Below are positions 1 to 64,000 of a stretch of DNA of 64,000 nucleotides, piece after piece. Location of the stretch: positions 1,736,001 through 1,800,000 of the forward strand of contig NC_014098.1 in NCBI RefSeq assembly GCF_000092905.1, written 5' to 3'. Positions within the stretch are counted from its first letter, which is position 1. Each line of letters opens with the position of its first letter. The position numbers were made by a program, and so were the translations under genes. A model generated the notes under the pieces. The model had not been told where the DNA came from and did no database searches. It saw only the letters and a program-made list of their open reading frames with translations. This DNA comes from Kyrpidia tusciae DSM 2912 (GTDB taxonomy: Bacteria; Bacillota; Bacilli; Kyrpidiales; Kyrpidiaceae).

Positions 1-903
1 TTCGCCGGTCTCGGGTGGGGCCCCCAGCCAGTCTTCGGACAGGAGGGCCGCAAACACCATGCCCACCGCCACCGCTTCGCCGTGGCGATAACGGCGGTAA
101 TCTCCCAGTGTCTCCAGGGAATGCCCCAGCGTGTGACCAAAATTCAAATGAGCCCGGGCACCGCTCTCCTTCTCGTCTTCTTCCACCACCCGGGCTTTAA
201 TCGCACAAGACCGGGCCAACAGCCGCCCACGGTCCGGGCCAGCAAGGTGCAATAACTCGTTCCCTCGCTCCGCCAGCTCATGAAACAATTCGGCGTCTCG
301 GATGCAGGCGTGTTTCACCACTTCCGCCAACCCCGAGGCCACGTCCCGGGTGGAAAGGCTATCCAGAACCGTGGGATCATACAGCACCAAGCGCGGTTGA
401 TGAAAGGCGCCCACCACATTCTTGGCCTCGGGGAGATTGATCGCCACTTTTCCGCCCACCGCCGCATCGTGGGCGAGCCACGTGGTGGGCACCTGGACGA
501 AGGCGATCCCCCGCATATAGGTTGCAGCCACAAACCCCGCCAGATCCCCGACCATCCCGCCTCCCACGGCCCAGATGGTCGAACGCCGGTCCAGTCCCGC
601 CGCCAGGGCCGCCTCCCACAACCGGGATGCCCATTCCAAGGATTTTGTCGGTTCCCCGGCGGGGACGACCGCCGTCTCCACCCGGACCCCCTCGGCGGTC
701 AAAGCCGCGGCCACCCGCCGGGGGTAGCCCGCACGATCCACCGTTTCATCGGTTACGATGAGCTGGGCGGACCCCGGCGATAGTCCCACCTCGCGCATCC
801 ATTTTCCCGCCTGGTCCAGGGCGCCGTCCGCAACCACGATGGGGTACCGCCGATCCCCGAGCTCCACCCACACCACGTCCCACACTTCATCCCAAAGGCT
901 CAT
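1..903 (-). CDS. aroB: 3-dehydroquinate synthase (AroB), C-terminal end outside the window
   Basis: The open frame runs off the left edge, so only about 301 N-terminal codons are visible. The family enzyme converts DAHP to 3-dehydroquinate, the second step of the shikimate pathway, using NAD and a divalent metal. The translation shows the glycine-rich stretch GGGMVGDLAGFVAATYMRGI, an AEVVKH segment with the expected metal-ligand glutamate, and LNFGHTLGHSLE with the metal-ligand histidines. Its ATG at 901-903 overlaps the aroC stop (ATGA), so the two are probably translationally coupled. The order aroC-aroB matches aroF-aroB of B. subtilis. Confidence 0.95.
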   Translation of the reverse strand, partial: MSLWDEVWDVVWVELGDRRYPIVVADGALDQAGKWMREVGLSPGSAQLIVTDETVDRAGYPRRVAAALTAEGVRVETAVVPAGEPTKSLEWASRLWEAALAAGLDRRSTIWAVGGGMVGDLAGFVAATYMRGIAFVQVPTTWLAHDAAVGGKVAINLPEAKNVVGAFHQPRLVLYDPTVLDSLSTRDVASGLAEVVKHACIRDAELFHELAERGNELLHLAGPDRGRLLARSCAIKARVVEEDEKESGARAHLNFGHTLGHSLETLGDYRRYRHGEAVAVGMVFAALLSEDWLGAPPETGE

Positions 904-2060
904 CGGCGGCTCACCATCTCCATGTACGCCCGGTACTGGGCTTTGACCTCTTCCAAAGAATCCCCGGAAAACTTCTCCCGAAAGCAAAGGGCCAGCACCC
1001 AGGCGGTCATCGCCTCGCCCACCACCGCGGCCGCCGGCACGGCACAGGTGTCCGACCGCTCCACACTGGCTTGAAACGACTCTTTACTATGAATATCCAC
1101 ACTCCGCAGAGGCTTGTACAAAGTCGGGATCGGCTTCATCGCCGCCCGGACCACCACGGGTTGGCCATTGCTGACCCCGCCCTCAATCCCCCCGGCGTGA
1201 TTGGTGTCCCGGGTATACCCCTTCTCCGGATCGTACCCGATCTCATCGTGCACCTCGGACCCCGGCAACCGGGCCGCCGTAAATCCCAACCCCACCTCGA
1301 CGCCTTTGATCGCCTGAATGCTCATCAGTGCCCCGGCCAGACGGCCGTCCAGTCGCCGATCCGGGTGGGCATAACTCCCCAACCCCGGGGGCACTCCCAA
1401 AGCCACCACTTCAAACACGCCACCCAGGGTGTTGCCCTCCCGCCGGGCTTGGTCGATGGCCTCCACCATTTTCTCCGCAGCCTCGGGGTCGGCGCACCGC
1501 ACCGTGGACAACTCTGCCGCATCGGCAATCTGCTCCAGGGTTTTCGGAAACTTTTTGGCTTCCACGCCGCCGATCTCCACCACATGGCTAAAAATCCGGA
1601 TGCCAAACGGCGCGAGCAATTGCCGGGCCACCGACCCCACCGCCACCAAAGTTGCGGTATTGCGGGCACTGGAGCGCTCCAGCACATTGCGCACGTCATC
1701 GTGGTTATATTTGAGCACCCCGGCCAGATCCGCGTGGCCGGGCCGGGGTTTGGTGACGGGTTTCGCCTCGGGGGGCGGATCCCCTTCCACCGCCATTTTC
1801 GTTTTCCAATTCTCCCAATCACGGTTTCTAATCCGCATCGTAAGCGGCGTGCCGAGGGTCAGGCCGAAGCGCAGACCACTGGTGATCTCCACTCGGTCGC
1901 TTTCAATGCGCATCCGTCCCCCCCGGCCATGCCCTTGCTGACGCCTTCGCAATTGTTCGTCAATGAGCGCCGACCGGATCGGCAGCCGGCTGGGTAACCC
2001 TTCCACGATCGCCGTGAGCTCCGGCCCGTGGGATTCCCCCGCCGTCAAAAAACGCAGCAT
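900..2060 (-). CDS. aroC: chorismate synthase
   Basis: This enzyme makes chorismate from EPSP using reduced FMN, the last common shikimate step; it is named aroF in B. subtilis. The frame stays open further upstream, but the protein should begin at ATG 2058-2060. There it reads MLRFLTAGESHGPEL, the characteristic N-terminus, preceded by a GAAGGAGAGG ribosome-binding site. That start gives 386 aa, the normal length. The chorismate product feeds both aromatic amino acids and, here, the futalosine route to menaquinone (mqnA). It is co-transcribed with aroB. Confidence 0.96.
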   Translation of the reverse strand: MLRFLTAGESHGPELTAIVEGLPSRLPIRSALIDEQLRRRQQGHGRGGRMRIESDRVEITSGLRFGLTLGTPLTMRIRNRDWENWKTKMAVEGDPPPEAKPVTKPRPGHADLAGVLKYNHDDVRNVLERSSARNTATLVAVGSVARQLLAPFGIRIFSHVVEIGGVEAKKFPKTLEQIADAAELSTVRCADPEAAEKMVEAIDQARREGNTLGGVFEVVALGVPPGLGSYAHPDRRLDGRLAGALMSIQAIKGVEVGLGFTAARLPGSEVHDEIGYDPEKGYTRDTNHAGGIEGGVSNGQPVVVRAAMKPIPTLYKPLRSVDIHSKESFQASVERSDTCAVPAAAVVGEAMTAWVLALCFREKFSGDSLEEVKAQYRAYMEMVSRR

Positions 2061-2120
2061 CCTCAAAATCCTCTCCTTCGCGTCGGCGCGGTGGCGCGCA
2101 AACTCGTCATCGTCTCGTTT

Positions 2121-2149
2121 ATTATATGTCGAGCTCCATAGGGCCGCAA
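2121..2149 (-). promoter_or_regulatory. sigma-A-type promoter for aroC-aroB
   Basis: Read on the minus strand, a -35 box TTGCGG (2144-2149) and a perfect -10 box TATAAT (2121-2126) are separated by 17 bp. Transcription would begin near 2114, giving a leader of about 55 nt before the aroC ATG. I see no T-box or riboswitch structure in this short leader. The rest of the 2061-2345 gap holds nothing else I can support. Confidence 0.7.
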
Positions 2150-2345
2150 TGGCGCCGCGCCGATGGGCGATCCGGCGCGCCGCGCCCGGGACGGGCGGCC
2201 GGCTTGCCACAACCCCAGGCCGGCCGAACGCCGCAAGCCGGCTCTCCAACGCTTCGATTTTCAGGATCATTCTGCGATGAACATCCGCCAAAGGATCACT
2301 GACGCCTACAGGGCAACGACTCGAGGTCGGCGTCGAGGGGTAGAA

Positions 2346-3347
2346 TCAGGTTTCGCCCGCCGGGGCGCCTGTCAGCCACGGGCGCCAAGTCTCGGGGAAC
2401 GGGGCTGCGACCTCTACGCTGTGCCCATCAGCGGGATGGGGAAAGGTGAGGCTTCGGGCGAACAGCATCAAGGGCAGATTCGGGTGCCGGCTGCCGTACC
2501 AACGGTCGCCCAGGATCGGGTGGCCCAGAGCCGAGAGATGAACGCGGATCTGGTGGGTGCGCCCGGTCTCCAGGGAGACGTCGAGAAAGGTGACTCCGCT
2601 GAGGGCGCTCCAACGGGGCTCGTCCAAGGGCGAGCCCCGGGGCGCGGCCGGCGCCGGCAACGGGATGAACCTCCGTCCACAGACCCGAGTCACGGCGGGT
2701 TTGGCGCCGGCATCCCCCGGTTCGGCTGGACGGAATCTCCCCGGGCGGCCCGGGTCTGGTGCGACGGGAAGCTCAATGCGTTCGGGGATTTCCATGGCGT
2801 TTCCCTCCGCGACGACGGAATAAATCCGGTGTATGCCCCCTTCTCGAAGCGCTCGGTCTAAACGGGCGTGGATGTGCGCCGATTTGGCCGCCAGCAGCAC
2901 CCCGCCGGTGTCCCGGTCCAGCCGGTGAACCAGATGGGGCACCCAGGGCGGGTTGGCGGCGGCCCCCCGGCTGTGGAGAATATCCGCCAGAGAGGTGGTC
3001 CCCGGTCGCCCGGTGCGCCGGGCAGGGGCCGGCGCGTGAACGACGAGTCCCGCGGGTTTATCGATCACCAGCACCCAGTCGTCCTCATATAGGATGGGGA
3101 TGGACGGGTTGGATTCGGTTGTCCCCGCTTTTCGTCCGATCTCCCGCAGGTCCGCCTCCACCCGGTCCCCGGGTTTCATCGGTTTGGCCAAAAAACTGAC
3201 CCGGCCGTTGACGAGAATTTTTTTCTCCCGCGCCAGGCGACGGATCCTGCGGCCGGACAGCCCGCCCCGGCGCAGAATCTCTTCCAGCGTTTTCCCGCGA
3301 TCCTCAGCTCCGGCGATATAGCGAAACACTTGCGGTTGTCGTTCCAC
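2346..3347 (-). CDS. RluA/RluD-family 23S rRNA pseudouridine synthase
   Basis: The protein has an N-terminal S4-like RNA-binding segment (RRIRRLAREKKILVNGR) followed by the RluA-type catalytic domain. The catalytic motif HRLDRDTGG and the late motif TGRTHQIRVHLSALGHPILGD are both present. The family isomerises uridines in large-subunit rRNA; which position this one modifies cannot be told from sequence. The start is uncertain: the frame is open to 3455, with GTG codons at 3453-3455, 3384-3386 and 3345-3347. I use 3347, which gives 333 aa. A purine-rich AAGGGGGG near 3380 could be the ribosome-binding site, but the spacing to a good start codon is poor. Confidence 0.88.
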   Translation of the reverse strand: MERQPQVFRYIAGAEDRGKTLEEILRRGGLSGRRIRRLAREKKILVNGRVSFLAKPMKPGDRVEADLREIGRKAGTTESNPSIPILYEDDWVLVIDKPAGLVVHAPAPARRTGRPGTTSLADILHSRGAAANPPWVPHLVHRLDRDTGGVLLAAKSAHIHARLDRALREGGIHRIYSVVAEGNAMEIPERIELPVAPDPGRPGRFRPAEPGDAGAKPAVTRVCGRRFIPLPAPAAPRGSPLDEPRWSALSGVTFLDVSLETGRTHQIRVHLSALGHPILGDRWYGSRHPNLPLMLFARSLTFPHPADGHSVEVAAPFPETWRPWLTGAPAGET

Positions 3348-3626
3348 AGACGTGCGCCTGATTCCGATCAGGCTTCCCCCCTTCACCTCGTTGATCGTCA
3401 GGTTCTCAAAGCACAACGTCTCTGCACAGGATTCCCACTGTTGAGATGGTTGCACTCCCGCTTTTAGCCGGTTGCCCGTGGTTACCGTCGGTCACAGGAA
3501 CGAGCCCCAGCCACGCGCGGTTGATGAACCTGATCCGTTGGGCCCGCATGAGATCATCCAGCCTGAGGCGCCCTGCGACAATCTCCCCTCGTCCAGCCAC
3601 TGGGTGCGAAAAGTGCCGGTCTCGTT
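3348..3626. other. intergenic stretch between the RluD-like gene and ytxJ
   Basis: I see no convincing gene here. The short frames on both strands lack conserved motifs and good ribosome-binding sites. The RluD-like gene may begin anywhere up to 3455. Together with the ytxJ leader this makes a divergent control region of up to about 450 bp. Confidence 0.4.
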
Positions 3627-3656
3627 TGACTTTGTCTTGAAGCAAAGTGTATCATT
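3627..3656 (+). promoter_or_regulatory. sigma-A-type promoter upstream of ytxJ
   Basis: A -35 box TTGACT (3627-3632) and a -10 box TATCAT (3651-3656) lie 18 bp apart and point toward ytxJ. The start site would leave a leader of about 135 nt. I could not resolve a riboswitch in that leader. Confidence 0.5.
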
Positions 3657-3798
3657 ATTAATGTGAAGATTCACAAGGCGCGTCCATAGCGCTCGGCCGC
3701 CCGTGCGTCACCTCTATATCCCTCCCACTGTCGGGACTCGGTGCATGTGATGTGGAATCGTGTCCATGCAGATCCATGTAGAAAGGAGTGCTTGGGCG

Positions 3799-4140
3799 AT
3801 GCCCCAATGGAGAGAAATCACAACCCATGAGGAGTGGCTGGACGTATTGGAGAAATCTTGTGAACGATCCGTTCTTGTTTTCAAGCACAGTACCAGTTGC
3901 CCCATCAGTGCGAACGCATGGAAGGAATTTCAGTCCTATCTGAGCGGAACTCCGGACGAAAACACCGAGTATGTCGTGGTGAAGGTCATTGAGTCGCGCG
4001 ATGTCTCCAACGCCGTCGCCAATGATCTGAACGTCGTTCACCAATCGCCCCAAGTCCTGCTCATTCGCAATAAAAAGGCGGTTTGGGACACCTCACATCG
4101 GAATATTACTCAGAGCGCCATTCGTCAAGCGCTTGGTTGA
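3799..4140 (+). CDS. ytxJ: bacillithiol-linked redox protein, YtxJ family
   Basis: This is a 113-aa thioredoxin-fold protein. FKHSTSCPIS carries the single active-site cysteine in the place where a thioredoxin has CxxC, and SPQVLLIRNKKAVWDTSH matches the cis-proline region. The family is a monothiol bacilliredoxin-like protein of Firmicutes that make bacillithiol, acting in the cytoplasm to reduce mixed disulfides. The start at 3799 is preferred because AAAGGAG sits about 10 nt upstream; the frame is open to 3760 without another good site. It is transcribed alone and converges on the DsbA-like gene. Confidence 0.85.
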   Translation: MPQWREITTHEEWLDVLEKSCERSVLVFKHSTSCPISANAWKEFQSYLSGTPDENTEYVVVKVIESRDVSNAVANDLNVVHQSPQVLLIRNKKAVWDTSHRNITQSAIRQALG

Positions 4141-4196
4141 CGGCTCATCCCAAACGGCACCCGCGCGAGCCGGGTGCTTGAGACGCCCGGTGTTTC

Positions 4197-4820
4197 TCAG
4201 CGCGGATCTTGTTGGTTGATGTACCACGTTTTCAGGCTGTCATATCTCTGAGCCCCGACGAGGAGGGAACCGGTGCCGACAAGTGAAGGCACAGCGCGTA
4301 TGCCCAGCTCCCGGGCGCGACGGACGTCGTCTTCCACCGCCTGCCGGGCCCGATCGCTCTGGAAATCTTGTTCAAACCTTTCGACGTCAAGGCCGACCTC
4401 CCCGGCACAGTCGAGAAGGACCTCCCCGTCTGCAATGTTTCTGCATTCCGTCAGGTGAGCTTTTTGCACCCGGTCAAAATAATCCCAGTGTGCTCGTTGC
4501 CCTCCCTGAAATTCCGCCGCTTTGCAGGCCATGAGACCGGGCAGGGAATGAGGATAGTCAAAGTCCCGCGTCTCCATCAACTCGGCACGAATGCGGCGCT
4601 CGTCATCGTTTGCATTCGCCGCTTTCCAATGATTCAAAATTTCGCGCTTGGCTCTCTCTTTCGAGCCGAACATCCTGCCGATGTCTTCCGGTCCCGGCGC
4701 CAATGCAAAGGAACGGTGAACGATCTCCACGTCCGGAAACTCTTCCGCAAGCTGCCTGACACGAGGTGATATCACATAACACCAAGCACAAAGGACGTCG
4801 TGGAAAAACTCGATTTTCAT
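4197..4820 (-). CDS. DsbA family (FrnE-like) thiol oxidoreductase
   Basis: The 207-aa protein starts MKIEFFHDVLCAWCY, with a CAWC redox motif near residues 11-14, followed by a helical insertion and a C-terminal AVPSLV cis-proline loop. This is the cytoplasmic FrnE/2-hydroxychromene-isomerase type of DsbA; no signal peptide is seen. Its substrate is unknown. ATG 4820 is preceded by GAGGAGGGATCGGG, which fixes the start within a longer frame. It converges on ytxJ, another thiol-redox gene, but they do not share a transcript. Confidence 0.85.
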   Translation of the reverse strand: MKIEFFHDVLCAWCYVISPRVRQLAEEFPDVEIVHRSFALAPGPEDIGRMFGSKERAKREILNHWKAANANDDERRIRAELMETRDFDYPHSLPGLMACKAAEFQGGQRAHWDYFDRVQKAHLTECRNIADGEVLLDCAGEVGLDVERFEQDFQSDRARQAVEDDVRRARELGIRAVPSLVGTGSLLVGAQRYDSLKTWYINQQDPR

Positions 4821-5148
4821 CCCGATCCCTCCTCGAGTAACCATAACACAAAACAACGCCGGTCGAAACCTTCCATTGGTTCACTGCTACCACTACGCCA
4901 TAATGTTCCAATGCTGACGGGACTGCCTGTCCAAAAGTTGACGGATATCATGTCTATAAATCTGAGAAAGGAAAAGGGTACCTCTGTCTATCAGGATGCT
5001 GCGGCTTACAGCATTCTCAGAGGTACCCACTCACGATCACCTGTGATCATTGTATCAGATTTTGAGCTCGTTGAGTCGGATGTAGACGAGGTCTGGAGGC
5101 CTTGGCCAGCCGGCGTCCCGGGGGAGAGCGACCAACGGGGTCCCGGGA
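4821..5148. other. intergenic stretch with long hairpin and a small palindrome
   Basis: This gap of about 330 bp between the FrnE-like gene and the acyl-CoA dehydrogenase holds a large hairpin (listed separately). Beside it, at 5035-5048, is the perfect palindrome GATCACCTGTGATC. The palindrome could be an operator, but it matches no regulator site that I know. Confidence 0.4.
4976..5028 (-). terminator. probable terminator of the catabolic operon
   Basis: Outer arms GGGTACCTCTG (4976-4986) and CAGAGGTACCC (5018-5028) are exact complements. Inside them AGGATGCTG and CAGCATTCT form a second stem with one mismatch. On the minus strand the structure is followed by TTTTCCTTT. It lies 120 bp after the last gene of the operon. 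The stem is unusually long for an intrinsic terminator, so an RNA-processing or attenuation role is possible. Confidence 0.55.
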
Positions 5149-6294
5149 TTACACAATTCCCAGCCGTTTGGTCAGAATTTCATACATAATCTGGGTGGTC
5201 CCCCCACCGATGGACATGATCCTCGCATCCCGCCAATAGCGCTGCACCGGATATTCCATCATGTAGCCGTTGCCGCCGTGAATCTGCAGGGCGGCGTCCG
5301 TCACCCGGTTCACCATCTCCCCGGCGTACGCTTTGGCCATGCTCGCCGCCACCGTCACATCTTCTCCCCGGGCATACAGATAAAGCGCCCGGTAAGTCAG
5401 GCTCCGGGCCTTTTCGATATCCACCGCCATGTCCACCATTTTGTGCCGCAGCGCTTGAAACGTGCCGATGGGCCTGCCGAACTGGGTGCGCTCGCGGCTG
5501 TAGCGCAGGGCGTCCTCCAGGGCTTTTTCCGCCGCCGCCACGCTGGAGAGGGCCAACATGATCCGCTCCCATTGAAAATTGATCATAATATAGCGAAATC
5601 CCTGGTTTTCTTCGCCGACGAGGTTCTCCGCCGGCACCTGCACCCCATCCAGGATCAACTCCGCCGTGTCCGAGGCCCGCCAGCCGAGTTTCCTCAGCGT
5701 CCGCCCGACGGAAAATCCGGGCATCCCCGCCTCGACGATGAACATACTCACGCCCCGATGCCCCGCCGAGGGATCCGTTTTTGCCGCCACGCACACATAA
5801 TCGGCCGACGCCCCGCCGGTGATGAACATTTTGCTGCCGGTCAGAACGTAGTGATCCCCCTCCCGCCGGGCCACGGTGCGCATGGAGGCCACATCCGACC
5901 CCGCATCGGGTTCCGTGACCCCCAGGGCGGCGATTTTCTCCCCCCGGATCGCCGGGACCAGATAGCGGCGCTTCTGTTCCTCATTTCCGAACCGCCAGAT
6001 GGGCGTCGCCCCGATCCCCGTCGTCGCCGTCAAGGCTGCGGCCGCGCCCCCGGACCCGCAGCGGGCGATCTCCTCCACGAAGATGGCGTCGGCCAACAGG
6101 TCATCACTGCCGCCGTACGCTTCCGGAAACTTCAACCCGAGATACCCGAGCTCCCCGGCCCGGCGGTACATCTCCCGGGGCACCCGTCCCTCCCGCTCCC
6201 ACTCCTCCACCCGGGGGGCGATTTCCTTTTCCACCCAGCGCCGGACCGCCGTCCGGAACTGCTCATGCTCCTTTGTGAACAGCCAGTGCTCCAT
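5149..6294 (-). CDS. acyl-CoA dehydrogenase (first of two paralogues)
   Basis: A 381-aa FAD-dependent acyl-CoA dehydrogenase that introduces the alpha-beta double bond in an acyl-CoA. Family landmarks visible are LGVTEPDAGSDVASM, GSKMFITGGASADYVCVAAKT, RTQFGRPIGTFQALRHKMVDM and, near the C-terminus, LQIHGGNGYMMEYPVQRYWRDARI. The arrangement resembles short/branched-chain enzymes. ATG 6294 is chosen because GGAGG sits 8 nt upstream; a GTG at 6321 in frame overlaps the previous stop. It is the last gene of the operon, and electrons would pass to ETF, which is not encoded here. Confidence 0.92.
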   Translation of the reverse strand: MEHWLFTKEHEQFRTAVRRWVEKEIAPRVEEWEREGRVPREMYRRAGELGYLGLKFPEAYGGSDDLLADAIFVEEIARCGSGGAAAALTATTGIGATPIWRFGNEEQKRRYLVPAIRGEKIAALGVTEPDAGSDVASMRTVARREGDHYVLTGSKMFITGGASADYVCVAAKTDPSAGHRGVSMFIVEAGMPGFSVGRTLRKLGWRASDTAELILDGVQVPAENLVGEENQGFRYIMINFQWERIMLALSSVAAAEKALEDALRYSRERTQFGRPIGTFQALRHKMVDMAVDIEKARSLTYRALYLYARGEDVTVAASMAKAYAGEMVNRVTDAALQIHGGNGYMMEYPVQRYWRDARIMSIGGGTTQIMYEILTKRLGIV

Positions 6295-6317
6295 CTCCCA
6301 TCCCTCCGATTCGGTCG

Positions 6318-7475
6318 TCACAGGCCCATTTCCTTGCTGATGATCTCTTTCATGATCTCATCCGTTCCGGCTCCGATGCGATTGAGTCGCACGTCCCGCC
6401 ACAGGCGCTCGATGGGATACTCGGCCATATAGCCATTGCCCCCGAAAATCTGCAGGGCCCGGTCCACCACCCAAAAGGCTGTCTGACTGGCCGCCAGTTT
6501 GGCCATGGAGATCTCCTTGCTCGGGACCTCGCCCCGGGCAAACCGCCAAGCGACGGAGTAAGTGAGCTGCCGGCAGGCCTCGATCTCCACCGCCATTTCC
6601 GCCAGAAGGTGCGACACCACCTGGAACCCGGCGATGGGCCGGCCGAACTGCCGGCGTTCCTTTGCATAGGCCAGCGCCAGCTCATGGGCGTACTGGGCGG
6701 TGGCCACGGCTCCCGCCGCGGCGATCATCCGCTCTCCCTGCAGCTCCCACATGATCTGATAGAAGCCCTTCCCTTCCTCCCCCAGCAGACTCTCCGCCGG
6801 GACCCAAACATCGTCGAACACAAGCTCCGCCGTGTCCGAAGAGCGCATGCCGACTTTGTCGAGTTTCCGCCCCACCGAGACGCCGGGGCGGTCCATCTCC
6901 ACCAAGAACAGACTTATCCCCCGATACCCCGGCTCATCCGAGGTCCGGGCCACCAGGGTGATAAAATCCGCCCGGGGGCCATTGGTGATAAAGAGTTTTC
7001 TTCCCCGGATCACCCATCCGTCCCCCTCCCGGCGGGCCCGGGTCTCAATCCCCGCAACGTCCGACCCGTGATCCGGCTCGGTGATGCCGAGGCAGGCCAA
7101 CTTCTCTCCCCGCAGGGCGGGTTCCAGAAATTGTTTTTTCTGCTCCGGGGTGCCGAACTTCAGGATCGGCGGCGTCGCCATCTCCGTCTGGACGGCGACG
7201 GCCATCGGGAATCCCCCCGCCCCGCACCGGGCCAACTCTTCAGCCATCACGATGCTGGAAAAATAATCTCCCCCTTGCCCGCCCACCTCTTCGGGGTACC
7301 GCAGGCCGAGGAACCCCAGCTCCCCCATGCGGCGCAGGATCGACTTCGGGAACTCCCCCTGCTCTTCCCATTCGTCCACATAAGGTTTTACTTCTTTTTC
7401 GACAAATCGGCGCACCGATTCCCGCAACCGGTCGTGTTCTTCTGTAAAATAGGGCGGATACGGCATCCTGTCCAT
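6318..7475 (-). CDS. acyl-CoA dehydrogenase (second paralogue)
   Basis: A 385-aa FAD enzyme of the acyl-CoA dehydrogenase family. It is clearly related to the gene just downstream but different enough to suggest a different chain or branch specificity. LGITEPDHGSDVAGI, GRKLFITNGPRADFITLVART, KERRQFGRPIAGFQVVSHLLAEM and LQIFGGNGYMAEYPIERLWRDVRL are visible. The start follows GAGGAGAAGGAG. Two dehydrogenases in one operon fit a pathway needing separate oxidation steps, as in acyclic terpenoid or branched acyl-CoA degradation. Confidence 0.92.
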   Translation of the reverse strand: MDRMPYPPYFTEEHDRLRESVRRFVEKEVKPYVDEWEEQGEFPKSILRRMGELGFLGLRYPEEVGGQGGDYFSSIVMAEELARCGAGGFPMAVAVQTEMATPPILKFGTPEQKKQFLEPALRGEKLACLGITEPDHGSDVAGIETRARREGDGWVIRGRKLFITNGPRADFITLVARTSDEPGYRGISLFLVEMDRPGVSVGRKLDKVGMRSSDTAELVFDDVWVPAESLLGEEGKGFYQIMWELQGERMIAAAGAVATAQYAHELALAYAKERRQFGRPIAGFQVVSHLLAEMAVEIEACRQLTYSVAWRFARGEVPSKEISMAKLAASQTAFWVVDRALQIFGGNGYMAEYPIERLWRDVRLNRIGAGTDEIMKEIISKEMGL

Positions 7476-7707
7476 CTCCTTCTCCTCGTTGCCCTGCGGC
7501 GGGGTGACCTCATCCCCGGCGCAGGACTGTCTTCAGCTCCATCTCCGGTCTCCGCACACCAGCGCCACTTTCTCCCCGCTGAGCTCCTCCCGCCGGCTCA
7601 ACCATCGGCCGATTCCCATTGACGCCACAGTCTTTCACCTCCATTGCCCGGGTGTGCCACCGGACAACCAGCACCCGGCATATGGCCCAGTTCTCATGAG
7701 GATGATC

Positions 7708-9294
7708 TCACCCCTGCCCGTGAGACGGGCCTTCGGCGTACAGGTCCCGATATTGTTCCCGCAGCACGTGCTTTTGCACCTTCCCCGTGGTGGTGAGTGG
7801 CAATTGCTCCACCATGCGAATCATCTTCGGCACCTCGAAGCCACCGAGATGTTCCCGGCAGTGGGCGAGGAGTGCCTCCTCCGTCACCTGCGACCCCGGC
7901 TTTCGCACCACAAAAGCTGTGACCGCCTCGGACCATTTCGGGTGGGGCAAACCCACCACCGCGGCATTGGCCACTCCGGGATGTGCCAAGAGCACTGTCT
8001 CCACCTTGATCGAGGGCACATTTTCCCCGCCGGTTTTTACCATGTCTTTTTTGCGGTCGACAAAAATGAGCTGGCCGTCGGGATCCCACATGCCGAGATC
8101 CCCGGTGTGATGCCACCCGAATTTTCGACTTTCTTCCGTGGCCTCGGGTTGCTTATAGTAGCCCATCATGGCGTTCGGTCCGCGGTGGACCACTTCGCCC
8201 ACCTGGCCAGGGCCAAGAATCCGGCCCTCATCGTCCATCACCGCCGTGTCGTTGATGATGGTGGACGCGCCCCAGTACGAGCCGAACCGGCGGAGCTGCT
8301 CTTCCGGCGCGAAAATCATCGTGCCGGGATACATTTCGGTCTGACCCGTTCCCAGAGCGAAATTCGGGCACAACTCTCCGATGGCCCGGCGGAGAGTCCG
8401 CTCATCCATCGGGGCCATGGCGTACAGGCAGTAGCGCAGGGACGACAGGTCGAACCGCCTTCGCTCCGGGTGGTCGAGCAAGGCCCGGTACATCATGGGC
8501 AGGGCGAACACCCAGGTGATTCGCTCCCGCTCCACGGTTTGCATAAGCGCCACCGGATCAAAACGCCGGATGATCACGTTGGTGGTGCCGATGTGCAAAA
8601 AGCCGGTGGTCATGACGTGCTGGGCACAGTGGAAAAGCGGCATCATCGCCGTGGCGATATCGTCCCGGCGCACGTCCATCTCGATAAGGTTGCTCAAGGT
8701 CGCCACGAACACCGACAGGTGCGAATGCATCACCCCTTTGGGCCGCCCGGTGGTTCCGCTGGTATACATGATCTGGGCCAGATCCCGGTCGGCAATGTCC
8801 ACATCCGGTTCTTCGCCGGGCTGGCCGTCCAGGGTCAACTCGAAGGAGATCCCTACTTGGCCCAGGTCCAACCCCTCGTAAGGAATTACCAGCAGCCGTT
8901 CCACATGCCCGGCGATGGCCTCCCGCCGCCGGGGGTCGGCAAGAATGAGATCATCTGCCACCGCGACCCGGGCTTCGGAATGGTCGAGGATGTACCGCAC
9001 GTCATCGGGCCCGAGTCCGGGGTTGATGGGCACCCACACCATCCCCGCTTTTTGAATCCCCGAATAGGCCGTCACAAAGAGATGCGAATTCTGACAAATC
9101 GTCGCCACCCGGTCTCCGGGGGCCAAACCGGACGACAACAAATAATGGGCGAATTGATTGGTCCTCTCGTCCAACTCCCGATACGTCACCCGAGTCTCTC
9201 CGTCCACCAGGGCCGTCTTATCCGGAAACCGCCGGGCGCTCCGCCGCAGGATATCCCCCAGGGCCACCCGGTTGACCACCGACACCGCGTCCAT
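7708..9294 (-). CDS. long/medium-chain acyl-CoA synthetase (AMP-binding)
   Basis: A 528-aa ligase that activates a carboxylic acid with ATP and CoA through an acyl-adenylate. The P-loop-like YTSGTTGRPKGVMHSH, the TGDLGMWDPDGQLIFVDRKKDMVKTGGENV region and a C-terminal PLTTTGKVQKHVLRE with the catalytic lysine are all present, so it looks active. ATG 9294 has GGGAGG 8 nt upstream; a GTG at 9303 is also in frame. It presumably loads the substrate acid for the operon. The 230 bp between it and the next dehydrogenase hold no recognisable gene. Confidence 0.9.
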   Translation of the reverse strand: MDAVSVVNRVALGDILRRSARRFPDKTALVDGETRVTYRELDERTNQFAHYLLSSGLAPGDRVATICQNSHLFVTAYSGIQKAGMVWVPINPGLGPDDVRYILDHSEARVAVADDLILADPRRREAIAGHVERLLVIPYEGLDLGQVGISFELTLDGQPGEEPDVDIADRDLAQIMYTSGTTGRPKGVMHSHLSVFVATLSNLIEMDVRRDDIATAMMPLFHCAQHVMTTGFLHIGTTNVIIRRFDPVALMQTVERERITWVFALPMMYRALLDHPERRRFDLSSLRYCLYAMAPMDERTLRRAIGELCPNFALGTGQTEMYPGTMIFAPEEQLRRFGSYWGASTIINDTAVMDDEGRILGPGQVGEVVHRGPNAMMGYYKQPEATEESRKFGWHHTGDLGMWDPDGQLIFVDRKKDMVKTGGENVPSIKVETVLLAHPGVANAAVVGLPHPKWSEAVTAFVVRKPGSQVTEEALLAHCREHLGGFEVPKMIRMVEQLPLTTTGKVQKHVLREQYRDLYAEGPSHGQG

Positions 9295-9326
9295 CTCGTG
9301 CACCTCCCATTTTCGCTTTCGGAAAT

Positions 9327-10856
9327 TTAAAGAATTGTCGCGTGCTTGCGCGGCGGCAGTGAAATCTTCTTGTCCGCATAAATCTCAAAATACCGCAACA
9401 GCTCGTTCCGCAGCTCTCGGGGTGGGATCAGTTCATCCACCACCATTTGCCCCGCCAGTTTGAAAATATCATATCCCGCCCGGTATTCTTCGCGCAGACG
9501 GGCGACTAAGCGATCCCGTTCAACCGGGTCTTCGACGGCCTGCAACTTATTGAAATAGACCGCGTTGATCGCTGCCTCGGGCCCCATGACCGCGATCTCC
9601 GCCGAGGGTAGAGCCAGAGTCAGCTCTGGATCATAGGCAGGCCCGGACATGGCATAGATCCCCGCCCCGTAGGCCTTGCGAACCACCACGCAGATCCTGG
9701 GGACGGTGGCGCAGGACGTGGCGAAAATGAACTTGCGTCCCCGCCGAAGGATCGCATTTTTCTCCACCGCCGTGCCCACCATGAATCCCGGGGTGTCGAC
9801 GAGAAACAGGAGCGGGATGTTATAAGCGTCGCACATCCACACGAATTCCGCCCCTTTATCCGAGCTCTCCGGAAAGAGCGTCCCCCCTTTCACCGCCGGC
9901 TGGTTGGCCACCACCCCGATCACCCGCCCCCCCAGGCGGGCAAAGCCCGTCACCAGTTCATCGGCGTACCCGGCCTTGACTTCAAGAAAACTGTCCCGGT
10001 CCACGACAGCATCGATCAGGCGGTGTACGTCGTAGGGGCGGTTCGGGTCGGCGGGAATGATCTCGTCAATAGCTGCCGGATCCAGTGCCGGCTCCCGGAG
10101 CTCCCCTGGAGGAGGCGAATTTTCACTCGAATCAGGAAGATAGGAAAAAATCCGCCGAACCAAGGCCCCGGCCTCTTCTTCGCTGTCCACTACAAAATGG
10201 GCCGATCCGTTTTTCAGATGAACCTGGGCTCCACCGAGTTCCCGAGGTCCAACCTTTTGTCCGATCGCCATCTCCACCATTCGGGGCGACGCGATAGCCA
10301 TGGCCGCATCCTTCATCATCACTAAAAGGTCCGTGAACACCGGGGTGTAGGCGGTACCGGCGAAACAGGTGCCGTACAGCACGCCCACCTGTGGGACCGA
10401 ACCGGACATGATACTGTGCATGTAAAACAGTCTTCCGGCGCTTCCCTTGTCCACATGGTGTCCTCCGGTCTCGTCGATCCGGGCCCCGGAAGAATCCACC
10501 AAGTATAACATGGGCTTTCGCGCCCGCAGGGCCGCCTCCTGAGCGCGGACGAGTTTTTCCCCGTGGTACCGACCGATGGATCCGGCCTTGACGGTAAAAT
10601 CATTGGCGGCAAAAAAGACGGTCCGCCCGTCGATCCGGCCGGTTCCCGTGACGACGCCATCTCCCGGCAGCTCCTCGTCCGGCCAGCGGGCGAATTGACC
10701 GAATTCTGTGTAAGGTTCCTGGTCGTCGAAAAACAGGGCCAGCCGATCCCGGACAAACTTTTTCCCCGCCTCGGCCTGTTTCTGATGCCCCCGGGGAGGC
10801 CCGCCCCGCTGGATGCGCTGCCTCTCCCGAATCACCCGCTGCTCCCGTTCACCCAT
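9327..10856 (-). CDS. biotin-dependent acyl-CoA carboxylase, carboxyltransferase (beta) subunit
   Basis: The 509-aa product matches the propionyl-/methylcrotonyl-/geranyl-CoA carboxylase beta family. Crotonase-fold glycine pairs (SGARIDETGGHHVDKGS, VDTPGFMVGTAVEKNAILRRGRK) and the C-terminal YFEIYADKKISLPPRKHATIL type ending are visible. It moves CO2 from carboxybiotin to an acyl-CoA. ATG 10856 is preceded by AAAGGAG; the frame is open to 11138 but that part overlaps maoC. No biotin carboxylase/BCCP alpha subunit is in the operon or elsewhere in the window, so the partner must lie elsewhere. Confidence 0.9.
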   Translation of the reverse strand: MGEREQRVIRERQRIQRGGPPRGHQKQAEAGKKFVRDRLALFFDDQEPYTEFGQFARWPDEELPGDGVVTGTGRIDGRTVFFAANDFTVKAGSIGRYHGEKLVRAQEAALRARKPMLYLVDSSGARIDETGGHHVDKGSAGRLFYMHSIMSGSVPQVGVLYGTCFAGTAYTPVFTDLLVMMKDAAMAIASPRMVEMAIGQKVGPRELGGAQVHLKNGSAHFVVDSEEEAGALVRRIFSYLPDSSENSPPPGELREPALDPAAIDEIIPADPNRPYDVHRLIDAVVDRDSFLEVKAGYADELVTGFARLGGRVIGVVANQPAVKGGTLFPESSDKGAEFVWMCDAYNIPLLFLVDTPGFMVGTAVEKNAILRRGRKFIFATSCATVPRICVVVRKAYGAGIYAMSGPAYDPELTLALPSAEIAVMGPEAAINAVYFNKLQAVEDPVERDRLVARLREEYRAGYDIFKLAGQMVVDELIPPRELRNELLRYFEIYADKKISLPPRKHATIL

Positions 10857-10930
10857 GCCGCTGCTCCTTTCTTTCGCAATGCAGTCTCTGTTTCCGCCCC
10901 TTCGTCCTTCCGCCGCGGGCCGCTCGACGC

Positions 10931-11365
10931 TCACCCTTTGGCCACTAACACCTTCATCACTGCGCTCGCCACCACGTCCCCCGTCTGTTTTTTCACCTCC
11001 TGCCGGAATGTCACCACCCCGCCCTTCGCCCCTTTGTCCTCTTTTTCCACCACTTCGGCCTCGACATGAATGGTGTCCCCGATGAAGGTCGGGTTCACGA
11101 ATCGTACCCGGTCCATCCCATAAAACGCCACCACCCAACCCGGCTCAAGCCTCGCCAATCCCGTGGCCACTGACAACACGAGCATGCCGTGGGCGATGCG
11201 CTGCTTGAAAGGCGTCTGCTTCACGTACTCTGCGTCAGTATGCAGCGGATACCAATCCCCGGTGAACGCCGCAAACATCACCAGGTCAGCCTCGGTGATC
11301 GTCCGGGCCCGAGACACGAACCGCTCCCCGATTTCAAAAGCATCAAATGATTTGTCAATTCGCAT
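10931..11365 (-). CDS. MaoC-like hotdog acyl-CoA hydratase
   Basis: A 144-aa single-domain MaoC protein. The hydratase motif is recognisable in FTGDWYPLHTDAEY (catalytic Asp and His region) followed by RIAHGMLVLSVATGL. Such proteins hydrate 2-enoyl-CoAs. ATG 11365 is preceded by AAGGGGGG at good distance, whereas the frame is open to 11455. Its position directly upstream of the carboxylase suggests it hydrates an unsaturated intermediate in the same route. Confidence 0.87.
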   Translation of the reverse strand: MRIDKSFDAFEIGERFVSRARTITEADLVMFAAFTGDWYPLHTDAEYVKQTPFKQRIAHGMLVLSVATGLARLEPGWVVAFYGMDRVRFVNPTFIGDTIHVEAEVVEKEDKGAKGGVVTFRQEVKKQTGDVVASAVMKVLVAKG

Positions 11366-11498
11366 GGCCTCGTTCCCCCCTTGCAAGCTTCTCGCTTCCT
11401 GATCGTTCACTCCAAACGTGACGTCTCCCTTGTCGCCGACACGGCATGCCGGCACAATGCAACGGATGCGGACTCCGGCATCGACTCATGCGCCCGGT

Positions 11499-11993
11499 TC
11501 AGGCAGGAACGATCATATAGAGAGCCACCCCGAAGGCGATCTCCTTCCGGGTGGCCGCATCGACCACGGAACAATCGGCCAAGCCGGTCGTTCGCCCCCT
11601 GTGGCGTACATGCGCGATCGCCAATAAGTCTTGATCCACAGCCGGGCGGACGTAGTTGACTTTGAGATCCACCGTGGTGATGGCCTGCCCGTCTTCCACC
11701 GTCGGCCACAGGGCGGCTGCCACCGCCGAGTCGATCAGCATCGCGATGAATCCACCGTGGACCCGTCCCATCGCCTGGAGGAGCCGCTCGTGAAAAGGCA
11801 AACGCAGCTCGGCCCAGCCGGGGCCCGCATCCTCCACCCGCAGCCCCACCATCGCCCAGGAAGGGATTTCTTCAAATCGCCTAATCTTTTCCACGATCGT
11901 CGAATCCGAATGCCGTGTTCGCTCTTGTATCATTGTCCTTGATCCGGGAGATACCATCCCCGTCGAACCGCGGGTTTCGATTCGGGTGATCAA
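11499..11993 (-). CDS. PaaI-type hotdog thioesterase
   Basis: The 164-aa frame contains an acyl-CoA thioesterase of the PaaI/YbgC hotdog group. MGRVHGGFIAMLIDSAVAAAL carries the HGG motif and the helix with the catalytic acidic residue, and TTVDLKVNYVRPA follows as expected. It probably releases stalled or toxic CoA esters. The start is unsure: TTG 11993 has GGGAG just upstream, and internal ATGs at about 11957 and 11933 are alternatives, because the first 30-35 residues are not part of the domain. Confidence 0.8.
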   Translation of the reverse strand: MITRIETRGSTGMVSPGSRTMIQERTRHSDSTIVEKIRRFEEIPSWAMVGLRVEDAGPGWAELRLPFHERLLQAMGRVHGGFIAMLIDSAVAAALWPTVEDGQAITTVDLKVNYVRPAVDQDLLAIAHVRHRGRTTGLADCSVVDAATRKEIAFGVALYMIVPA

Positions 11994-12048
11994 GCTCTCC
12001 CATTGGACCCAGTCCCCCCTTTCTCCTTCCCGAAGAGTCCCTTCCAGG

Positions 12049-12162
12049 TTAGTTCACCATCCTGTCTCTGCCCTGCCAATAACGATCACGAAGGACATTT
12101 TTTTGAATCTTCCCGGTGGCCGTTTTCGGGAGTTCATCCACAAATTCCTCAGTCATTGTCAT
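12049..12162 (-). pseudogene. 37-codon stub of an acyl-CoA ligase C-terminus
   Basis: The short frame reads as the last part of an AMP-binding ligase: FVDELPKTATGKIQKNVLRD is the A10 motif with the catalytic lysine, then a short tail and stop. The other roughly 500 residues are missing; the DNA upstream belongs to the AtuA-like small protein. The ATG at 12160-12162 overlaps that gene's stop (ATGA), so the stub may still be translated by coupling. Most likely it is a deletion scar that joined the two genes. It cannot be a working ligase. Confidence 0.75.
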
Positions 12163-12497
12163 CTCTCCGCCAAAATCTCGTCCTCCACTTCGATCTCCAT
12201 GCGCTGCAAATTGCTGCCGAAACACTTGCCGAGATTGTCGACCCGGATGGAACCGGATCCCCCGCCGCCCAGGGCATCCCGACAGACAAAATTCAGCGCC
12301 AGCAGGTTGGGCACTTCGTGGCGGATTACCTCCCCCTCGATCCACCCGCGAAAATGAGCTTTGACCCGCTCGGGGGTCACCTCCCGGAGAAACACCCGGT
12401 ACAGGGCATCGCTCGGCGCGAACAGCGCGATGTTCACCGTGTTGCCTTTATCCCCGCACCGCACCTGGGAGACAGATCTCAGTTGCACTTTGGCCAC
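12159..12497 (-). CDS. small AtuA-partner protein (AtuA-like ferredoxin-fold domain)
   Basis: A 112-aa protein beginning at GTG with GAGGAGG just upstream, starting 3 bp after the AtuA-type gene. LRSVSQVRCGDKGNTVNIALFA is the hallmark of the small domain that is fused to, or encoded after, AtuA/DUF1446 proteins. These pairs occur in acyclic terpene utilisation and related acyl-CoA catabolism operons, but the biochemical role is not established. Its 3' end overlaps the ligase stub by 4 bp. Confidence 0.82.
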   Translation of the reverse strand: MAKVQLRSVSQVRCGDKGNTVNIALFAPSDALYRVFLREVTPERVKAHFRGWIEGEVIRHEVPNLLALNFVCRDALGGGGSGSIRVDNLGKCFGSNLQRMEIEVEDEILAER

Positions 12498-12500
12498 CCC

Positions 12501-13865
12501 TCACACCTCCTCGATCCGGATCTCCACCCGGTCTTCCACCAGGTTCCGGGGTACAAGACTAGACCACATCCCGAGGAGCTCCCGGGGCGGCATCATGCCC
12601 CCGAGGCCCGCCACCGAAGGCGGTCCGTCCAGGGCGAGCGGCGGGAACAACCGGCCGAACTGTGCGGCGTCCTTCAGCGTTTTTGCCCGCACCGCCATGC
12701 GCAGGTAGACTTCGTTCAATTCCCCTTCCGGTTCGGGGACCGTGGGGCCGTGCAGCGAGTTGTACCCCAGGTAATCCGCCCGCACTTCATCATAGGTCAG
12801 ACCCCGGCGCTCGATCTGTTTGCGGATGATCTCCTCGGCTTTTCGGGCCTTTCTCAGGGCATCGGGCCAGGAGTACCCGAGAATCGCCTGGCCCATATAG
12901 CCGTCCCGGTAACCCATCACCACCTTGAGCGTCTCCGGCCGGGGACGCCCGGTGGCCCCGGCCACCCGCACCCGGTCCTCACCGTCAGGCTCCAGCCGGG
13001 CGGTGGTGAAATCCGCCACCACATCCGGCGTGACATAGGCGGCGGGGTCGTGAATCTCGTAAAGCATCTGCTCTTTGACCGTATCCACGCTCACCCGGCC
13101 CCCGCTGGTGGGGGTCTTGGTCAGCACGAACTCCCCGTCTTCCCGCACCTCGGCAATGGGATAGCCGATCCGGTCCATGTCGGGAATCTCCCACCATTTA
13201 CCGCTAAAATTCCCCCCTGTGGACTGGGCGGAGCACTCCATCAGGTGGCCCATGAGGATCCCCTGGGCCAGCGCGTCCCACTCGTCCTCCTTCCATCCGA
13301 ATTCATAGACGAGGGGGGCGAGAAACTGGGCCGTATCGGTGGTGCGTCCCGTGATCACGATGTCCGCCCCCATCTGCAGCGCCCGAACGATGGGCCGCAC
13401 CCCGAGGTAGGCGTTGGCGAAAAGCAGCCGGTCGCGCACCGTCTCCAGAGCGGCCCCGGTTTCCATGTGCTCCAGCCGAACCCCCGCGGCCTGCAGCTCA
13501 TCGAGGCGCTCCATCAGGTTGTCGCCGGTGACCACCGCCACCCGGATCCCCGTGACCCCCTTTTCCCGGGCCAACCGGATGACCTCCTGGGCCGCTCCTT
13601 CGGGATGAATGCCCCCCGCGTTCGTCAGGATCTTGATGCCCTTCGACCGGACATAGGGAAGAAGGGCGTTCATGTAGAGGGTGATGTCCTTGCACCACCC
13701 TTTCGAGGGATCTTTTTGCTTGTCCTTGACGAGAATGGCCATGGTGAGCTCCGCCAAACAATCAAAACAGAGATACTGAACATCCCCGTTTTTCGCAATA
13801 TCCACCGACGGCTCCACCGCGTCCCCGTAAAATCCTTCCGCCGCCCCGATCCGCACCGTTCTCAT
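12501..13865 (-). CDS. AtuA family protein (DUF1446), acyclic terpene utilisation type
   Basis: A 454-aa DUF1446 protein. It begins MRTVRIGAAEGFYGDAVEP and contains VQYLCFDCLAELTMAIL, ILTNAGGIHPEG and IVITGRTTDTAQFLAPL, all typical of AtuA. In Pseudomonas, AtuA is required for citronellol/geraniol degradation, though its reaction is unclear. Here it lies 7 bp after the hydratase gene and 3 bp before its small partner. In context the operon likely handles a branched or terpenoid acyl-CoA; the true substrate cannot be read from sequence. Confidence 0.85.
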   Translation of the reverse strand: MRTVRIGAAEGFYGDAVEPSVDIAKNGDVQYLCFDCLAELTMAILVKDKQKDPSKGWCKDITLYMNALLPYVRSKGIKILTNAGGIHPEGAAQEVIRLAREKGVTGIRVAVVTGDNLMERLDELQAAGVRLEHMETGAALETVRDRLLFANAYLGVRPIVRALQMGADIVITGRTTDTAQFLAPLVYEFGWKEDEWDALAQGILMGHLMECSAQSTGGNFSGKWWEIPDMDRIGYPIAEVREDGEFVLTKTPTSGGRVSVDTVKEQMLYEIHDPAAYVTPDVVADFTTARLEPDGEDRVRVAGATGRPRPETLKVVMGYRDGYMGQAILGYSWPDALRKARKAEEIIRKQIERRGLTYDEVRADYLGYNSLHGPTVPEPEGELNEVYLRMAVRAKTLKDAAQFGRLFPPLALDGPPSVAGLGGMMPPRELLGMWSSLVPRNLVEDRVEIRIEEV

Positions 13866-13872
13866 CCGCGGG

Positions 13873-14658
13873 TCACCGTCCCTTCCACTCCGGGGGACGG
13901 CGCTCGAGAAATGCCGTCGCCCCTTCCCTCAGATCCTCACTGAGGAACGAGACAATGCGCTGGGTGCTGAGCACATCAAAAGATTTCAGCAGGTCGATCT
14001 GCTCGGTGGTGTAAAAGGCATCCAACCCCAGCCGCACGGCCAGAGGGCTCAGGGAAGCAATCCGCCGGGCCAGGGTCAGCGCCTCTTCTTCCAGCTGCTC
14101 GTGGGGGACCACCCGGTGAACGAGACCGATCCTCTCGGCCTGCTCGGCCGTCAACACCTCCGCGGACAGCATCATCTCCATGGCCCTGCGATGGCCCACC
14201 GCCCGCCGGATCCACGGTAAAATCACATAGGGCACGAGGCCCAACTTGAGCTCGGTGGTCCCCAGGATCGCACGGTCCGAGGCCAAAGCGACGTGGCACA
14301 TAGCCACCAACCCGCATCCGCCCCCCAGAGCCGGACCGTTCACTGCGGCGATCAGCGGGGTCCGCACCACCGCCCCCAGTTTGAACAACTCGGTGGACCA
14401 CAGGCCTTCCTCGTACAACTGCGGAGCCGATTTGTCAATATTCTTCTTGAATTCATTCAAATCTCCGCCGGCACAGAACGCTTTACCCATGCCCGTCAGC
14501 ACCATGGCACCCACGTCGGGATCTTCGTCCATCCGGCGGATCGCGTCGATCAGCTCCCGGGTGAGGTCCTCCGTCAGGGCATTTCGCATCTCCGGTTTAT
14601 TCAGTCGAATGATCGCCACCCGGTCGTTGAGCTCAACCACGATCGATTTGTTGTCCAA
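13873..14658 (-). CDS. enoyl-CoA hydratase/isomerase family protein
   Basis: A 261-aa crotonase-fold protein and the first gene of the operon. MRNALTEDLTRELIDA, GMGKAFCAGGDLNEF and the oxyanion-hole region AAVNGPALGGGCGLVAMCHVALAS are present. The start is set at TTG 14658 because GGGGGGAG lies just upstream and the length then fits the family. The frame extends to 14967, but that extra part has no domain. In this operon it could hydrate, isomerise or (as in AtuE/LiuC-type enzymes) act on a glutaconyl-type CoA. Confidence 0.85.
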   Translation of the reverse strand: MDNKSIVVELNDRVAIIRLNKPEMRNALTEDLTRELIDAIRRMDEDPDVGAMVLTGMGKAFCAGGDLNEFKKNIDKSAPQLYEEGLWSTELFKLGAVVRTPLIAAVNGPALGGGCGLVAMCHVALASDRAILGTTELKLGLVPYVILPWIRRAVGHRRAMEMMLSAEVLTAEQAERIGLVHRVVPHEQLEEEALTLARRIASLSPLAVRLGLDAFYTTEQIDLLKSFDVLSTQRIVSFLSEDLREGATAFLERRPPEWKGR

Positions 14659-15131
14659 CTCACTCCCCCCTCTGCCCTTCAATACGATTGAGTTAGCAAG
14701 TTCTATGCCAGCCTCAGCCGGGAGCGAAGAATCCGGTGAGGGTCGATGGTCCAGAGAAAGCTGTAAAATCATGAAGACCCGCGGATGATGCAATTTTAGC
14801 CAGTATGTACGATAATTACACAGATGTTCAGTTATTCGGACACAAGGGGAGACAGCGAACAACCGGTAGCTGGGGACGACCTCGGAGATTGAATAATACG
14901 GAAGCTTCTGACCTATCTTTTCGCTGCGTCCCCAGCTCCCCGGCTTGGACCGGCAGATCATCCACATTTTATAATTCTGTTCGCGGTGTCCGCCGCTTTG
15001 GCGGCGTTGTCGGCTCTGTTGCTGATGGGCGTGCGCCTTTCAAAGATCCGGGCGGTACCTTCTGGGGACTCTTCGCCCCTCCCCAGGGATGCCGCAAGGG
15101 CGCCGCCGGGGCCCGAAATAGAGGGCCCGGC
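14659..15131. other. control region upstream of the catabolic operon
   Basis: About 470 bp without a gene lie between the nuclease gene and the enoyl-CoA hydratase. Both are minus-strand genes, so the region holds the nuclease 3' end and the operon promoter. AT-rich patches near 14780-14820 and 14890-14900 could hold promoters, but I could not identify a convincing -35/-10 pair. A long inverted repeat (listed separately) is the main structure. Confidence 0.4.
14868..14937. repeat. inverted repeat, 11-bp perfect arms
   Basis: AGCTGGGGACG (14868-14878) and CGTCCCCAGCT (14927-14937) are perfect complements around a 48-bp spacer. The spacer includes a TATTAT-like patch on the minus strand. It may be a paired operator around the operon promoter or the base of a leader RNA. 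No matching copy was noticed elsewhere in the window. Confidence 0.5.
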
Positions 15132-16004
15132 TCATTCGCAGGCGATCCCGTCACCGTCACCGTCCAACTGGGGACGGTACCCCGGATCCCCGCGGTGAAG
15201 CGGGGCCTTCCCCGCCGCCCTCACCTGGGCGCAGTTGCGGTAGTAGACCGAGGATGAATTGTGGTTCGGCGCCGGGGCAGTGCTGCCCGCAGCGGTGCCC
15301 TTTGATCCCGCAGCGGCGGGATGATAACCCTCATCCGTCACATAGCCCGGAATCGACCAAATGCCGATGCCAGCGCTTTTCGCCTTTTGTTCCGCCGCCA
15401 CCAGTTCATCGTAATGTTTGTACGGCGGGTCGTATACATAGGCCACCCGGGCATAGCCCTTCTCAATCTGCATTTTGTTGAACAGTTGGTCCCCGACCCA
15501 CAGGTAGCAGAGAAGCCGGCCGTATTTGTCCCGCTGGGGGCCGTCGAGTTCGAGCTTCACGTCCCGGCCGGCCAGGACCTGTTCGGCGTAGGCGGACGCC
15601 TCGGGGCCAAAGGGCTCCACAGGGGTGTTCGGTTTGTGCGTTTCCGGCGTGTCGATCAAAAGCAGGCGGATCGTATCCTGCTTTCCATTATACGACACCT
15701 CCATGGTGTCGCCGTCCACCACCCTGGTGATGTGGGCTGCGATCCATCCCTGGGCTGCCCCCGACTGCGGCGATGGAGCCGAAACGGTCGGCGCGGCCGC
15801 GGGTATCGGAGAGGTCGGAGGGGCGGAGTTGCCGGCGGCCTTGTCGGTAGACTGGGTGACCGAGGGCGCTGCCGCGGCGGTGGGCGGTGCTGTCGCCGAC
15901 TGCTCGGCAGCCGGGGCGCCACAGCCGATCAAACCAATGGAAACGAATAAGGCCAACAGAGCGGAGACAAGAGCGGGACACCGTTTTTGCCACCTGTGAA
16001 CCAT
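15132..16004 (-). CDS. lipoprotein thermonuclease-like protein with Excalibur domain
   Basis: The 290-aa precursor has an N-terminal hydrophobic segment ending in the lipobox LIGC. An Ala/Pro/Ser-rich linker follows to about residue 95, then a staphylococcal-nuclease-like domain (ITRVVDGDTMEV, RLLLIDTPET, RDVKLELDGPQRDKYGRLLCYLWV), and finally a C-terminal Excalibur calcium-binding module (NCAQVRAAGKAP...DGDGDGIACE). It would be anchored outside the membrane and degrade DNA or RNA. ATG 16004 follows GGGGG. Nuclease-Excalibur fusions are a known arrangement in Bacillus relatives. Confidence 0.9.
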   Translation of the reverse strand: MVHRWQKRCPALVSALLALFVSIGLIGCGAPAAEQSATAPPTAAAAPSVTQSTDKAAGNSAPPTSPIPAAAPTVSAPSPQSGAAQGWIAAHITRVVDGDTMEVSYNGKQDTIRLLLIDTPETHKPNTPVEPFGPEASAYAEQVLAGRDVKLELDGPQRDKYGRLLCYLWVGDQLFNKMQIEKGYARVAYVYDPPYKHYDELVAAEQKAKSAGIGIWSIPGYVTDEGYHPAAAGSKGTAAGSTAPAPNHNSSSVYYRNCAQVRAAGKAPLHRGDPGYRPQLDGDGDGIACE

Positions 16005-16469
16005 GCTCATCCCCCACGTCCAGATTTGCTGTTTCATTTTTTCTATCAACTTCTATCAAACATTGACAGACTTGACAGCAAAACAGTTTACGCTCTCCGA
16101 GAGGCTGGCTGCTCCCCGAAGACCCGATTGGCGAGGCCCTGGGGCCGAGCATCTGGAGTCCCGCCCGAAACAGTACCATCAGGTCGTCCGCCGACCAGCG
16201 CCCGACACCGACAGTTTCCAAACGGCGGGGTGGTCCCTCGACGCTTGCGCGTCTCCCACCGGCAGGACAGGGATCGGTTTCGCCAACCCGGAAGGCCGTT
16301 TTGCCGAACCCCCCAGGATCAGCCACCCGGCGGCGCTCCGCTTGCGCCTCATCGTCAAAGCCGTGTTCCGTGCGGCCTTCGCCAACCCCCGCACGCCCTC
16401 ACGGTCTTTCTCCCGCCAGGCCTGTCCCTGTCCCGTCCTCCCGGGAACATCCCGGGAACTCTGATTCAT
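16005..16469 (-). ncRNA. candidate TnpB guide-RNA (omega RNA) region at the IS607 right end
   Basis: This 465-bp gap follows the tnpB stop. TnpB elements of the IS200/605 and IS607 types encode a guide RNA that overlaps the tnpB 3' end and stops at the element's end. Here the minus strand begins with self-complementary repeats (TCCCGGGA ACA TCCCGGGA around 16439-16457) and stays GC-rich. I cannot place the exact RNA ends or the element boundary. The call rests on position and structure only. Confidence 0.3.
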
Positions 16470-17903
16470 TCATGCGTGGTTCTCCCAGTAGCGCTTCAGC
16501 AAAATCCTTTTGACTTCTTTGTGTGGGGTGTACTTTGTGATCTCCTGGTCGCGAAGACGCCCCTTCACATTGGTCGCCGCCACATGGTCCGCATCTCCTT
16601 CATATCCGCACTTTTGGCACCGGAACGAATCACCGTTGCGGTTCTTGCCGTCCACCCAGCCGCATCCGGGACAGGGACAGGTCTGGCTCGTATAAGCGGC
16701 GTTCACCGGTCCCGGATCGGTTATGGAATACACATGGCACAAGTATTCCAGTCGCTCCCGGATCGCCTGCCGTTGCCACTGGCTCACCTTGCGGGACAGC
16801 CCCTTGTTCCTCGCCTTCCCCCGCAGGTGGGACAAATCTTCGTAAGCGATCACCCTTGGCCGGCGTTCCCGAAAAAACGCCCGCAACGCCCGGTTGATCT
16901 CGTTCTCGCACCACGCCCGGTACCGCCTGTGTCGCTTGTGCTGTTTCACCAGCCCCAGGTTGTGCCGCCGAATTCGCCTGGCCTTTCCCGGGTCCCGCTC
17001 CCGGTTTTTGCGATACAACGCCCACAGCTTCTGGCGTTTCCGTCCTTTGTCCAGCATGTGGTCCGACATCTCTTGCAGGGCCTGGCCGTACTCCGGCCGA
17101 TACTTCTTCCCCGAGTCGTCCGTCAGAACTTCGGTGACTCCCAGGTCGATTCCCGCCTCTTCCTCCCCGGCCGGGTAGGTCTTCGGCTCCCGGCTCATAT
17201 GAATCTCCACCGCCTGTTCGTCCGGCAGCAAAACCACCCGCAGATTGCCCCTCAGCTTGTGAATCCCGGAAAGGGGGATCACGATCCTTTTTCCCGGGGA
17301 CAACCCCATCACCGCCACATACTGCCGGTTGCCCACCATGAACACTCGGTACATCTGCTGATCCACAACAAAACTCCGGGCTTTCCTGACCCGCGGCCTC
17401 TTTCCCAGGACCCGGCGAAACAGCCGCTTCAGCCCGTGGCGGATCTTCTTCCGCCCGGCCGGCTCCAATTCGGTCTTTTTCCCGGCCAGATCCTCATCCC
17501 GAAAAACCGCCTCAATCTTTCTCCAATCCCGGGGCCTGTCCCCGAACTTGTCCAGCAACCAGAAGGCATAATCGCGCTCCTTCGGGGTTAACCCCCCGTT
17601 GCGGTGAAGACGGTCCCGCACCTCGGCAATCGCCGCTTCCCACTGTCGCTCCAAGGTCCATAAGGCGTCTTCCAAGGCCAGCTTCCACTGCCGGGCCTGA
17701 AGCCCGAAGGGACTCACAAACCCGGCGGCCACCCGTTCATCTCGAATTCTCCGTTTATACCCCAGATCCTTGAGGGACTTCACCTGCGCGTACTCCACCA
17801 AGAAGGCGTCCTTCTGCCGGGAATACGCCTCGGCCACTTCGACGATCTGCCTCCATTTCTCACGATTCAGCGGCAGGCTCTTTTGTCGGATCGTCTGTCG
17901 CAC
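16470..17903 (-). CDS. tnpB: TnpB RNA-guided nuclease of an IS607-type element
   Basis: A 477-aa TnpB/OrfB protein. The RuvC-like catalytic residues are visible: Asp in AGIDLGVTEVL, Glu in IAYEDLSHLRG and Asp in GDADHVAATN. A zinc ribbon lies between the last two (CPCPGC...CQKCGY). All key residues are intact, so it may still cut DNA guided by a transposon-end RNA. It overlaps the 3' part of tnpA by 44 bp, the usual IS607 layout. It is slightly longer than many TnpBs because of an extended N-terminal region. Confidence 0.92.
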   Translation of the reverse strand: MRQTIRQKSLPLNREKWRQIVEVAEAYSRQKDAFLVEYAQVKSLKDLGYKRRIRDERVAAGFVSPFGLQARQWKLALEDALWTLERQWEAAIAEVRDRLHRNGGLTPKERDYAFWLLDKFGDRPRDWRKIEAVFRDEDLAGKKTELEPAGRKKIRHGLKRLFRRVLGKRPRVRKARSFVVDQQMYRVFMVGNRQYVAVMGLSPGKRIVIPLSGIHKLRGNLRVVLLPDEQAVEIHMSREPKTYPAGEEEAGIDLGVTEVLTDDSGKKYRPEYGQALQEMSDHMLDKGRKRQKLWALYRKNRERDPGKARRIRRHNLGLVKQHKRHRRYRAWCENEINRALRAFFRERRPRVIAYEDLSHLRGKARNKGLSRKVSQWQRQAIRERLEYLCHVYSITDPGPVNAAYTSQTCPCPGCGWVDGKNRNGDSFRCQKCGYEGDADHVAATNVKGRLRDQEITKYTPHKEVKRILLKRYWENHA

Positions 17904-18138
17904 CGGATAGTTCCTCCCGAACGGCTTTGGTCAGTTTCCGCGCCCTGTAGGTTCTTGACCCGTAGAGTTTTACCGCAAAATGCTGGACAATGCTTATTAA
18001 ATCTTCGGCCAGTTCCTGGGCCGGTGACATGTCCTCGGCCTTGTTGACCACCAGAATCTCGCAACCGAACCGTGCAAACAGGTCCTCCAAGAAATCAAAC
18101 CCAAACCGGACCAGCCGGTCCTTGTGAGCCACAATCAC
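17860..18138 (-). pseudogene. IS607 serine recombinase TnpA, C-terminal fragment
   Basis: The fragment encodes the C-terminal half of an IS607 resolvase-like transposase: VAHKDRLVRFGFDFLEDLFARFG, then the helical region SPAQELAEDLISIVQHFAVKLYGSR. It begins abruptly at the IS3 insertion (GTG codon 18136-18138 is part of the target duplication). Joining it to the fragment at 19501-19812 across one CAC copy restores a continuous frame, ...GEIETV-IVAHKD..., of about 195 codons. Confidence 0.92.
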
Positions 18139-18191
18139 TATAATGGACCCAAGAAACTGGACAACAAGAAGGGAGATTTTAAGGTAGGTCC

Positions 18192-18524
18192 ATGCCGAGA
18201 AAAAAGTATGATACTGACTTCAAAACCAAAGTTGTCCTGGAAATTCTCAAAGAGGAAAAGACGCTCTCGCAATTGGCATCCGAATATGGTGTTCATGTCA
18301 ATCAACTCCGCCAGTGGCGGGATATCGCCTTGGAAAACTGGCCACAAGCGTTTGAACCTGAGAATAAACAGCTGGCAAAAATTCGTTCAGAATATGAAGA
18401 CAAGATCCAAGAATTGTATGCGGAGGTCGGTCGCCTGAGCACACAATTGTCTTGGTTGGAAAAAAAATCTCGCCTCGCTCAGTCGAGAGGACAGGCTGGC
18501 TCTCATCGATTTCCAAGAACGTGA
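18192..18524 (+). CDS. IS3-family transposase OrfA
   Basis: A 110-aa protein with an N-terminal helix-turn-helix (KVVLEILKEEKTLSQLASEYGVHVNQLRQW) and a leucine-rich coiled segment, as expected for IS3 OrfA. AAGG lies upstream of the ATG. The tail after SWLEKK lies beyond the A8 run (18460-18467) and looks like out-of-frame read-through, so the functional part ends near the slip site. Confidence 0.88.
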   Translation: MPRKKYDTDFKTKVVLEILKEEKTLSQLASEYGVHVNQLRQWRDIALENWPQAFEPENKQLAKIRSEYEDKIQELYAEVGRLSTQLSWLEKKSRLAQSRGQAGSHRFPRT

Positions 18525-19305
18525 ACTCCCGCTCGCCGTTCAGGCCGAGCTTCTGGGCTTAAATCGGTCCAGCCTGTACTACAGGCCGGTCGGACCATCC
18601 GAGGAGGAGGTGAGGCTCAAACACCGGATTGACCAAATCTACACGGAGCATCCGTTCTACGGTTCCCGGCGCATCACGGCCATTTTACGCAGTGAACATT
18701 GGACCGTCAACCGCAAGGCCGTCCAGCGTCATATGCGGGAAATGGGGATTGCCGGCATCACTCCGGGTCCCAATTTGAGCCGGCGCGCCCAGGCACACCG
18801 GGTGTATCCCTACCTGTTGCACGGCTTGAAGATCGAGCGTCCGAATCAGGTCTGGGGCATCGACATCACGTATATCCGCATGGCGCATGGCTGGATGTAT
18901 CTGGTGGCGATCCTGGACTGGTACTCCCGTTACGTGGTCAGCTATGAGCTGGATCAAACCCTGCATATGGATTTTGTTCTCAAGGCCTTGCATCGGGCCC
19001 TGCGGCAGTGGACGCCGGAGATCATGAATAGCGACCAAGGAAGTCATTTTACCAGCCCGAAGTACACGGACGTCCTGCTAAATCATGGGATTCGGATCAG
19101 CATGGACGGCCGGGGTCGAGCCCTGGACAACATCTTCACCGAGCGCCTGTGGCGGAGTCTGAAGCAGGAAGAGGTGTATCTTCACGACTACCAAACGCCG
19201 AAACAGGCTCGGGAAGGGATCGCCAGATACCTGGAGTTCTACAACCACAAGCGCCCGCACCAGTCCCTGGGATACGTGACGCCGGCCTCTGTGTTCGGGC
19301 TCTAG
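18437..19305 (+). CDS. IS3-family transposase OrfB (DDE), needs frameshift or slippage
   Basis: The frame opens after a TGA near 18436 and runs to 19305; the first ATG is only at 18610, inside the conserved region. Catalytic DDE residues are present: Asp in VWGIDITYIRM, Asp in MNSDQGSHFTS, Glu in DNIFTERLWRSLK. Upstream, SREDRLALIDFQERELPLAVQAE is already OrfB-like, so the fusion point is the A8 run. OrfB is in the +1 (= -2) phase relative to OrfA, not the -1 phase usual for IS3. Loss of one A in the transcript would fuse both frames. Confidence 0.85.
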
Positions 19306-19500
19306 AGGGGGCCCCTCCGCCAAGGAGGGGGATCCTCCTGCCAAGAACGAGCACCAACGACGAAGGGGGGCTCCTCCACCAGAATGATCGAGGGATGATC
19401 CAGAAATGGAAAACAGGTCCGGCGTCCATATCCAAATTCAGGAATCTCAACACACTTTAAAAAGGGCCAAAAAAATGTCTTGACAATGGGGTCCACCTCA

Positions 19501-19812
19501 CACCGTCTCGATTTCCCCGCGGGTGACGGCCCCGCACATCCTTTGGAAATTCTTTCGCCGATCATTCAACGCCGACCCAATATCGACGAAAATCTCGTCA
19601 ATGGTGAGCCCCTTTCCGGCCGCAAATTCCTTCAGGAAACGCAACTGGTTCTCCAGGTCAGGCTTTTGCCCTGCGGAAGACACCCGGGCGTAAATGACCG
19701 TCTTCTTTGTTTCTTTTCGTTTCCCGATTCCTAACGCCTGATAGAACATATCCTCGGTGTATCTGCGCTTGTTGGTGGGAGTTCGCAAAGGCACCAGCTT
19801 GCCTTTCTTCAC
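19501..19812 (-). pseudogene. IS607 serine recombinase TnpA, N-terminal fragment
   Basis: The fragment encodes part of the MerR-like DNA-binding domain (KGKLVPLRTPTNKRRYTEDM) and the start of the serine-recombinase domain with the catalytic serine in VIYARVSSAGQKPDLENQL. It stops at the IS3 insertion after ...GEIETV. The usual first 15-20 residues of the MerR helix-turn-helix are absent in this frame. An AGGAGG lies 25-30 nt upstream in a different register, so the N-terminus may also be damaged. Confidence 0.88.
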
Positions 19813-20186
19813 AGAAGGCCAAAAGCTGTATTCAACCTCCTGCGATGATGGTTTTATTTTATTATAAAATCAAGCCTCATTGAACCCTTTAAATCTCACT
19901 GAAAGGGAAAATAGGTGAAAGGAATGTCGGTGGATCTGCGTATTCTGGCTGCCATGGTTGCGTGCAAGGGCGAAAAGAACACGAGGGGGTGTTGGCTTTG
20001 GAAGGGAAGGAGGCGCAAGAACTAGATCGGTACGAGGTGATTGACGGCGTTGTCTGCGTGCGTCAGTGCCATCCGGGCCTGCCGGCAAAGTGTCCCTTTC
20101 AGCGTCTGCCGCCGCAGCAAAGCACTCGCTGCTTTTTGGCCACTTGGCATCCCCCCTTTCCTCCGTATTGTTCGCAGCGCAATTTC
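19813..20186. other. junction region with AT-rich patch and Uma2 remnant
   Basis: About 370 bp without an intact gene. The first 60 bp are AT-rich and contain TATAAT on the minus strand, a possible tnpA promoter. The middle holds a deleted copy of the Uma2 locus (listed separately). The remaining stretch, to the end of mrr, shows nothing recognisable. Confidence 0.5.
19970..20103 (+). pseudogene. deleted copy of the Uma2 locus at 29.5-30.2 kb
   Basis: The first 90 bp match the start of the intact Uma2 gene almost base for base, encoding EAQELDRYEVIDGVV after the same GTG. The sequence then jumps to a match of the intact locus's 3' flank (20063-20103 against about 30122-30163). About 490 bp, nearly the whole coding region, is missing. 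It shows that the Uma2 unit was duplicated or moved together with its flanks, and that one copy later lost its body. Confidence 0.8.
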
Positions 20187-21113
20187 TCACTCCGACAAGA
20201 GCCCACCTTCGTCAAAATAGTCCAGGTCGACTTTCTTAATCACATACCGTGTAACCTCTGTGACGCCAACGTTAAAATCAATCATCAAATTCGCGAGTTG
20301 TTCACCGTCAATCAAAACAATTTTCTTCTCGATTCTCGTGACGTATTCCTTGGCGTCTTGTGAAAATCGTGACGTGGTGATCAAAATTCCCTTGCGAGCC
20401 CGCTGCCCTTCCAAGCTGCCTGCGAACGCTTGAACGATTGGTCGGCCCACCGTACCTTCCCATCGTTTCGCCTGAAGATAGATGACGTCTAAACCCAACC
20501 TGTCTTCGTTAATCATGCCGTCAATGCCATCGTCGCCACTTTGGCCGAGAGCCTGTCCGGCGTCAACTCTGGATCCACCGTAACCCATCGCCACGAGCAA
20601 ATCCACGACCAGTCGCTCGAAAAATTTTGGTGTACAATTCTTGATACGCTCCAACAATTCATCTGCAAGTGACTTTCGTAAACTTAAATGGGTTGAGTCC
20701 AATATTTCTTCCGGCGTTCGGTCTAGGCTTTCAAGATCCGCATCATTGTCATCCGCACCTTGAGTGGACGTCCGGTTCTTGAACTCGAGGAATTCAGGAA
20801 ATTGACTAAGAAACCGATTGTTGATTTCGTTCGGATTAGTTCGCAGCACCTCCAACCCACGCTCAGTAATCCGAAATTTCCCACGCCCAGTACTCTCCAA
20901 CAGGCCAGCCTTGACCAAGTACGTTCTTGCCCAACCCACTCGGTTATCGAACTTGGGTTGTCGACCGCTTGGTAACAACTCTTTGCGATCACTATCAGTA
21001 AGCAGGAATTGGGATGACAGTGTTTCAATCACCTCATTCAGCCTGTGTTCTCGACAATCCTCGGTAATTTTCAACAATGGAAGCATAATACTCTGATAAT
21101 CTGGGACAGACAT
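20187..21113 (-). CDS. mrr: Mrr-type restriction endonuclease
   Basis: A 308-aa Mrr protein. The N-terminal part (about residues 1-100) is the winged-helix Mrr_N domain (ARTYLVKAGLLESTGRGKFRITERG). The C-terminal domain has the PD-(D/E)xK-like core: FFERLVVDLLVAMGYGG, GQSGDDGIDGMI, then LGLDVIYLQAKRW with the QxK version of the motif. Mrr enzymes cut modified DNA (type IV restriction). Base composition is visibly richer in A+T than the neighbouring genes, consistent with recent transfer. It sits at the left end of a defence cluster with the type I system. Confidence 0.92.
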   Translation of the reverse strand: MSVPDYQSIMLPLLKITEDCREHRLNEVIETLSSQFLLTDSDRKELLPSGRQPKFDNRVGWARTYLVKAGLLESTGRGKFRITERGLEVLRTNPNEINNRFLSQFPEFLEFKNRTSTQGADDNDADLESLDRTPEEILDSTHLSLRKSLADELLERIKNCTPKFFERLVVDLLVAMGYGGSRVDAGQALGQSGDDGIDGMINEDRLGLDVIYLQAKRWEGTVGRPIVQAFAGSLEGQRARKGILITTSRFSQDAKEYVTRIEKKIVLIDGEQLANLMIDFNVGVTEVTRYVIKKVDLDYFDEGGLLSE

Positions 21114-21421
21114 TTGTGCGCACCTCGAATTCCCATAGCATTGGCCTGGCGTACGGATTACTCCGTTTTCGGCCGGAATATGATTGGTTTCCAGATTTTA
21201 CTTTAGTCTTCGGTAAGTTGAACCGTTCGGCCAAAGAAACCCACCCATTATTCTCCAACAACTCGACGAATTTGTCGAGTGGGTGCGTACATCCCTTTTG
21301 CCGGGAAATTTTGCGCCGTCCCTTACGACCATCGCAGATGACGTCCTGAACCGCCCTTGCTATACTGGAAGGCGTACAGATGAAGCGCATTTGACCAAAA
21401 CCACCCTGAGGAAGTACGCCC
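21114..21421. other. divergent intergenic region with hairpin
   Basis: This 308-bp region lies between mrr (minus) and the metallopeptidase (plus) and must carry both promoters. A hairpin with arms ACTCGAC (21261-21267) and GTCGAGT (21274-21280) is present. A minus-strand open frame (21034-21453) crosses the region and reads fairly protein-like around LDKFVELLENNGWVSLAERF, but it overlaps mrr, has no recognised domain and I do not call it a gene. Confidence 0.45.
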
Positions 21422-22150
21422 ATGCCGACCTTCACGTACGGAAACAGGTCCATCGACTATCGACTGGAGTACAAGCACCATAAACGAGATTGTACCATCT
21501 CCGTCGACTGGCGGACGGGAGTCACGGTCATTGTGCCCGAAAACGTCGACCCGGCACGGATCGAGGCCGTTATACAGCGGAAAGCGCCGTGGATTTTGCG
21601 GAAACTGTCGGAACTCGGTGAAATCAAACCGTTGTCCACCCGACTTCAGTTCATCAGCGGAGAAAAATTGCCTTATCTGGGGAGACAATACCGGTTGCGG
21701 GTCGTCGCGGCGGAGGACATCGCGGGAGTTTCTTTTACGTTCCAAAACGGCCGGTTTCTGGCGGGTGTCCCGAAATCATCCAGTGCGGACTGGCGGGAGG
21801 AGCGTTTGCGACAAGCGTTTCGGGAGTGGTGCATCCGCCACGGGGCCGCCAAAGTCCGGCAGCGGGTCCAGCTTTTCGCCCCCCGACTGGGCCTTCATCC
21901 GGCCAAGGTGGTCGTCAAGGAACAGAAATCACGTTGGGGCAGCTGCACAAAAAACGGAACCATCAACATCAACTGGCGGATTCTGATGGCCCCCATGCGC
22001 ATCGTCGATTATGTGGTGGTGCACGAATTGGCTCATATGATCCACCGGAATCATTCGCCGGATTTCTGGTCCGTCGTGGCGTCCGTCCTGCCCGACTACG
22101 CGGAACGCAAAGAATGGCTGCGGGTGCACGGGCCGGCGCTCGAAGTGTAA
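21422..22150 (+). CDS. YgjP/WLM-like M48-type zinc metallopeptidase (DUF45)
   Basis: A 242-aa protein of the DUF45 family. The metal site is clear: VVVHELAHMIHRNHSPDFW, giving HExxH plus a downstream histidine. KSRWGSCTKNGTININWRILMAP is the second conserved block. Members of this family are very often encoded beside type I restriction hsdR genes, as here, where it converges on hsdR with 3 bp between the stops. Its role in defence is unknown; it could process the restriction complex. Confidence 0.88.
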   Translation: MPTFTYGNRSIDYRLEYKHHKRDCTISVDWRTGVTVIVPENVDPARIEAVIQRKAPWILRKLSELGEIKPLSTRLQFISGEKLPYLGRQYRLRVVAAEDIAGVSFTFQNGRFLAGVPKSSSADWREERLRQAFREWCIRHGAAKVRQRVQLFAPRLGLHPAKVVVKEQKSRWGSCTKNGTININWRILMAPMRIVDYVVVHELAHMIHRNHSPDFWSVVASVLPDYAERKEWLRVHGPALEV

Positions 22151-22153
22151 ACG

Positions 22154-25084
22154 TCAGGCTTGGAAATGCACCTTCGCCAGATTCATGATTTGCTGCGTCA
22201 CGTATTCGAGTTTGTCGGGCGGACAGTTGGCCGCCCGCAACTGCCGTTTGATCCGGGCGCGCATATCCCGCTGGACGTTCTCTTTGGTCGTCCAGTCCCG
22301 GATGTTCTGCAGGGTGGACACCTGTTCGACCAGGATCTGGGTCAGGTCTTTCAGTCGGTCGTCACTGAACCGGTCGCCGGGCAGCTCCTTCCTTATCAGG
22401 TCATAGAAGGGGCAGTGCTCCTTCACCATGCCCCCATCCGGTTGCGCGGCGGCATAGCCTTGAACATCCCTGCGGATCAACTCCTTCAATTCCAGAACGA
22501 GTTGGGCCGTCTCCAGACGGTGCTCCTTCCAGTCCGCAATGAGCTTCTCCAATTTCTCGCGCAGGGACGTGTAATGAACCGGGTTCTCGTCGAATCTCAC
22601 ACGAATCACGTGGCGGATGGCGTGTTCCATTTCGGAGGCCTTGGCCTCGTCCGAGGACAGGTTCTCCACGTGCTCGGCGAACCGGCTGCTCAGGATGTCC
22701 ACAGGCTCATGGAGGACCTCGACGGCCGTGGCCCGGACGTGCTCTTCGATGAGCTGCTTGACCTTCGCCCCGCAATCCGAAACATTCATTTCCGGGTCGC
22801 GGAAACGTTGTTTGGCGGCCAGGCGCACCTTCCCGAGAAACTGGAGGTCGGCCCGGTAGGGGTTCGCCAGTGGATTGGGCATCACCAGGTCCATGCTTTC
22901 CGCAAACCGTTTGAACGCGAGGTCGAACTCCACCCGGACGTCCTCGGGCTCCAGCACCCGGATGCACGCCTCCAGGTTGCCCTTGTCGACGTGGTCGAAG
23001 AACCGCATCGCCGCGCGGTGTCGACTCTGAAGACGTGGAATTTCGGACTCGACGGGCACCATCACGTCTTTGACGTCTTTTTCGTGAAAGATCTCCAGCG
23101 CCTGCTTCAGGAAGGCGGAGACGCCATAATAATCGACGATCAAGCCGTACGATTTGCCTTCGAAGGTCCGGTTGACCCGGGCAATGGCCTGGAGCAGGTT
23201 GTGTTCCTTCAACGGCTTGTCCAGATACATGACCTGCTCGATGGGGGCGTCAAACCCCGTGAGCAGCTTGTCGCAGACGATGATAAACTTCAGCGGATCC
23301 TCCGGATTCTTGAATCGTTCGATGAACTGTTTCTGCTCCTGCTCCGAAAGATGAAACGCTTTCATGTCCGCCAGGTCGTTGTGGTCCCCGGAAATGATAA
23401 CCACCGATTCCGGGCCGTTCAGACGATCCAGCGTCTTCTTGTACTGGATCGCCGTTTCGCGGCTGACCGCCACCACCTGCGCCTTAAAGCCGTTGGGCGC
23501 GATGTGCGTTTCATAGTGGTTCACGATGTCCCGGCAAATCGCTTCGATTCGGTTCGGGGCGGACGCAATGGCCTCCGCCGTGGCGTACCGCTTTTTGATG
23601 AGTTCCCGGTCGTGCTCATTGTAATCGGCGAACATGCGATCGAACAACTCGTCCAGGGAAGCCCCTTCGATCCGCAGCTCGGGCAATCGGCTTTCGTACA
23701 AAATGCGCACCGTGGCCCCGTCCTCCACGGCCTGTTGGATGGTGTACGTATCGATATACGGCCCGAACGTCCGGCGGGTGCTCTTGTCTTTTTTGTCGAT
23801 GGGGGTCCCTGTGAAACCGAGATAACAGGCGTTCGGCAATGCGGTGCGCATGTTCACGGCCAAGTCTTTGTACTGGGTCCGGTGGCTTTCATCGACCAGG
23901 ACAAAGATGTTGCTGTCCGAGCTCAGCACCTGGTTCTCTTCCGCCTCGGCCTCCTGGAATTTTTGAATGGTGGTCATGATGGTCCGTCCCCGGCCCTGTC
24001 GGAGGCGGCGGCGCAGTTCCTTGACGCTGTCGGCGTGGATGGGATTTGGGAAGCCGCAGCGATGGAACGTGTTCGTGATCTGCGTATCCAGGTCCTTGCG
24101 GTCCGTGACGACGACGATGGTCGGATTCTGCAGCTCGGGCAGCCTGCGCAGCTTGACGGACAGGTACAACATGGTCAACGACTTGCCGCTGCCCTGGGTG
24201 TGCCAGATAACCCCGCCCCGCTGGTTCGGCGCTTCCGCCGTCATGATGCGGTCCATCGCCTTGTTGACGGCGCGGAACTGCTGGTACCGGGCGAGTTTTT
24301 TGATCGTCCGCCCGGCCTCCGGCTCAAAGACGACGAAGTTTTGGATCAGGTCGAGCAAGTTTGGCTTGGTCAGCATGCCGGCCACCAGAATGTCCTGGGG
24401 ATTGGCCTCCGGCCCCAGATCGGACAGGGCCATCGGGTAGGGGTCCTTCCATTCCGCATAGTGGCGCGACCTGGCCCCGACCGTTCCGTACTTGGCCTGC
24501 TGGCCGCAGGTGGCGATCAGGATCTGGTTGTAGTAAAACAAGCGTTCCGCTTCGGCCTGGTACCGTTCCAGTTGTTTAACCGCCTGGTCCAAGGGGCCCG
24601 TGATGAACGGGCTTTTGCACTCGATGATCACCAGCGGCAGGCCGTTCACAAACAGCACCACGTCGGGAATGACCGTCTCCCCGGTGCCCCTGATCCTGAA
24701 CTGGTTGACCGCCAGGAATTCATTGTTGTCGATGTGATCGAAGTCGATCAGCCGGACCGTCTGGTTCTTTTTGCCGCGGCCCAGGTCCTGCTCGACGGAC
24801 ACGTAGTGCACGATGTTGCGGTGGATGGCCGCGTTGGCCTCCATGAGGCTGACGGCCTCGATGTGGGTGACGTCCCGCACCACCCGCCGGAGGTTGTCGT
24901 CGGAGATCCACGGATTGATCCGTTTCACGGCCTCGGCCAGCCGCCCCTGGAGCACCGCGCCCCTCAGCGTCTGGCGCTCACCTTCAAGGTACGAACCGGG
25001 GATATACGTGTACCCCAGCTTCTGCAGCTGGGCGATGATCCGGTCTTCCACAAGTTGCTTTTCGTTCCAATCTTGAACCGTCAT
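22154..25084 (-). CDS. hsdR: type I restriction enzyme, R subunit
   Basis: A 976-aa subunit that translocates and cleaves DNA. Near residues 140-157 is the nuclease core VIPDVVLFVNGLPLVIIECK. The SF2 motor follows: Walker A TQGSGKS at about 298-302, LVDESH at about 398-401, and LGFTGTPI. The C-terminal helical region binds the methylase. ATG 25084 overlaps the hsdS stop (ATGA), so the frame's extension to 25201 is not used. Length and motifs are complete, suggesting an active enzyme. Confidence 0.95.
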   Translation of the reverse strand: MTVQDWNEKQLVEDRIIAQLQKLGYTYIPGSYLEGERQTLRGAVLQGRLAEAVKRINPWISDDNLRRVVRDVTHIEAVSLMEANAAIHRNIVHYVSVEQDLGRGKKNQTVRLIDFDHIDNNEFLAVNQFRIRGTGETVIPDVVLFVNGLPLVIIECKSPFITGPLDQAVKQLERYQAEAERLFYYNQILIATCGQQAKYGTVGARSRHYAEWKDPYPMALSDLGPEANPQDILVAGMLTKPNLLDLIQNFVVFEPEAGRTIKKLARYQQFRAVNKAMDRIMTAEAPNQRGGVIWHTQGSGKSLTMLYLSVKLRRLPELQNPTIVVVTDRKDLDTQITNTFHRCGFPNPIHADSVKELRRRLRQGRGRTIMTTIQKFQEAEAEENQVLSSDSNIFVLVDESHRTQYKDLAVNMRTALPNACYLGFTGTPIDKKDKSTRRTFGPYIDTYTIQQAVEDGATVRILYESRLPELRIEGASLDELFDRMFADYNEHDRELIKKRYATAEAIASAPNRIEAICRDIVNHYETHIAPNGFKAQVVAVSRETAIQYKKTLDRLNGPESVVIISGDHNDLADMKAFHLSEQEQKQFIERFKNPEDPLKFIIVCDKLLTGFDAPIEQVMYLDKPLKEHNLLQAIARVNRTFEGKSYGLIVDYYGVSAFLKQALEIFHEKDVKDVMVPVESEIPRLQSRHRAAMRFFDHVDKGNLEACIRVLEPEDVRVEFDLAFKRFAESMDLVMPNPLANPYRADLQFLGKVRLAAKQRFRDPEMNVSDCGAKVKQLIEEHVRATAVEVLHEPVDILSSRFAEHVENLSSDEAKASEMEHAIRHVIRVRFDENPVHYTSLREKLEKLIADWKEHRLETAQLVLELKELIRRDVQGYAAAQPDGGMVKEHCPFYDLIRKELPGDRFSDDRLKDLTQILVEQVSTLQNIRDWTTKENVQRDMRARIKRQLRAANCPPDKLEYVTQQIMNLAKVHFQA

Positions 25085-26316
25085 ACAACCGTCCCGGCTT
25101 CTTCGTCGACTTTGACACGGATTTTGCCAGTGAGGAGGACTTGCATCAAAGCTGATTTCAGTGTCATCAGAGATGATTTTTTGGCTAGATTGGCACTCCA
25201 ATAGCTATAGACTGACCGTAAAATTTTGCACATCCCTTCCTGCTCCGCTATCGGAGGTACGGCAATTTGATAGCAGTCTAAGTCATGACGGTTTACCTTT
25301 GGTATACCGGTTCGTCCGGATACAGAGATTGAGTACCTGTAGAATCTGTCTGACATCAAAACATACTTCAAGAACTCAGGCAACATTATCCCGTTTCTCG
25401 CTCGAATCGGATAAATGTCCGCACTACATATCCCTGAAAAACCGGGATATGCTACCTTACCTAGTTCAGGACGAATTTTACTAAATAATACGTGCTCCTC
25501 GGTAAATAAGTATTTACCACTAGTCACACAGTCTTCTTTAGCAGTCGTATATCCTTCCAGATGTCCAATGAATCCGACGATGTGGTTAGGTGCAATGTGT
25601 ATCATATCGCAGTATGGTGCTTCTTTGGGATCCACTTGTCCGTTGACAATTTCACACGCGTCACGAAACGACATAACATCCCACTCCGCGGGGATCTCGC
25701 CGATCTCCGTCTGCTTGAACTTCGTATGCCCGATCCCCCGCGTCAACAATTGTTGCATCAGGCCGCGTTTGACGCGTTCGGTCTGGTCGATGATCCGTTG
25801 CGTGGCGGCGATGGCATCGTCCACGGACGTCAGGATGGCGGCGATTTTACGTTGCTCGCGGAAGGGGGGATAAGGAATTCGGATGTTCAAAGTTTCTTTC
25901 GGTGTAACTCGCATGCGACTCCCAGTTGTCCCAGATTGTAATGTCATCAGCGCTGCCTGAAATAAGTGAGAGGTAAAAAAATGATAGTAAAAATCCAGAT
26001 CTACATCTGGCCGAATTGTCTGGTAGACCATGAATTCCGTGGAACAAACACTCGGGTTCGGATTGGACATAGACAAAAATTTCCACACCCGATTAATCCT
26101 TGGGTTCAACTTCGATACTAGGAGTGAATCTCCCTTTAGTGCATATTTGTTACTCTTAATATTCCATCCGCGCTCCAAAACCGGTCTGTGACTTTCGTCG
26201 AACGCAGGGATACTGTAGTGAACGAATACTTGGCTTGGTAACTCCCTTGGGCAAACAGTTTCTGTATTAAGATTAAAAATGTCACCAAGTTTCACGTATA
26301 AATAGCTACTCACCAT
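25081..26316 (-). CDS. hsdS: type I restriction enzyme, specificity subunit
   Basis: The 411-aa protein has two target-recognition domains, each followed by a conserved helix. The central one is [31 protein letters not shown] and the C-terminal one [18 protein letters not shown]. The target domains decide the bipartite DNA site, which cannot be predicted by eye. The recognition domains are A+T-rich compared with hsdM and hsdR, typical of exchangeable modules. The ATG at 26316 lies inside the hsdM 3' end (11-bp overlap). Confidence 0.93.
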
Positions 26317-27787
26317 ACCCCAACTCCCGCAAGTACCCATTCATGACCTCTTCAATCTGTCGCCGTTCTTCCTCCAGCCGCCGCAACTCCGCGATCGCTT
26401 CTGCGACGTCGATCTGTTCTTCTTCATCGGTTGAATCAATGTACCTGGCAATGTTCAAGTTGTATTCGTTCTTGCGGATTTCATCCAAATCGACGACGCG
26501 GCAGTACTTGTCGACATCTTGCCAGGTGTCATAGGCCGAGACGATTTTCCGGATGTCCTCGTCCCGCAGGAAGTTCTGGTTTTTGCCTTCCTGGTAATCG
26601 TTGGCCCCGTTCAGGAAAAACACTTTGCCGCGTTTGTGCGGTTCCTTGGACCGGCTGAACATCAGGATGCACGCCGGAATGCCCGTGCCGTAAAACAGGT
26701 TCGCCGGTAGCCCGATGACCGCCTCCAACAGGTCTTCCCCCAGAATCCCCTTGCGAATCTGCTCTTCCGCTCCGCCGCGGAACAGGACGCCGTGGGGCAT
26801 CACCACGCCCGCTTTCCCTTCGTGGTTGAGCGTGGCGATCATGTGCTGGACGAACGCCAGGTCGCCCTTGTCCTTGGGCGGCAAACCGAAACGAAAACGG
26901 CCGTACGGATCCGCTTCCGCCTCTTCGCGTCCCCATCCCTTGAGGCTGAACGGCGGATTCGCGATAACGCGGTCATACAGGATCAGCTCGCCGTCCTGAA
27001 CGAGCTTCGGGTCCCGAAGCGTGTCGCCCTTCTCGATGCGGTGGTCGCTCAGGCCGTGCAGGAGCAGATTCATTTTGCAGATGGCCCAGGTGTTCAGGTT
27101 CTTTTCCTGGCCGTGGAGGGTGACGTTCTGAGGATTGCCGCCCGCAGCTTTGATGTAGTCCACCGACTGAATCAACATGCCGCCGGACCCGGCCGTCGGG
27201 TCGCAGATCCGCATGCCTTCCTGCGGTTTGATGAGCTTGACAATCAGTTCCACGACCTTGGACGGGGTGTAAAATTCGCCGCCCTTTTTGCCCGCATCGT
27301 CGGCGAACATTTTAATGAGATACTCGTACGCCCGGCCCAGGATGTCCGGCTCCGACAGATTGGCGTTCGACAAATCGATTTCGCTGAAGTGTTGCATCAA
27401 ACGGGAAATCGTGGCGTCCGGCAGGCGTTCCTTGTCGTTGAAATCGATGCTCCGCAGCACGCCCTGAAGCTGCGGGTTCTCATCTTCCAGCAGCTCAAAG
27501 GCGTGGTTGATCGCCGTCCCGATGTCCTGGGTCTTGGAGTAGAGATAGGACCACCGGGCCTCTTCGGGCACGAAGAACTGGTGTTCGTCCCGGTCATACC
27601 AACCGTAATCTTGACCGTATTCCCGTTCGATCTCTTTCGCCTTTTCGATGAAAACATCATTGAGCCGTTTTAAGAACAGCATCCCGAAAATGTAGTGTTT
27701 GTAATCCGACGAGTCAATGTGGCCGCGCAGGATATTCGCGGACTCCCACAGGTGCGATTCCAATTGCTGCAACGTGAGCTTGCCCAT
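26306..27787 (-). CDS. hsdM: type I DNA methyltransferase, M subunit
   Basis: A 493-aa N6-adenine methyltransferase. The SAM-binding motif DPTAGSGGM is at about 196-204 and the catalytic NPPF at about 277-280. An N-terminal helical domain starts [18 protein letters not shown]. With HsdS it methylates the host site, and with HsdR it forms the restriction complex. The ATG at 27787 follows GGAGG at 5 nt. First gene of the hsdM-hsdS-hsdR operon. Confidence 0.95.
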
Positions 27788-28047
27788 GGTGGCCTCCAAC
27801 ACAAAAAATCAATCCGACGATATCATTTTACTATAAAGTGCAGAGCATGTCCCTGCACCGGTGGGAGCACGTGAAACACCATCGGCGGGACGAATATTCC
27901 GCCTCCGACTAAAAGGGTGTACCCCGCTGTGCATTTCGTTGTACAATGAGACCAAGGACAGGCGGAAGGCCCGTTAACGAGACGTCGGCAGGTTCATCCA
28001 TCGGCCGCTGCCTGCACCCGGACTATTGCGAAAGGCGGGATGGGGTC

Positions 28048-28440
28048 GTGGCCGATCGAACGTTGGATATGTTGTTCGACACGGTGAGGGACCTGGCAAC
28101 AGCGGTGTACAATTTACGACAAGAAGTCAATGCCGGCTTCCAGCGGATGCAGGGGGAACTTGAGAACGTCAACGGAGAATTGGCACAAGTCAAAGGAGAC
28201 TTGGCACAGGTCAAAGGAGACTTGGCACAGGTCAAAGGAGAATTGACACAAGTCAAAAGAGAAGTGGCACAGCTCAAAGAAGAGTTTCAGGAAATGCGCA
28301 GCGAGCTTCGGCAAGTGAACGAACGTCTCGACCGGATTGAGAAACGGCTGGCCAAGCTCGAAGGCGAGTCCAATCATGCGAAGATCCGGCTGTTCGATGT
28401 GGAACGCGAGGTGGAGGAAATCAAACGGCTGCACCTGTAA
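28048..28440 (+). CDS. small coiled-coil protein with heptad repeats
   Basis: From GTG 28048 (preceded by a purine-rich GGCGGGATGGGG) the product is 130 aa. After a short helix (LDMLFDTVRDLATAVYNLRQEV), residues about 43-77 consist of the heptad G-[ED]-L-[AT]-Q-V-K repeated five times. Further helix follows to the end (RLDRIEKRLAKLE). The whole protein should be one long coiled coil, without membrane or enzymatic motifs. Function unknown; it resembles tail-fibre or tropomyosin-like small proteins often annotated as hypothetical. Confidence 0.75.
   Translation: MADRTLDMLFDTVRDLATAVYNLRQEVNAGFQRMQGELENVNGELAQVKGDLAQVKGDLAQVKGELTQVKREVAQLKEEFQEMRSELRQVNERLDRIEKRLAKLEGESNHAKIRLFDVEREVEEIKRLHL
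28174..28278 (+). repeat. five tandem 21-bp repeats encoding heptads
   Basis: Units begin at 28174, 28195, 28216, 28237 and 28258, each close to GGAGAATTGGCACAAGTCAAA. Units 2 and 3 are identical over their whole length; the last has several changes. The unit length of 21 bp adds exactly one coiled-coil heptad, so copy-number change would lengthen the rod without breaking the frame. Confidence 0.92.
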
Positions 28441-28695
28441 CGTTTCCGACGCGCGCATGATCACCCCCGACGCCGCCGTTAGAATCAGTCCGGCGATGCC
28501 CGTCTCAATCCAGATCGCGGAAAAGAACTCCACAACCACCATCCGCTTCGCCGAGGTCGACGCTCCTCCCACCCCTTGGCCCTTGGCCCAGGTTTTCACG
28601 CGGACGGACACCCGGCTTCACGTGCATGAACACCCGGCCGGTGCCGATGCCGGGCCGACCGGGCGTTTCCTGGATTCGGACAGGGAATCCGACAC
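28441..28695. other. intergenic, no supported gene
   Basis: A minus-strand frame through this stretch has a hydrophobic segment (around FSAIWIETGIAGLILTAASG). However, it continues as the antisense of the coiled-coil gene and lacks a clear ribosome-binding site. I cannot support a gene here. Confidence 0.3.
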
Positions 28696-29328
28696 TTATT
28701 TTGGGGCGTCGGATATGTACCAGTGCTGGTCGATCTCTTGAACCGTCACCGGGAAAGACGGAATCTTGCTCCAATCGGCGGGTGGACCGATGTCCGCTAA
28801 AGTCCGCCAATCGAACTGGACCGGGAACGTCCACGAGCCGTCGGAATTTTGCGTGCCCGAACCGATCCGGACCTCGTTCACCCAGGGACTGGATGTCCCG
28901 GTGACCCAGCCCACCCCTTCGAAATCGGCTTTCCGCTGCTCTCTCAAAGCCGGGGACAGCACGGCGTACTGCAGGGCCCCGTTTCGGCCCTGCACCCCTT
29001 TGGTCCAGGTTTGCACCGCTTCTTGCGGGGTGGTCGGGGCCACCGCCTGTTCGAGCAGGGCGATCCGGCGGTTCAACGCGTCCGTCTGGGGCAAATCCAC
29101 CTGCACCGTCTGGGTCCCATCGTTCCAGCTCACCGTCGCACCCAGCGCCTCGGCCACATCCCGAACCGGGGCCACCACTTTCCCGTCCACCATTTGCGGG
29201 GCAACGGACGGGGAGACCGGACGCTGATTGACCACCAATTGAATGCCCGGACTCGCCAGGGCCCCGCCGGCCGCCAGACCGAGACCGACGAGCGCGACCC
29301 CGCCGAGAACGGCGATTCTTCGATTCAT
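28696..29328 (-). CDS. exported protein with copper-amine-oxidase N-terminal (stalk) domain
   Basis: The 210-aa precursor starts MNRRIAVLGGVALVGLGLAAGGALA, a signal peptide. It continues with a copper amine oxidase N-terminal-like domain (MVDGKVVAPVRDVAEALGATVSWNDGTQTVQV). The C-terminal 120 residues form an unassigned beta-rich domain. Such stalk domains are common on secreted or wall-bound proteins of Firmicutes and do not imply an oxidase. GAAGGGAGAGAGG precedes the ATG. Confidence 0.82.
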   Translation of the reverse strand: MNRRIAVLGGVALVGLGLAAGGALASPGIQLVVNQRPVSPSVAPQMVDGKVVAPVRDVAEALGATVSWNDGTQTVQVDLPQTDALNRRIALLEQAVAPTTPQEAVQTWTKGVQGRNGALQYAVLSPALREQRKADFEGVGWVTGTSSPWVNEVRIGSGTQNSDGSWTFPVQFDWRTLADIGPPADWSKIPSFPVTVQEIDQHWYISDAPK

Positions 29329-29556
29329 CCAAACCTCTCTCCCTTCGCGATGGAGTGATGAACCCAGTGTACAGCATTTCGTGACGGGTTGGAATCGTTC
29401 CCATACCCTATGCGGGCAACGCTCGATATGCTGTACAATGAGGGTGTACACAAACTGCAACGGCGCGCGGCCTGCGAAGAATCTGCGGCCCTGGCGTCCC
29501 GGGCTCTACAGGATCCGGACAGGCGTTGCGTACGAAAGCGAAAGGAATCCGAGGGG

Positions 29557-30081
29557 GTGTTGGTTTTGGAAGCGAAGGAGGCGCAAGAACTAGATCGGTA
29601 CGAGGTGATTGATGGCGTTGTCTACGACATGACGCCGCCGCCGTCAACGGCACACCAACGGGCGTCAAACCGGATCTACATCTTGTTTGCGAACCATCTG
29701 CGGGGGAAAACGTGTGAAGCGTTTCATGCACCGTTTGGTGTATGGTTCAACGAGAGAGACGACGAACATGTTGAACCGGACATTACCGTCGTATGTGACC
29801 CGTTGAAAATTCGCGAGAAAGGCTGCGTGGGCACTCCCGACTTGATCGTAGAAGTACTATCGCCGAACACAGCGGCGAAAGATCGAACGGTCAAACTCAG
29901 GCGCTACCAACGTGCGGGAGTTCGTGAATATTGGATCGTCGACCCTGTGCACAAGACGGTGGAAGTGTATCGATTGGAAGACAATGTTTTTGGCAAACCG
30001 GACGCGTACGGGGAAGGCGATATCATCCGCGTCGGGATATTCGAGGACTTACACGTGAATTTAGGAGAAGTATTTTATTAA
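29557..30081 (+). CDS. Uma2 family (DUF820) putative PD-(D/E)xK endonuclease
   Basis: A 174-aa protein from GTG 29557, with AAAGGA about 10 nt upstream. The restriction-like core is visible: EVIDGVVYDM, HVEPDITVVCD, PDLIVEVLSPNT with the acidic metal ligands, then the YQRAGVREYWIVDP signature. The family is expanded in cyanobacteria and some Firmicutes, and its function is not established. A truncated copy of this locus lies at 19970-20103, hinting at mobility. It is intact here. Confidence 0.85.
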   Translation: MLVLEAKEAQELDRYEVIDGVVYDMTPPPSTAHQRASNRIYILFANHLRGKTCEAFHAPFGVWFNERDDEHVEPDITVVCDPLKIREKGCVGTPDLIVEVLSPNTAAKDRTVKLRRYQRAGVREYWIVDPVHKTVEVYRLEDNVFGKPDAYGEGDIIRVGIFEDLHVNLGEVFY

Positions 30082-30419
30082 ATCGGCAGCCGCGGAAAAA
30101 ACATGATGAACCCTCGATCGTTCAGTGCCCTCCGGGCCTGCAGACCAAGTCCCCCTTTCAGCCCATTTTTTCACACATCGAAGAAGGTCGAACCATAAAA
30201 TTGATCATCTGCCCACTTCGACACATGACACACCCGAGCCGGCCGGGCCGCGATGCCGCCTGTATGTCCGGCGGGAGCCGCACGCACCTCTTCATTTCGA
30301 TTTTGGAACGGCATCGGTGTTTTTCCCGATAAAAGCGTTTGAGGGATACACCCCTGCGTCCGACACGCTAAACCTCTCTGGCGTATCTGACCTTTTCAGG
30401 GCATACCCCTCTTCTTTGG
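30082..30419. other. stretch between Uma2 and tRNA-Gly, structured near the tRNA
   Basis: About 340 bp without a gene. The first 80 bp are the Uma2 3' flank that is also found at 20063-20103. The right half holds nested inverted repeats just after the tRNA-Gly 3' end (listed separately). Confidence 0.5.
30342..30410 (-). repeat. nested inverted repeats downstream of tRNA-Gly
   Basis: Outer arms AGGGATACACCCCTG (30342-30356) and CAGGGCATACCCCT (30397-30410) pair imperfectly, with G-U pairs. Inner arms GACACGC (30362-30368) and GCGTATC (30381-30387) also pair. No T-run follows directly on the minus strand, so it is not a standard terminator. It could be a processing structure for the tRNA transcript or an attachment-like site. 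Confidence 0.45.
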
Positions 30420-30492
<73 letters not shown>

Positions 30493-30539
30493 ACAATTCC
30501 TTTACGCATTGTTTATGATACACGACTCGCCCGCCCTTG

Positions 30540-31346
30540 TCAACGGCCGGGCGAGGGTGAGATTTTTTCGTAAAAAAACGTATCGAACACCCGGAACCCG
30601 AACCGTTCGGGTTGAAAAATCGGCTCGGTGCTGCCCACAAACAGCACGCCCCCCGGCGCCAGGGCGTCCCGGAACTTTGGATAGATCCGCATTTTCGCCT
30701 CTTCGGTAAAATAGATCATCACGTTCCGGCATACAATGAGGTCAAAGCCGTGATCATAAGGGTCTGCGAGGAGATTGTGCCGCCGGAATCGCACCGATTG
30801 TTTCACGATGGGCCGGATCGCCCATCGATCCTCGCCCAATTGTTCAAAATATTTGGCGGCGGTGCCCGACGGAGCGTGCTCCAGGGAGGCAGTGCGGTAA
30901 ATCCCTTGTTTCGCCCGCTCCATGGCGCTCTCGTCGATGTCGGTGGCCAGGATTTCAAACCGGTTGGGGGAAAGGCCGCTCTCCATCAGCACCATGGCCA
31001 GGGTATAGGGTTCTTCTCCGGTGGAGCAAGCGGCGCTCCAGCACCGCACCGGGCGGGACAGTTTGAGATACCTGGGCGCCAGCCGACGGCCCACCACCTC
31101 CCAACGCCCGGGATTGCGATAAAACTCCGAGACATTAATGGTCATTTTATCGAGGAACTCCTGGTACACCCGGGGATCCCGACGTATGAGCGCAAAAAAA
31201 TCCGCCCAGTTGTCGCAGTTCCACCTCTGCCTGAGCGACGTCAGCCGCCTCTCCATCTGGGGGCGTTTGTATTCGGTCAAATCCACCCCGATCCACCACA
31301 ACACCTGAGCCGCAAACCATAGATATTCGTCTTTTTCCCTCTCCAC
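30540..31346 (-). CDS. cheR: chemotaxis protein methyltransferase CheR
   Basis: The 268-aa enzyme transfers methyl groups from SAM to glutamates of chemoreceptors. The N-terminal helical domain (YKRPQMERRLTSLRQRW, TINVSEFYRNPGRW) and the SAM site (RCWSAACSTGEEPYTLAM, ILATDIDESAMERAKQGIY, FDLIVCRNVMIYF) are clear. GTG 31346 with GGGGAGG 8 nt upstream sets the start; the frame extends to 31997 without support. CheR lies near ndk as in B. subtilis, although a patatin gene now separates them. Confidence 0.93.
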   Translation of the reverse strand: MEREKDEYLWFAAQVLWWIGVDLTEYKRPQMERRLTSLRQRWNCDNWADFFALIRRDPRVYQEFLDKMTINVSEFYRNPGRWEVVGRRLAPRYLKLSRPVRCWSAACSTGEEPYTLAMVLMESGLSPNRFEILATDIDESAMERAKQGIYRTASLEHAPSGTAAKYFEQLGEDRWAIRPIVKQSVRFRRHNLLADPYDHGFDLIVCRNVMIYFTEEAKMRIYPKFRDALAPGGVLFVGSTEPIFQPERFGFRVFDTFFYEKISPSPGR

Positions 31347-31403
31347 CCGATGATCCTCCCCATTGCTTTCCGCCCGGTGCGATGACTGAAGGGAGGGGTG
31401 CTC

Positions 31404-32339
31404 ATGAAGGGATACCGGCCGGTCCACCGTCCTTTTCGCCTGGGCTTGGCCTTGAGCGGTGGCAGCCTCCGTGGGGCCGGCCACCTGGGGGTATTGCAAG
31501 TCCTTGAGGAACACGGCATCGTCCCGGATATCGTTGCCGGCGTCAGCGCCGGGGCGGTGGTGGCCGCCCTGTACGCCCGGGGTATGCCCGTGGCTGAGAT
31601 GATTGAAGAAGCCAAACACCTGGCCAAAGCCCGTCTCATCGATTGGGACGTCCCCCTCCGCACCGTTCTGCGTTTTCTCCTCCGATACGCGCTTTACCGC
31701 TTGGGACTCTCTCCGAACCCGAGAACCCTTCTGCCCCCGGGCTTGATCCAAGGCGCCCGCCTGGAGGCCTACCTGCACCGCCTGTTCCTTATGTATCCGC
31801 GCCGATGCCTGCCCTGCCTGATCTCCGCCACCGACCTGTACCATACCGAGACGGTGGTCCTCGGCTCCCTCCCGTCCCTCTCCCTCTCCCCGGCACATCG
31901 GTACATCCGGCTGGGGGAGCACGAATGGCCCCGGGCTGTTCGGGCCAGCTGCGCCCTTCCCGGCGTCTTTCAGCCCGCCCGCCTGCGGGAACGCCACCTG
32001 GTGGACGGCGCCGTGCGCAACACCCTGCCCGCCGACCTTTTATTCCGGGCAGGCGCCCGGCGAGTCATCGCCGTCGATCTGCACCTCGGGGAGTTGGTGG
32101 ACCGGAACATGAAGACCTTTATCGACGTCATCGACCGGTCCCTCACCCTGATGTTCGCCGACCTGGCTGCCCTGCGCCTCTCCAGCTACCCGGAACTCCG
32201 GCTGGCGCCCCCCATCCCCGACATTGGGTGGACCGATTTTGCCCGCATTCCGGAATGTATCGAGGTTGGCCGCGCTTACGCTCTTCACCAATTGCCCCTT
32301 ATCCGCGAGTACCTCCAGAGGCCCCGGACCCCGGCGTAA
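31404..32339 (+). CDS. patatin-like phospholipase family protein
   Basis: A 311-aa serine acyl hydrolase with a Ser-Asp dyad. The oxyanion loop is SGGSLRGAGH, the nucleophile elbow GVSAG and the catalytic Asp DGAVRNTLP. It resembles the RssA/YlbK group of cytoplasmic enzymes, with no signal peptide. ATG 31404 has GGGAGGGG 5 nt upstream. It is transcribed divergently from cheR and converges on ndk (2-bp gap), an insertion relative to the B. subtilis order. Confidence 0.9.
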   Translation: MKGYRPVHRPFRLGLALSGGSLRGAGHLGVLQVLEEHGIVPDIVAGVSAGAVVAALYARGMPVAEMIEEAKHLAKARLIDWDVPLRTVLRFLLRYALYRLGLSPNPRTLLPPGLIQGARLEAYLHRLFLMYPRRCLPCLISATDLYHTETVVLGSLPSLSLSPAHRYIRLGEHEWPRAVRASCALPGVFQPARLRERHLVDGAVRNTLPADLLFRAGARRVIAVDLHLGELVDRNMKTFIDVIDRSLTLMFADLAALRLSSYPELRLAPPIPDIGWTDFARIPECIEVGRAYALHQLPLIREYLQRPRTPA

Positions 32340-32341
32340 CC

Positions 32342-32791
32342 TCAAATCCAGCGATCCATGGACCGTTCGTACTTCAGCGGGGTTTCCCCGCCGAACCACA
32401 GGGCGATCTCCCTGGCCGCGCTCTCCGGGGAGTCCGAGCCGTGCACCACGTTCATCCCGATGGACAGCGCCAGATCTCCCCGAATCGTCCCCGGCGCCGC
32501 CTCCTGGGGATTGGTTTTTCCCATCATCTGCCGGACCACGGCGATGGCTCCCTGTCCTTCCCACACCATGGCGAATACCGGCCCCGATGTGATGAAGGAC
32601 ACCAGTTCGCCGAAAAATGGTTTGTCCCGGTGTTCTTCATAATGTTTCTCCGCCAACTGCCGGGACACCTGCATCAATTTCGCAGCTACCAACCGCAGGC
32701 CTCGCCGCTCCAACCGAGACACGATATCGCCGATGAGGCCCCGTTGGACGCCGTCGGGTTTAATCATCACAAAGGTCTGTTCCAGTGCCAT
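32342..32791 (-). CDS. ndk: nucleoside diphosphate kinase
   Basis: A 149-aa enzyme that equalises NTP pools by phosphohistidine transfer. [16 protein letters not shown] starts the fold, and [16 protein letters not shown] contains the active-site histidine. ATG 32791 follows GAGGAG. Its place between hepT and cheR is conserved in Bacillus. Confidence 0.96.
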
Positions 32792-32855
32792 GACGTTCAC
32801 TCCTCATCCTGGGTTGAATATCCCCATCTTGTCCAATCTTCTGGAGTACCGCATT

Positions 32856-32885
32856 ATGATACCAAATCGCCTCAGCGGCGGACAA
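32856..32885 (-). promoter_or_regulatory. sigma-A-type promoter for ndk
   Basis: On the minus strand, -35 TTGTCC (32880-32885) and -10 TATCAT (32856-32861) are 18 bp apart. They lie about 65 bp before the ndk start, in the 170-bp gap after hepT. Confidence 0.5.
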
Positions 32886-32961
32886 GACGCACCCTCGCCC
32901 GCCGTATCCGGGATCACCAAAGGGCCCCCGCCTCAGAAGGTAGCGCCCCGTGGACCACTCC

Positions 32962-33945
32962 CTACCGGTCTCGGGCGGTCACAAACCCCAGCACCGCCTC
33001 CAGCGCCTCCCGTGCCCATCCATCGGGAAGAGCCGCCAAATCCCGCCGGGCCCAGGTCACGTATCGCTCCGCCACCCGCCGGGCCTCGTCGATCCCCCCG
33101 GACTCCGCCACTGCTCGCACGACCTCCGCCGCATCCTCCTGGGACATGCCGGGGTGAATCCGACCCGCCAAACGCCGACTGGCCGCCTCGTCCCCCGAGG
33201 TCCTCCCGCGCAGCGCGAAAAGTACCGGCAGCGTTAGATTTCCCTGCAGGAGATCACTCCCCACGGGTTTCCCCATAACGGCCTCATCGCCCACTAAATC
33301 CAGCACATCGTCGACAATCTGAAAAGCCATGCCCAGATGCCCCCCAAAGCGCCACAGCGCCCGGGCCGTCTCCTCGTCAGCCTCCGCCGCCCGGGCGCCC
33401 ACCAGGCAACTGACCGCCATCAGGAGGGCTGTCTTTTGCCGGATGCGACGATAATACCGGAAGAGCGGCTGGTCAATCCGGTACAAGTCGTGCATCTGTT
33501 CGAGCTCCCCTTGGCACATCCGGGCGATGGCCCAAGCCGTCACCTCGTGCAACCGCCGGTCTTCCATCTCAGACAAAAGTTCCAGAGCCCGGGCAAACAA
33601 AAAATCCCCGGTGTAAAGGGCCAACTGATCCCCCCATGCCGCTTTCACCGTGGGCCGGCCCCGTCGGGTGTCCGACCGGTCGATCACGTCGTCGTGCACC
33701 AAGGTGGCCATATGAATCATCTCCAGGGCCGCCGCCGCCCGGACCAGGGCCTCGGTGTCCCTTCGGGGGCCAAACCGGCCGGAGACCAGCACCACCAGGG
33801 GCCGCAGGCGCTTTCCCCCCGCCCGAAGAAGATACAAGGAGGCTTCCTGGAGCGCCGGTTCCCGGCTGGCCACTTCCTCTTCCAACAGGTCTTCCACCCG
33901 GCGAAGTTCACCCCGCATCGCTCCGTACAATTCCGTTACTCTCAT
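32962..33945 (-). CDS. hepT: heptaprenyl diphosphate synthase, component II
   Basis: The 327-aa catalytic subunit of the heterodimeric prenyltransferase that builds the menaquinone-7 side chain. Both aspartate-rich motifs are present: LVHDDVIDRSDTRRGRPT and FQIVDDVLDLVGD. GGKRLRPLVVL is also typical. ATG 33945 is preceded by GAGGGGAG. Its partner hepS is 4.4 kb upstream; the menaquinone block sits between them. Confidence 0.94.
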   Translation of the reverse strand: MRVTELYGAMRGELRRVEDLLEEEVASREPALQEASLYLLRAGGKRLRPLVVLVSGRFGPRRDTEALVRAAAALEMIHMATLVHDDVIDRSDTRRGRPTVKAAWGDQLALYTGDFLFARALELLSEMEDRRLHEVTAWAIARMCQGELEQMHDLYRIDQPLFRYYRRIRQKTALLMAVSCLVGARAAEADEETARALWRFGGHLGMAFQIVDDVLDLVGDEAVMGKPVGSDLLQGNLTLPVLFALRGRTSGDEAASRRLAGRIHPGMSQEDAAEVVRAVAESGGIDEARRVAERYVTWARRDLAALPDGWAREALEAVLGFVTARDR

Positions 33946-34026
33946 CCCGCTCCCCTCTGTGCCAGGCCCCGCCACCCGCGGACCTTTGTTGTTCTCGCGC
34001 GGGAAGTCCCGGCCGATCCAGTCCCG

Positions 34027-35106
34027 TCAAAAATACCGGAGGATATCGTAATAGGTGTTTCGCTGGGCCGCCGTCCGCCCGGCGTCCCGGATAAGCCGCA
34101 CGATGTCCTCCCGGGTCATGCGATAATGCGCTCCCGCTGCCCGTACGACATTCTCCTCAATCATGGTGCTGCCGAAATCGTTTACCCCGAATTCCAGCGA
34201 CAGCTGCCCAATCTTCGGCCCCATGGTCACCCAGGACGCCTGGAGGTTCGGGATGTTGTCGATCACCAGCCGGGCAATCGCCACGGTCTTCAAGTATTCC
34301 GCCGCCGTGGCCCGGGTCCCCCGGAGCGCCGTGTTATCGGGCTGGTACGTCCAGGCGATAAAAGCCGTGAATCCCCCGGTTCGATCCTGGGCCTCCCGCA
34401 CCCGGAGCATGTGCAACACCCGCTCCTCGTCGCTCTCCCCGAAACCCACCACCATCGTCGCCGTGGAGGGCATGCCCAGCCGGTGCGCCGTGAGGTGCAC
34501 CTCCATCCAGTCTTCCCAGGTTCCCTTCAATCGGCTAATCCGACGCCGGGTCCGGTTGTCCAGGATCTCCGCCCCGCCCCCGGGCAGAGAGTCCAGCCCC
34601 GCATCCCGGAGGGCCCGCACCACACCCTCCAGGGACAACCCAGAGATCTTTTTCAGATTCTGGATCTCCGCCGAGGAGAAAGAATGCATATGCACCGGGA
34701 ACCTCGCCTTGATCTTCCGCAACAACTCCGTGTACCACTCCAGGGGCAGATCCGGGTGGGTTCCGCCTTGCATCAGGATCTCCGTGCCCCCGAGGCGCAC
34801 CGTCTCTTCGATCTTTTCAAAAATCACCTCGTCCGGCAGGACATAGGCTTCGGGATGGCCCGGCCGCCGGTAAAAAGCGCAAAAGGTACAATACGTATCG
34901 CACACATTGGAATAATTGATGTTGCGATTCACCACAAAGGTCACGACGCCCTCCGGGTGTAGCCTCCGGGACACCTCTCGGGCCGCCCGGCCCAGGGCCA
35001 CGATGTCCGCCGATTCATACAGCCGAACCCCGTCCTCCAGGGTCAACCGCTCCCCGGAAAGCGCTTTGTTCAGAATCTCCTCCGCCGCCCCCGTCCGCAC
35101 CAACAT
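34027..35106 (-). CDS. mqnC: cyclic dehypoxanthinyl futalosine synthase (radical SAM)
   Basis: A 359-aa radical SAM enzyme of the futalosine menaquinone route, cyclising dehypoxanthine futalosine. The iron-sulfur motif CDTYCTFC follows VNRNINYSNV; then GGTHPDLPLEWY, LPGGGAEIL and RLVIDNIPNLQASW match the family. The ATG shares one base with the mqnA stop (TGATG), with GGGGGG 7 nt upstream. CofH-like enzymes share the fold, but the menaquinone neighbours favour MqnC. Confidence 0.92.
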   Translation of the reverse strand: MLVRTGAAEEILNKALSGERLTLEDGVRLYESADIVALGRAAREVSRRLHPEGVVTFVVNRNINYSNVCDTYCTFCAFYRRPGHPEAYVLPDEVIFEKIEETVRLGGTEILMQGGTHPDLPLEWYTELLRKIKARFPVHMHSFSSAEIQNLKKISGLSLEGVVRALRDAGLDSLPGGGAEILDNRTRRRISRLKGTWEDWMEVHLTAHRLGMPSTATMVVGFGESDEERVLHMLRVREAQDRTGGFTAFIAWTYQPDNTALRGTRATAAEYLKTVAIARLVIDNIPNLQASWVTMGPKIGQLSLEFGVNDFGSTMIEENVVRAAGAHYRMTREDIVRLIRDAGRTAAQRNTYYDILRYF

Positions 35107-35924
35107 CAGAGATCCCCCCATAACTGAACCCGGGCGGCTGTTGGCAAAAGCCCCAGGTCGTGCGCTTCTTGGTAGTAGCGATGAAGTCCGTCCAAAAGAT
35201 CCTCCCCCAGATCATAGGACAGACACCGATAATAGTCCCGCCAAAACTGCTCCTCCCCGCCGCAGAAATCGGCGGCAGCCCGGATCACCGCGTCAATCTC
35301 CCGCAGACCCCGATCCCGGGCCTCCCGAAAGGTCCGGTGCACCGAATGGAGCAACTCCGGAGCTTCCTCCGCCACCGCCCTGCGCACCGCCCACACTGCG
35401 AACACCATGCCAAGCCCTGTCCATTCCCACCACGCTTCACCGAGATCCAACATCATCAGACCCCGGGGGTTCAAGACTGCCTCCAGGGCATCGTCTCCGA
35501 TCAAAAGAGCGGCGTCCGCCCGCTCCAACATTCGGTCTAAATCTGGATCCATCGTAACATATTTGGGAGCAATCTCAAACCGCCGGGCAAACAAGATCTT
35601 AAGTAACCGCACGGACGTGGCGGAGCTGGAAGTCAGTGCCACCGTCCGGCCGTGAAGGGACGGAATCGGCAGGGTCGACACGAGAAAAATCGAACCCACC
35701 GGCCCCCGGCTGCTCACCGACAAATCCCTCAGCACCACGTAGCGCTCCGGGTGCAGCCCGTAGGCAAAACTGGACACCGGGCCCAGATCCACGGCTCCTT
35801 CTTCCAACCAAGCGTTGAGCTGACTGGGGACAGCCGGTTTAAACTCCACCCGATCATGCTCAAAGAAGTGATACACTGGCAAAATGTTCGCATACTGGAT
35901 GCGACCGATCCGCAGGACCTCCAT
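35106..35924 (-). CDS. mqnA: chorismate dehydratase
   Basis: A 272-aa periplasmic-binding-protein-like enzyme that converts chorismate to 3-enolpyruvylbenzoate, committing it to the futalosine pathway. RIGRIQYANILPVYHFFE, VPSQLNAWLEEGAVDLGPVSSFAYG and LIGDDAL are recognisable MqnA segments. Its ATG overlaps the stop of the upstream radical-SAM-like gene (TGATG), and its own stop overlaps mqnC. This tight coupling marks one operon. Confidence 0.92.
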   Translation of the reverse strand: MEVLRIGRIQYANILPVYHFFEHDRVEFKPAVPSQLNAWLEEGAVDLGPVSSFAYGLHPERYVVLRDLSVSSRGPVGSIFLVSTLPIPSLHGRTVALTSSSATSVRLLKILFARRFEIAPKYVTMDPDLDRMLERADAALLIGDDALEAVLNPRGLMMLDLGEAWWEWTGLGMVFAVWAVRRAVAEEAPELLHSVHRTFREARDRGLREIDAVIRAAADFCGGEEQFWRDYYRCLSYDLGEDLLDGLHRYYQEAHDLGLLPTAARVQLWGDL

Positions 35925-36892
35925 CACGCCGCCCCCTGTTTTGGACCTTTTAGGTCCCCATCTCCTGCCCACACCGGCAAAAGACCCGTCTCCCGGACCA
36001 GCCGTTCCGCCTGGTCGGGATCGCCGATCTCCGGCCCGGATAGGGGCGATGGTTCATCCCAGCACCGCCACGGGGCCCCCGACAGACTGTCCGCGCCAAA
36101 GCGCAGGGCCGTTTGGGCGAGTTTCTCATCCCCCGCTCTCCAGGACACCTCGAGATGCACGGCGGGAAAAACGAGCCGGGCTGCGGCCAACGTCAACAAA
36201 TCCTCTAAACCGGTGGTCGGAGGCAGGTCCAGCCGATCGCCCAAGGGCCAACGCACCGGATCCCAAGGCTCTAACCGGACCAACGCTAAGCGCCCTTCCG
36301 AAGCCCACTGCCGAAGCCGAGGCCAGGCGCGCACCCGGGCCTCCCGGGTCTCTCCAGCCCCGTAGCGTAGAACCACGTGACTTGCCATTCCCCGTTCGTG
36401 CGCCCTTCGGTGCACCTCAAACCAGTCGTCCAACGGGAGGACCGGCCGGCTCCGGCGCCAACCCTCGTCGAGGACCTCGGCATCCTCTCCCCGAAGGAAA
36501 TCGATCCCCGCCTCTTTCAGGCGGCCGAGCACCTCCGTCACCCGCTGCAGATTCCCTTGTGCCCATCGCCAAACATCCCCGGCCGACGGCCCGCTGAGAC
36601 TTCCCCGAAACCCAGCCATCCGAACCTCCGCCGAGCGCTTAAGAATCGCAGCCTCTTCTTCCCCGACCGAGTCGAGAACCACACTCCTGGGGAACTCCTC
36701 CCGGCCTTCCGCCGGCACGTACCGGTTCAGTGCCGGTGTCGCCGCCGGTTCGCGCCCCGGTCCTGTGGATATCCAAAAGCGTTCCATGAGGAACACCCGG
36801 TCCCCAAATCCCTCGGTTTTGACCCGGTGGGCCTCCGCCCCTAGATCCAGGACATCCCGGTCGAAAAGTGACCATAATTCACGTTCTGTCAA
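35924..36892 (-). CDS. MqnE/MqnC-like protein that has lost the radical-SAM cysteine motif
   Basis: From TTG 36892 (behind GGGGAGGAGG) the product is 322 aa. It aligns with the neighbouring MqnC along most of its length: LTERELWSLFDRDVLDLGAEAHRV; LKEAGIDFLRGEDAEVLDEG; DDWFEVHRRAHERGMASHVV; TTGLEDLLTLAAARLVF; LAQTALRFGADSLSG. Where MqnE/MqnC carry the CxxxCxxC cluster, this protein has ERFWISTGPGREP and no cysteine; only one Cys occurs in the whole chain. It therefore cannot bind the iron-sulfur cluster in the usual way. The frame overlaps ubiX by 14 bp and mqnA by 1 bp. A scaffold or regulatory role is inferred. Confidence 0.75.
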   Translation of the reverse strand: MTERELWSLFDRDVLDLGAEAHRVKTEGFGDRVFLMERFWISTGPGREPAATPALNRYVPAEGREEFPRSVVLDSVGEEEAAILKRSAEVRMAGFRGSLSGPSAGDVWRWAQGNLQRVTEVLGRLKEAGIDFLRGEDAEVLDEGWRRSRPVLPLDDWFEVHRRAHERGMASHVVLRYGAGETREARVRAWPRLRQWASEGRLALVRLEPWDPVRWPLGDRLDLPPTTGLEDLLTLAAARLVFPAVHLEVSWRAGDEKLAQTALRFGADSLSGAPWRCWDEPSPLSGPEIGDPDQAERLVRETGLLPVWAGDGDLKGPKQGAA

Positions 36893-37526
36893 CTTCCCCC
36901 ACCTCCTCCCCGGTACTTCCCCAGCGCCGAAACAGCCCGTGCGGCAATCGAAGTTGGTCAAGAATCTTCCCCACCACAAAATCCACCAAATCCATCAAAG
37001 TTTCCGGACGGTGATAAAACCCGGGCATCGCCGGGACAATTCTGGCCCCGGCCCGGGCCGCCCGGACCATATTTTCCAGGTGGATCAGATGAAGGGGCGT
37101 TTCCCGGGGGACCAAGATGAGCGGCCGTCCCTCCTTCAGGTGGGTATCGGCCGCCCTCTCCAACAGGTTGTCCGAAGCCCCACTGGCCACCGCCGCCAGG
37201 GTCCCCATGCTGCACGGGACGATGACCATGGCCCGGGTCAAATAGGAACCGCTCGCCACCGGAGCTGAAAAATCCCCGAGGTCGTGCACCGACACCCGGT
37301 CCGAAGCAATTCCGGCTTTCTCCCGGAACAGTGGCCAGTCACCGGCTTTGACGGGCCACCCCATCTCCAGGCGCAGGACTTCCCAGGCCGCTCCGGAGAT
37401 CAGAAGGTGGACCCTTTGGTTCAACCGGACCAGCTCCTGCAGCAAACGAACGGCATACACCGCGCCGCTGGCCCCGGTCATGCCCACCACCACAGGCAGA
37501 TCTTTTTCCACTTGCTCCCTCGTCAT
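36879..37526 (-). CDS. ubiX: UbiX-family flavin prenyltransferase
   Basis: The 215-aa protein has the UbiX signature VVGMTGASGAVYAVRLLQEL, then YLTRAMVIVPCSMGTLAAVASGASDNLLERAADTHLKEGRPLILVPRETPL. It makes prenylated FMN for a UbiD-type decarboxylase. In futalosine organisms a UbiX/UbiD pair serves the late decarboxylation step; no ubiD is in this window. ATG 37526 has GGAG 8 nt upstream; ATG 37532 is an alternative. Confidence 0.92.
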   Translation of the reverse strand: MTREQVEKDLPVVVGMTGASGAVYAVRLLQELVRLNQRVHLLISGAAWEVLRLEMGWPVKAGDWPLFREKAGIASDRVSVHDLGDFSAPVASGSYLTRAMVIVPCSMGTLAAVASGASDNLLERAADTHLKEGRPLILVPRETPLHLIHLENMVRAARAGARIVPAMPGFYHRPETLMDLVDFVVGKILDQLRLPHGLFRRWGSTGEEVGEVDRT

Positions 37527-37595
37527 CCGCATCGCTCCGATTCCCGGCTCCCCCGGACATCTTCCCTTTTCATGCCGCCGCCATCGGCGCAAAGC

Positions 37596-38381
37596 TCACT
37601 TCTCGACATCCGCTGCCCGGGATGGAGCTGCATCCGCCTCCGAGGCAACACCCTTCGGTTTGCGCCCGATGTGAAGGGCGGCCACGCCTCCGGAGAACCT
37701 CCAGAACCGCACCTCTTCAAGCCCGACCTCCCGAAACACCTGGGCCAGTTCTTCCGCCCCCGGAAAATGGGTCAGGGAATTGGGCAGGTACTGATAGGCC
37801 GGCGCTCCTTCTCCCACGAGCAGCCGGGCCACAAAGGGCATGACCTTGTAAAAATAAAAGTAATACACCGTGCGAAAGGGCTCCCATGTGGGCTTGGACA
37901 ACTCCAAGGACACCACCAATCCCCCGGGTTTGACCACCCGGGTCATTTCCCGCAGTACTTGGCGATAATCCTTGACATTGCGGAGCGCAAAACCGATCGT
38001 GGCAAAATCAAAGGTGTTTTGCGAATAGGGCAGTTCCATGGCATCTCCTAACACTAACGATGTCTGCCGGCCGACCCCTTCCCGGCTCACCTTCTCCTTG
38101 GCCACATCGAGCATCTCTCGACAAAAATCGAGCCCCACGACCCGGCCCTCGGCCCCCGCCGCTTTCGCCAAGGCCACAGTCCAATCCCCGGTACCCGCCG
38201 CCACATCCAACACCTGGGCCCCGGGGAACACCGCCATCTGTTTCATCGTAAAGGCTCGCCACGCTTTGTGGCGCTGAAAACTGATCAAATCGTTCATCCG
38301 GTCATAGTACCGGGCGATCCGGGAAAAGATCGACTGAACCAGTTCGACTTTGCTCGGCTGTTGGTTTGACTGATTCGGCAA
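37596..38381 (-). CDS. ubiE: demethylmenaquinone C-methyltransferase
   Basis: The 261-aa UbiE/MenG enzyme performs the last step of menaquinone synthesis, SAM-dependent C-methylation. FSRIARYYDRMNDLISFQRHKAWR, VLDVAAGTGDWTVALA and TFDFATIGFALRNVKDY are diagnostic. It is 3 bp after hepS, matching hepS-ubiE-hepT of Bacillus. The last 25 residues (Ala/Asp/Glu-rich) are a non-conserved tail. Confidence 0.95.
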   Translation of the reverse strand: MPNQSNQQPSKVELVQSIFSRIARYYDRMNDLISFQRHKAWRAFTMKQMAVFPGAQVLDVAAGTGDWTVALAKAAGAEGRVVGLDFCREMLDVAKEKVSREGVGRQTSLVLGDAMELPYSQNTFDFATIGFALRNVKDYRQVLREMTRVVKPGGLVVSLELSKPTWEPFRTVYYFYFYKVMPFVARLLVGEGAPAYQYLPNSLTHFPGAEELAQVFREVGLEEVRFWRFSGGVAALHIGRKPKGVASEADAAPSRAADVEK

Positions 38382-38384
38382 TCG

Positions 38385-39233
38385 TTACCTCTCCTTCGCC
38401 ACGGGCACCCAGGATGCCCAGGCCGCTTCCCACTCGGAACACATCCTCTCCAACCCCTCGGCCCCTAACCGGGGAAGGGATGCAAGCCGACTCCTGATCA
38501 AACTGCAAACCTCCGTCAACTGGTCGGTCACCCAATCCCCGGCATTGTATTTTGCGTAGAGCGCCCGCACCCGACCGCTGGACCGCTCCGACTCCTCAAG
38601 AGCCCGCCGTTCCTCCGCTGTGGTGGAAGCCCAGACATACAAGTCCATCAGAGAGGGCAGCGCGCCCCCGTGGCCCCATTCCCCGCCCCGGACCAGAGCA
38701 AAGCCGCGCCCGGCGGCCCGTACTATCTCTGGCCAAGGATCCCGCAGGGAAAGCCCGCTCAACAGTCCGCGAACAACCCCGGTTTCGATCTCCGCGCACA
38801 AGGCCCCATACCCCTCGGGATCCTCCTCCCACTGCCAGGACCGCCGCCGCACCTTGAGCTCATTCACCCGGCGCACTCCGCCCGAGAGCACGCCCACCAG
38901 AGACACCAACCCATACTTCGCCAAGAGCAGGTAATATTTACTGCTGAAAAAGTCCCCCGCCAACACCGTCGTTGCCGACACTCCGCCGCCGCCCGGCTGA
39001 GCGCGCTCCACCTCGTGCACCTCCAGCCCCCGGTGCACCAGATACACCGCTGCGGCCACCGCCGCCCGAAGCGCCGGACCCAGTCCGGCCGACGCCCCCA
39101 TGCTCCAGATCAACCAAATCAACGAGCGATCCAACGGCTCCGATGACCACTGGCAAAGCTCAGGGTGGTTCATCTCCCCGGCGATCATTTTCTCGATACT
39201 GCCCATCTCCATTTCCCAGTCTGGCATCAGCAC
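38385..39233 (-). CDS. hepS: heptaprenyl diphosphate synthase, component I
   Basis: The 282-aa accessory subunit that sets chain length in the HepS-HepT synthase. These subunits diverge strongly, but TTVLAGDFFSSKYYLLLAKYG is the well-kept signature. Position between mtrB and ubiE is also as expected. The start is unsure: GTG 39233, ATG 39227 and ATGs up to ten codons downstream are possible, and no strong ribosome-binding site decides. Confidence 0.88.
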   Translation of the reverse strand: MLMPDWEMEMGSIEKMIAGEMNHPELCQWSSEPLDRSLIWLIWSMGASAGLGPALRAAVAAAVYLVHRGLEVHEVERAQPGGGGVSATTVLAGDFFSSKYYLLLAKYGLVSLVGVLSGGVRRVNELKVRRRSWQWEEDPEGYGALCAEIETGVVRGLLSGLSLRDPWPEIVRAAGRGFALVRGGEWGHGGALPSLMDLYVWASTTAEERRALEESERSSGRVRALYAKYNAGDWVTDQLTEVCSLIRSRLASLPRLGAEGLERMCSEWEAAWASWVPVAKER

Positions 39234-39396
39234 GCTCTATCCCAACTCCCTATGGTGCGGCATCTCCCGGCCGAAAAGAAAGGCCGCCGGCAAACCGGAG
39301 ACCCCCATGTCCGACGGCTTTAACTTTATCATATTTATGCCCCTGGGGCTATGCACGGGGTTTCAGCGGACATGCCGAAAAATTGAAGCTGAAGAA

Positions 39397-39858
39397 TTAT
39401 TGTTGATGAAAACGATGTTGTACGAAGGCCGGAACGGCGTCGGTTCCGGGCGGAGGCCCGTGATCCAAGGCGGGGCGGTCGGCCGTATAGGTGCGCACCA
39501 CCCGGCCCGACGCGTCTATCAAGTCAATCCTGGCACGATCCACCCCTTCTGCATCCACCAAAAAGGTGTAGGCCAGCGCGTACACATCCTGGATGGCCGA
39601 CCCATCCCCTCCCCCGCCGGGCTCTGCCAACTCGACGGAGATAGTACCCGGAGACCAATCGACTTTTTCCAGCCGCCCCCGAAGGACAAGCCCATCCAGA
39701 CGGTCCACCGCCGCCGTCAACGAATCCACCCGGCCCGGCCGATGCCACAGCACTGGAAGAGAACCGTCGGCGAACCGATCGAACGCCCGCTGGGGAATCG
39801 CCGCCAGCACCCCCGCCGCGGCAAACGCCGCCACCGCGATCCACCACCAACTTCTCAT
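39397..39858 (-). CDS. hypothetical membrane-anchored or secreted protein
   Basis: A 153-aa protein beginning MRSWWWIAVAAFAAAGVLAAIP, a signal peptide or single anchor. The remaining 125 residues form a domain I do not recognise, with a possible helix (VDSLTAAVDRLDGLVLRGRLE) and beta segments. It lies between mtrB and hepS, where B. subtilis has no gene. Overlap and codon use look genuine. A role cannot be assigned. Confidence 0.65.
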   Translation of the reverse strand: MRSWWWIAVAAFAAAGVLAAIPQRAFDRFADGSLPVLWHRPGRVDSLTAAVDRLDGLVLRGRLEKVDWSPGTISVELAEPGGGGDGSAIQDVYALAYTFLVDAEGVDRARIDLIDASGRVVRTYTADRPALDHGPPPGTDAVPAFVQHRFHQQ

Positions 39859-39921
39859 CCCCCGCGTCCCTCCACCTGCCGTTTCGGGACCATATCTATG
39901 CAGGTTCCGAGAGTTTTACGA

Positions 39922-40167
39922 TCAACCCTCTTCCAGGGGCTCGATCACGCCGAATTTTGTGTAAATCCGACATTTCCCCCTGACTTTAATCGCCGAGGTG
40001 TGTTCGGTAAACTGTGCCAGCATGACCTCTCCTCGGTCCAGGCGTTCCGTGTGGTGAAACCTGGTGTCTGTGCCCCGGGTGAGGCCGATGACCGTCACAC
40101 CGTTTTCCTTGGCCTGGATGGCAAAATAATCCCCCAACACCGACGCCACTTCATCGCTGATGATCAT
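39922..40167 (-). CDS. mtrB: trp RNA-binding attenuation protein (TRAP)
   Basis: An 81-aa protein with the almost invariant TRAP core [19 protein letters not shown] and [19 protein letters not shown] forms an 11-subunit ring that, loaded with tryptophan, binds spaced GAG/UAG triplets in trp-gene leaders. ATG 40167 has GAAGGGAAG upstream. The usual partner mtrA (GTP cyclohydrolase I) is missing here. I saw no clear array of GAG/UAG triplets in the window's leaders. Confidence 0.95.
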
Positions 40168-40314
40168 CCCGCAGACTTCCCTTCTTCGTGTCGATCCGTC
40201 GCCCTTCATTGTAACCGAAACGGTCGAATTTCGACACCGTGCGACGAATGTTTCAAGTCCGGGGTGGCGATTTGTCGAAAGAGGCGATTTTTTTCATTTC
40301 CGGGGCAATACCGA

Positions 40315-41898
40315 TTACTTGCTCAACTTGCGCTCTCGTTCCTGAGCCCGTAGTTCAACCCGGCGGATCTTACCGGACGTCGTCTTCGGCAAGCCGTCCA
40401 CATATTCAATCTCCCGAGGATATTTATAAGGGGCCGTTGTGTTTTTAACATGCTCCTGCAGCTCCGCCGTCAACTCCGGGGATCCGGTATAACCCTCCCG
40501 AAGCACCACGAAGGCTTTGACGATGTTCCCCCGCTCGGGATCCGGGCTGGCCACCGCCGCGCACTCCGCCACCGCCGGATGTTTCACCAGGGCATCTTCC
40601 ACCTCAAAGGGCCCGATCGTGTACCCCGCACTGATGATGATGTCGTCCGCCCGCCCTTCAAACCAGAAATATCCGTCCTCATCCATCTTGGCCTGGTCTC
40701 CGGTGATATACCACTCGCCGCGAAACGCCTTTTCCGTGCGGTCGGGATCGTCCAAATATCCCTTGAACAACGTCGCAGCATCCCGGTGAATGGCGATATC
40801 CCCCACTTGGCCCGGGGGCAGTTCCCGCCCATCTTCGTCCACCACGGCGATGCGATAGGCCGGGAAAGGCCGGCCCATGGAACCCGGGCGCACCGGGGTA
40901 TCCACCGTGGTCCCCACCATCAGCGAGTTCTCCGTCTGGCCGTATCCGTCCCGAACCAACACGCCGAAATGCCGTTGAAACGTGTCGATCACTTCGCGGT
41001 TCAGGGGTTCTCCGGCGCTCACTGCGCTGCGCAGGGCCCGCGGACGATACTTCTCTAGACCCTGGACTTTGGCCATCAATCGGTATTCCGTCGGGGTCGC
41101 GCAGAAAAGCCCGATGGGATACTCGCACAAAAGGTCGAGATAGACCTTCGGGTCAAAGCGCCCCCGGTACACGAAAGCCGTTCCCCCTCTGCCGAGAATG
41201 GACACGAAGGGACTCCAGACCCACTTCGCCCATCCCGGCCCCGCCGTCGCCCAGGCGATCTCCCCCGGCCGTACGTCGAACCAATAGGTCGCCGCCACTT
41301 GGACATGGGCAGCCGGCCAAGAATGGGTATGCATCACCCCTTTTGGCCCCCCCGTGGTTCCGGAGGTGTAGGACAAAAAAGCCAATTCGTCCGACCGGGT
41401 GGGTACTGGCTCAAAGTTTCGGTCAGCCTGGGCCATCTCGGCCCGAAGGTCCACCCACCCCGGGGCCTGTCCGAAAAGTAGATACCGCTCCGCCGTCGGG
41501 CACTGGTCCCGGATGGCTTCAAACTCGTTCCGAATCCCCTCAAAGGCCACCACCGCCTTGGCCCCGGCGTGTTGAATCCGATAGGCCAGGTCTTTCGCCC
41601 GCAACATCTCTGAACCGGGCATGACCACGGCACCGACCTTTAACAACCCCAGGTACACCACATAGGCATCCACCGAGCGAGGTAATGTGACGATCACCCG
41701 GTCCCCTCGACCGATCCCCTGGGCGGTCAGAACGTTGGCGAACCTATTCGACAGATCTTTCAGACGCCAGTACGGGACATATTCCTCCTGACGGTCCTCG
41801 GTGACGGCGACAATGGCGATCCGGCTCCCGTCTTCTGCGTAGTCATCCACCACTGCGGCAAAATTATAAATCTCCGGTATCTCGATGGATGGTTGCAT
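40315..41898 (-). CDS. acyl-CoA synthetase, medium-chain/AcsA-like (AMP-binding)
   Basis: A 527-aa ligase with YTSGTTGGPKGVMHTHSW, DGYGQTENSLMVGT, GDQAKMDEDGYFWFEGRADDIIISAGY and the catalytic-lysine motif DGLPKTTSGKIRRVELR. This resembles bacterial medium-chain or propionyl/benzoate-type acyl-CoA synthetases rather than the long-chain enzyme at 7.7 kb. ATG 41898 has GAAGGGGG upstream. It is an addition between spoIVA and mtrB relative to Bacillus; the substrate is unknown. Confidence 0.9.
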   Translation of the reverse strand: MQPSIEIPEIYNFAAVVDDYAEDGSRIAIVAVTEDRQEEYVPYWRLKDLSNRFANVLTAQGIGRGDRVIVTLPRSVDAYVVYLGLLKVGAVVMPGSEMLRAKDLAYRIQHAGAKAVVAFEGIRNEFEAIRDQCPTAERYLLFGQAPGWVDLRAEMAQADRNFEPVPTRSDELAFLSYTSGTTGGPKGVMHTHSWPAAHVQVAATYWFDVRPGEIAWATAGPGWAKWVWSPFVSILGRGGTAFVYRGRFDPKVYLDLLCEYPIGLFCATPTEYRLMAKVQGLEKYRPRALRSAVSAGEPLNREVIDTFQRHFGVLVRDGYGQTENSLMVGTTVDTPVRPGSMGRPFPAYRIAVVDEDGRELPPGQVGDIAIHRDAATLFKGYLDDPDRTEKAFRGEWYITGDQAKMDEDGYFWFEGRADDIIISAGYTIGPFEVEDALVKHPAVAECAAVASPDPERGNIVKAFVVLREGYTGSPELTAELQEHVKNTTAPYKYPREIEYVDGLPKTTSGKIRRVELRAQERERKLSK

Positions 41899-41995
41899 CA
41901 ATAGACCCCCTTCAGAAAACTTGGCCTGCTTAGATGGATTCGACACGCCGCAGCCAAATTCCTTTCCTCCGACGGGCTTATCGGCCGGTTGACAT

Positions 41996-42028
41996 AAAAA
42001 AACGGAGAAGTCCGCAGACCCCCCGTTT
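41996..42028 (-). terminator. intrinsic terminator after spoIVA
   Basis: On the minus strand an AAACGG...CCGTTT stem with a G-U-rich middle is followed by a run of seven T. It lies about 35 bp beyond the spoIVA stop. Confidence 0.75.
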
Positions 42029-42061
42029 CGCCTTTGCCCCCGCTGTCCGCCAAGGGCCAGC

Positions 42062-43540
42062 CTATAGAATGATGGCGATCAATCCCCCGCTGCCCTCGTT
42101 AATAATCCGCTCTAACGTCTCTTGAAGTTTATACTGGGCGTTTTCCGGCATCATCGCCAATTTGGCCGAAATCCCCTCCCGGACGATGGCCGCCAGGGAT
42201 TTCCCAAAAATATCCGATTCCCAGATCTTCAGCGGATTCTCTTCAAAATCCTGCATCAGATAACGCACGAGTTCCTCACTTTGTTTCTCCGTTCCGACAA
42301 TCGGGGCGAACTCCGACTCCACATCCACCCGGATCATGTGGATGGAAGGCGCCGTGGCTTTTAGCCGGACCCCGAATCGCGAACCCTGGCGGATGAGTTC
42401 CGGCTCATCCAGGGTCATCTCCTCCAGAATGGGCGAGGCGATCCCGTACCCCGTCGTCTTGACCATTCTGAGGGCATCCGCCACTTTGTCGTATTCCCGT
42501 TTCGCGTAAGTTAGATCTTTCATGAGTTTCAGCAGATGGTCCCGCCCCCGGATCTCCGTTCCGACGATCTCCGTCAACACTTGGTCATAAAGCTCATCCG
42601 GGGCTTCCAGATCGATATCCGCCACCCCGTGCCCCATATCCATATGGGACAAGGCCGCCCGGGTGACAAACTCGTAATCTTGAAATTGCCCCACCACCCG
42701 GTCGATGTCCCGCAGGCGCCGGACATCCCGTACACTCTCGCGAACGGCCTGCTCAAACTGGGAACGAAGCCAATGGTCCGCATCCAGCACCATCACCCAA
42801 CTGGGCAGATTGACGTTTACTTCGTGGACCGGGAATTCATACAGGGCTTCCCGAAGGATCCCCAGGATGTCCTCTTGGCCCATGGTGGCACAAGAAACGG
42901 CCAGGACGGGGATATCGTATTTTTCCGCCAGGGCGGACCGCAGGGCCCCGGTCTCCGGGTGGTAGGGATGGGCGGAATTGAGAATCATCACAAAAGGTTT
43001 CCCGAGCTCCTTGAGCTCCCCCACAATGCGCTCTTCCGCTTCGATGTAGGCGCTGCGGGGAATTTCGGCGATGCTCCCGTCCGTGGTGATCACCAGGCCG
43101 ATGGTGGAATGATCCGCGATCACCTTCCGCGTCCCGATTTCCGCCGCTTCCTGGAACGGAATGGGCTCCTCGAACCAGGGGGTGCTCACCATCCGAGGGC
43201 CGCTTTCGTCCTCATATCCCCGGGCGCCATCCACCGCATACCCCACACAATCCACCAGGCGAACATTGATGTCGAGACCGTCGGCGACGGTGATTTCCAC
43301 GGCCTGGTTGGGAATGAACTTCGGTTCTGTCGTCATGATCGTGCGTCCGGCGGCGCTCTGGGGCAACTCGTCGGTGGCCCGGACGCGGTCTGCGTCGTTC
43401 TTGATGTTTGGGATGACAATCAATTCCATAAACTTCTTGATGAATGTCGATTTCCCCGTTCGAACCGGGCCGACCACGCCGAGGTAGATGTCTCCGCCCG
43501 TGCGCTCGGCAATATCTTTGAACACGTCGAACTTTTCCAC
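42062..43540 (-). CDS. spoIVA: stage IV sporulation protein A
   Basis: The 492-aa spore-coat morphogenetic ATPase, the same length as in B. subtilis, polymerises on the forespore surface as the base layer of the coat. The Walker A GPVRTGKS is at residues 24-31. SAAGRTIMTTEPKFIPNQAVEI and the C-terminal ITIIREGISAKLAM-type ending are typical. GTG 43540 with GAGGGAGG upstream sets the start; the frame's extension to 44053 overlaps lipM. Expression in the mother cell under sigma-E is supported by the promoter upstream. Confidence 0.97.
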   Translation of the reverse strand: MEKFDVFKDIAERTGGDIYLGVVGPVRTGKSTFIKKFMELIVIPNIKNDADRVRATDELPQSAAGRTIMTTEPKFIPNQAVEITVADGLDINVRLVDCVGYAVDGARGYEDESGPRMVSTPWFEEPIPFQEAAEIGTRKVIADHSTIGLVITTDGSIAEIPRSAYIEAEERIVGELKELGKPFVMILNSAHPYHPETGALRSALAEKYDIPVLAVSCATMGQEDILGILREALYEFPVHEVNVNLPSWVMVLDADHWLRSQFEQAVRESVRDVRRLRDIDRVVGQFQDYEFVTRAALSHMDMGHGVADIDLEAPDELYDQVLTEIVGTEIRGRDHLLKLMKDLTYAKREYDKVADALRMVKTTGYGIASPILEEMTLDEPELIRQGSRFGVRLKATAPSIHMIRVDVESEFAPIVGTEKQSEELVRYLMQDFEENPLKIWESDIFGKSLAAIVREGISAKLAMMPENAQYKLQETLERIINEGSGGLIAIIL

Positions 43541-43593
43541 AGAGGTCCCTCCCTCAGGCTGCCCGTCGATAGCACGGTCTTTGGACGGTACAT

Positions 43594-43621
43594 ATCTATG
43601 AACCCGAAGGAGAAATATGAC
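43594..43621 (-). promoter_or_regulatory. sigma-E-type promoter for spoIVA
   Basis: On the minus strand GTCATATT (43614-43621) and CATAGATA-type -10 (43594-43600) are 13 bp apart, close to the sigma-E consensus. The site lies about 55 bp before the spoIVA GTG. spoIVA is known to be sigma-E-dependent in B. subtilis. Confidence 0.65.
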
Positions 43622-43651
43622 CGCGAATCGGACCCGGGAACGAAAAGAAGC

Positions 43652-43681
43652 AAAAAAAGACGGCCCGGGCAACCCGAACCG
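43652..43681 (-). terminator. intrinsic terminator after gcvH-lipM
   Basis: On the minus strand a 9-bp stem (CGGTTCGGG / CCCGGGCCG, two G-U pairs) with a TTG loop is followed by TCTTTTTTT. It sits 2 bp after the lipM stop and just upstream of the spoIVA promoter, insulating the two units. Confidence 0.85.
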
Positions 43682-43683
43682 CA

Positions 43684-44514
43684 TCACTTTCGATAATTCC
43701 ACTCGTCTGCGAGATATTTGGCCATCAACTGTTCCGCCGTCTCCCGTTCTTCCGCCGTGAGTTCCCCGGGCTCGAGACGGGCGCCCAGCGCCTCCGCAAA
43801 CCCCTCTGCCAGGGCTTCTTCCACGCGCTCCGCCGAAACCGGCGCTCCTGCAAGATCCCGGAGGGACACGGCGTGCTCCTCGAAGGTCCGCCGCAGACGA
43901 TCCCTGACCCGGTCCGAGGGGAAGCGCAGGACCGCGAAGAGGGCCTCCGGGTCCAGATCCAGAAGAATCGAACCGTGCTGAAGGATCACGCCTCGCTGGC
44001 GGGTTTGCGCACTGCCGACCAACTTCTTCCCCTCCACCACGACCTCGTACCAAGAGGGGGAATCGAAACAGGCCGCCGAACTGGGAGCTGCCAACCTCTG
44101 GCGCCCTTCTTCGTCGGGCCGAGCAAAGTGGGCATCAAAGCCGAGCTTCCGCAGGCCCCGAACCAATCCTTCGCTGATCACCCGGTACGATTCGGTCACC
44201 GACCCCGGCATCCCCGGATAAGATTCGGACACGACGACGCTGTAGGTGACTTCCCGGTCGTGGAGGACCGCCCGGCCCCCGGTCGGCCGACGCACAAACC
44301 CATACCCCCGGGCACTGAGGGCCTCGAAGTCCACTTCTTTCCCCGCGCGCTGAAAATATCCGATGGACAAGGTCGGCGGATCCCACCCGTACAGCCGGAG
44401 GGTCGGCGGCACCTCTCCTCTGGAATGGGCGATCATCACCGCCTCGTCCACCGCCATGTTGAAGGCCGCCGAACCCTTCCCCGTATGTAGCAGTCGCCAG
44501 GTCTGCATCCTCAT
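43684..44514 (-). CDS. lipM: octanoyl-[GcvH]:protein N-octanoyltransferase (LipM type)
   Basis: A 276-aa biotin/lipoate-ligase-fold protein. RRPTGGRAVLHDREVTYS and the AACFDSPSWYEVVVEGKKLVGSAQTR region with a conserved cysteine favour LipM, which loads octanoate onto GcvH as the first step of lipoate synthesis. The gene lies directly after gcvH, its predicted substrate, with a 7-bp gap. The start is ATG 44514 or 44508; both follow GATGAGG. Confidence 0.87.
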   Translation of the reverse strand: MRMQTWRLLHTGKGSAAFNMAVDEAVMIAHSRGEVPPTLRLYGWDPPTLSIGYFQRAGKEVDFEALSARGYGFVRRPTGGRAVLHDREVTYSVVVSESYPGMPGSVTESYRVISEGLVRGLRKLGFDAHFARPDEEGRQRLAAPSSAACFDSPSWYEVVVEGKKLVGSAQTRQRGVILQHGSILLDLDPEALFAVLRFPSDRVRDRLRRTFEEHAVSLRDLAGAPVSAERVEEALAEGFAEALGARLEPGELTAEERETAEQLMAKYLADEWNYRK

Positions 44515-44521
44515 CGCCTCA

Positions 44522-44905
44522 TCAGGCGTTGATATGGGCGTTGTAACCGTTCGCATCCAGTAATGAGGCCACTTCCTGTGGATTCGACATTTCCACAGCG
44601 ATCATCCAACCATCGCCGTAGGGGTCTTCGTTCACTTTTTCCGGGGCATCGCCCAAGTTGCCGTTGACCTCTACGACTTTCCCCGAGACCGGGGCGTATA
44701 GGTCCGACACGGTCTTCACCGACTCCACCGTACCGAAGGTCTCCCCCGCCTTGACCTCGGCACCGACCGCGGGCAATTCCACGAACACAATATCCCCCAG
44801 TTCCGATTGGGCAAAATCGGTGATTCCGATAACCGCGCGGTTCCCATCAACCCGGACCCATTCGTGCTCCTTACTATACTTTAACTCCTCGGGAATCTGG
44901 CTCAT
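44522..44905 (-). CDS. gcvH: glycine cleavage system H protein
   Basis: A 127-aa lipoyl carrier. The lipoylation lysine is in [19 protein letters not shown], and the start [17 protein letters not shown] follows GAGAGGAGG. No other gcv gene is nearby. The pairing with lipM supports a role as the lipoyl relay carrier as well as in glycine cleavage. Confidence 0.95.
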
Positions 44906-44965
44906 TCCGCAACCTCCTCTCGTTGCCCGCACCGCATACGGACGGCGGGGTACATCTGTATTGTA

Positions 44966-46015
44966 TCAAAGGTCGCCGCCTCGACTCCAGTCCCGTCGTC
45001 CCTGCCAGAGGTCGGCCACCCATTCCTGTTTTGGCGTGCGGCCCATGAGTTCCTCCACCGCCCGCCGGGGATTCTCCTTTTCGAAAAGAACCGCGAAAGT
45101 GGCCTTTGCGATAGGCATCTCCACCCCGGCCTTTTCACTCAACTCCACCGCCGCCCGGGTGGTGTAAACCCCTTCCACCACCATGCCCATGCCCTGCAGC
45201 ACTTCATCCAAAGACCGCCCTTCGGCCAGCATTAACCCCGCCCGCCGATTCCGGCTGTGTCGGCTGGTGCAGGTGACGATCAGATCCCCCACCCCGGCAA
45301 GTCCGGCAAAGGTCAAGGGAGCAGCCCCCAGGCGAAACCCGAGCCTCGCAATCTCGTGAAGGCCCCGGGTCATCAGCGCGGCCTTCGCGTTGTCGCCGAA
45401 CCCCAGGCCATCGGACAGCCCCACGCCGATCGCGATAATGTTTTTCAGACTCCCCCCCAGTTCCACCCCGACGACGTCCGAGTGAGTATAAACCCGAAAC
45501 CGCAGATTCATCAAGAGACGCTGCCACACCTCGGCCCCTTCGGGAGAAAACCCGGCCACCACCACCGTGGTCGGCAGCCGGCGGGCCACTTCCTCGGCGT
45601 GGCTGGGGCCCGAGAGTACCGCCAGACGCCGGGGTTCGAGCTCCGGGCAAGCGTCGAGAATCACCTCGGACATCCGCCGCCCGGTCTTGACGTCAATCCC
45701 TTTCACGGCATGGAGCACGTAGGCATTCGGTTCCAACTGACCATTTAACCGGGTGGCGACCTCCCCCACCGTCTGGGACGGCACCGCCAACACCACGTGG
45801 CGAACGCCGTGTACGGTTTCGCGCAGATCCGTATAAGCCTGAACGTTTTCGGGCACCGTACATCCAGGCAGGTACCGTTCGTTGGTGCGGCGCCCATTGA
45901 TTTCCGCCGCCAGTTCTCTCCTGCGCGCCCATAGGTGGACCCGGTGTCCGTTGTCCGCGAGCACAAAGGACAAGGCCGTACCCCAGCTGCCGGCCCCCAG
46001 TACCGCGATGTCCAC
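44966..46015 (-). CDS. gpsA: NAD(P)+-dependent glycerol-3-phosphate dehydrogenase
   Basis: A 349-aa enzyme that makes sn-glycerol-3-phosphate for phospholipids. The Rossmann start VLGAGSWGTALSFVLADNGH and the active-site block GVELGGSLKNIIAIGVGLSDGLGFGDNAKAAL are clear. It is 12 bp after plsY, which uses its product, and downstream of der, as in Bacillus. Confidence 0.96.
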   Translation of the reverse strand: MDIAVLGAGSWGTALSFVLADNGHRVHLWARRRELAAEINGRRTNERYLPGCTVPENVQAYTDLRETVHGVRHVVLAVPSQTVGEVATRLNGQLEPNAYVLHAVKGIDVKTGRRMSEVILDACPELEPRRLAVLSGPSHAEEVARRLPTTVVVAGFSPEGAEVWQRLLMNLRFRVYTHSDVVGVELGGSLKNIIAIGVGLSDGLGFGDNAKAALMTRGLHEIARLGFRLGAAPLTFAGLAGVGDLIVTCTSRHSRNRRAGLMLAEGRSLDEVLQGMGMVVEGVYTTRAAVELSEKAGVEMPIAKATFAVLFEKENPRRAVEELMGRTPKQEWVADLWQGRRDWSRGGDL

Positions 46016-46027
46016 AAAAAGGCCTCC

Positions 46028-46636
46028 TTATAATCGACTTTTGCCCTGGCCGAGACGGTGCTCTTCGCCCCGAATCAATCGACCGATATTATCCCGGTGG
46101 CGCCAGACTGCTAACGCTGCAATGGCGATCGTCAACCAGATTTCAGCCGCCGGATAGTGAAACACCACCGCGAACACGGCGGTCAACAGGGTGAAAAGCA
46201 AGGAACCCAGGGAGACGTACCGGGTCACAACAAGGACAATCAGGGCAACCCCCCCGGCCGCCAGCGCCGGAACCGGCACGAGCGTCAACAAAACCCCGAT
46301 CGCGGTAGCGATGCCCCGCCCTCCGCGAAACCCGAAAAAAATCGGCCAATTATGTCCAACGATGGCGAATAGACCCGCCACCGCCCACACCCCCGTGCGG
46401 TCGGGCGCCAGGGCCATGGCCACGGCGATGGCGATCAACCCCTTGGAGACATCTGCCACCAAAACCGCCGCTGCCGCCCGCTGTCCCAAAACCCGTAAAG
46501 TATTCGTCGCCCCGGCGTTCCCGCTCCCGTGTTGGCGAATGTCAATCCCGGCCATCCATCGACCCACCAACACACTTGAGGAGATGGAGCCGAGCAGGTA
46601 GCCGATGACCGCAGCGAGAATCCCTTGTCCAATCAT
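46028..46636 (-). CDS. plsY: glycerol-3-phosphate acyltransferase PlsY
   Basis: A 202-aa membrane protein with about five hydrophobic segments. It transfers acyl groups from acyl-phosphate to glycerol-3-phosphate. Motifs seen: GYLLGSISSSVLVG, HGSGNAGATNTLRVLG, and GHNWPIFFGFRGGRGIATAIG. Together with gpsA and plsC in this window it covers the first steps of phosphatidic acid synthesis. Confidence 0.95.
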   Translation of the reverse strand: MIGQGILAAVIGYLLGSISSSVLVGRWMAGIDIRQHGSGNAGATNTLRVLGQRAAAAVLVADVSKGLIAIAVAMALAPDRTGVWAVAGLFAIVGHNWPIFFGFRGGRGIATAIGVLLTLVPVPALAAGGVALIVLVVTRYVSLGSLLFTLLTAVFAVVFHYPAAEIWLTIAIAALAVWRHRDNIGRLIRGEEHRLGQGKSRL

Positions 46637-46675
46637 CTGATCAACCCCTGTATCCCAGACGTGAAGGCAAAACTC

Positions 46676-48010
46676 TCATCTCGGCGGCCGAGCCCCGGAC
46701 TTGCGCTGTCGAATGAGAAGGCGAAGCGGTGTGCCTTCAAATCCAAAAGCTGACCTCAGTTGATTCTCCAGGTACCTGATATAGGAGAAATGCATGAGTT
46801 CTGGATCATTAACGAAAAATACGAAGGTCGGAGGCTTCACTCCCACCTGGGACGCATAGTACAAACGCAAGCGGCGCCCCTTGTCGGAAGGGGGCGGAAC
46901 TCGCTGGACGGCATCCTCCACCACGCGATTGACTGTGGCCGTGGGCATGCGCATGGCGTGCTGTTCGGCGATCTGGACCACCAAGTCCAAGATCCGTCCC
47001 ACCCGCTGCCCGGTCTTCGCTGAGACAAACACCACCGGTGCCCAAGTCATAAAGGCAAACTCCTGGCGGATCTCCTCGGTCATGCGGACCGCCGTTTTAT
47101 CGTCCTTCTCCACCAAATCCCATTTATTCACCACCACCGCCACCGCCCGACCGGCATCCACCGCATACCCCGCCACGCGCTTGTCTTGCTCGGCGATGCC
47201 CTGTTTGCCGTCAATGACCAACAAGCACACGTCACTGCGATCGATGGCCCGAAGTGCCCGAAGAACGCTGTACTTTTCAGTGTCTTCCCATACCCGTCCA
47301 CGTTTTCGCAGCCCGGCGGTGTCAATGAGAATGAACGAATGGCCTTCCCGTTCGAAAAGGGTATCCACCGCATCCCGAGTGGTCCCCGGTATCTCGCTGA
47401 CCAGGACCCGCTCCTCACCGAGGAGTCGGTTGACCAGGGAAGACTTGCCCACGTTCGGGCGACCGATCACCGCCACCCGAATCGCGTCATGATCCGGTTC
47501 CCCGGTATCCTCCGGGGGCAGCCGGCGAACAACGGCATCGAGCAGATCGCCAATCCCCAACCCGTGTTCAGCCGAAATCGGAAAGGGATCGCCCAAGCCC
47601 AGCCGAAAAAACTCGTACTGGGCAATCATTCGGTTCGGGTTGTCCAACTTGTTGACCGCAAGAACCACCGGTTTCCCGGCCCGGCGCAGCCGCCCGGCGA
47701 TTTCTTCGTCCGCCGGAGTGATCCCGGAAATTCCATCCACGAGAAAAATCACCGCGTCCGCTTCTTCCAGCGCCAATTCAACTTGGGCGCGAATCGATTT
47801 CACGATCGCATCCGAACCGCCGAAGTCCAACCCTCCAGTGTCAATGATTCGAAACCCCCGGCCGTTCCACGACGCCAAAGCGTAGAGCCGATCTCGAGTC
47901 ACCCCGGGTTTATCTTCGACGATCGCGATCCGCCCGCCCACAATTCGATTAAACAAAGTCGATTTCCCCACATTCGGCCGGCCGACAATCGCAACCAGTC
48001 CTCCGGGCAT
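46676..48010 (-). CDS. der: ribosome biogenesis GTPase Der (EngA)
   Basis: A 444-aa protein with two tandem GTPase domains: P-loops GRPNVGKS at about 10-17 and 183-190, and a C-terminal KH-like domain. It acts in 50S subunit maturation. The frame is open to 48250, but MPGGLVAIVGRPNVGKS at 48010 is the normal beginning; a GTG three codons earlier, closer to the AAAGG site, is a possible start. Confidence 0.96.
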   Translation of the reverse strand: MPGGLVAIVGRPNVGKSTLFNRIVGGRIAIVEDKPGVTRDRLYALASWNGRGFRIIDTGGLDFGGSDAIVKSIRAQVELALEEADAVIFLVDGISGITPADEEIAGRLRRAGKPVVLAVNKLDNPNRMIAQYEFFRLGLGDPFPISAEHGLGIGDLLDAVVRRLPPEDTGEPDHDAIRVAVIGRPNVGKSSLVNRLLGEERVLVSEIPGTTRDAVDTLFEREGHSFILIDTAGLRKRGRVWEDTEKYSVLRALRAIDRSDVCLLVIDGKQGIAEQDKRVAGYAVDAGRAVAVVVNKWDLVEKDDKTAVRMTEEIRQEFAFMTWAPVVFVSAKTGQRVGRILDLVVQIAEQHAMRMPTATVNRVVEDAVQRVPPPSDKGRRLRLYYASQVGVKPPTFVFFVNDPELMHFSYIRYLENQLRSAFGFEGTPLRLLIRQRKSGARPPR

Positions 48011-48047
48011 GGCTTTCACAACCTTTCCCACCTCTGATCCACCTGGA

Positions 48048-48590
48048 TTATGACAGAACCGGCGCCGGTGCGTCAATCGCAGCCCGCCGCTCCGCTTCCC
48101 GCACCCGGTCGACAAAAGACCGCATCTCATCAATACGTCGGGCAATGGCCCAAGCGCTGAGGGGTCGCCCCCACTTGACCATCCCGTACCGCCGGGACAG
48201 AGCCCCTCCCAAACGAGCCACCGGCCCAATGTGAGACAGGGCCTCGGCAAAGAGGATCGGCACCGTTTGAAACCCCGGGAGCGCCAAAAGTGCGATCACC
48301 GCCTCCAGGGCCTTGTTGCGCCGCGGACCCAAACCAAGAGTATAGACGGGGTGGCCCAAATCGTCCACGCCCTTAAAATAGACCGTTCCAATCGACCAAG
48401 GCTCAGTGGCGTCATAGTCAGCAAGTTGGATCATGTCCCGGCCCCGGATCGAGTCCCCGGTTAAGCGCCCCAAATGTATTGCCGCACAGACGATCGAGGA
48501 ATGGGCGCTGCCGTAGCAATAGTAGACCACCCGGAGACCTGGCTCAGCCGGGCCAGACGGATAGACGAGCCTGATGCCAGAGTTCGACAT
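48048..48590 (-). CDS. DUF3189 family protein
   Basis: A 180-aa protein with the DUF3189 pattern: VVYYCYGSAHSSIVCAAIHLGRL near the start, then GTVYFKGVDDLGHPVYTLGLGPRRNKALEAVIALLAL. Function is unknown; relatives occur mainly in spore-forming Firmicutes. ATG has GGAGG 9 nt upstream. It overlaps the 3' end of the upstream gene by 47 bp, and that gene looks like its diverged paralogue. Confidence 0.8.
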   Translation of the reverse strand: MSNSGIRLVYPSGPAEPGLRVVYYCYGSAHSSIVCAAIHLGRLTGDSIRGRDMIQLADYDATEPWSIGTVYFKGVDDLGHPVYTLGLGPRRNKALEAVIALLALPGFQTVPILFAEALSHIGPVARLGGALSRRYGMVKWGRPLSAWAIARRIDEMRSFVDRVREAERRAAIDAPAPVLS

Positions 48591-49026
48591 GTCCCAGCGC
48601 CTCCTTGACCGCCCGATCGACCTCGGCCCTCTCCCCCCATGCCCGCTCGGCCCGGCGCCACCGCCGCGTACGGGGCACCGGGACGGGAAGAAACACCACG
48701 GAACCCTGGGGGCGGGAGGAAAAAGCGAGAAATTGACGCCAAGCCCGCACGATCACCGGGGCATCTGGGCCGAGTCCGCACCAATACGCCACACCCCGGC
48801 GTCCCCGAAGGGGAAAAATTCCCGAACCCGGGCTCAAGGTTTGCAACAGATCGCGAACCGCCGCCTCGTCCCAAGGAAGATCTTCGGGGAACCGCCCCAC
48901 GTCCAGCGCCGCCGTCAATGCCGCCCCAAGGCCTGCCCCTTCGTCATAAAAGAGGCGGAAAACCGGCCTGGTTTCCATTTCGTCAAGGGGACCCGTCCAC
49001 CGTTCCCGGACGCCTGCCGGCACCAT
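48544..49026 (-). CDS. diverged DUF3189-like protein
   Basis: A 160-aa protein. Its layout follows the DUF3189 gene just downstream: FRLFYDEGAGLGAALTAALDVGRF, then GSGIFPLRGRRGVAYWCGLGPDAPVIVRAWRQFLAF. The CYG-H segment that marks true DUF3189 members is replaced by YDEGAG, and the C-terminus differs. ATG 49026 is preceded by GGGGGG at 7 nt. It probably arose by tandem duplication; function unknown. Confidence 0.65.
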   Translation of the reverse strand: MVPAGVRERWTGPLDEMETRPVFRLFYDEGAGLGAALTAALDVGRFPEDLPWDEAAVRDLLQTLSPGSGIFPLRGRRGVAYWCGLGPDAPVIVRAWRQFLAFSSRPQGSVVFLPVPVPRTRRWRRAERAWGERAEVDRAVKEALGHVELWHQARLSVWPG

Positions 49027-49615
49027 GTAACAGCCCCCCCACAGCGAGATGGATCGCCAGCGCTATCCACCCCGCCGCCATCATTTCGTCCACGAGGTCG
49101 GTATCGAACCACACGATATCCCGCAACACGACATCGTATTGAACCATTAAGACCTCGTATATCCCGCACACGACACCCCAACCAGCACAGGCGGCGGCAA
49201 ACAACGGCGAAGGGGCAACAAGCCCCGCCACCGCCGCCCCGATCCCGGCACAGACCAGATCTCGAAACGGCCACGTCACCAAAGGGGTATAGGGCATCCC
49301 CGCCCAAAGGACGGCCATGGTGGCCGTGGTGAGGATCATGCCCGCAATTTGCCGGATCCACCCGCGCCATCCCAAAGGCGAAGTCAAAAGGATCGCCGTC
49401 GCCAAAACCATCAAAACCAATCCCCCGGCGTTGGCGCGGATTCCGAACATTCCGATGAGCCAGCGATTTAAGAACCAGGCCATCCCCAGGCCGATCACCA
49501 AGGCCCGACGACCTTTGCTCGATGGAACCACCCGGCGGTTTCCCCAGCCGGTGATTAAGAGAATCGCCGCGACCGCCATCAGCACATCCGCCAGAATTCC
49601 ACTGGCCACGGGCAT
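48983..49615 (-). CDS. YphA-like integral membrane protein
   Basis: A 210-aa protein with about six hydrophobic segments (such as ILADVLMAVAAILLITGWG, GLVLMVLATAILLTSPLGW, IALAIHLAVGGLLHGAG). In B. subtilis the gene beside der toward ypfD is the membrane protein YphA, of similar size, so I call it YphA-like on position and topology, not on motif. ATG 49615 has GGAAGG 8 nt upstream. Function unknown. Confidence 0.65.
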   Translation of the reverse strand: MPVASGILADVLMAVAAILLITGWGNRRVVPSSKGRRALVIGLGMAWFLNRWLIGMFGIRANAGGLVLMVLATAILLTSPLGWRGWIRQIAGMILTTATMAVLWAGMPYTPLVTWPFRDLVCAGIGAAVAGLVAPSPLFAAACAGWGVVCGIYEVLMVQYDVVLRDIVWFDTDLVDEMMAAGWIALAIHLAVGGLLHGAGRRPGTVDGSP

Positions 49616-49695
49616 GAACATCACCTTCCGTGACACTAGTGTCGCCGCCGAGACGCACCGGTATACCTTGAACCCTTCTCATCAAGAACACGAAC

Positions 49696-49727
49696 ACAAA
49701 AACAGCGCCCGGGGTCTGCCCCCGGGC
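49696..49727 (-). terminator. intrinsic terminator after the S1-domain gene
   Basis: On the minus strand GCCCGGGG and CCCCGGGC form a strong 8-bp stem followed by GCTGTTTTTG. It lies 40 bp after the stop of the S1-domain gene. Confidence 0.8.
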
Positions 49728-49767
49728 ACCGATGGACGCCGCCTGTCACCTGCGGCGAGAGGATCCA

Positions 49768-50919
49768 TTAATGGCGGTTCTTGAACAGATCTCCGAACAT
49801 CTCCCCAAGCGTCACCCCAGAACCGGTGGACGGCCCCTGGCGCTCGTTGTAGCGTTCTACATCCCGGCGATTGCGATCTCCCTCGGCCTCGCGGATCGAC
49901 AGGGAAATCCTCTGGTCCTCTTCGTTGACATCCAGGATCTTCACGCGAACCTCCTGTCCCGGTTCCAGTACTTCTTGGGGCGTGCCGATTCGCCGGTTCG
50001 CGATCTGGGAAATGTGCACCAATCCTTCCACGCCGGGCTCTAACTCCACGAATGCCCCGAAGGACACCAAACGTCGGACGGTGCCGGTGACCACGTCACC
50101 CACATGATACCGCTCGGACACGCCGGACCATGGACCAGGGTTCGCCTCTTTGATCGAAAGAGATACCCGCTCCCGCTCCGGGTCCACCTTAAGGACCTTG
50201 ACGGTGACTTCATCCCCTTCTTTGACCACTTCGGAAGGGTGTTCTACCCGGTGCCAGGCCAATTCCGAGATATGCACGAGCCCGTCGACGCCGCCCACAT
50301 CCACAAAAGCCCCGAAATTGGTCAACCGCTGCACTTTCCCCGTGATAATATCCCCAGGTTGCAGGCGATGGAGCACCTCTTCTTTCTTTTGCTGATACTC
50401 CTCTTCCAGAACTGCCTTTTGAGACAAAATCACTTTGTTGTCCGAACGGTCGAGCTCCGCCACCTTCACCCGCAGAGTCCGCCCCTTATATTCGGAAAAA
50501 TCCTCGACAAAATGTCGTTCAACCAAGGAGGCGGGGATAAAAGCTCGCACCCCCACGTCCGCGACGAGCCCGCCTTTGACCACATCGGCGACCTGGACTT
50601 CAAAGGTCTCCTGACTTTCAAACCGTTGCTGCAGGCGTTCCCATGCTTTTTCGGCATCCACCGCTTTCTTCGAAAGCACGAGCTTGCCCTCTTCATCGTT
50701 GATGCGCTGCACCCGGACCTCCACTTCGTCCCCCACCTGGACGACGTCCGAAGGCGATTCTACCCGGAGTGCCGACAATTCGCCGATGGGGATGACCCCG
50801 TCGAACTTGTAACCCACGTCGACAAACACTTGGCCATCTTCGATCTTGGTGATTCGGCCCTTCACGACGTCCCCTTTGTGCAACGCCACCAAATCGGTCA
50901 TGTCGCGCATTTCATCCAT
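49768..50919 (-). CDS. rpsA: S1 RNA-binding domain protein (RpsA homologue, YpfD type)
   Basis: A 383-aa protein with four S1 domains starting near residues 16, 100, 187 and 272. The last two are the most typical (GAFVDVGGVDGLVHISELAWHRVEHPSEVV; GAFVELEPGVEGLVHISQIANRRIGTPQEVL). As in low-GC Gram-positives it lacks the extra domains of E. coli S1, so its role on the ribosome is less certain. AGGAGG is 9 nt before the ATG. It keeps the Bacillus position between cmk/plsC and der. Confidence 0.93.
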   Translation of the reverse strand: MDEMRDMTDLVALHKGDVVKGRITKIEDGQVFVDVGYKFDGVIPIGELSALRVESPSDVVQVGDEVEVRVQRINDEEGKLVLSKKAVDAEKAWERLQQRFESQETFEVQVADVVKGGLVADVGVRAFIPASLVERHFVEDFSEYKGRTLRVKVAELDRSDNKVILSQKAVLEEEYQQKKEEVLHRLQPGDIITGKVQRLTNFGAFVDVGGVDGLVHISELAWHRVEHPSEVVKEGDEVTVKVLKVDPERERVSLSIKEANPGPWSGVSERYHVGDVVTGTVRRLVSFGAFVELEPGVEGLVHISQIANRRIGTPQEVLEPGQEVRVKILDVNEEDQRISLSIREAEGDRNRRDVERYNERQGPSTGSGVTLGEMFGDLFKNRH

Positions 50920-51095
50920 AGGAAAAGACCTCCTGTTCCTCAGACAGCGACCCTGGTCAACCCCAACCGGACGTTAGAACCCTCTATCCTTCACCCGGTT
51001 ATTCCAACTTTCCGGGGTCCACGTGACTGGCAAATTCTTGCTCATGTTCAGTATGACTACCCAGCGTCAAAACCATGCAAAACGGTGGGTTTTGG

Positions 51096-51719
51096 CTACC
51101 CAGACCCCACCTTGGTGACAGGCGGGCCTTCTTCCGGCAACCGGTAGACCGCCTCCATGATCGCCCGGGCCACCTCCGTATACTCCCGAGACGATAGTCG
51201 AAGGTGGACCCACGGTGTCAAATCGAGGGGCAGGCCAATGCGAACGACCACGGGCGACCTCCACCGGTAGTCGGCGTCGATGTGAACGGGAATAACCGGC
51301 ACCCCGCTTCGCAAAGCGACCATTCCCGCACCGGGCATCGGGTGAACTTCCCGTCCAGGCCGGCGCCGGGTTCCTTCCGGGAATAATCCCACCACTCGAC
51401 CTTCCTCCCGGGCCAAATGAACCGCTGTCTTCAGGGCGGCGCGATCCGCCGTACCCCGGCGCACAGGAAAGGCCCCCAAGCCCCGAATCAACCAGGAAAG
51501 ACCCGGGATCCGAAACAACTCTTCTTTTGCCATAAAGTGAATCGGACGAGGAACACTCAGGCCCAACAATACCGGGTCCCAATTACTGCCGTGATTCGCG
51601 CAGAGCAACACCCCACCCCGTTCCGGTATCCGCTCTCGACCCATGACCTGGAGGGGAAATAAAGCCCGCAGAGGCTCCCGGATTAACACCCGCGCCACAC
51701 GGTATACCCGATCTGCCAT
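51096..51719 (-). CDS. plsC: 1-acyl-sn-glycerol-3-phosphate acyltransferase
   Basis: A 207-aa lysophosphatidic acid acyltransferase. The catalytic NHxSxxD is LCANHGSNWDPV, and the substrate-binding block is VGLFPEGTRRRPG. It makes phosphatidic acid at the membrane. The gap to cmk is 3 bp, and this cmk-plsC pair is conserved in Bacillus relatives. A 170-bp gap separates it from the S1 gene. Confidence 0.93.
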   Translation of the reverse strand: MADRVYRVARVLIREPLRALFPLQVMGRERIPERGGVLLCANHGSNWDPVLLGLSVPRPIHFMAKEELFRIPGLSWLIRGLGAFPVRRGTADRAALKTAVHLAREEGRVVGLFPEGTRRRPGREVHPMPGAGMVALRSGVPVIPVHIDADYRWRSPVVVRIGLPLDLTPWVHLRLSSREYTEVARAIMEAVYRLPEEGPPVTKVGSG

Positions 51720-51722
51720 CCG

Positions 51723-52406
51723 CTACTCTTCCCCCTTTAGGAGGCGGGTTCGGCACAAGGTCAGCACTTCCTGCACCACACTCTCCACGTCGCGCCCCGT
51801 CGTATCGATCAACCGAGCATCCGGGGCCTTCACCAAAGGCGAGAATTCCCTGGCTGCATCCGCCCGGTCCCGTTCTGCCAGGTCCCGCCCGACTTGATCG
51901 GGGTCGATGCGGTGACCATATCCCCGAAGCTCCTTCACGCGCCTCTTCGCCCGTTCCTCCAAAGACGCTGTCAGAAAAACCTTGACGTCAGCATCGGGCA
52001 TGATCGCCGTCCCGATGTCCCTTCCATCCATCACCACTCCGCCCCGGCGAGCCAATTCCTTCTGCAACTCCATCATTCGCCCCCGAACAGCCGGCACCCC
52101 GGACACGACGGGCACCGCCCGGCTCACCCGGGGATCCCGGAGAAAAGGCGTTATATCTTTCCCATCGATCCACACCCGTACCCCGTCTTTCTCCGGACGC
52201 AGTTCCATGTGGACATCCCTGGCCAGACTCGCCAAAGCACCCGCGTCCACCGGATCGATGCCTTTCTGCAGGGCGACCCACGTGATCCCCCGGTACATGG
52301 CCCCGGTGTCCACATACAGAAGGCCCAACGCTTCGGCCACTCGCCGCGCAATGGTGCTTTTCCCGGCCCCGGCAGGACCGTCAATCGCTACTCGCAATCG
52401 TTTCAT
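51723..52406 (-). CDS. cmk: (d)CMP kinase
   Basis: A 227-aa nucleotide kinase. P-loop GPAGAGKSTIARRVAE at the N-terminus; VSRAVPVVSGVPAVRGRMMELQ and GGVVMDGRDIGTAIMPDADVKVFLTAS are family-specific. It phosphorylates CMP and dCMP. Confidence 0.96.
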   Translation of the reverse strand: MKRLRVAIDGPAGAGKSTIARRVAEALGLLYVDTGAMYRGITWVALQKGIDPVDAGALASLARDVHMELRPEKDGVRVWIDGKDITPFLRDPRVSRAVPVVSGVPAVRGRMMELQKELARRGGVVMDGRDIGTAIMPDADVKVFLTASLEERAKRRVKELRGYGHRIDPDQVGRDLAERDRADAAREFSPLVKAPDARLIDTTGRDVESVVQEVLTLCRTRLLKGEE

Positions 52407-52448
52407 TCACGCCCTCCCTCACCGCGCTCCAGCATGGCCAAACATATA

Positions 52449-52473
52449 AAAAGCAGGCAAGAGCCCGCTTTTC
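52449..52473 (-). terminator. intrinsic terminator between the 52.6-kb gene and cmk
   Basis: On the minus strand AAGCGGGC and GCCTGCTT form a stem with one G-U pair and a TCTT loop, followed by TTTAT. It separates the unit of the 52646-53134 gene from the cmk operon. Confidence 0.7.
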
Positions 52474-52645
52474 CTACGTGCAGATCTATTCAGGCCAGGG
52501 AAAAGAGAGGTCGCTCACCGTCGCATCCATCACGCAATCCTGTGACTTCACGTTGTCGGACATCGGCGCATCTTTATCTGTGTCGATCTAGAAACATAGT
52601 ACCACAACCCTCCAAAACGGCGCAAGGGACGGATTCTGTCGAATC

Positions 52646-53134
52646 TTAGGGGTTTATGGCGATAAAATGGACCTGAACGGCGGGAGATTTTTTCCCTCCG
52701 TCGACATCCCACTCCAGTCCTGCAACTGGAGTCAGCAAACTGGGGGATTCGTGGTCGATCAGAATCCTGCGGCTGCCTTGGGCCTTCGTGGCATCCACCT
52801 GCACCGTGTCGCCTTCTCGAACGGTGAGCCATACCTGGGCTTGGTCGAAGGCTTGCACCGGTTTCCCGTCCACCGTCACCCGGGCCCCCGGCCAAGCATT
52901 GGCCCCCTCCAGACTCAACGAAATCTGTGCTTGTTGAACGGGGGGCATCCCTTCAACCGGCACTCCCTCCAGCCGTTCCACGGGTACCAAGACGGCCCTG
53001 GCCTGGGGCACCAGCAGCAGCGCCTGGACCGCGGTGAGGGCGAACAGACCGAAGACCGCCATCCGAAACGTCCATTCCGCACTTTTTTCAACAAGATCCG
53101 CCAAAGGGTTCTCGCTTTGTTCCACCCGGCGCAT
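52646..53134 (-). CDS. hypothetical single-pass membrane protein
   Basis: A 162-aa protein: a short charged N-terminus, one transmembrane helix at about residues 23-50 (FRMAVFGLFALTAVQALLLV) and an outside beta-rich domain (SLSLEGANAWPGARVTVDGKPV...VWLTVREGDTVQVDA). I do not recognise the family. It lies between the divergent cwlD and the cmk terminator, in a region rich in sporulation and germination genes. Function unknown. Confidence 0.65.
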   Translation of the reverse strand: MRRVEQSENPLADLVEKSAEWTFRMAVFGLFALTAVQALLLVPQARAVLVPVERLEGVPVEGMPPVQQAQISLSLEGANAWPGARVTVDGKPVQAFDQAQVWLTVREGDTVQVDATKAQGSRRILIDHESPSLLTPVAGLEWDVDGGKKSPAVQVHFIAINP

Positions 53135-53280
53135 TCCTTCGCCTCCTCTTCCTCCAGCTTACGCCAATCCTGACCCATCCATGCCCCACTTCGGGCATGC
53201 TGCGTTCTGCCCTCGCATAGACATGGGGAGAACATGGATGAGGACGGGGATGACGCGCAGTGAGAAAGAGGAGAGCGACT

Positions 53281-53994
53281 TTGATCGTGATTCGTCCGTC
53301 GTGGAGGCCCTGGGCCGCCGCCGTCGCCCTGCTGCTACTGTGCGCCCTTCTCCTGCTTCCGGCGGCCGGCCTGCCCATTGGCGCCCCCGCCTGGTGGCCC
53401 ACTCCCGTCGTGGTCATCGACCCGGGACACGGCGGCTACGACCCCGGAGTGGAAACCGACTCGGGAATCTCTGAAAAGGACATCACCCTTCAAATCTCTC
53501 AGGCCCTGGCCGCTTCCCTGAGAACCCGAGGGTACACTGTCCTTTTGACGCGCACAGACGATCGGGACTATGCCCTTCCGGGACAACGAGGCCGCGAAGC
53601 CAAACGCACGGATCTCGACGCCCGGATTGCTTTGGCCGAAGCTCACCGAGCGGTGGCGTTTATCAGCATCCATTGCAACAGTTCCCCCGAAGCCACCCGG
53701 GGAGGGGCAGAGACCTTTTTTAATCCCTCTCTAGCCGGTTCGAAAGCCCTCGCCCAGGCCATCCAGACCGAGGTTCGGAAGATCCCCGGAATGTCCCTTC
53801 GGGAAGCCCACGATGGGTCCGCTTACTACCTCCTACAACATCTGACCATGCCCGCCGTCATTGTGGAGGCGGGGTATCTGCTCATCCCCTCGGACCGAGC
53901 GAAACTGGTCAACTCCGCTTACCAACGCCAAGTGGCTGACGCCGTGGCCACGGGCCTGACTCACTTTTTGAACAACTGGGCCGGGGCTTCGTGA
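53281..53994 (+). CDS. cwlD: N-acetylmuramoyl-L-alanine amidase, CwlD type
   Basis: A 237-aa zinc amidase, equal in length to B. subtilis CwlD, with an N-terminal membrane segment. VVIDPGHGGYDPGVETDSGISEKDITLQIS, SIHCNSSP and VIVEAGYLLIPSDR give the amidase-3 zinc ligands and catalytic Glu. CwlD makes muramic-lactam in the spore cortex, which SleB-type enzymes later recognise. The TTG at 53281 is chosen because GAGGAG lies 8 nt upstream; the GTG at 53260 has no site. It converges on ypeB. Confidence 0.88.
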   Translation: MIVIRPSWRPWAAAVALLLLCALLLLPAAGLPIGAPAWWPTPVVVIDPGHGGYDPGVETDSGISEKDITLQISQALAASLRTRGYTVLLTRTDDRDYALPGQRGREAKRTDLDARIALAEAHRAVAFISIHCNSSPEATRGGAETFFNPSLAGSKALAQAIQTEVRKIPGMSLREAHDGSAYYLLQHLTMPAVIVEAGYLLIPSDRAKLVNSAYQRQVADAVATGLTHFLNNWAGAS

Positions 53995-53996
53995 CC

Positions 53997-54015
53997 GGGG
54001 CGGCTTCGCCGCCCC
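53997..54015. terminator. hairpin between convergent cwlD and ypeB
   Basis: GGGGCGGC and GCCGCCCC form an 8-bp perfect stem with a TTC loop between the two stops. There is no T-run on either strand, so termination would be weak; the call rests on position. Confidence 0.4.
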
Positions 54016-54023
54016 CGAAAACC

Positions 54024-55379
54024 CTACCAACTCTGAGCCGTTCCAGACGGCTCCCGGCGCATTTTTTCTACTCCTTCTTCATCCCCGTTCTGAGCGTTGA
54101 TGTAGATGCGATAGGTGTCCCGATCGATGGTGCCCAGGAATTCGTAGGCCAAAACCTCTTGCTTTTCATCATTTGGAATCAAAGCCAAATGATGCTCTTG
54201 CACGGTAACATGGGGACTCAACCGTTGTTGAGCCTTGGCCAAGGATAAGGTCGGTACCGGAAGGTTTCGAGGACGGTGGTGATAGACATAATCTTTGGCG
54301 GACAAGCCGATCACCTCGCCGTTGTCCAGAGCGACCTTCACGGTCACCTTGTCGGGATACAAACGAATCCCGCGCTCCACTGGGACAAACTCATAAACTC
54401 CAACATTGTCCGTCTGGTCCGCTTGGATCATCTCCATCACCGGGTACCCGTGGGCCCGAAGCCAACTGGCCGCTCCGGCAGCCCCCGTGGACAAATCCAC
54501 CTTCTCCCCGTTCACCGCCCGATCGTTCATGTACCACAGAACATGGGCACCTTGTTTCGTGACATCCAAGAACATGTGACTCGCCTGGCCATCCTGGACG
54601 GTCACGCTGTAACTGGGAGTGGGGTTGCCCTTGCCGTTTTCCTGGACCTTGACCGTCTCTTTACCCGCCAAGCCCAAGAACTGCTTCACTTTCCCAGCGA
54701 CTTGTTGCGGACTGGCTTCAGGGCCTAGGGCTTGCATCGGTTGTTCCTGAATGCGCGATTCCAGTGTCCGGTTGGTCGGGCCAAAAGAGACCTCCGGGAA
54801 CTCTGTAACCTGCTTCTCTAATTTTTGGAACCCGTCGATGATCTGGTTATCGCCTTTTTTCTGGGTGTCGGACATGGCCATTTCCGCATCCATCCAACGG
54901 AGGTTGTGGCTCAACACGTTACTTTGAACCTGGCGCAGGTCCGTTTCCACCTGAGCCGCTTGGCCGTAGAGATTTTTCAGCGTCGCCCAATCCTCGGCCC
55001 CCAGGGGCTTTTGCGGATCCTTCACACCCAACCGATAGCTGAACTGGCCGATATTGTTCAGGAACTCTTGGGTCTTGTGAAAGGGCATTAAGGTAAGAGG
55101 CAACTGACCGACATCCGACTGAGCCGCAAAGGCGAGACGCCAAATGTTTGTCATGCACGGGGTCTGTTGGCGGACACTGTTGATCGCCATCGCTTTGCCC
55201 AACTCATCCTGCAGTTGGTCGACGTGGGCCGTCAAATCGTGAAAAGCCCGCTGATACTGGTTCTCGGCTTTTAGGAGCACCGCTTGTTTTTGGCGGTGTT
55301 CCCGGTATCCCCAAAACCCGGTGATGACGAGGGCCACTGCGAGGATTGGCATGAGGACTCCAGCTGCGCGCCTGTACAT
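54024..55379 (-). CDS. ypeB: germination protein YpeB
   Basis: A 451-aa protein, near-identical in length to B. subtilis YpeB (450 aa). It has one N-terminal transmembrane segment (VLMPILAVALVITGFWGY), a helical region, and C-terminal PepSY-like repeats (VTVQDGQASHMFLDVTKQGAHVLWYMNDR; KVTVKVALDNGEVIGLSAKDYVYHH). YpeB and SleB stabilise each other in the dormant spore. ATG 55379 has GAGGAGG upstream. It is 27 bp downstream of sleB, in the same operon. Confidence 0.94.
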   Translation of the reverse strand: MYRRAAGVLMPILAVALVITGFWGYREHRQKQAVLLKAENQYQRAFHDLTAHVDQLQDELGKAMAINSVRQQTPCMTNIWRLAFAAQSDVGQLPLTLMPFHKTQEFLNNIGQFSYRLGVKDPQKPLGAEDWATLKNLYGQAAQVETDLRQVQSNVLSHNLRWMDAEMAMSDTQKKGDNQIIDGFQKLEKQVTEFPEVSFGPTNRTLESRIQEQPMQALGPEASPQQVAGKVKQFLGLAGKETVKVQENGKGNPTPSYSVTVQDGQASHMFLDVTKQGAHVLWYMNDRAVNGEKVDLSTGAAGAASWLRAHGYPVMEMIQADQTDNVGVYEFVPVERGIRLYPDKVTVKVALDNGEVIGLSAKDYVYHHRPRNLPVPTLSLAKAQQRLSPHVTVQEHHLALIPNDEKQEVLAYEFLGTIDRDTYRIYINAQNGDEEGVEKMRREPSGTAQSW

Positions 55380-55406
55380 CGTGCTTCGACCTCCTCTGAC
55401 CACACC

Positions 55407-56144
55407 TTACCGGCAGAAGATGTGTTTCCCGATCTTTTTAATTTGAGGTCTGGACCAAATCCATTTTGACGTCGCCGTCGCGGGGTTAAAGTAATACACC
55501 GCCCCGTCGGTGGGATCCCATCCTTGAATGGCGTCCATGACGGCTTTTCTCGCTTGGGGATTGGGTGTCAGCCAGATTTGGCCGTCCGACACAGCGGTAA
55601 AAGCGCCGGGTTGAAAAATGATCGCGGGGATGCTCTTGGGGAATCGCGGATCATCCAATCGGTTCAGGATGACCGCAGCCACCGCAACCTGGCCGATGAG
55701 AGGCTCGCCCCGAGCTTCTCCGTAGACGGCGTTGGCCATCAGTTTAATGTCATTAGCCGAGAATTTACCCGTCCCGCCTGCCACGTGAGTGCTGCTGTGA
55801 TGCCGGGGTTTGTACGCTTTTGTCGCTTCCAGCAAAGCCCGGCGCGTTCGGTCATCCACTTGGCCGGTGGCGGAGAGTCCGTGTCCGCTCTGAAACGAAC
55901 GGACTGACCAATAGGTGTTCCATCCGAAAACACCGTCTATGGCGCCGCGGTAAAGTCCCAGGAATTTTAAACGATCCTGTAATTCGTAGACATCTTCTCC
56001 CCGGCCGCCTTTCATCAAAGTCTTGTCTGACATTGCCCATGCTGCAGTTCCGGGGGCCAGCAATGACCACGCCGCCACTGCCGAGAGGATGAGATGCATC
56101 AACCATCCGGCGCTCTGACTCGGCCCTGCCATACGTGCCCACAC
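55407..56144 (-). CDS. sleB: spore cortex-lytic enzyme SleB
   Basis: A 245-aa precursor with a signal peptide (LILSAVAAWSLLAPGTAAWA), a peptidoglycan-binding domain (RGEDVYELQDRLKFLGLYRGAIDGVFGWNT), and a catalytic hydrolase-2 domain (NAVYGEARGEPLIGQVAVAAVILNRL with the essential Glu). It degrades muramic-lactam cortex during germination. Start codons GTG 56144 and ATG 56132 both follow GGGGAGG. Likely made in the forespore. Confidence 0.94.
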   Translation of the reverse strand: MWARMAGPSQSAGWLMHLILSAVAAWSLLAPGTAAWAMSDKTLMKGGRGEDVYELQDRLKFLGLYRGAIDGVFGWNTYWSVRSFQSGHGLSATGQVDDRTRRALLEATKAYKPRHHSSTHVAGGTGKFSANDIKLMANAVYGEARGEPLIGQVAVAAVILNRLDDPRFPKSIPAIIFQPGAFTAVSDGQIWLTPNPQARKAVMDAIQGWDPTDGAVYYFNPATATSKWIWSRPQIKKIGKHIFCR

Positions 56145-56165
56145 CCTCCCCTCAAAAGTCGGTTC

Positions 56166-56195
56166 TAGTCTGCCTGGGAAGAATGGTTTTTATGT
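56166..56195 (-). promoter_or_regulatory. possible sigma-G promoter for sleB-ypeB
   Basis: On the minus strand ACATA (56191-56195) and CAGACTA (56166-56172) are 18 bp apart, one mismatch each from the sigma-G pattern (GHATR and CATACTA-like). The B. subtilis operon is sigma-G-dependent, which supports the idea but does not prove it. Confidence 0.4.
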
Positions 56196-56204
56196 CTAGG
56201 CGCA

Positions 56205-56236
56205 CAAAAAAGCACCGGCCCATAAAGAGCCGGCGC
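56205..56236 (-). terminator. intrinsic terminator after the small zinc-ribbon gene
   Basis: On the minus strand AGCGCCGGCTC / GGGCCGGTGCT pairs around a TTTAT loop and is followed by TTTTTT. Confidence 0.85.
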
Positions 56237-56256
56237 TCAGCGGATCGCCCCGGCGA

Positions 56257-56424
56257 TCAGCCGATCGTTTCAATGTCAAAATCCCGATCGTTGTCGCACA
56301 GACAACGTTTAAAGCCCGTATCGATTTCGCCGCCTCGTTTGCGTGAACCGCGAAGGATGAAACTTTCGCCGCAGTGGCGACATCGAATGTGCACTTTGAT
56401 GCGACGGGGTGTCTGCAGCGGCAT
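56257..56424 (-). CDS. small zinc-ribbon-like protein (YpeQ-like)
   Basis: A 55-aa protein from ATG 56424, with AAGGAG upstream. It reads IKVHIRCRHCGESFILRGSR then GGEIDTGFKRCLCDND: two CxxC/CxC pairs that should hold a zinc ion. A small protein of this type (YpeQ) lies in the same neighbourhood in B. subtilis; I make the link from memory of size and cysteines, not a search. Function unknown. Confidence 0.7.
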   Translation of the reverse strand: MPLQTPRRIKVHIRCRHCGESFILRGSRKRGGEIDTGFKRCLCDNDRDFDIETIG

Positions 56425-56571
56425 ATGCTCCACTCCTTGTGGATGTCCACTCATGTGTCCGCTCATAATGTGCCCCCAAACTACCGTCCGTTGTCCCCCA
56501 GTATATACCTTGTCGCCTGGGGCTATGCGACCTTGTTCATCCGCGTGTTGCCAGGACCGGTTCCGGGATCG

Positions 56572-57801
56572 CTAGAGTAAGCCCCGGAGGTGAATCGCTT
56601 CAGCCGTTGGCTTGAGGCCCACCATGAAGGTGGCCAAGCGAGGATCTCCGTCCGCCGCCGGAAGGGATTCCTTGAGGCGATGGTAGGAGTCGATCATGCG
56701 CTCTTGTAGCAGCATCATCAATTGATCCGGGGCAAAGTGGTATCCCTGGCGATTTTGCACCCACTCGTAATAGGACAAAATGACCGGGCCGAGGGAACTG
56801 AGAACTCCCGGGATCGTCACAATCCCCTTTTGACGCAGGATGGCATACGCCCCAGGATCCACCGCTCCGGGCACAGCCTCGAACACCAATCGGCCGCCCA
56901 GGACCCTTGCCCCTTCTTCGCCCAGGGAAGGGGCGACAGTGGCGCCGATAAACAGGTCGTGGGGATGGTTTAAAATCTCGTCGTGACCCATTCGCGTGCG
57001 AAAAAGCCGAGTCACAGTGCCGAAGGAATCCCTGCGGTCCAACAGCGTTTCAACATCCAGGCCCTCCTCCTGGTACAGCGCACCATATCGGTCCGACAGG
57101 CCGACGACCACGCCACCGCTTCGGTGAATCTGCCCGGCCAGGAAGGCGCCGAGTTCCCCAAACCCCCGAAGGATCACCCGGAGACCCGACATGGATCGAC
57201 CCGAATCCCGCACCGCCTCCTGGATCAAGATCATGACACTTTGATACAACAGCTTCTCTCGGTCAGAGATGCCACCGAGAACTTCCGGTTTCCCGGTGAT
57301 CACCGCCCGGGCGTCCGACTCCCGCAGGCGGCTATACTCATCGCCCATCCAGGCCATCACTCGGGAATTAGTGAAGCCATCTGCGGAGAGAATGTCTTTC
57401 GCTTGTCCCACCGTCTGACTGACGGCCCGGACATATCCCCGGGCTAACCGTTCCAGTTCCCGGAAGGACAACTCCCGGGGATCACAGACAATCCCACCCT
57501 TCGCGCCACCAAAAGGAACTGCGGCGAGTCCGCACTTCACCGTCATGATCGCGGCTTCCGCCTTCACGTCGTCGAGACCGATCTCGGGATGCAGTCGAAC
57601 TCCGCCTTTGGTGGGACCCACCGCCATGTGGTGCTGCACCCGATAAGCGGAAAACATGCGCACGGCGCCGCTGTCCATGGTGACCGGAATCCGTACTGCC
57701 AGGCAGAGCTGCGGTTCAATCAATTGCTCAACGACAGCCTCCCCGTACCCCAAACGGCTGAGAGCCATCCGAATCCAATCTTGTGTTTGTTGTATCTCCA
57801 T
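56572..57801 (-). CDS. glutamate-type amino acid dehydrogenase, divergent (GudB position)
   Basis: A 409-aa Glu/Leu/Phe dehydrogenase. GPTKGGVRLHPE, the lysine-containing MTVKCGLAAVPFGGAKGGI and the Rossmann VILRGFGELGAFLAGQIHRSGG are normal. Several usually fixed segments differ: the catalytic-aspartate region is SADGFTNSRVMAW instead of APDVxT..., the NAD-side EGANGPT is EAVPGAV, and DILANAGGV is GVLSSLGPV. It sits where gudB lies in Bacillus. It may be a low-activity or altered-substrate enzyme; I keep the family name only. Confidence 0.8.
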   Translation of the reverse strand: MEIQQTQDWIRMALSRLGYGEAVVEQLIEPQLCLAVRIPVTMDSGAVRMFSAYRVQHHMAVGPTKGGVRLHPEIGLDDVKAEAAIMTVKCGLAAVPFGGAKGGIVCDPRELSFRELERLARGYVRAVSQTVGQAKDILSADGFTNSRVMAWMGDEYSRLRESDARAVITGKPEVLGGISDREKLLYQSVMILIQEAVRDSGRSMSGLRVILRGFGELGAFLAGQIHRSGGVVVGLSDRYGALYQEEGLDVETLLDRRDSFGTVTRLFRTRMGHDEILNHPHDLFIGATVAPSLGEEGARVLGGRLVFEAVPGAVDPGAYAILRQKGIVTIPGVLSSLGPVILSYYEWVQNRQGYHFAPDQLMMLLQERMIDSYHRLKESLPAADGDPRLATFMVGLKPTAEAIHLRGLL

Positions 57802-58017
57802 CGCCGCCCCACCTCGTTCGAATCACACACCCTGACTATAACGGTTCGCCGCGTCGGCTGCAAAATCCTTTTTTCGGCCACCGGCCCCATGCGCCCGTGA
57901 ATTCCCCGCTGATCCTGCCGTTGAACGCTTATCGTCTTTTGTATGCGAACGTCTATCGCATATTCATGGCACCGTGGGACGACACTACCCAAGGACACGT
58001 GAGAGAGGTGAAAGTCG

Positions 58018-59283
58018 GTGGCAGAAGCGAGGAGCCCGGGGGCGGGAGCACTGTGGGCGATCAGTTCAGTGCCTTTCATTATGGTTCTGGGGAACTCGAT
58101 GCTGATCCCGATCTTACCGACCATGCAGTCCGTCTTGGGGATCAGCCAATTCCAGGCCAGTCTGGTGATAACCCTCTTTTCCGTTCCGGCGGGACTCATT
58201 ATTCCTCTGGCAGGTTTTCTCTCCGACCGGCTCAAGCGTAAATGGATTATTATCCCGTCTCTCGGCCTCTACGCCCTCGGAGGGCTCGTGGCAGCCATCG
58301 GTGCCTGGATCGGCCAATGGGTGTTTCCCGTCATTCTCATCGGGCGGGTCATCCAAGGATTGGGTGCAGCAGGCACTGCGCCCATCGCCATGGCCCTCGT
58401 CAGCGACCTCTTCCAGGGCGGGGAACGGAGCCGGGCCCTTGGACTCAATGAGGCGTCCAACGGACTGGGCAAAGTGGTGAGCCCCATTCTCGGTGCCTGG
58501 GTGGGCAGCCTGTTGTGGTACGGGGCATTCCTATTATTTCCGATTTTGACCATCCCCGTCATGATCGGTTTATGGCTGGCGGTCAAAGAGCCTCCCCTTC
58601 CAAAGGGCATGTCTGCGGCCCGCTACTGGCAGTCCTTTGTTGCAATTTGGAAAAGGGATGCACACTGGCTGTTAGTCGGGTATTTTAGTGGGGCCACGGC
58701 TTTGTTTCTTCTTTTTGGCGTCCTTTTTTATGTCTCGGAAACTTTGGAATCGGTCCACCACCTGGGGGTGTTCGCCCGGGGCACCATCCTGGCCGTCCCA
58801 CTCACCGGCATGTGCACCGCCTCCTATCTGACCGGGCGCTGGATCAAAAAAAATCGCCCCTTGATGAAGGGAGCGGTGGTCGGTGGGCTCGGGGTAATCG
58901 CGGGAACGTTATTTCTCTTGCCATTTCTCCGCTCCCCGGGGTGGCAGCTCGGTGATCTTGTTCTCTCCGGCATCGGCACGGGGGTGGTCCTGCCGTCCCT
59001 CAACACCCTGATCACCGGCACCGCCGAGCGGGAAGAACGGGGTATCATCACCTCCTTCTATGGAAGCGTTCGCTTTCTCGGCGTGGCGGCCGGGCCACCG
59101 GTTTTCTCTCAACTGATGAAGCTCCCCCCCGTCTGGATGTTCGGACTCTGTGCCGGTTTGGCCGCTGTAGCCGGGGGAGTGGCCTTATTGTTTATCCGTG
59201 TTTCCGGCCACCCACCCTCCCGCCGGAAATCCCCCCTTTCCTCGTCCCTGGGGAACCGCCCAAAAGCAGCGGGCATAAAATGA
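58018..59283 (+). CDS. MFS transporter
   Basis: A 421-aa major-facilitator protein with 12 predicted hydrophobic segments. The A-motif-like loop between helices 2 and 3 is GFLSDRLKRKWIIIPS. Helices 1 (FIMVLGNSMLIPILPTM) and 4-5 resemble drug/metabolite exporters. GTG 58018 has GAGAGGTGAAAG upstream. It lies 47 bp before the phosphosulfolactate synthase gene, so the two may be co-transcribed; an export role for a sulfonate would be inference. Confidence 0.88.
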   Translation: MAEARSPGAGALWAISSVPFIMVLGNSMLIPILPTMQSVLGISQFQASLVITLFSVPAGLIIPLAGFLSDRLKRKWIIIPSLGLYALGGLVAAIGAWIGQWVFPVILIGRVIQGLGAAGTAPIAMALVSDLFQGGERSRALGLNEASNGLGKVVSPILGAWVGSLLWYGAFLLFPILTIPVMIGLWLAVKEPPLPKGMSAARYWQSFVAIWKRDAHWLLVGYFSGATALFLLFGVLFYVSETLESVHHLGVFARGTILAVPLTGMCTASYLTGRWIKKNRPLMKGAVVGGLGVIAGTLFLLPFLRSPGWQLGDLVLSGIGTGVVLPSLNTLITGTAEREERGIITSFYGSVRFLGVAAGPPVFSQLMKLPPVWMFGLCAGLAAVAGGVALLFIRVSGHPPSRRKSPLSSSLGNRPKAAGIK

Positions 59284-59330
59284 TGACCGTGATGGGGCGA
59301 TCATGAGGGGAAGGGAGAGATTGCGTCACG

Positions 59331-60161
59331 ATGACACCATGGATCGACATTGTAAGGGATCCGCTGCCCGGACGACGGGGCAAACCCAGAACCTCCGGCT
59401 TGACAATGGTGATCGACACGGGGCTGGCGCCGGGCACAGTCCGGGATATTGTGGAATCGGCGGGCGACTGGATCGATTATTGGAAGTTCGGATTCGGGAC
59501 ATCCGCCCTTTACTCGTTGGATGTGTTACGCTCAAAAATGGATGTTCTTTCCACAAGCGGTATCGTTCCTTATCCCGGGGGAACTCTTTTTGAAATCGCG
59601 CTCTACCAGGACAAGGCAGACCGGTTGTTAGAGAAAGCCCGGGAACTCGGTTTTACATGTATTGAAATTTCCGACGGAACCGTCGAAATGGATGCTCCAA
59701 TCCGGCACAAGTGGATTCGGGAAGCGAAACGCCGGGGTTTTGTGGTTTTGACGGAAACCGGAAAGAAGCGAGCGGGATTGACGATGAGCGTCGAACAGTA
59801 TGCCACCCAGTTGGCGGAAGACTTGGCCTGCGGTGCGGATTACGCCATTTTGGAAGGCCGGGAATCCGGTCGCAATGTGGGATTCTATCGTTCGGACGGC
59901 AGTATCCTGGAAGAAGAGATCGGCCGCCTGATGGAGCTTCTGCCTTCCCCAGACCGGGTGATCTGGGAGGCACCGCAGAAATCACAACAGGAATTTTTTG
60001 TCCGCAAGCTCGGGGTCAATGTCAACCTCGGGAACATACCCGCCACTGAGGTGACTGCCCTGGAGGCCCTGCGCCGGGGCTTGCGCAGTGACACTCTTCG
60101 CCTGGTGTTGGAGCCGGACGGACGCTCGCAGAGTCCCCTCATGGCTGGGATTCAGTTCTAA
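59331..60161 (+). CDS. phosphosulfolactate synthase (ComA/YitD type)
   Basis: A 276-aa TIM-barrel protein matching ComA: KPRTSGLTMVIDTGLAPG, DYWKFGFGTSALY, GIVPYPGGTLFEIAL, FTCIEISDGTVEM and AILEGRESGRNVG. It adds sulfite to phosphoenolpyruvate to give phosphosulfolactate, known from methanogen coenzyme M synthesis and from Bacillus, where sulfolactate accumulates in spores. The phosphatase gene usually paired with it in Bacillus (comB-like) is not in this window. Confidence 0.92.
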   Translation: MTPWIDIVRDPLPGRRGKPRTSGLTMVIDTGLAPGTVRDIVESAGDWIDYWKFGFGTSALYSLDVLRSKMDVLSTSGIVPYPGGTLFEIALYQDKADRLLEKARELGFTCIEISDGTVEMDAPIRHKWIREAKRRGFVVLTETGKKRAGLTMSVEQYATQLAEDLACGADYAILEGRESGRNVGFYRSDGSILEEEIGRLMELLPSPDRVIWEAPQKSQQEFFVRKLGVNVNLGNIPATEVTALEALRRGLRSDTLRLVLEPDGRSQSPLMAGIQF

Positions 60162-60298
60162 AGTCCCAGAGGCCCCCCGCACACACCTGCGCCTTCCCTC
60201 GGAGTTCGCCACACGAGAAGAACCGACAGCTGGGATAGCGATGTCCTCCCGCCCATAAGCATATATTGTCCTGTCGGACAGGGCGGGGGGAGATCGAG

Positions 60299-60766
60299 GT
60301 GCTAACCGGTGAATTGGTATTGGTGGTCCTGATTGTAATCGGCCTGATCGGGCGTTCCCACATGCTCACCACCGCAGCCTGTTTCTTGCTCATCCTGAGG
60401 CTCTCTCACCTGGAACGATATTTTCCAACCTTGGAGCGAAGGGGACTGGAGTTGGGGCTGCTCTTTCTCATGATTGCCGTGCTCGTTCCGCTCGTGGATG
60501 GCACTCTGACCGTTTCAGATCTGGCCCGGGTGTTCATCAGTCCGGCCGGGATCGCTGCGATAATCGGAGGCTTGGTCGCCACCTATCTCAACGGCCAAGG
60601 GCTGCACCTGCTACGCCAGGATCCTTCACTCATGATCGGTCTCGTTCTCGGCTCGATCTTCGGGATCGTCTTCCTCCGCGGCATTCCCGTCGGCCCACTC
60701 ATGGCCGCGGCCATCGCCGCCATGTTGGTGGAAATATGGCAATGGCTGCGGTTTCTCTCCCGCTGA
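60299..60766 (+). CDS. DUF441 (UPF0756) membrane protein
   Basis: A 155-aa protein with about four or five hydrophobic segments. LLRQDPSLMIGLVLGSIFGIVFLRGIPVGPLMAAAIAA is the DUF441 signature. GTG 60299 has GGGGGGAG upstream; a start at 60266 lacks a site. A putative -10 like TATATT lies at 60260-60270. Function unknown. Confidence 0.88.
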   Translation: MLTGELVLVVLIVIGLIGRSHMLTTAACFLLILRLSHLERYFPTLERRGLELGLLFLMIAVLVPLVDGTLTVSDLARVFISPAGIAAIIGGLVATYLNGQGLHLLRQDPSLMIGLVLGSIFGIVFLRGIPVGPLMAAAIAAMLVEIWQWLRFLSR

Positions 60767-60771
60767 ACGTG

Positions 60772-60801
60772 AAAAACCCCGCCGATGATGGCGGGGTTTT
60801 T
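60772..60801. terminator. bidirectional terminator between DUF441 and mecA
   Basis: AAAAACCCCGCC and GGCGGGGTTTTT pair perfectly around GATGAT, with T-runs on both strands. It serves the two convergent genes. Confidence 0.95.
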
Positions 60802-60826
60802 ATAACGTTCCGGCAGGCCCGTCCCT

Positions 60827-61423
60827 TCACCCTGTGAAAGGGAATTTCGAACACAACTGGCCCACTGCCTTCTCCGAAAAGACCGTAGTCCCATACTCTT
60901 CCAGAACCGCCGGCGTCGTTCGAGCGCGTTCTCCGTATTCCTCGGCCAGGGCCGCAACAGATTCTTGTTCCGATTCCGTCAGCTCGTCCGCCGGAAAATA
61001 AAAGTAGAACCTGGCGTTGTAGGCAAATAAACGCCCTTTCTCTGAAAACTTCGGGCACAGGGCGTGGGCCGCTCGTACCGCGTCTTCAAAATCGCGAAAG
61101 GCGAAACAGAGTTCGGTTGGTTCGATCTCCTCATCTATCGCGGGTCCGGCTTCATCGTCTTCTTCTTCCTCATCGGTGACCGAGGAGACCTGGCTCACAA
61201 CCACCATCACGCCCTCAGCCGGCATCGTGAAGGCCTCAACGGCGATGGGCCCAACCACTTCGAAACCCACTTCTACGTAGGCTTTCTCCATCATGTCCCA
61301 AAACAGTTCCTGGATCTTGCGGCCGTTCTGCCAAATCTCCTCCCGGCCGATTCCCCTTTCCTCAAGGTCGTCGTAACTGATAAAAATGCGTACCTTGGTG
61401 TCACTGATCCGCTCTATACGCAT
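60827..61423 (-). CDS. mecA: adaptor protein MecA
   Basis: A 198-aa ClpC adaptor. The N-terminal domain begins MRIERISDTKVRIFISYDDLEERG; an acidic linker (about residues 80-98, EEEEDDEAG) leads to the C-terminal domain that binds ClpC (FRDFEDAVRAAHAL...ARFYFYF). It targets regulators such as ComK for ClpCP degradation. ATG 61423 has GAGGAG 8 nt upstream. Confidence 0.95.
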   Translation of the reverse strand: MRIERISDTKVRIFISYDDLEERGIGREEIWQNGRKIQELFWDMMEKAYVEVGFEVVGPIAVEAFTMPAEGVMVVVSQVSSVTDEEEEDDEAGPAIDEEIEPTELCFAFRDFEDAVRAAHALCPKFSEKGRLFAYNARFYFYFPADELTESEQESVAALAEEYGERARTTPAVLEEYGTTVFSEKAVGQLCSKFPFTG

Positions 61424-61539
61424 GCCCATCACTCCTCAACGGAGAAGGGGAAAGTCGACCACGAACCTCCCCCGAGGTTAAACCTCTATCTCTATCCTAA
61501 TACGAGACACTCGGCGAAATCAAATCGAATCTCGCAATG

Positions 61540-61568
61540 AAAAAAGCAGGACAACGGTCCTGCTTGCC
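61540..61568 (-). terminator. intrinsic terminator of the tRNA operon
   Basis: On the minus strand AAGCAGGAC and GTCCTGCTT pair around CGTT, followed by TTTTTT-type tail. It is 35 bp after the last tRNA (Gly). Confidence 0.9.
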
Positions 61569-61602
61569 ACAACCGTGCGGTCTTCCCTTTCAGTGGGTCT
61601 GG

Positions 61603-61674
61603 AGCGGAAGACGGGATTCGAACCCGCGGCCCTCGCCTTGGCAAGGCGATGCTCTACCCCTGAGCTACTTCCGC
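61603..61674 (-). tRNA. tRNA-Gly (GCC)
   Basis: Cloverleaf with acceptor GCGGAAG/CTTCCGC, anticodon loop TTGCCAA (GCC) and encoded CCA (61600-61602). Last gene of the tRNA operon; it is 71 bp from tRNA-Thr(GGT), the largest gap in the cluster. Confidence 0.96.
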
Positions 61675-61748
61675 GAACCATTGCCGGAAACCTTTTGCCT
61701 GCCGACCTGTCCGTGATCCGGCCTGACAGCTATGGGGAACGCGCATGG

Positions 61749-61821
61749 AGCTCCCAACCAGGCTCGAACTGGTGACCTCATCCTTACCATGGATGCGCTC
61801 TGCCAACTGAGCTATGGGAGC
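61749..61821 (-). tRNA. tRNA-Thr (GGT)
   Basis: Acceptor GCTCCCA/TGGGAGC, anticodon loop ATGGTAA (GGT), encoded CCA at 61746-61748. Confidence 0.95.
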
Positions 61822-61827
61822 AGATGG

Positions 61828-61900
<73 letters not shown>

Positions 61901-61916
61901 AAACCGCGACCTCTGG

Positions 61917-61990
61917 TCGGAGCAGGGGGATTTGAACCCCCGACCTCTTGGTCCCAAGCCAAGCGCGCTACCAAGCTGCGCCATGCTCCG
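61917..61990 (-). tRNA. tRNA-Pro (TGG)
   Basis: Acceptor CGGAGCA/TGCTCCG, anticodon loop CTTGGGA (TGG), CCA encoded. Confidence 0.94.
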
Positions 61991-61996
61991 CTGTGG

Positions 61997-62070
61997 CGTG
62001 CCCGGAGAGACTCGAACTCCCGACCTTTTGGTTCGAAGCCAAACGCTCTATCCGGCTGAGCTACGGGCAC
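61997..62070 (-). tRNA. tRNA-Arg (TCG)
   Basis: Acceptor GTGCCCG/CGGGCAC, anticodon loop CTTCGAA (TCG), discriminator G, CCA encoded. Confidence 0.93.
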
Positions 62071-62093
62071 TCGTGTCAGCGGGCCATCGTTGG

Positions 62094-62173
62094 TGCGGGT
62101 GGAGGGACTTGAACCCCCACGGTTGCCCGCCAGAACCTAAATCTGGTGCGTCTGCCAATTCCGCCACACCCGC
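62094..62173 (-). tRNA. tRNA-Leu (TAG)
   Basis: Class II tRNA with a variable arm. Acceptor GCGGGTG/CACCCGC, anticodon loop TTTAGGT (TAG), CCA encoded. Confidence 0.94.
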
Positions 62174-62183
62174 AATTCTATGG

Positions 62184-62256
62184 TGAGCCATGCAGGACTC
62201 GAACCTGCGACACCCTGATTAAAAGTCAGGTGCTCTACCATCTGAGCTAATGGCTC
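62184..62256 (-). tRNA. tRNA-Lys (TTT)
   Basis: Acceptor GAGCCAT/ATGGCTC, anticodon loop CTTTTAA (TTT), CCA encoded. Confidence 0.95.
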
Positions 62257-62262
62257 TCATGG

Positions 62263-62334
62263 CTGGGGAGGAAGGATTCGAACCTTCGCATGACGGAGTC
62301 AAAGTCCGTTGCCTTACCGCTTGGCTACTCCCCA
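62263..62334 (-). tRNA. tRNA-Gln (TTG)
   Basis: Acceptor TGGGGAG/CTCCCCA, anticodon loop CTTTGAC (TTG), discriminator G, CCA encoded. Confidence 0.95.
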
Positions 62335-62342
62335 ATCCTTGG

Positions 62343-62416
62343 GGTGGGTAGAGGGGATCGAACCCTCGAATGCCGGAGCCACAATCCGGTGCGTTAGCCA
62401 CTTCGCCATACCCACC
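62343..62416 (-). tRNA. tRNA-His (GTG)
   Basis: Acceptor GTGGGTA/TACCCAC with the extra 5' G opposite C73 typical of histidine tRNAs. Anticodon loop TTGTGGC (GTG), CCA encoded. Confidence 0.95.
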
Positions 62417-62423
62417 ACATTGG

Positions 62424-62496
62424 CAGGGGTGGCAGGATTCGAACCCACGACATGCGGTTTTGGAGACCGCCGTTCTACCAGCTGAACTACACCCCT
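62424..62496 (-). tRNA. tRNA-Trp (CCA)
   Basis: Acceptor AGGGGTG/CACCCCT, anticodon loop CTCCAAA (CCA), discriminator G, 3' CCA encoded. Confidence 0.95.
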
Positions 62497-62549
62497 GCGC
62501 ATTATGCGGTTTTACTCGTTCCAGTGGGAACCTCGCTTTCAGGTCGTGG

Positions 62550-62631
62550 TGGAGGGGGTAGGATTCGAACCTACGAAGGCTACGCCAACGGATTTACAGT
62601 CCGCCCCAGTTGACCACTTTGGTACCCCTCC
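62550..62631 (-). tRNA. tRNA-Tyr (GTA)
   Basis: Class II tRNA with a long variable arm; acceptor GGAGGGG/CCCCTCC, anticodon loop CTGTAAA (GTA), CCA encoded. Confidence 0.95.
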
Positions 62632-62640
62632 ACACCGTGG

Positions 62641-62713
<73 letters not shown>

Positions 62714-62784
62714 AGACTCGGCCACGGAATTCCGGATCCGCTCCGCGCTTCAACCCACCCCTGCTTTACAATGCAATCATCTCA

Positions 62785-62814
62785 AGTATATACCCTGCGA
62801 CCCTCTTTTTGCAA
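62785..62814 (-). promoter_or_regulatory. sigma-A promoter of the tRNA operon
   Basis: On the minus strand -35 TTGCAA (62809-62814) and -10 TATACT (62785-62790, 18 bp) or TATATA (62787-62792, 16 bp) lie about 75 bp upstream of the first tRNA. Confidence 0.7.
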
Positions 62815-62854
62815 CCCGCCACCGTGCGGCGGCAAAAGTTACTGTACCACATCC

Positions 62855-64000
62855 TCACTCTCGGCGCAAGATCTTTCTCAGGCCTCTCCACCGACCGCCC
62901 GGCAATTTTTGTTCGTCTAAACCCGCTTCGGCCAGAAAGCGACTCATTCGAGTCACCCTTCCCTCGATACGCTCCGGAACCAAGATCACCAGCCGCTCCC
63001 TGGCCCGGGTCATAGCCACATAAAACAACCGCCGTTCTTCCTCGACAAGCGAAGCCTCCAGCTCCTGATCCCGCTTTTTGCCCGGGGCGCCGGGATAGTG
63101 CGGTGCAGATCCTTCCACCGCATCAAGGATATACACATGGTCGAACTCGCGGCCCTTTGACCCGTGGAACGTCAACCAAATCGCCCCATACCGATGCCCT
63201 TCGGCTCCCCGGCTCAACGCTCTCTGCAACTGTTGGTGAGTCCGGGCCAGAACGGCAGCCATTCCCTGCAAGGCTTCCCGAGCCAACACCCGGTTTAACC
63301 AACGGTCTTGTTCCCATTCATCGGGGAAAAGCCTGACTTCTGGCCCCGGACCTTGGCGCAGCGCCCGAATCGATTTGCCCCTGGCATCCCCGTTGTTGAC
63401 AATCAAACGGTTGCAGGGTTCTACGAGTCCCTGATGGGACCGATGGTTGACGGAGAGGTAAAAGACGGCGGTGTCCGGCCGGCGGAGATGGCCTTGAAAG
63501 TAGGCTGGAACCGCCCCGCGAAATCCATAGATCGACTGGTCATCGTCTCCGATCATAAAGAGTAGCCCATCTCGCGCCAGCCCTTCCACCAGGATACTCT
63601 GAATCTCATTGAGATCCTGGGCTTCATCCACCAAGACCGCTTTCCAGGGCGGCATACGACCTTGTTCGAACAGCAGTTCGTGGACCTGTATGAGAATATC
63701 GTCAAAATCCCATGCGCCGTACCGCCGCAGCTCGCCTTCATAAATCTCCCGAAGCCTGGTCGATACCTGGTCCCGACCCGGGCGCCGGGACTTGGCCACT
63801 GCCAGGGCCGCGGCGGCTTCCTCCCCGGATATTCCACACCTGCGGGCCGCCTTTTCCACTAACCGCCTCTGCTCCTCTGGGGTGAGAAGTCTCGGGACTT
63901 GGCCACTCTCCCGAACCCACCACCGCAACATTCGAGAATGAAGGGTCCCCATCTCCATCTCTATCAAACTCCGGCTGGGGAGCCAGGGGCGCAATCTCTC
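62855..64000 (-). CDS. UvrD/PcrA-type SF1 helicase, N-terminal part outside the window
   Basis: About 380 C-terminal residues are visible, and the frame continues past 64000. Superfamily 1 motifs in order: GTLHSRMLRW, Walker B VLVDEAQDLNE, GDDDQSIYGFRGA, LSVNHRSHQ, LTFHGSKGREFDHVYI and EERRLFYVAMTRARERL. The P-loop would lie beyond the edge. It is shorter after motif VI than PcrA, so it may be one of the smaller UvrD-like helicases. It lies just upstream of the tRNA operon promoter. Confidence 0.9.
   Translation of the reverse strand, partial: ERLRPWLPSRSLIEMEMGTLHSRMLRWWVRESGQVPRLLTPEEQRRLVEKAARRCGISGEEAAAALAVAKSRRPGRDQVSTRLREIYEGELRRYGAWDFDDILIQVHELLFEQGRMPPWKAVLVDEAQDLNEIQSILVEGLARDGLLFMIGDDDQSIYGFRGAVPAYFQGHLRRPDTAVFYLSVNHRSHQGLVEPCNRLIVNNGDARGKSIRALRQGPGPEVRLFPDEWEQDRWLNRVLAREALQGMAAVLARTHQQLQRALSRGAEGHRYGAIWLTFHGSKGREFDHVYILDAVEGSAPHYPGAPGKKRDQELEASLVEEERRLFYVAMTRARERLVILVPERIEGRVTRMSRFLAEAGLDEQKLPGGRWRGLRKILRRE

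Follow-up and report, generated by a model that had tools for sequence, protein, structure and literature searches.

Some pseudoenzymes serve as partners for active paralogues, and such proteins form a general class; conserved radical-SAM pseudoenzymes in operons of primary metabolism have apparently been described only rarely. The described enzymes closest to the case reported here are two radical-SAM enzymes of menaquinone synthesis, MqnE (TIGR03700; 6XI9 and 6XIG, from Pedobacter heparinus) and MqnC (TIGR03699). Kyrpidia, the source of the DNA studied, is a small bacterial group of thermoacidophiles. We found no earlier description of a cluster-less MqnE, or of any conserved radical-SAM pseudoenzyme for menaquinone, in the open-licence literature. 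Kyrpidia tusciae produces MK-7 (PMC3236038), and for Firmicutes that lack mqnD a phosphorylase-family protein, MqnZ, was proposed earlier (PMC4746308). Here, we analyze a gene of K. tusciae DSM 2912, called X, that lies in a menaquinone operon within a 64-kb stretch (the window; G000:C1:1736001-1800000) of the complete, 3.38-Mb host genome.

Results

Organization of the operon that contains X

X lies on the minus strand in the gene order hepS1-ubiE-ubiX-X-mqnA-mqnC-hepT-ndk, which mtrB precedes. The features of the region, in window coordinates, are as follows.

38385..39233, minus strand: putative heptaprenyl diphosphate synthase component I (hepS1), assigned without a profile from its position and conserved synteny
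37596..38381, minus strand: ubiE/menG-type methyltransferase of the X operon, assigned by sequence recognition and conserved synteny, no profile
36879..37592, minus strand: ubiX-family flavin prenyltransferase
36893..36922, minus strand: ribosome-binding region (AGGAGG), 5' of the TTG start of X
35924..36892, minus strand: X, cluster-less MqnE-derived protein and probable pseudoenzyme, 322 aa, TTG start
35106..35924, minus strand: mqnA, 273 aa from the ATG at 35924, PF02621 at 2e-74
34027..35121, minus strand: mqnC, with CDTYCTFC as its CxxxCxxC motif and a TIGR03699 score above the cut-off
32962..33975, minus strand: polyprenyl diphosphate synthase component II (hepT), assigned by sequence recognition and synteny
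32342..32800, minus strand: ndk, which closes the conserved block at its 3' end

A preliminary description of this DNA had reported an open frame of 322 codons with a strong ribosome-binding site and overlaps with both neighboring genes. All of this was confirmed: the frame runs from a TTG start to a stop at 35924, the 3' end of ubiX and X overlap by 14 bases, and the TGA stop of X shares one base with the ATG of mqnA (TGATG). The sequence AGGAGG or GGGAGGG, together with TTGACAGAA, is conserved upstream of X in all four members of its family. The family also shares the start codon, the ribosome-binding site, and the overlap between the stop of X and the start of mqnA, and this overlap is found also in canonical mqnE operons and in G037, a genome of another family. 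Between mtrB and hepS1, a small gene (39397-39858, minus strand) is conserved in the four genomes of the GTDB family of X (f1), with 52 to 97% identity and dN/dS values of 0.11 to 0.31.

An overlap kept this widely would be expected if X were retained only as a translational relay coupled to mqnA. However, in those genomes without an in-operon mqnE that were inspected, ubiX lies immediately next to mqnA or overlaps it, which shows that a spacer gene is dispensable, and the amino acids of X are under selection (see below). A role solely as a relay therefore seems remote.

X is related to MqnE and MqnC and has lost the cluster

When compared with NCBIfam, X matched the MqnC model TIGR03699 (5e-20, 71.5 bits) and the MqnE model TIGR03700 (1e-19, 70.3 bits); both scores are far below the cut-offs of 428 and 435 (434.55), respectively, and the match is confined to residues 100 to 273. 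No Pfam family, Radical_SAM (PF04055) included, matched X at an E value of 1 or less. The similarity to MqnE/MqnC is solid over residues ~100 to 307 and weak over residues 1 to 40, and residues 41 to 95, which correspond to the former cluster loop, gave no reliable alignment; in the X orthologue of G003, the match to in-operon MqnE profiles runs to residue ~308. Homology to MqnC/MqnE, as first described, thus stands, but its claimed extent over nearly the whole length does not.

The CxxxCxxC motif is absent from X and from its orthologues in all four genomes, so the loss noted initially is shared by close relatives. The single remaining cysteine was also confirmed, but this residue, C277, is not conserved and is R in two of the three orthologues. 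At 99 positions that are near-invariant among canonical MqnE-type proteins of Bacilli, X and its orthologues keep 30 residues, change 60, and delete 9, and all three cluster cysteines are among those lost. The canonical GG motifs are altered, with GGGAE replaced by RGDDAE or RGEDAE and VGG lost, and 53 new invariant positions have appeared across the four orthologues. Lacking the iron-sulfur site and most active-site residues, X is probably a helper rather than an enzyme, and its sequence makes it very likely that the protein is noncatalytic.

A noncatalytic X might be a ligand-binding regulator: its barrel would still bind a metabolite of the pathway or else a SAM-like nucleoside, and X would control flux or the activity of a neighbor. 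Residues H161, H165, Y177, E181, R239, H246, and Q260 are kept in all four orthologues, charged and aromatic residues of the barrel half are numerous among the new invariant positions, and a barrel fold is predicted for X. On the other hand, with the canonical GG motifs changed, the cluster loop gone, and no fused regulatory domain present, we consider such a regulator unlikely. The best PDB match of the AlphaFold (AF2) model of X (pLDDT 80.8, pTM 0.83) was MqnE 6xig, with a TM score of 0.75; this fold match is partly built in, because canonical MqnE was present in the alignment from which the model was made.

X is under purifying selection

X is found at the same operon position in four genomes of f1, the window genome included; these are two complete genomes and two MAGs, and two of the four are nearly identical. 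Compared with the window protein, the orthologues show identities of 98, 59, and 55% within the aligned part. Among public contigs, the closest named relatives are "Kyrpidia sp. Bu79" and "Alicyclobacillaceae Bu37." A search of public contigs with X alone returned nothing, a search with the alignment of the four X sequences returned only the two known MAGs, and no further full-length relative of X was present among 300 genomes of the class.

In three divergent pairs, for which synonymous distances are saturating, dN/dS of X was 0.21 to 0.25, indicating that the gene is not decaying. The corresponding values for the neighbors were 0.12 to 0.18 (mqnA and ubiX), 0.14 to 0.25 (hepS1), and ~0.05 (mqnC); constraint on X is looser than that on mqnC and on the MqnE-type genes E1 and E2 described below (about 0.05 to 0.07) and also looser than that on mqnA (0.12 to 0.17). 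Between G000 and G002, X is 52 to 58% identical, compared to 81 to 91% for mqnA/mqnC. Residues 41 to 60, at the site of the former cluster loop, form the least conserved stretch (15 to 25%), while residues 201 to 280 are the best conserved (60 to 90% identical), which places the constraint away from the old active site; conservation is also low at the C-terminal end. No stops or frameshifts were found in the four genomes, and the agreement of two complete genomes with two MAGs rules out sequencing error.

A slowly eroding relic that does nothing but occupy the operon would also evolve faster than its neighbors, as X does, and would also have poorly conserved segments such as residues 41 to 60 and the C-terminal end. 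Given the dN/dS values, the intact frames, and the conserved start codon, ribosome-binding site, and coupling, this explanation is nevertheless very unlikely. A decaying pseudogene, in particular, was rejected on the basis of dN/dS (about 0.22) and the open frame in four genomes. We found no cysteine-bearing orthologues, no sequencing error, and no dN/dS near 1, so the initial statement that X is not decaying was borne out. X thus combines homology to an enzyme family with a loss of catalytic residues that is conserved under purifying selection. Together with the operon position and the cluster-bearing MqnE-type genes found elsewhere in the genome, these results support the initial view of X as a pseudoenzyme.

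X probably originated from the in-operon mqnE and has a counterpart in a second family

In G016, G021, and G041, which have the same gene order, the position of X is occupied by an MqnE with CxxxCxxC, and an equivalent arrangement is seen in the genomes of family f36. The profile of in-operon MqnE outscored those of E1, E2, and MqnC on every cluster-less protein. In the tree, the branch leading to X was very long (4.7 changes per column) and the parent MqnE branch was not separated; AU tests rejected none of the placements of X. Since the trees gave no resolution, we base the origin of X on operon position and profile scores, which make it very likely that X descends directly from the in-operon mqnE of this lineage.

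G037 provided a second cluster-less case. At the same operon position (L080:7025-7657, minus strand), it encodes a 210-aa cluster-less version of MqnE (TIGR03700 2e-32) that retains the N-terminal cap and the C-terminal half, with the cluster/SAM core deleted. Its AlphaFold model, which is a confident one (pLDDT 84, pTM 0.84), best matched MqnE, a match that, as for X, is partly built in by the canonical MqnE in the alignment. G037 also carries E1, E2, and mqnC, and it was the only genome among 399 Bacilli with such a short cluster-less version of MqnE; cluster-less forms are thus known only from the four f1 genomes and from G037. The cap is preserved in both X and the G037 protein, as is the segment surrounding DEKLxQTALxFGxD. 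The losses in G037 and f1 may or may not represent a single event.

E2 and the canonical in-operon mqnE exclude each other

The preliminary description raised the question of a canonical mqnE elsewhere in the genome, and two MqnE-type genes were found. E1 (G000:C1:508123-509226; L035:8121-9227, minus strand) encodes an MqnE-type radical-SAM protein with the motif CHLSCKLC, and E2 (G000:C1:1491070-1492134; L036:8068-9237, minus strand) encodes an MqnE-type protein with CEAHCGFC (family motif, CEAHCxFC). At 465 and 463 bits, respectively, both are above the MqnE cut-off. With E1, E2, and mqnC all present, X is not needed as an aminofutalosine synthase. The earlier suggestion of a replacement enzyme for aminofutalosine synthesis is therefore disfavored, also because conservation of X is lowest where the cluster loop has been replaced.

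Among 80 Bacilli genomes, 12 have a canonical in-operon mqnE and 65 have E2, with no overlap between the two sets, and cluster-less forms were found only in E2-bearing genomes. This mutual exclusion suggests that one MqnE was displaced by the other. Most simply, E2 would have displaced the in-operon MqnE as the working enzyme, and most E2 lineages would afterwards have lost the in-operon gene altogether. Many E2 genomes have no cluster-less MqnE of any kind, and the protein is thus not generally needed.

E1 is found almost exclusively in genomes without mqnB and mqnD

mqnB and mqnD occur together, in the same 53 of the 80 genomes. Of the 24 genomes that encode E1, 23 have neither mqnB nor mqnD; 52 genomes possess mqnB/mqnD and no E1 (Fisher p 6e-15, kinship not corrected for). 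The exchange of E1 for mqnB/mqnD recurs inside families f12, f14, f18, and f22. Four genomes have none of the three genes: one is a fragmented draft, and each of the others contains a single radical-SAM match. MenD was not found above the cut-off in any of the genomes tested. The near restriction of E1 to genomes without mqnB/mqnD suggests a menaquinone route free of both and makes E1 a candidate for the steps downstream of aminofutalosine. No mention of E1 was found in the open-licence literature.

Several individual genomes may be recorded here. G108 is the sole genome that has mqnB/mqnD together with an E1-type protein, the weakest of its kind (58% identity). The f14 genomes G067 and G081 (L106, L104, L151, and L152) have intact in-operon mqnE, mqnC, and E1 and no mqnB/mqnD; in G016, of the same genus, mqnB/mqnD are present and E1 is absent. 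In G085 (C94:31237-32072), the match to mqnD is split in two and contains an in-frame TAG, reflecting either decay or a sequencing error.

X itself could be a replacement enzyme that uses its barrel for a cluster-free reaction, for example, a step left by the missing mqnB/mqnD. The f1 genomes do lack mqnB, mqnD, and MenD above the cut-off, yet K. tusciae makes MK-7, and the new invariant residues of X would fit a new activity. However, at least 19 other E1-carrying genomes without mqnB/mqnD (about 19 in the class survey) have no full-length match to X, the loss of mqnB/mqnD is tracked far better by E1, and the stretch of X that faces the old active site is its least conserved. We therefore rejected the filling of the mqnB/mqnD gap by X as the main reading and consider a replacement enzyme improbable.

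Discussion

The explanation that we favor, and to which we give an even chance, is that E2 took over catalysis and that the former in-operon MqnE persisted as a noncatalytic protein, probably as a partner of menaquinone enzymes. The unlinked MqnE-type E2, perhaps helped by E1, would have taken over aminofutalosine synthesis, and the in-operon MqnE would then have lost its [4Fe-4S] cluster together with most of the residues for SAM and substrate. X would have remained in the operon, still translated and under selection, as a noncatalytic barrel protein that binds one or more of the menaquinone enzymes E2, E1, MqnC, and MqnA; it could, for instance, form a heteromer as the inactive member or serve as a scaffold that passes on labile intermediates. 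Retention of the cap and the C-terminal half, with the active-site loop free to vary, fits protein binding better than a new active site. The role as a subunit or scaffold that the preliminary description suggested would agree with these observations. Taken by itself, the proposal that X is a protein partner of menaquinone enzymes is a serious one, if slightly short of an even chance. Judged from sequence data, a partner or scaffold would rank first and ligand sensing second, with a new enzyme, a relic, or a translational relay lower. A bolder version, which we consider doubtful at best, is that an unreported, mqnB/mqnD-free menaquinone route of Bacilli, with E2, E1, and MqnC as its three radical-SAM enzymes, requires X as a subunit, and that in Kyrpidia X keeps E1 or E2 active in a complex with MqnA/MqnC.

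Loss of the catalytic core at one operon position in two families, with the cap and C-terminal half kept, points to a noncatalytic role for the MqnE fold. The survey also draws attention to genomes that lack mqnB/mqnD and are relatives of menaquinone makers, and it names E1 as a candidate for the missing steps.

X resembles MqnE in its operon position in related Bacilli and in its homologous C-terminal half, and its predicted barrel would be homologous as well. Unlike MqnE, it has no CxxxCxxC, has 69 of the 99 near-invariant residues changed or deleted, and scores 70 bits against a cut-off of 435. Its barrel half is similar to MqnC at a comparable sequence level (E value, 5e-20), but X differs from MqnC in having no cluster motif and in being fitted better by the in-operon MqnE profile, and a canonical mqnC lies two genes downstream. 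With partner pseudoenzymes, X shares the state of a selected, probably inactive homologue beside active paralogues of the same pathway.
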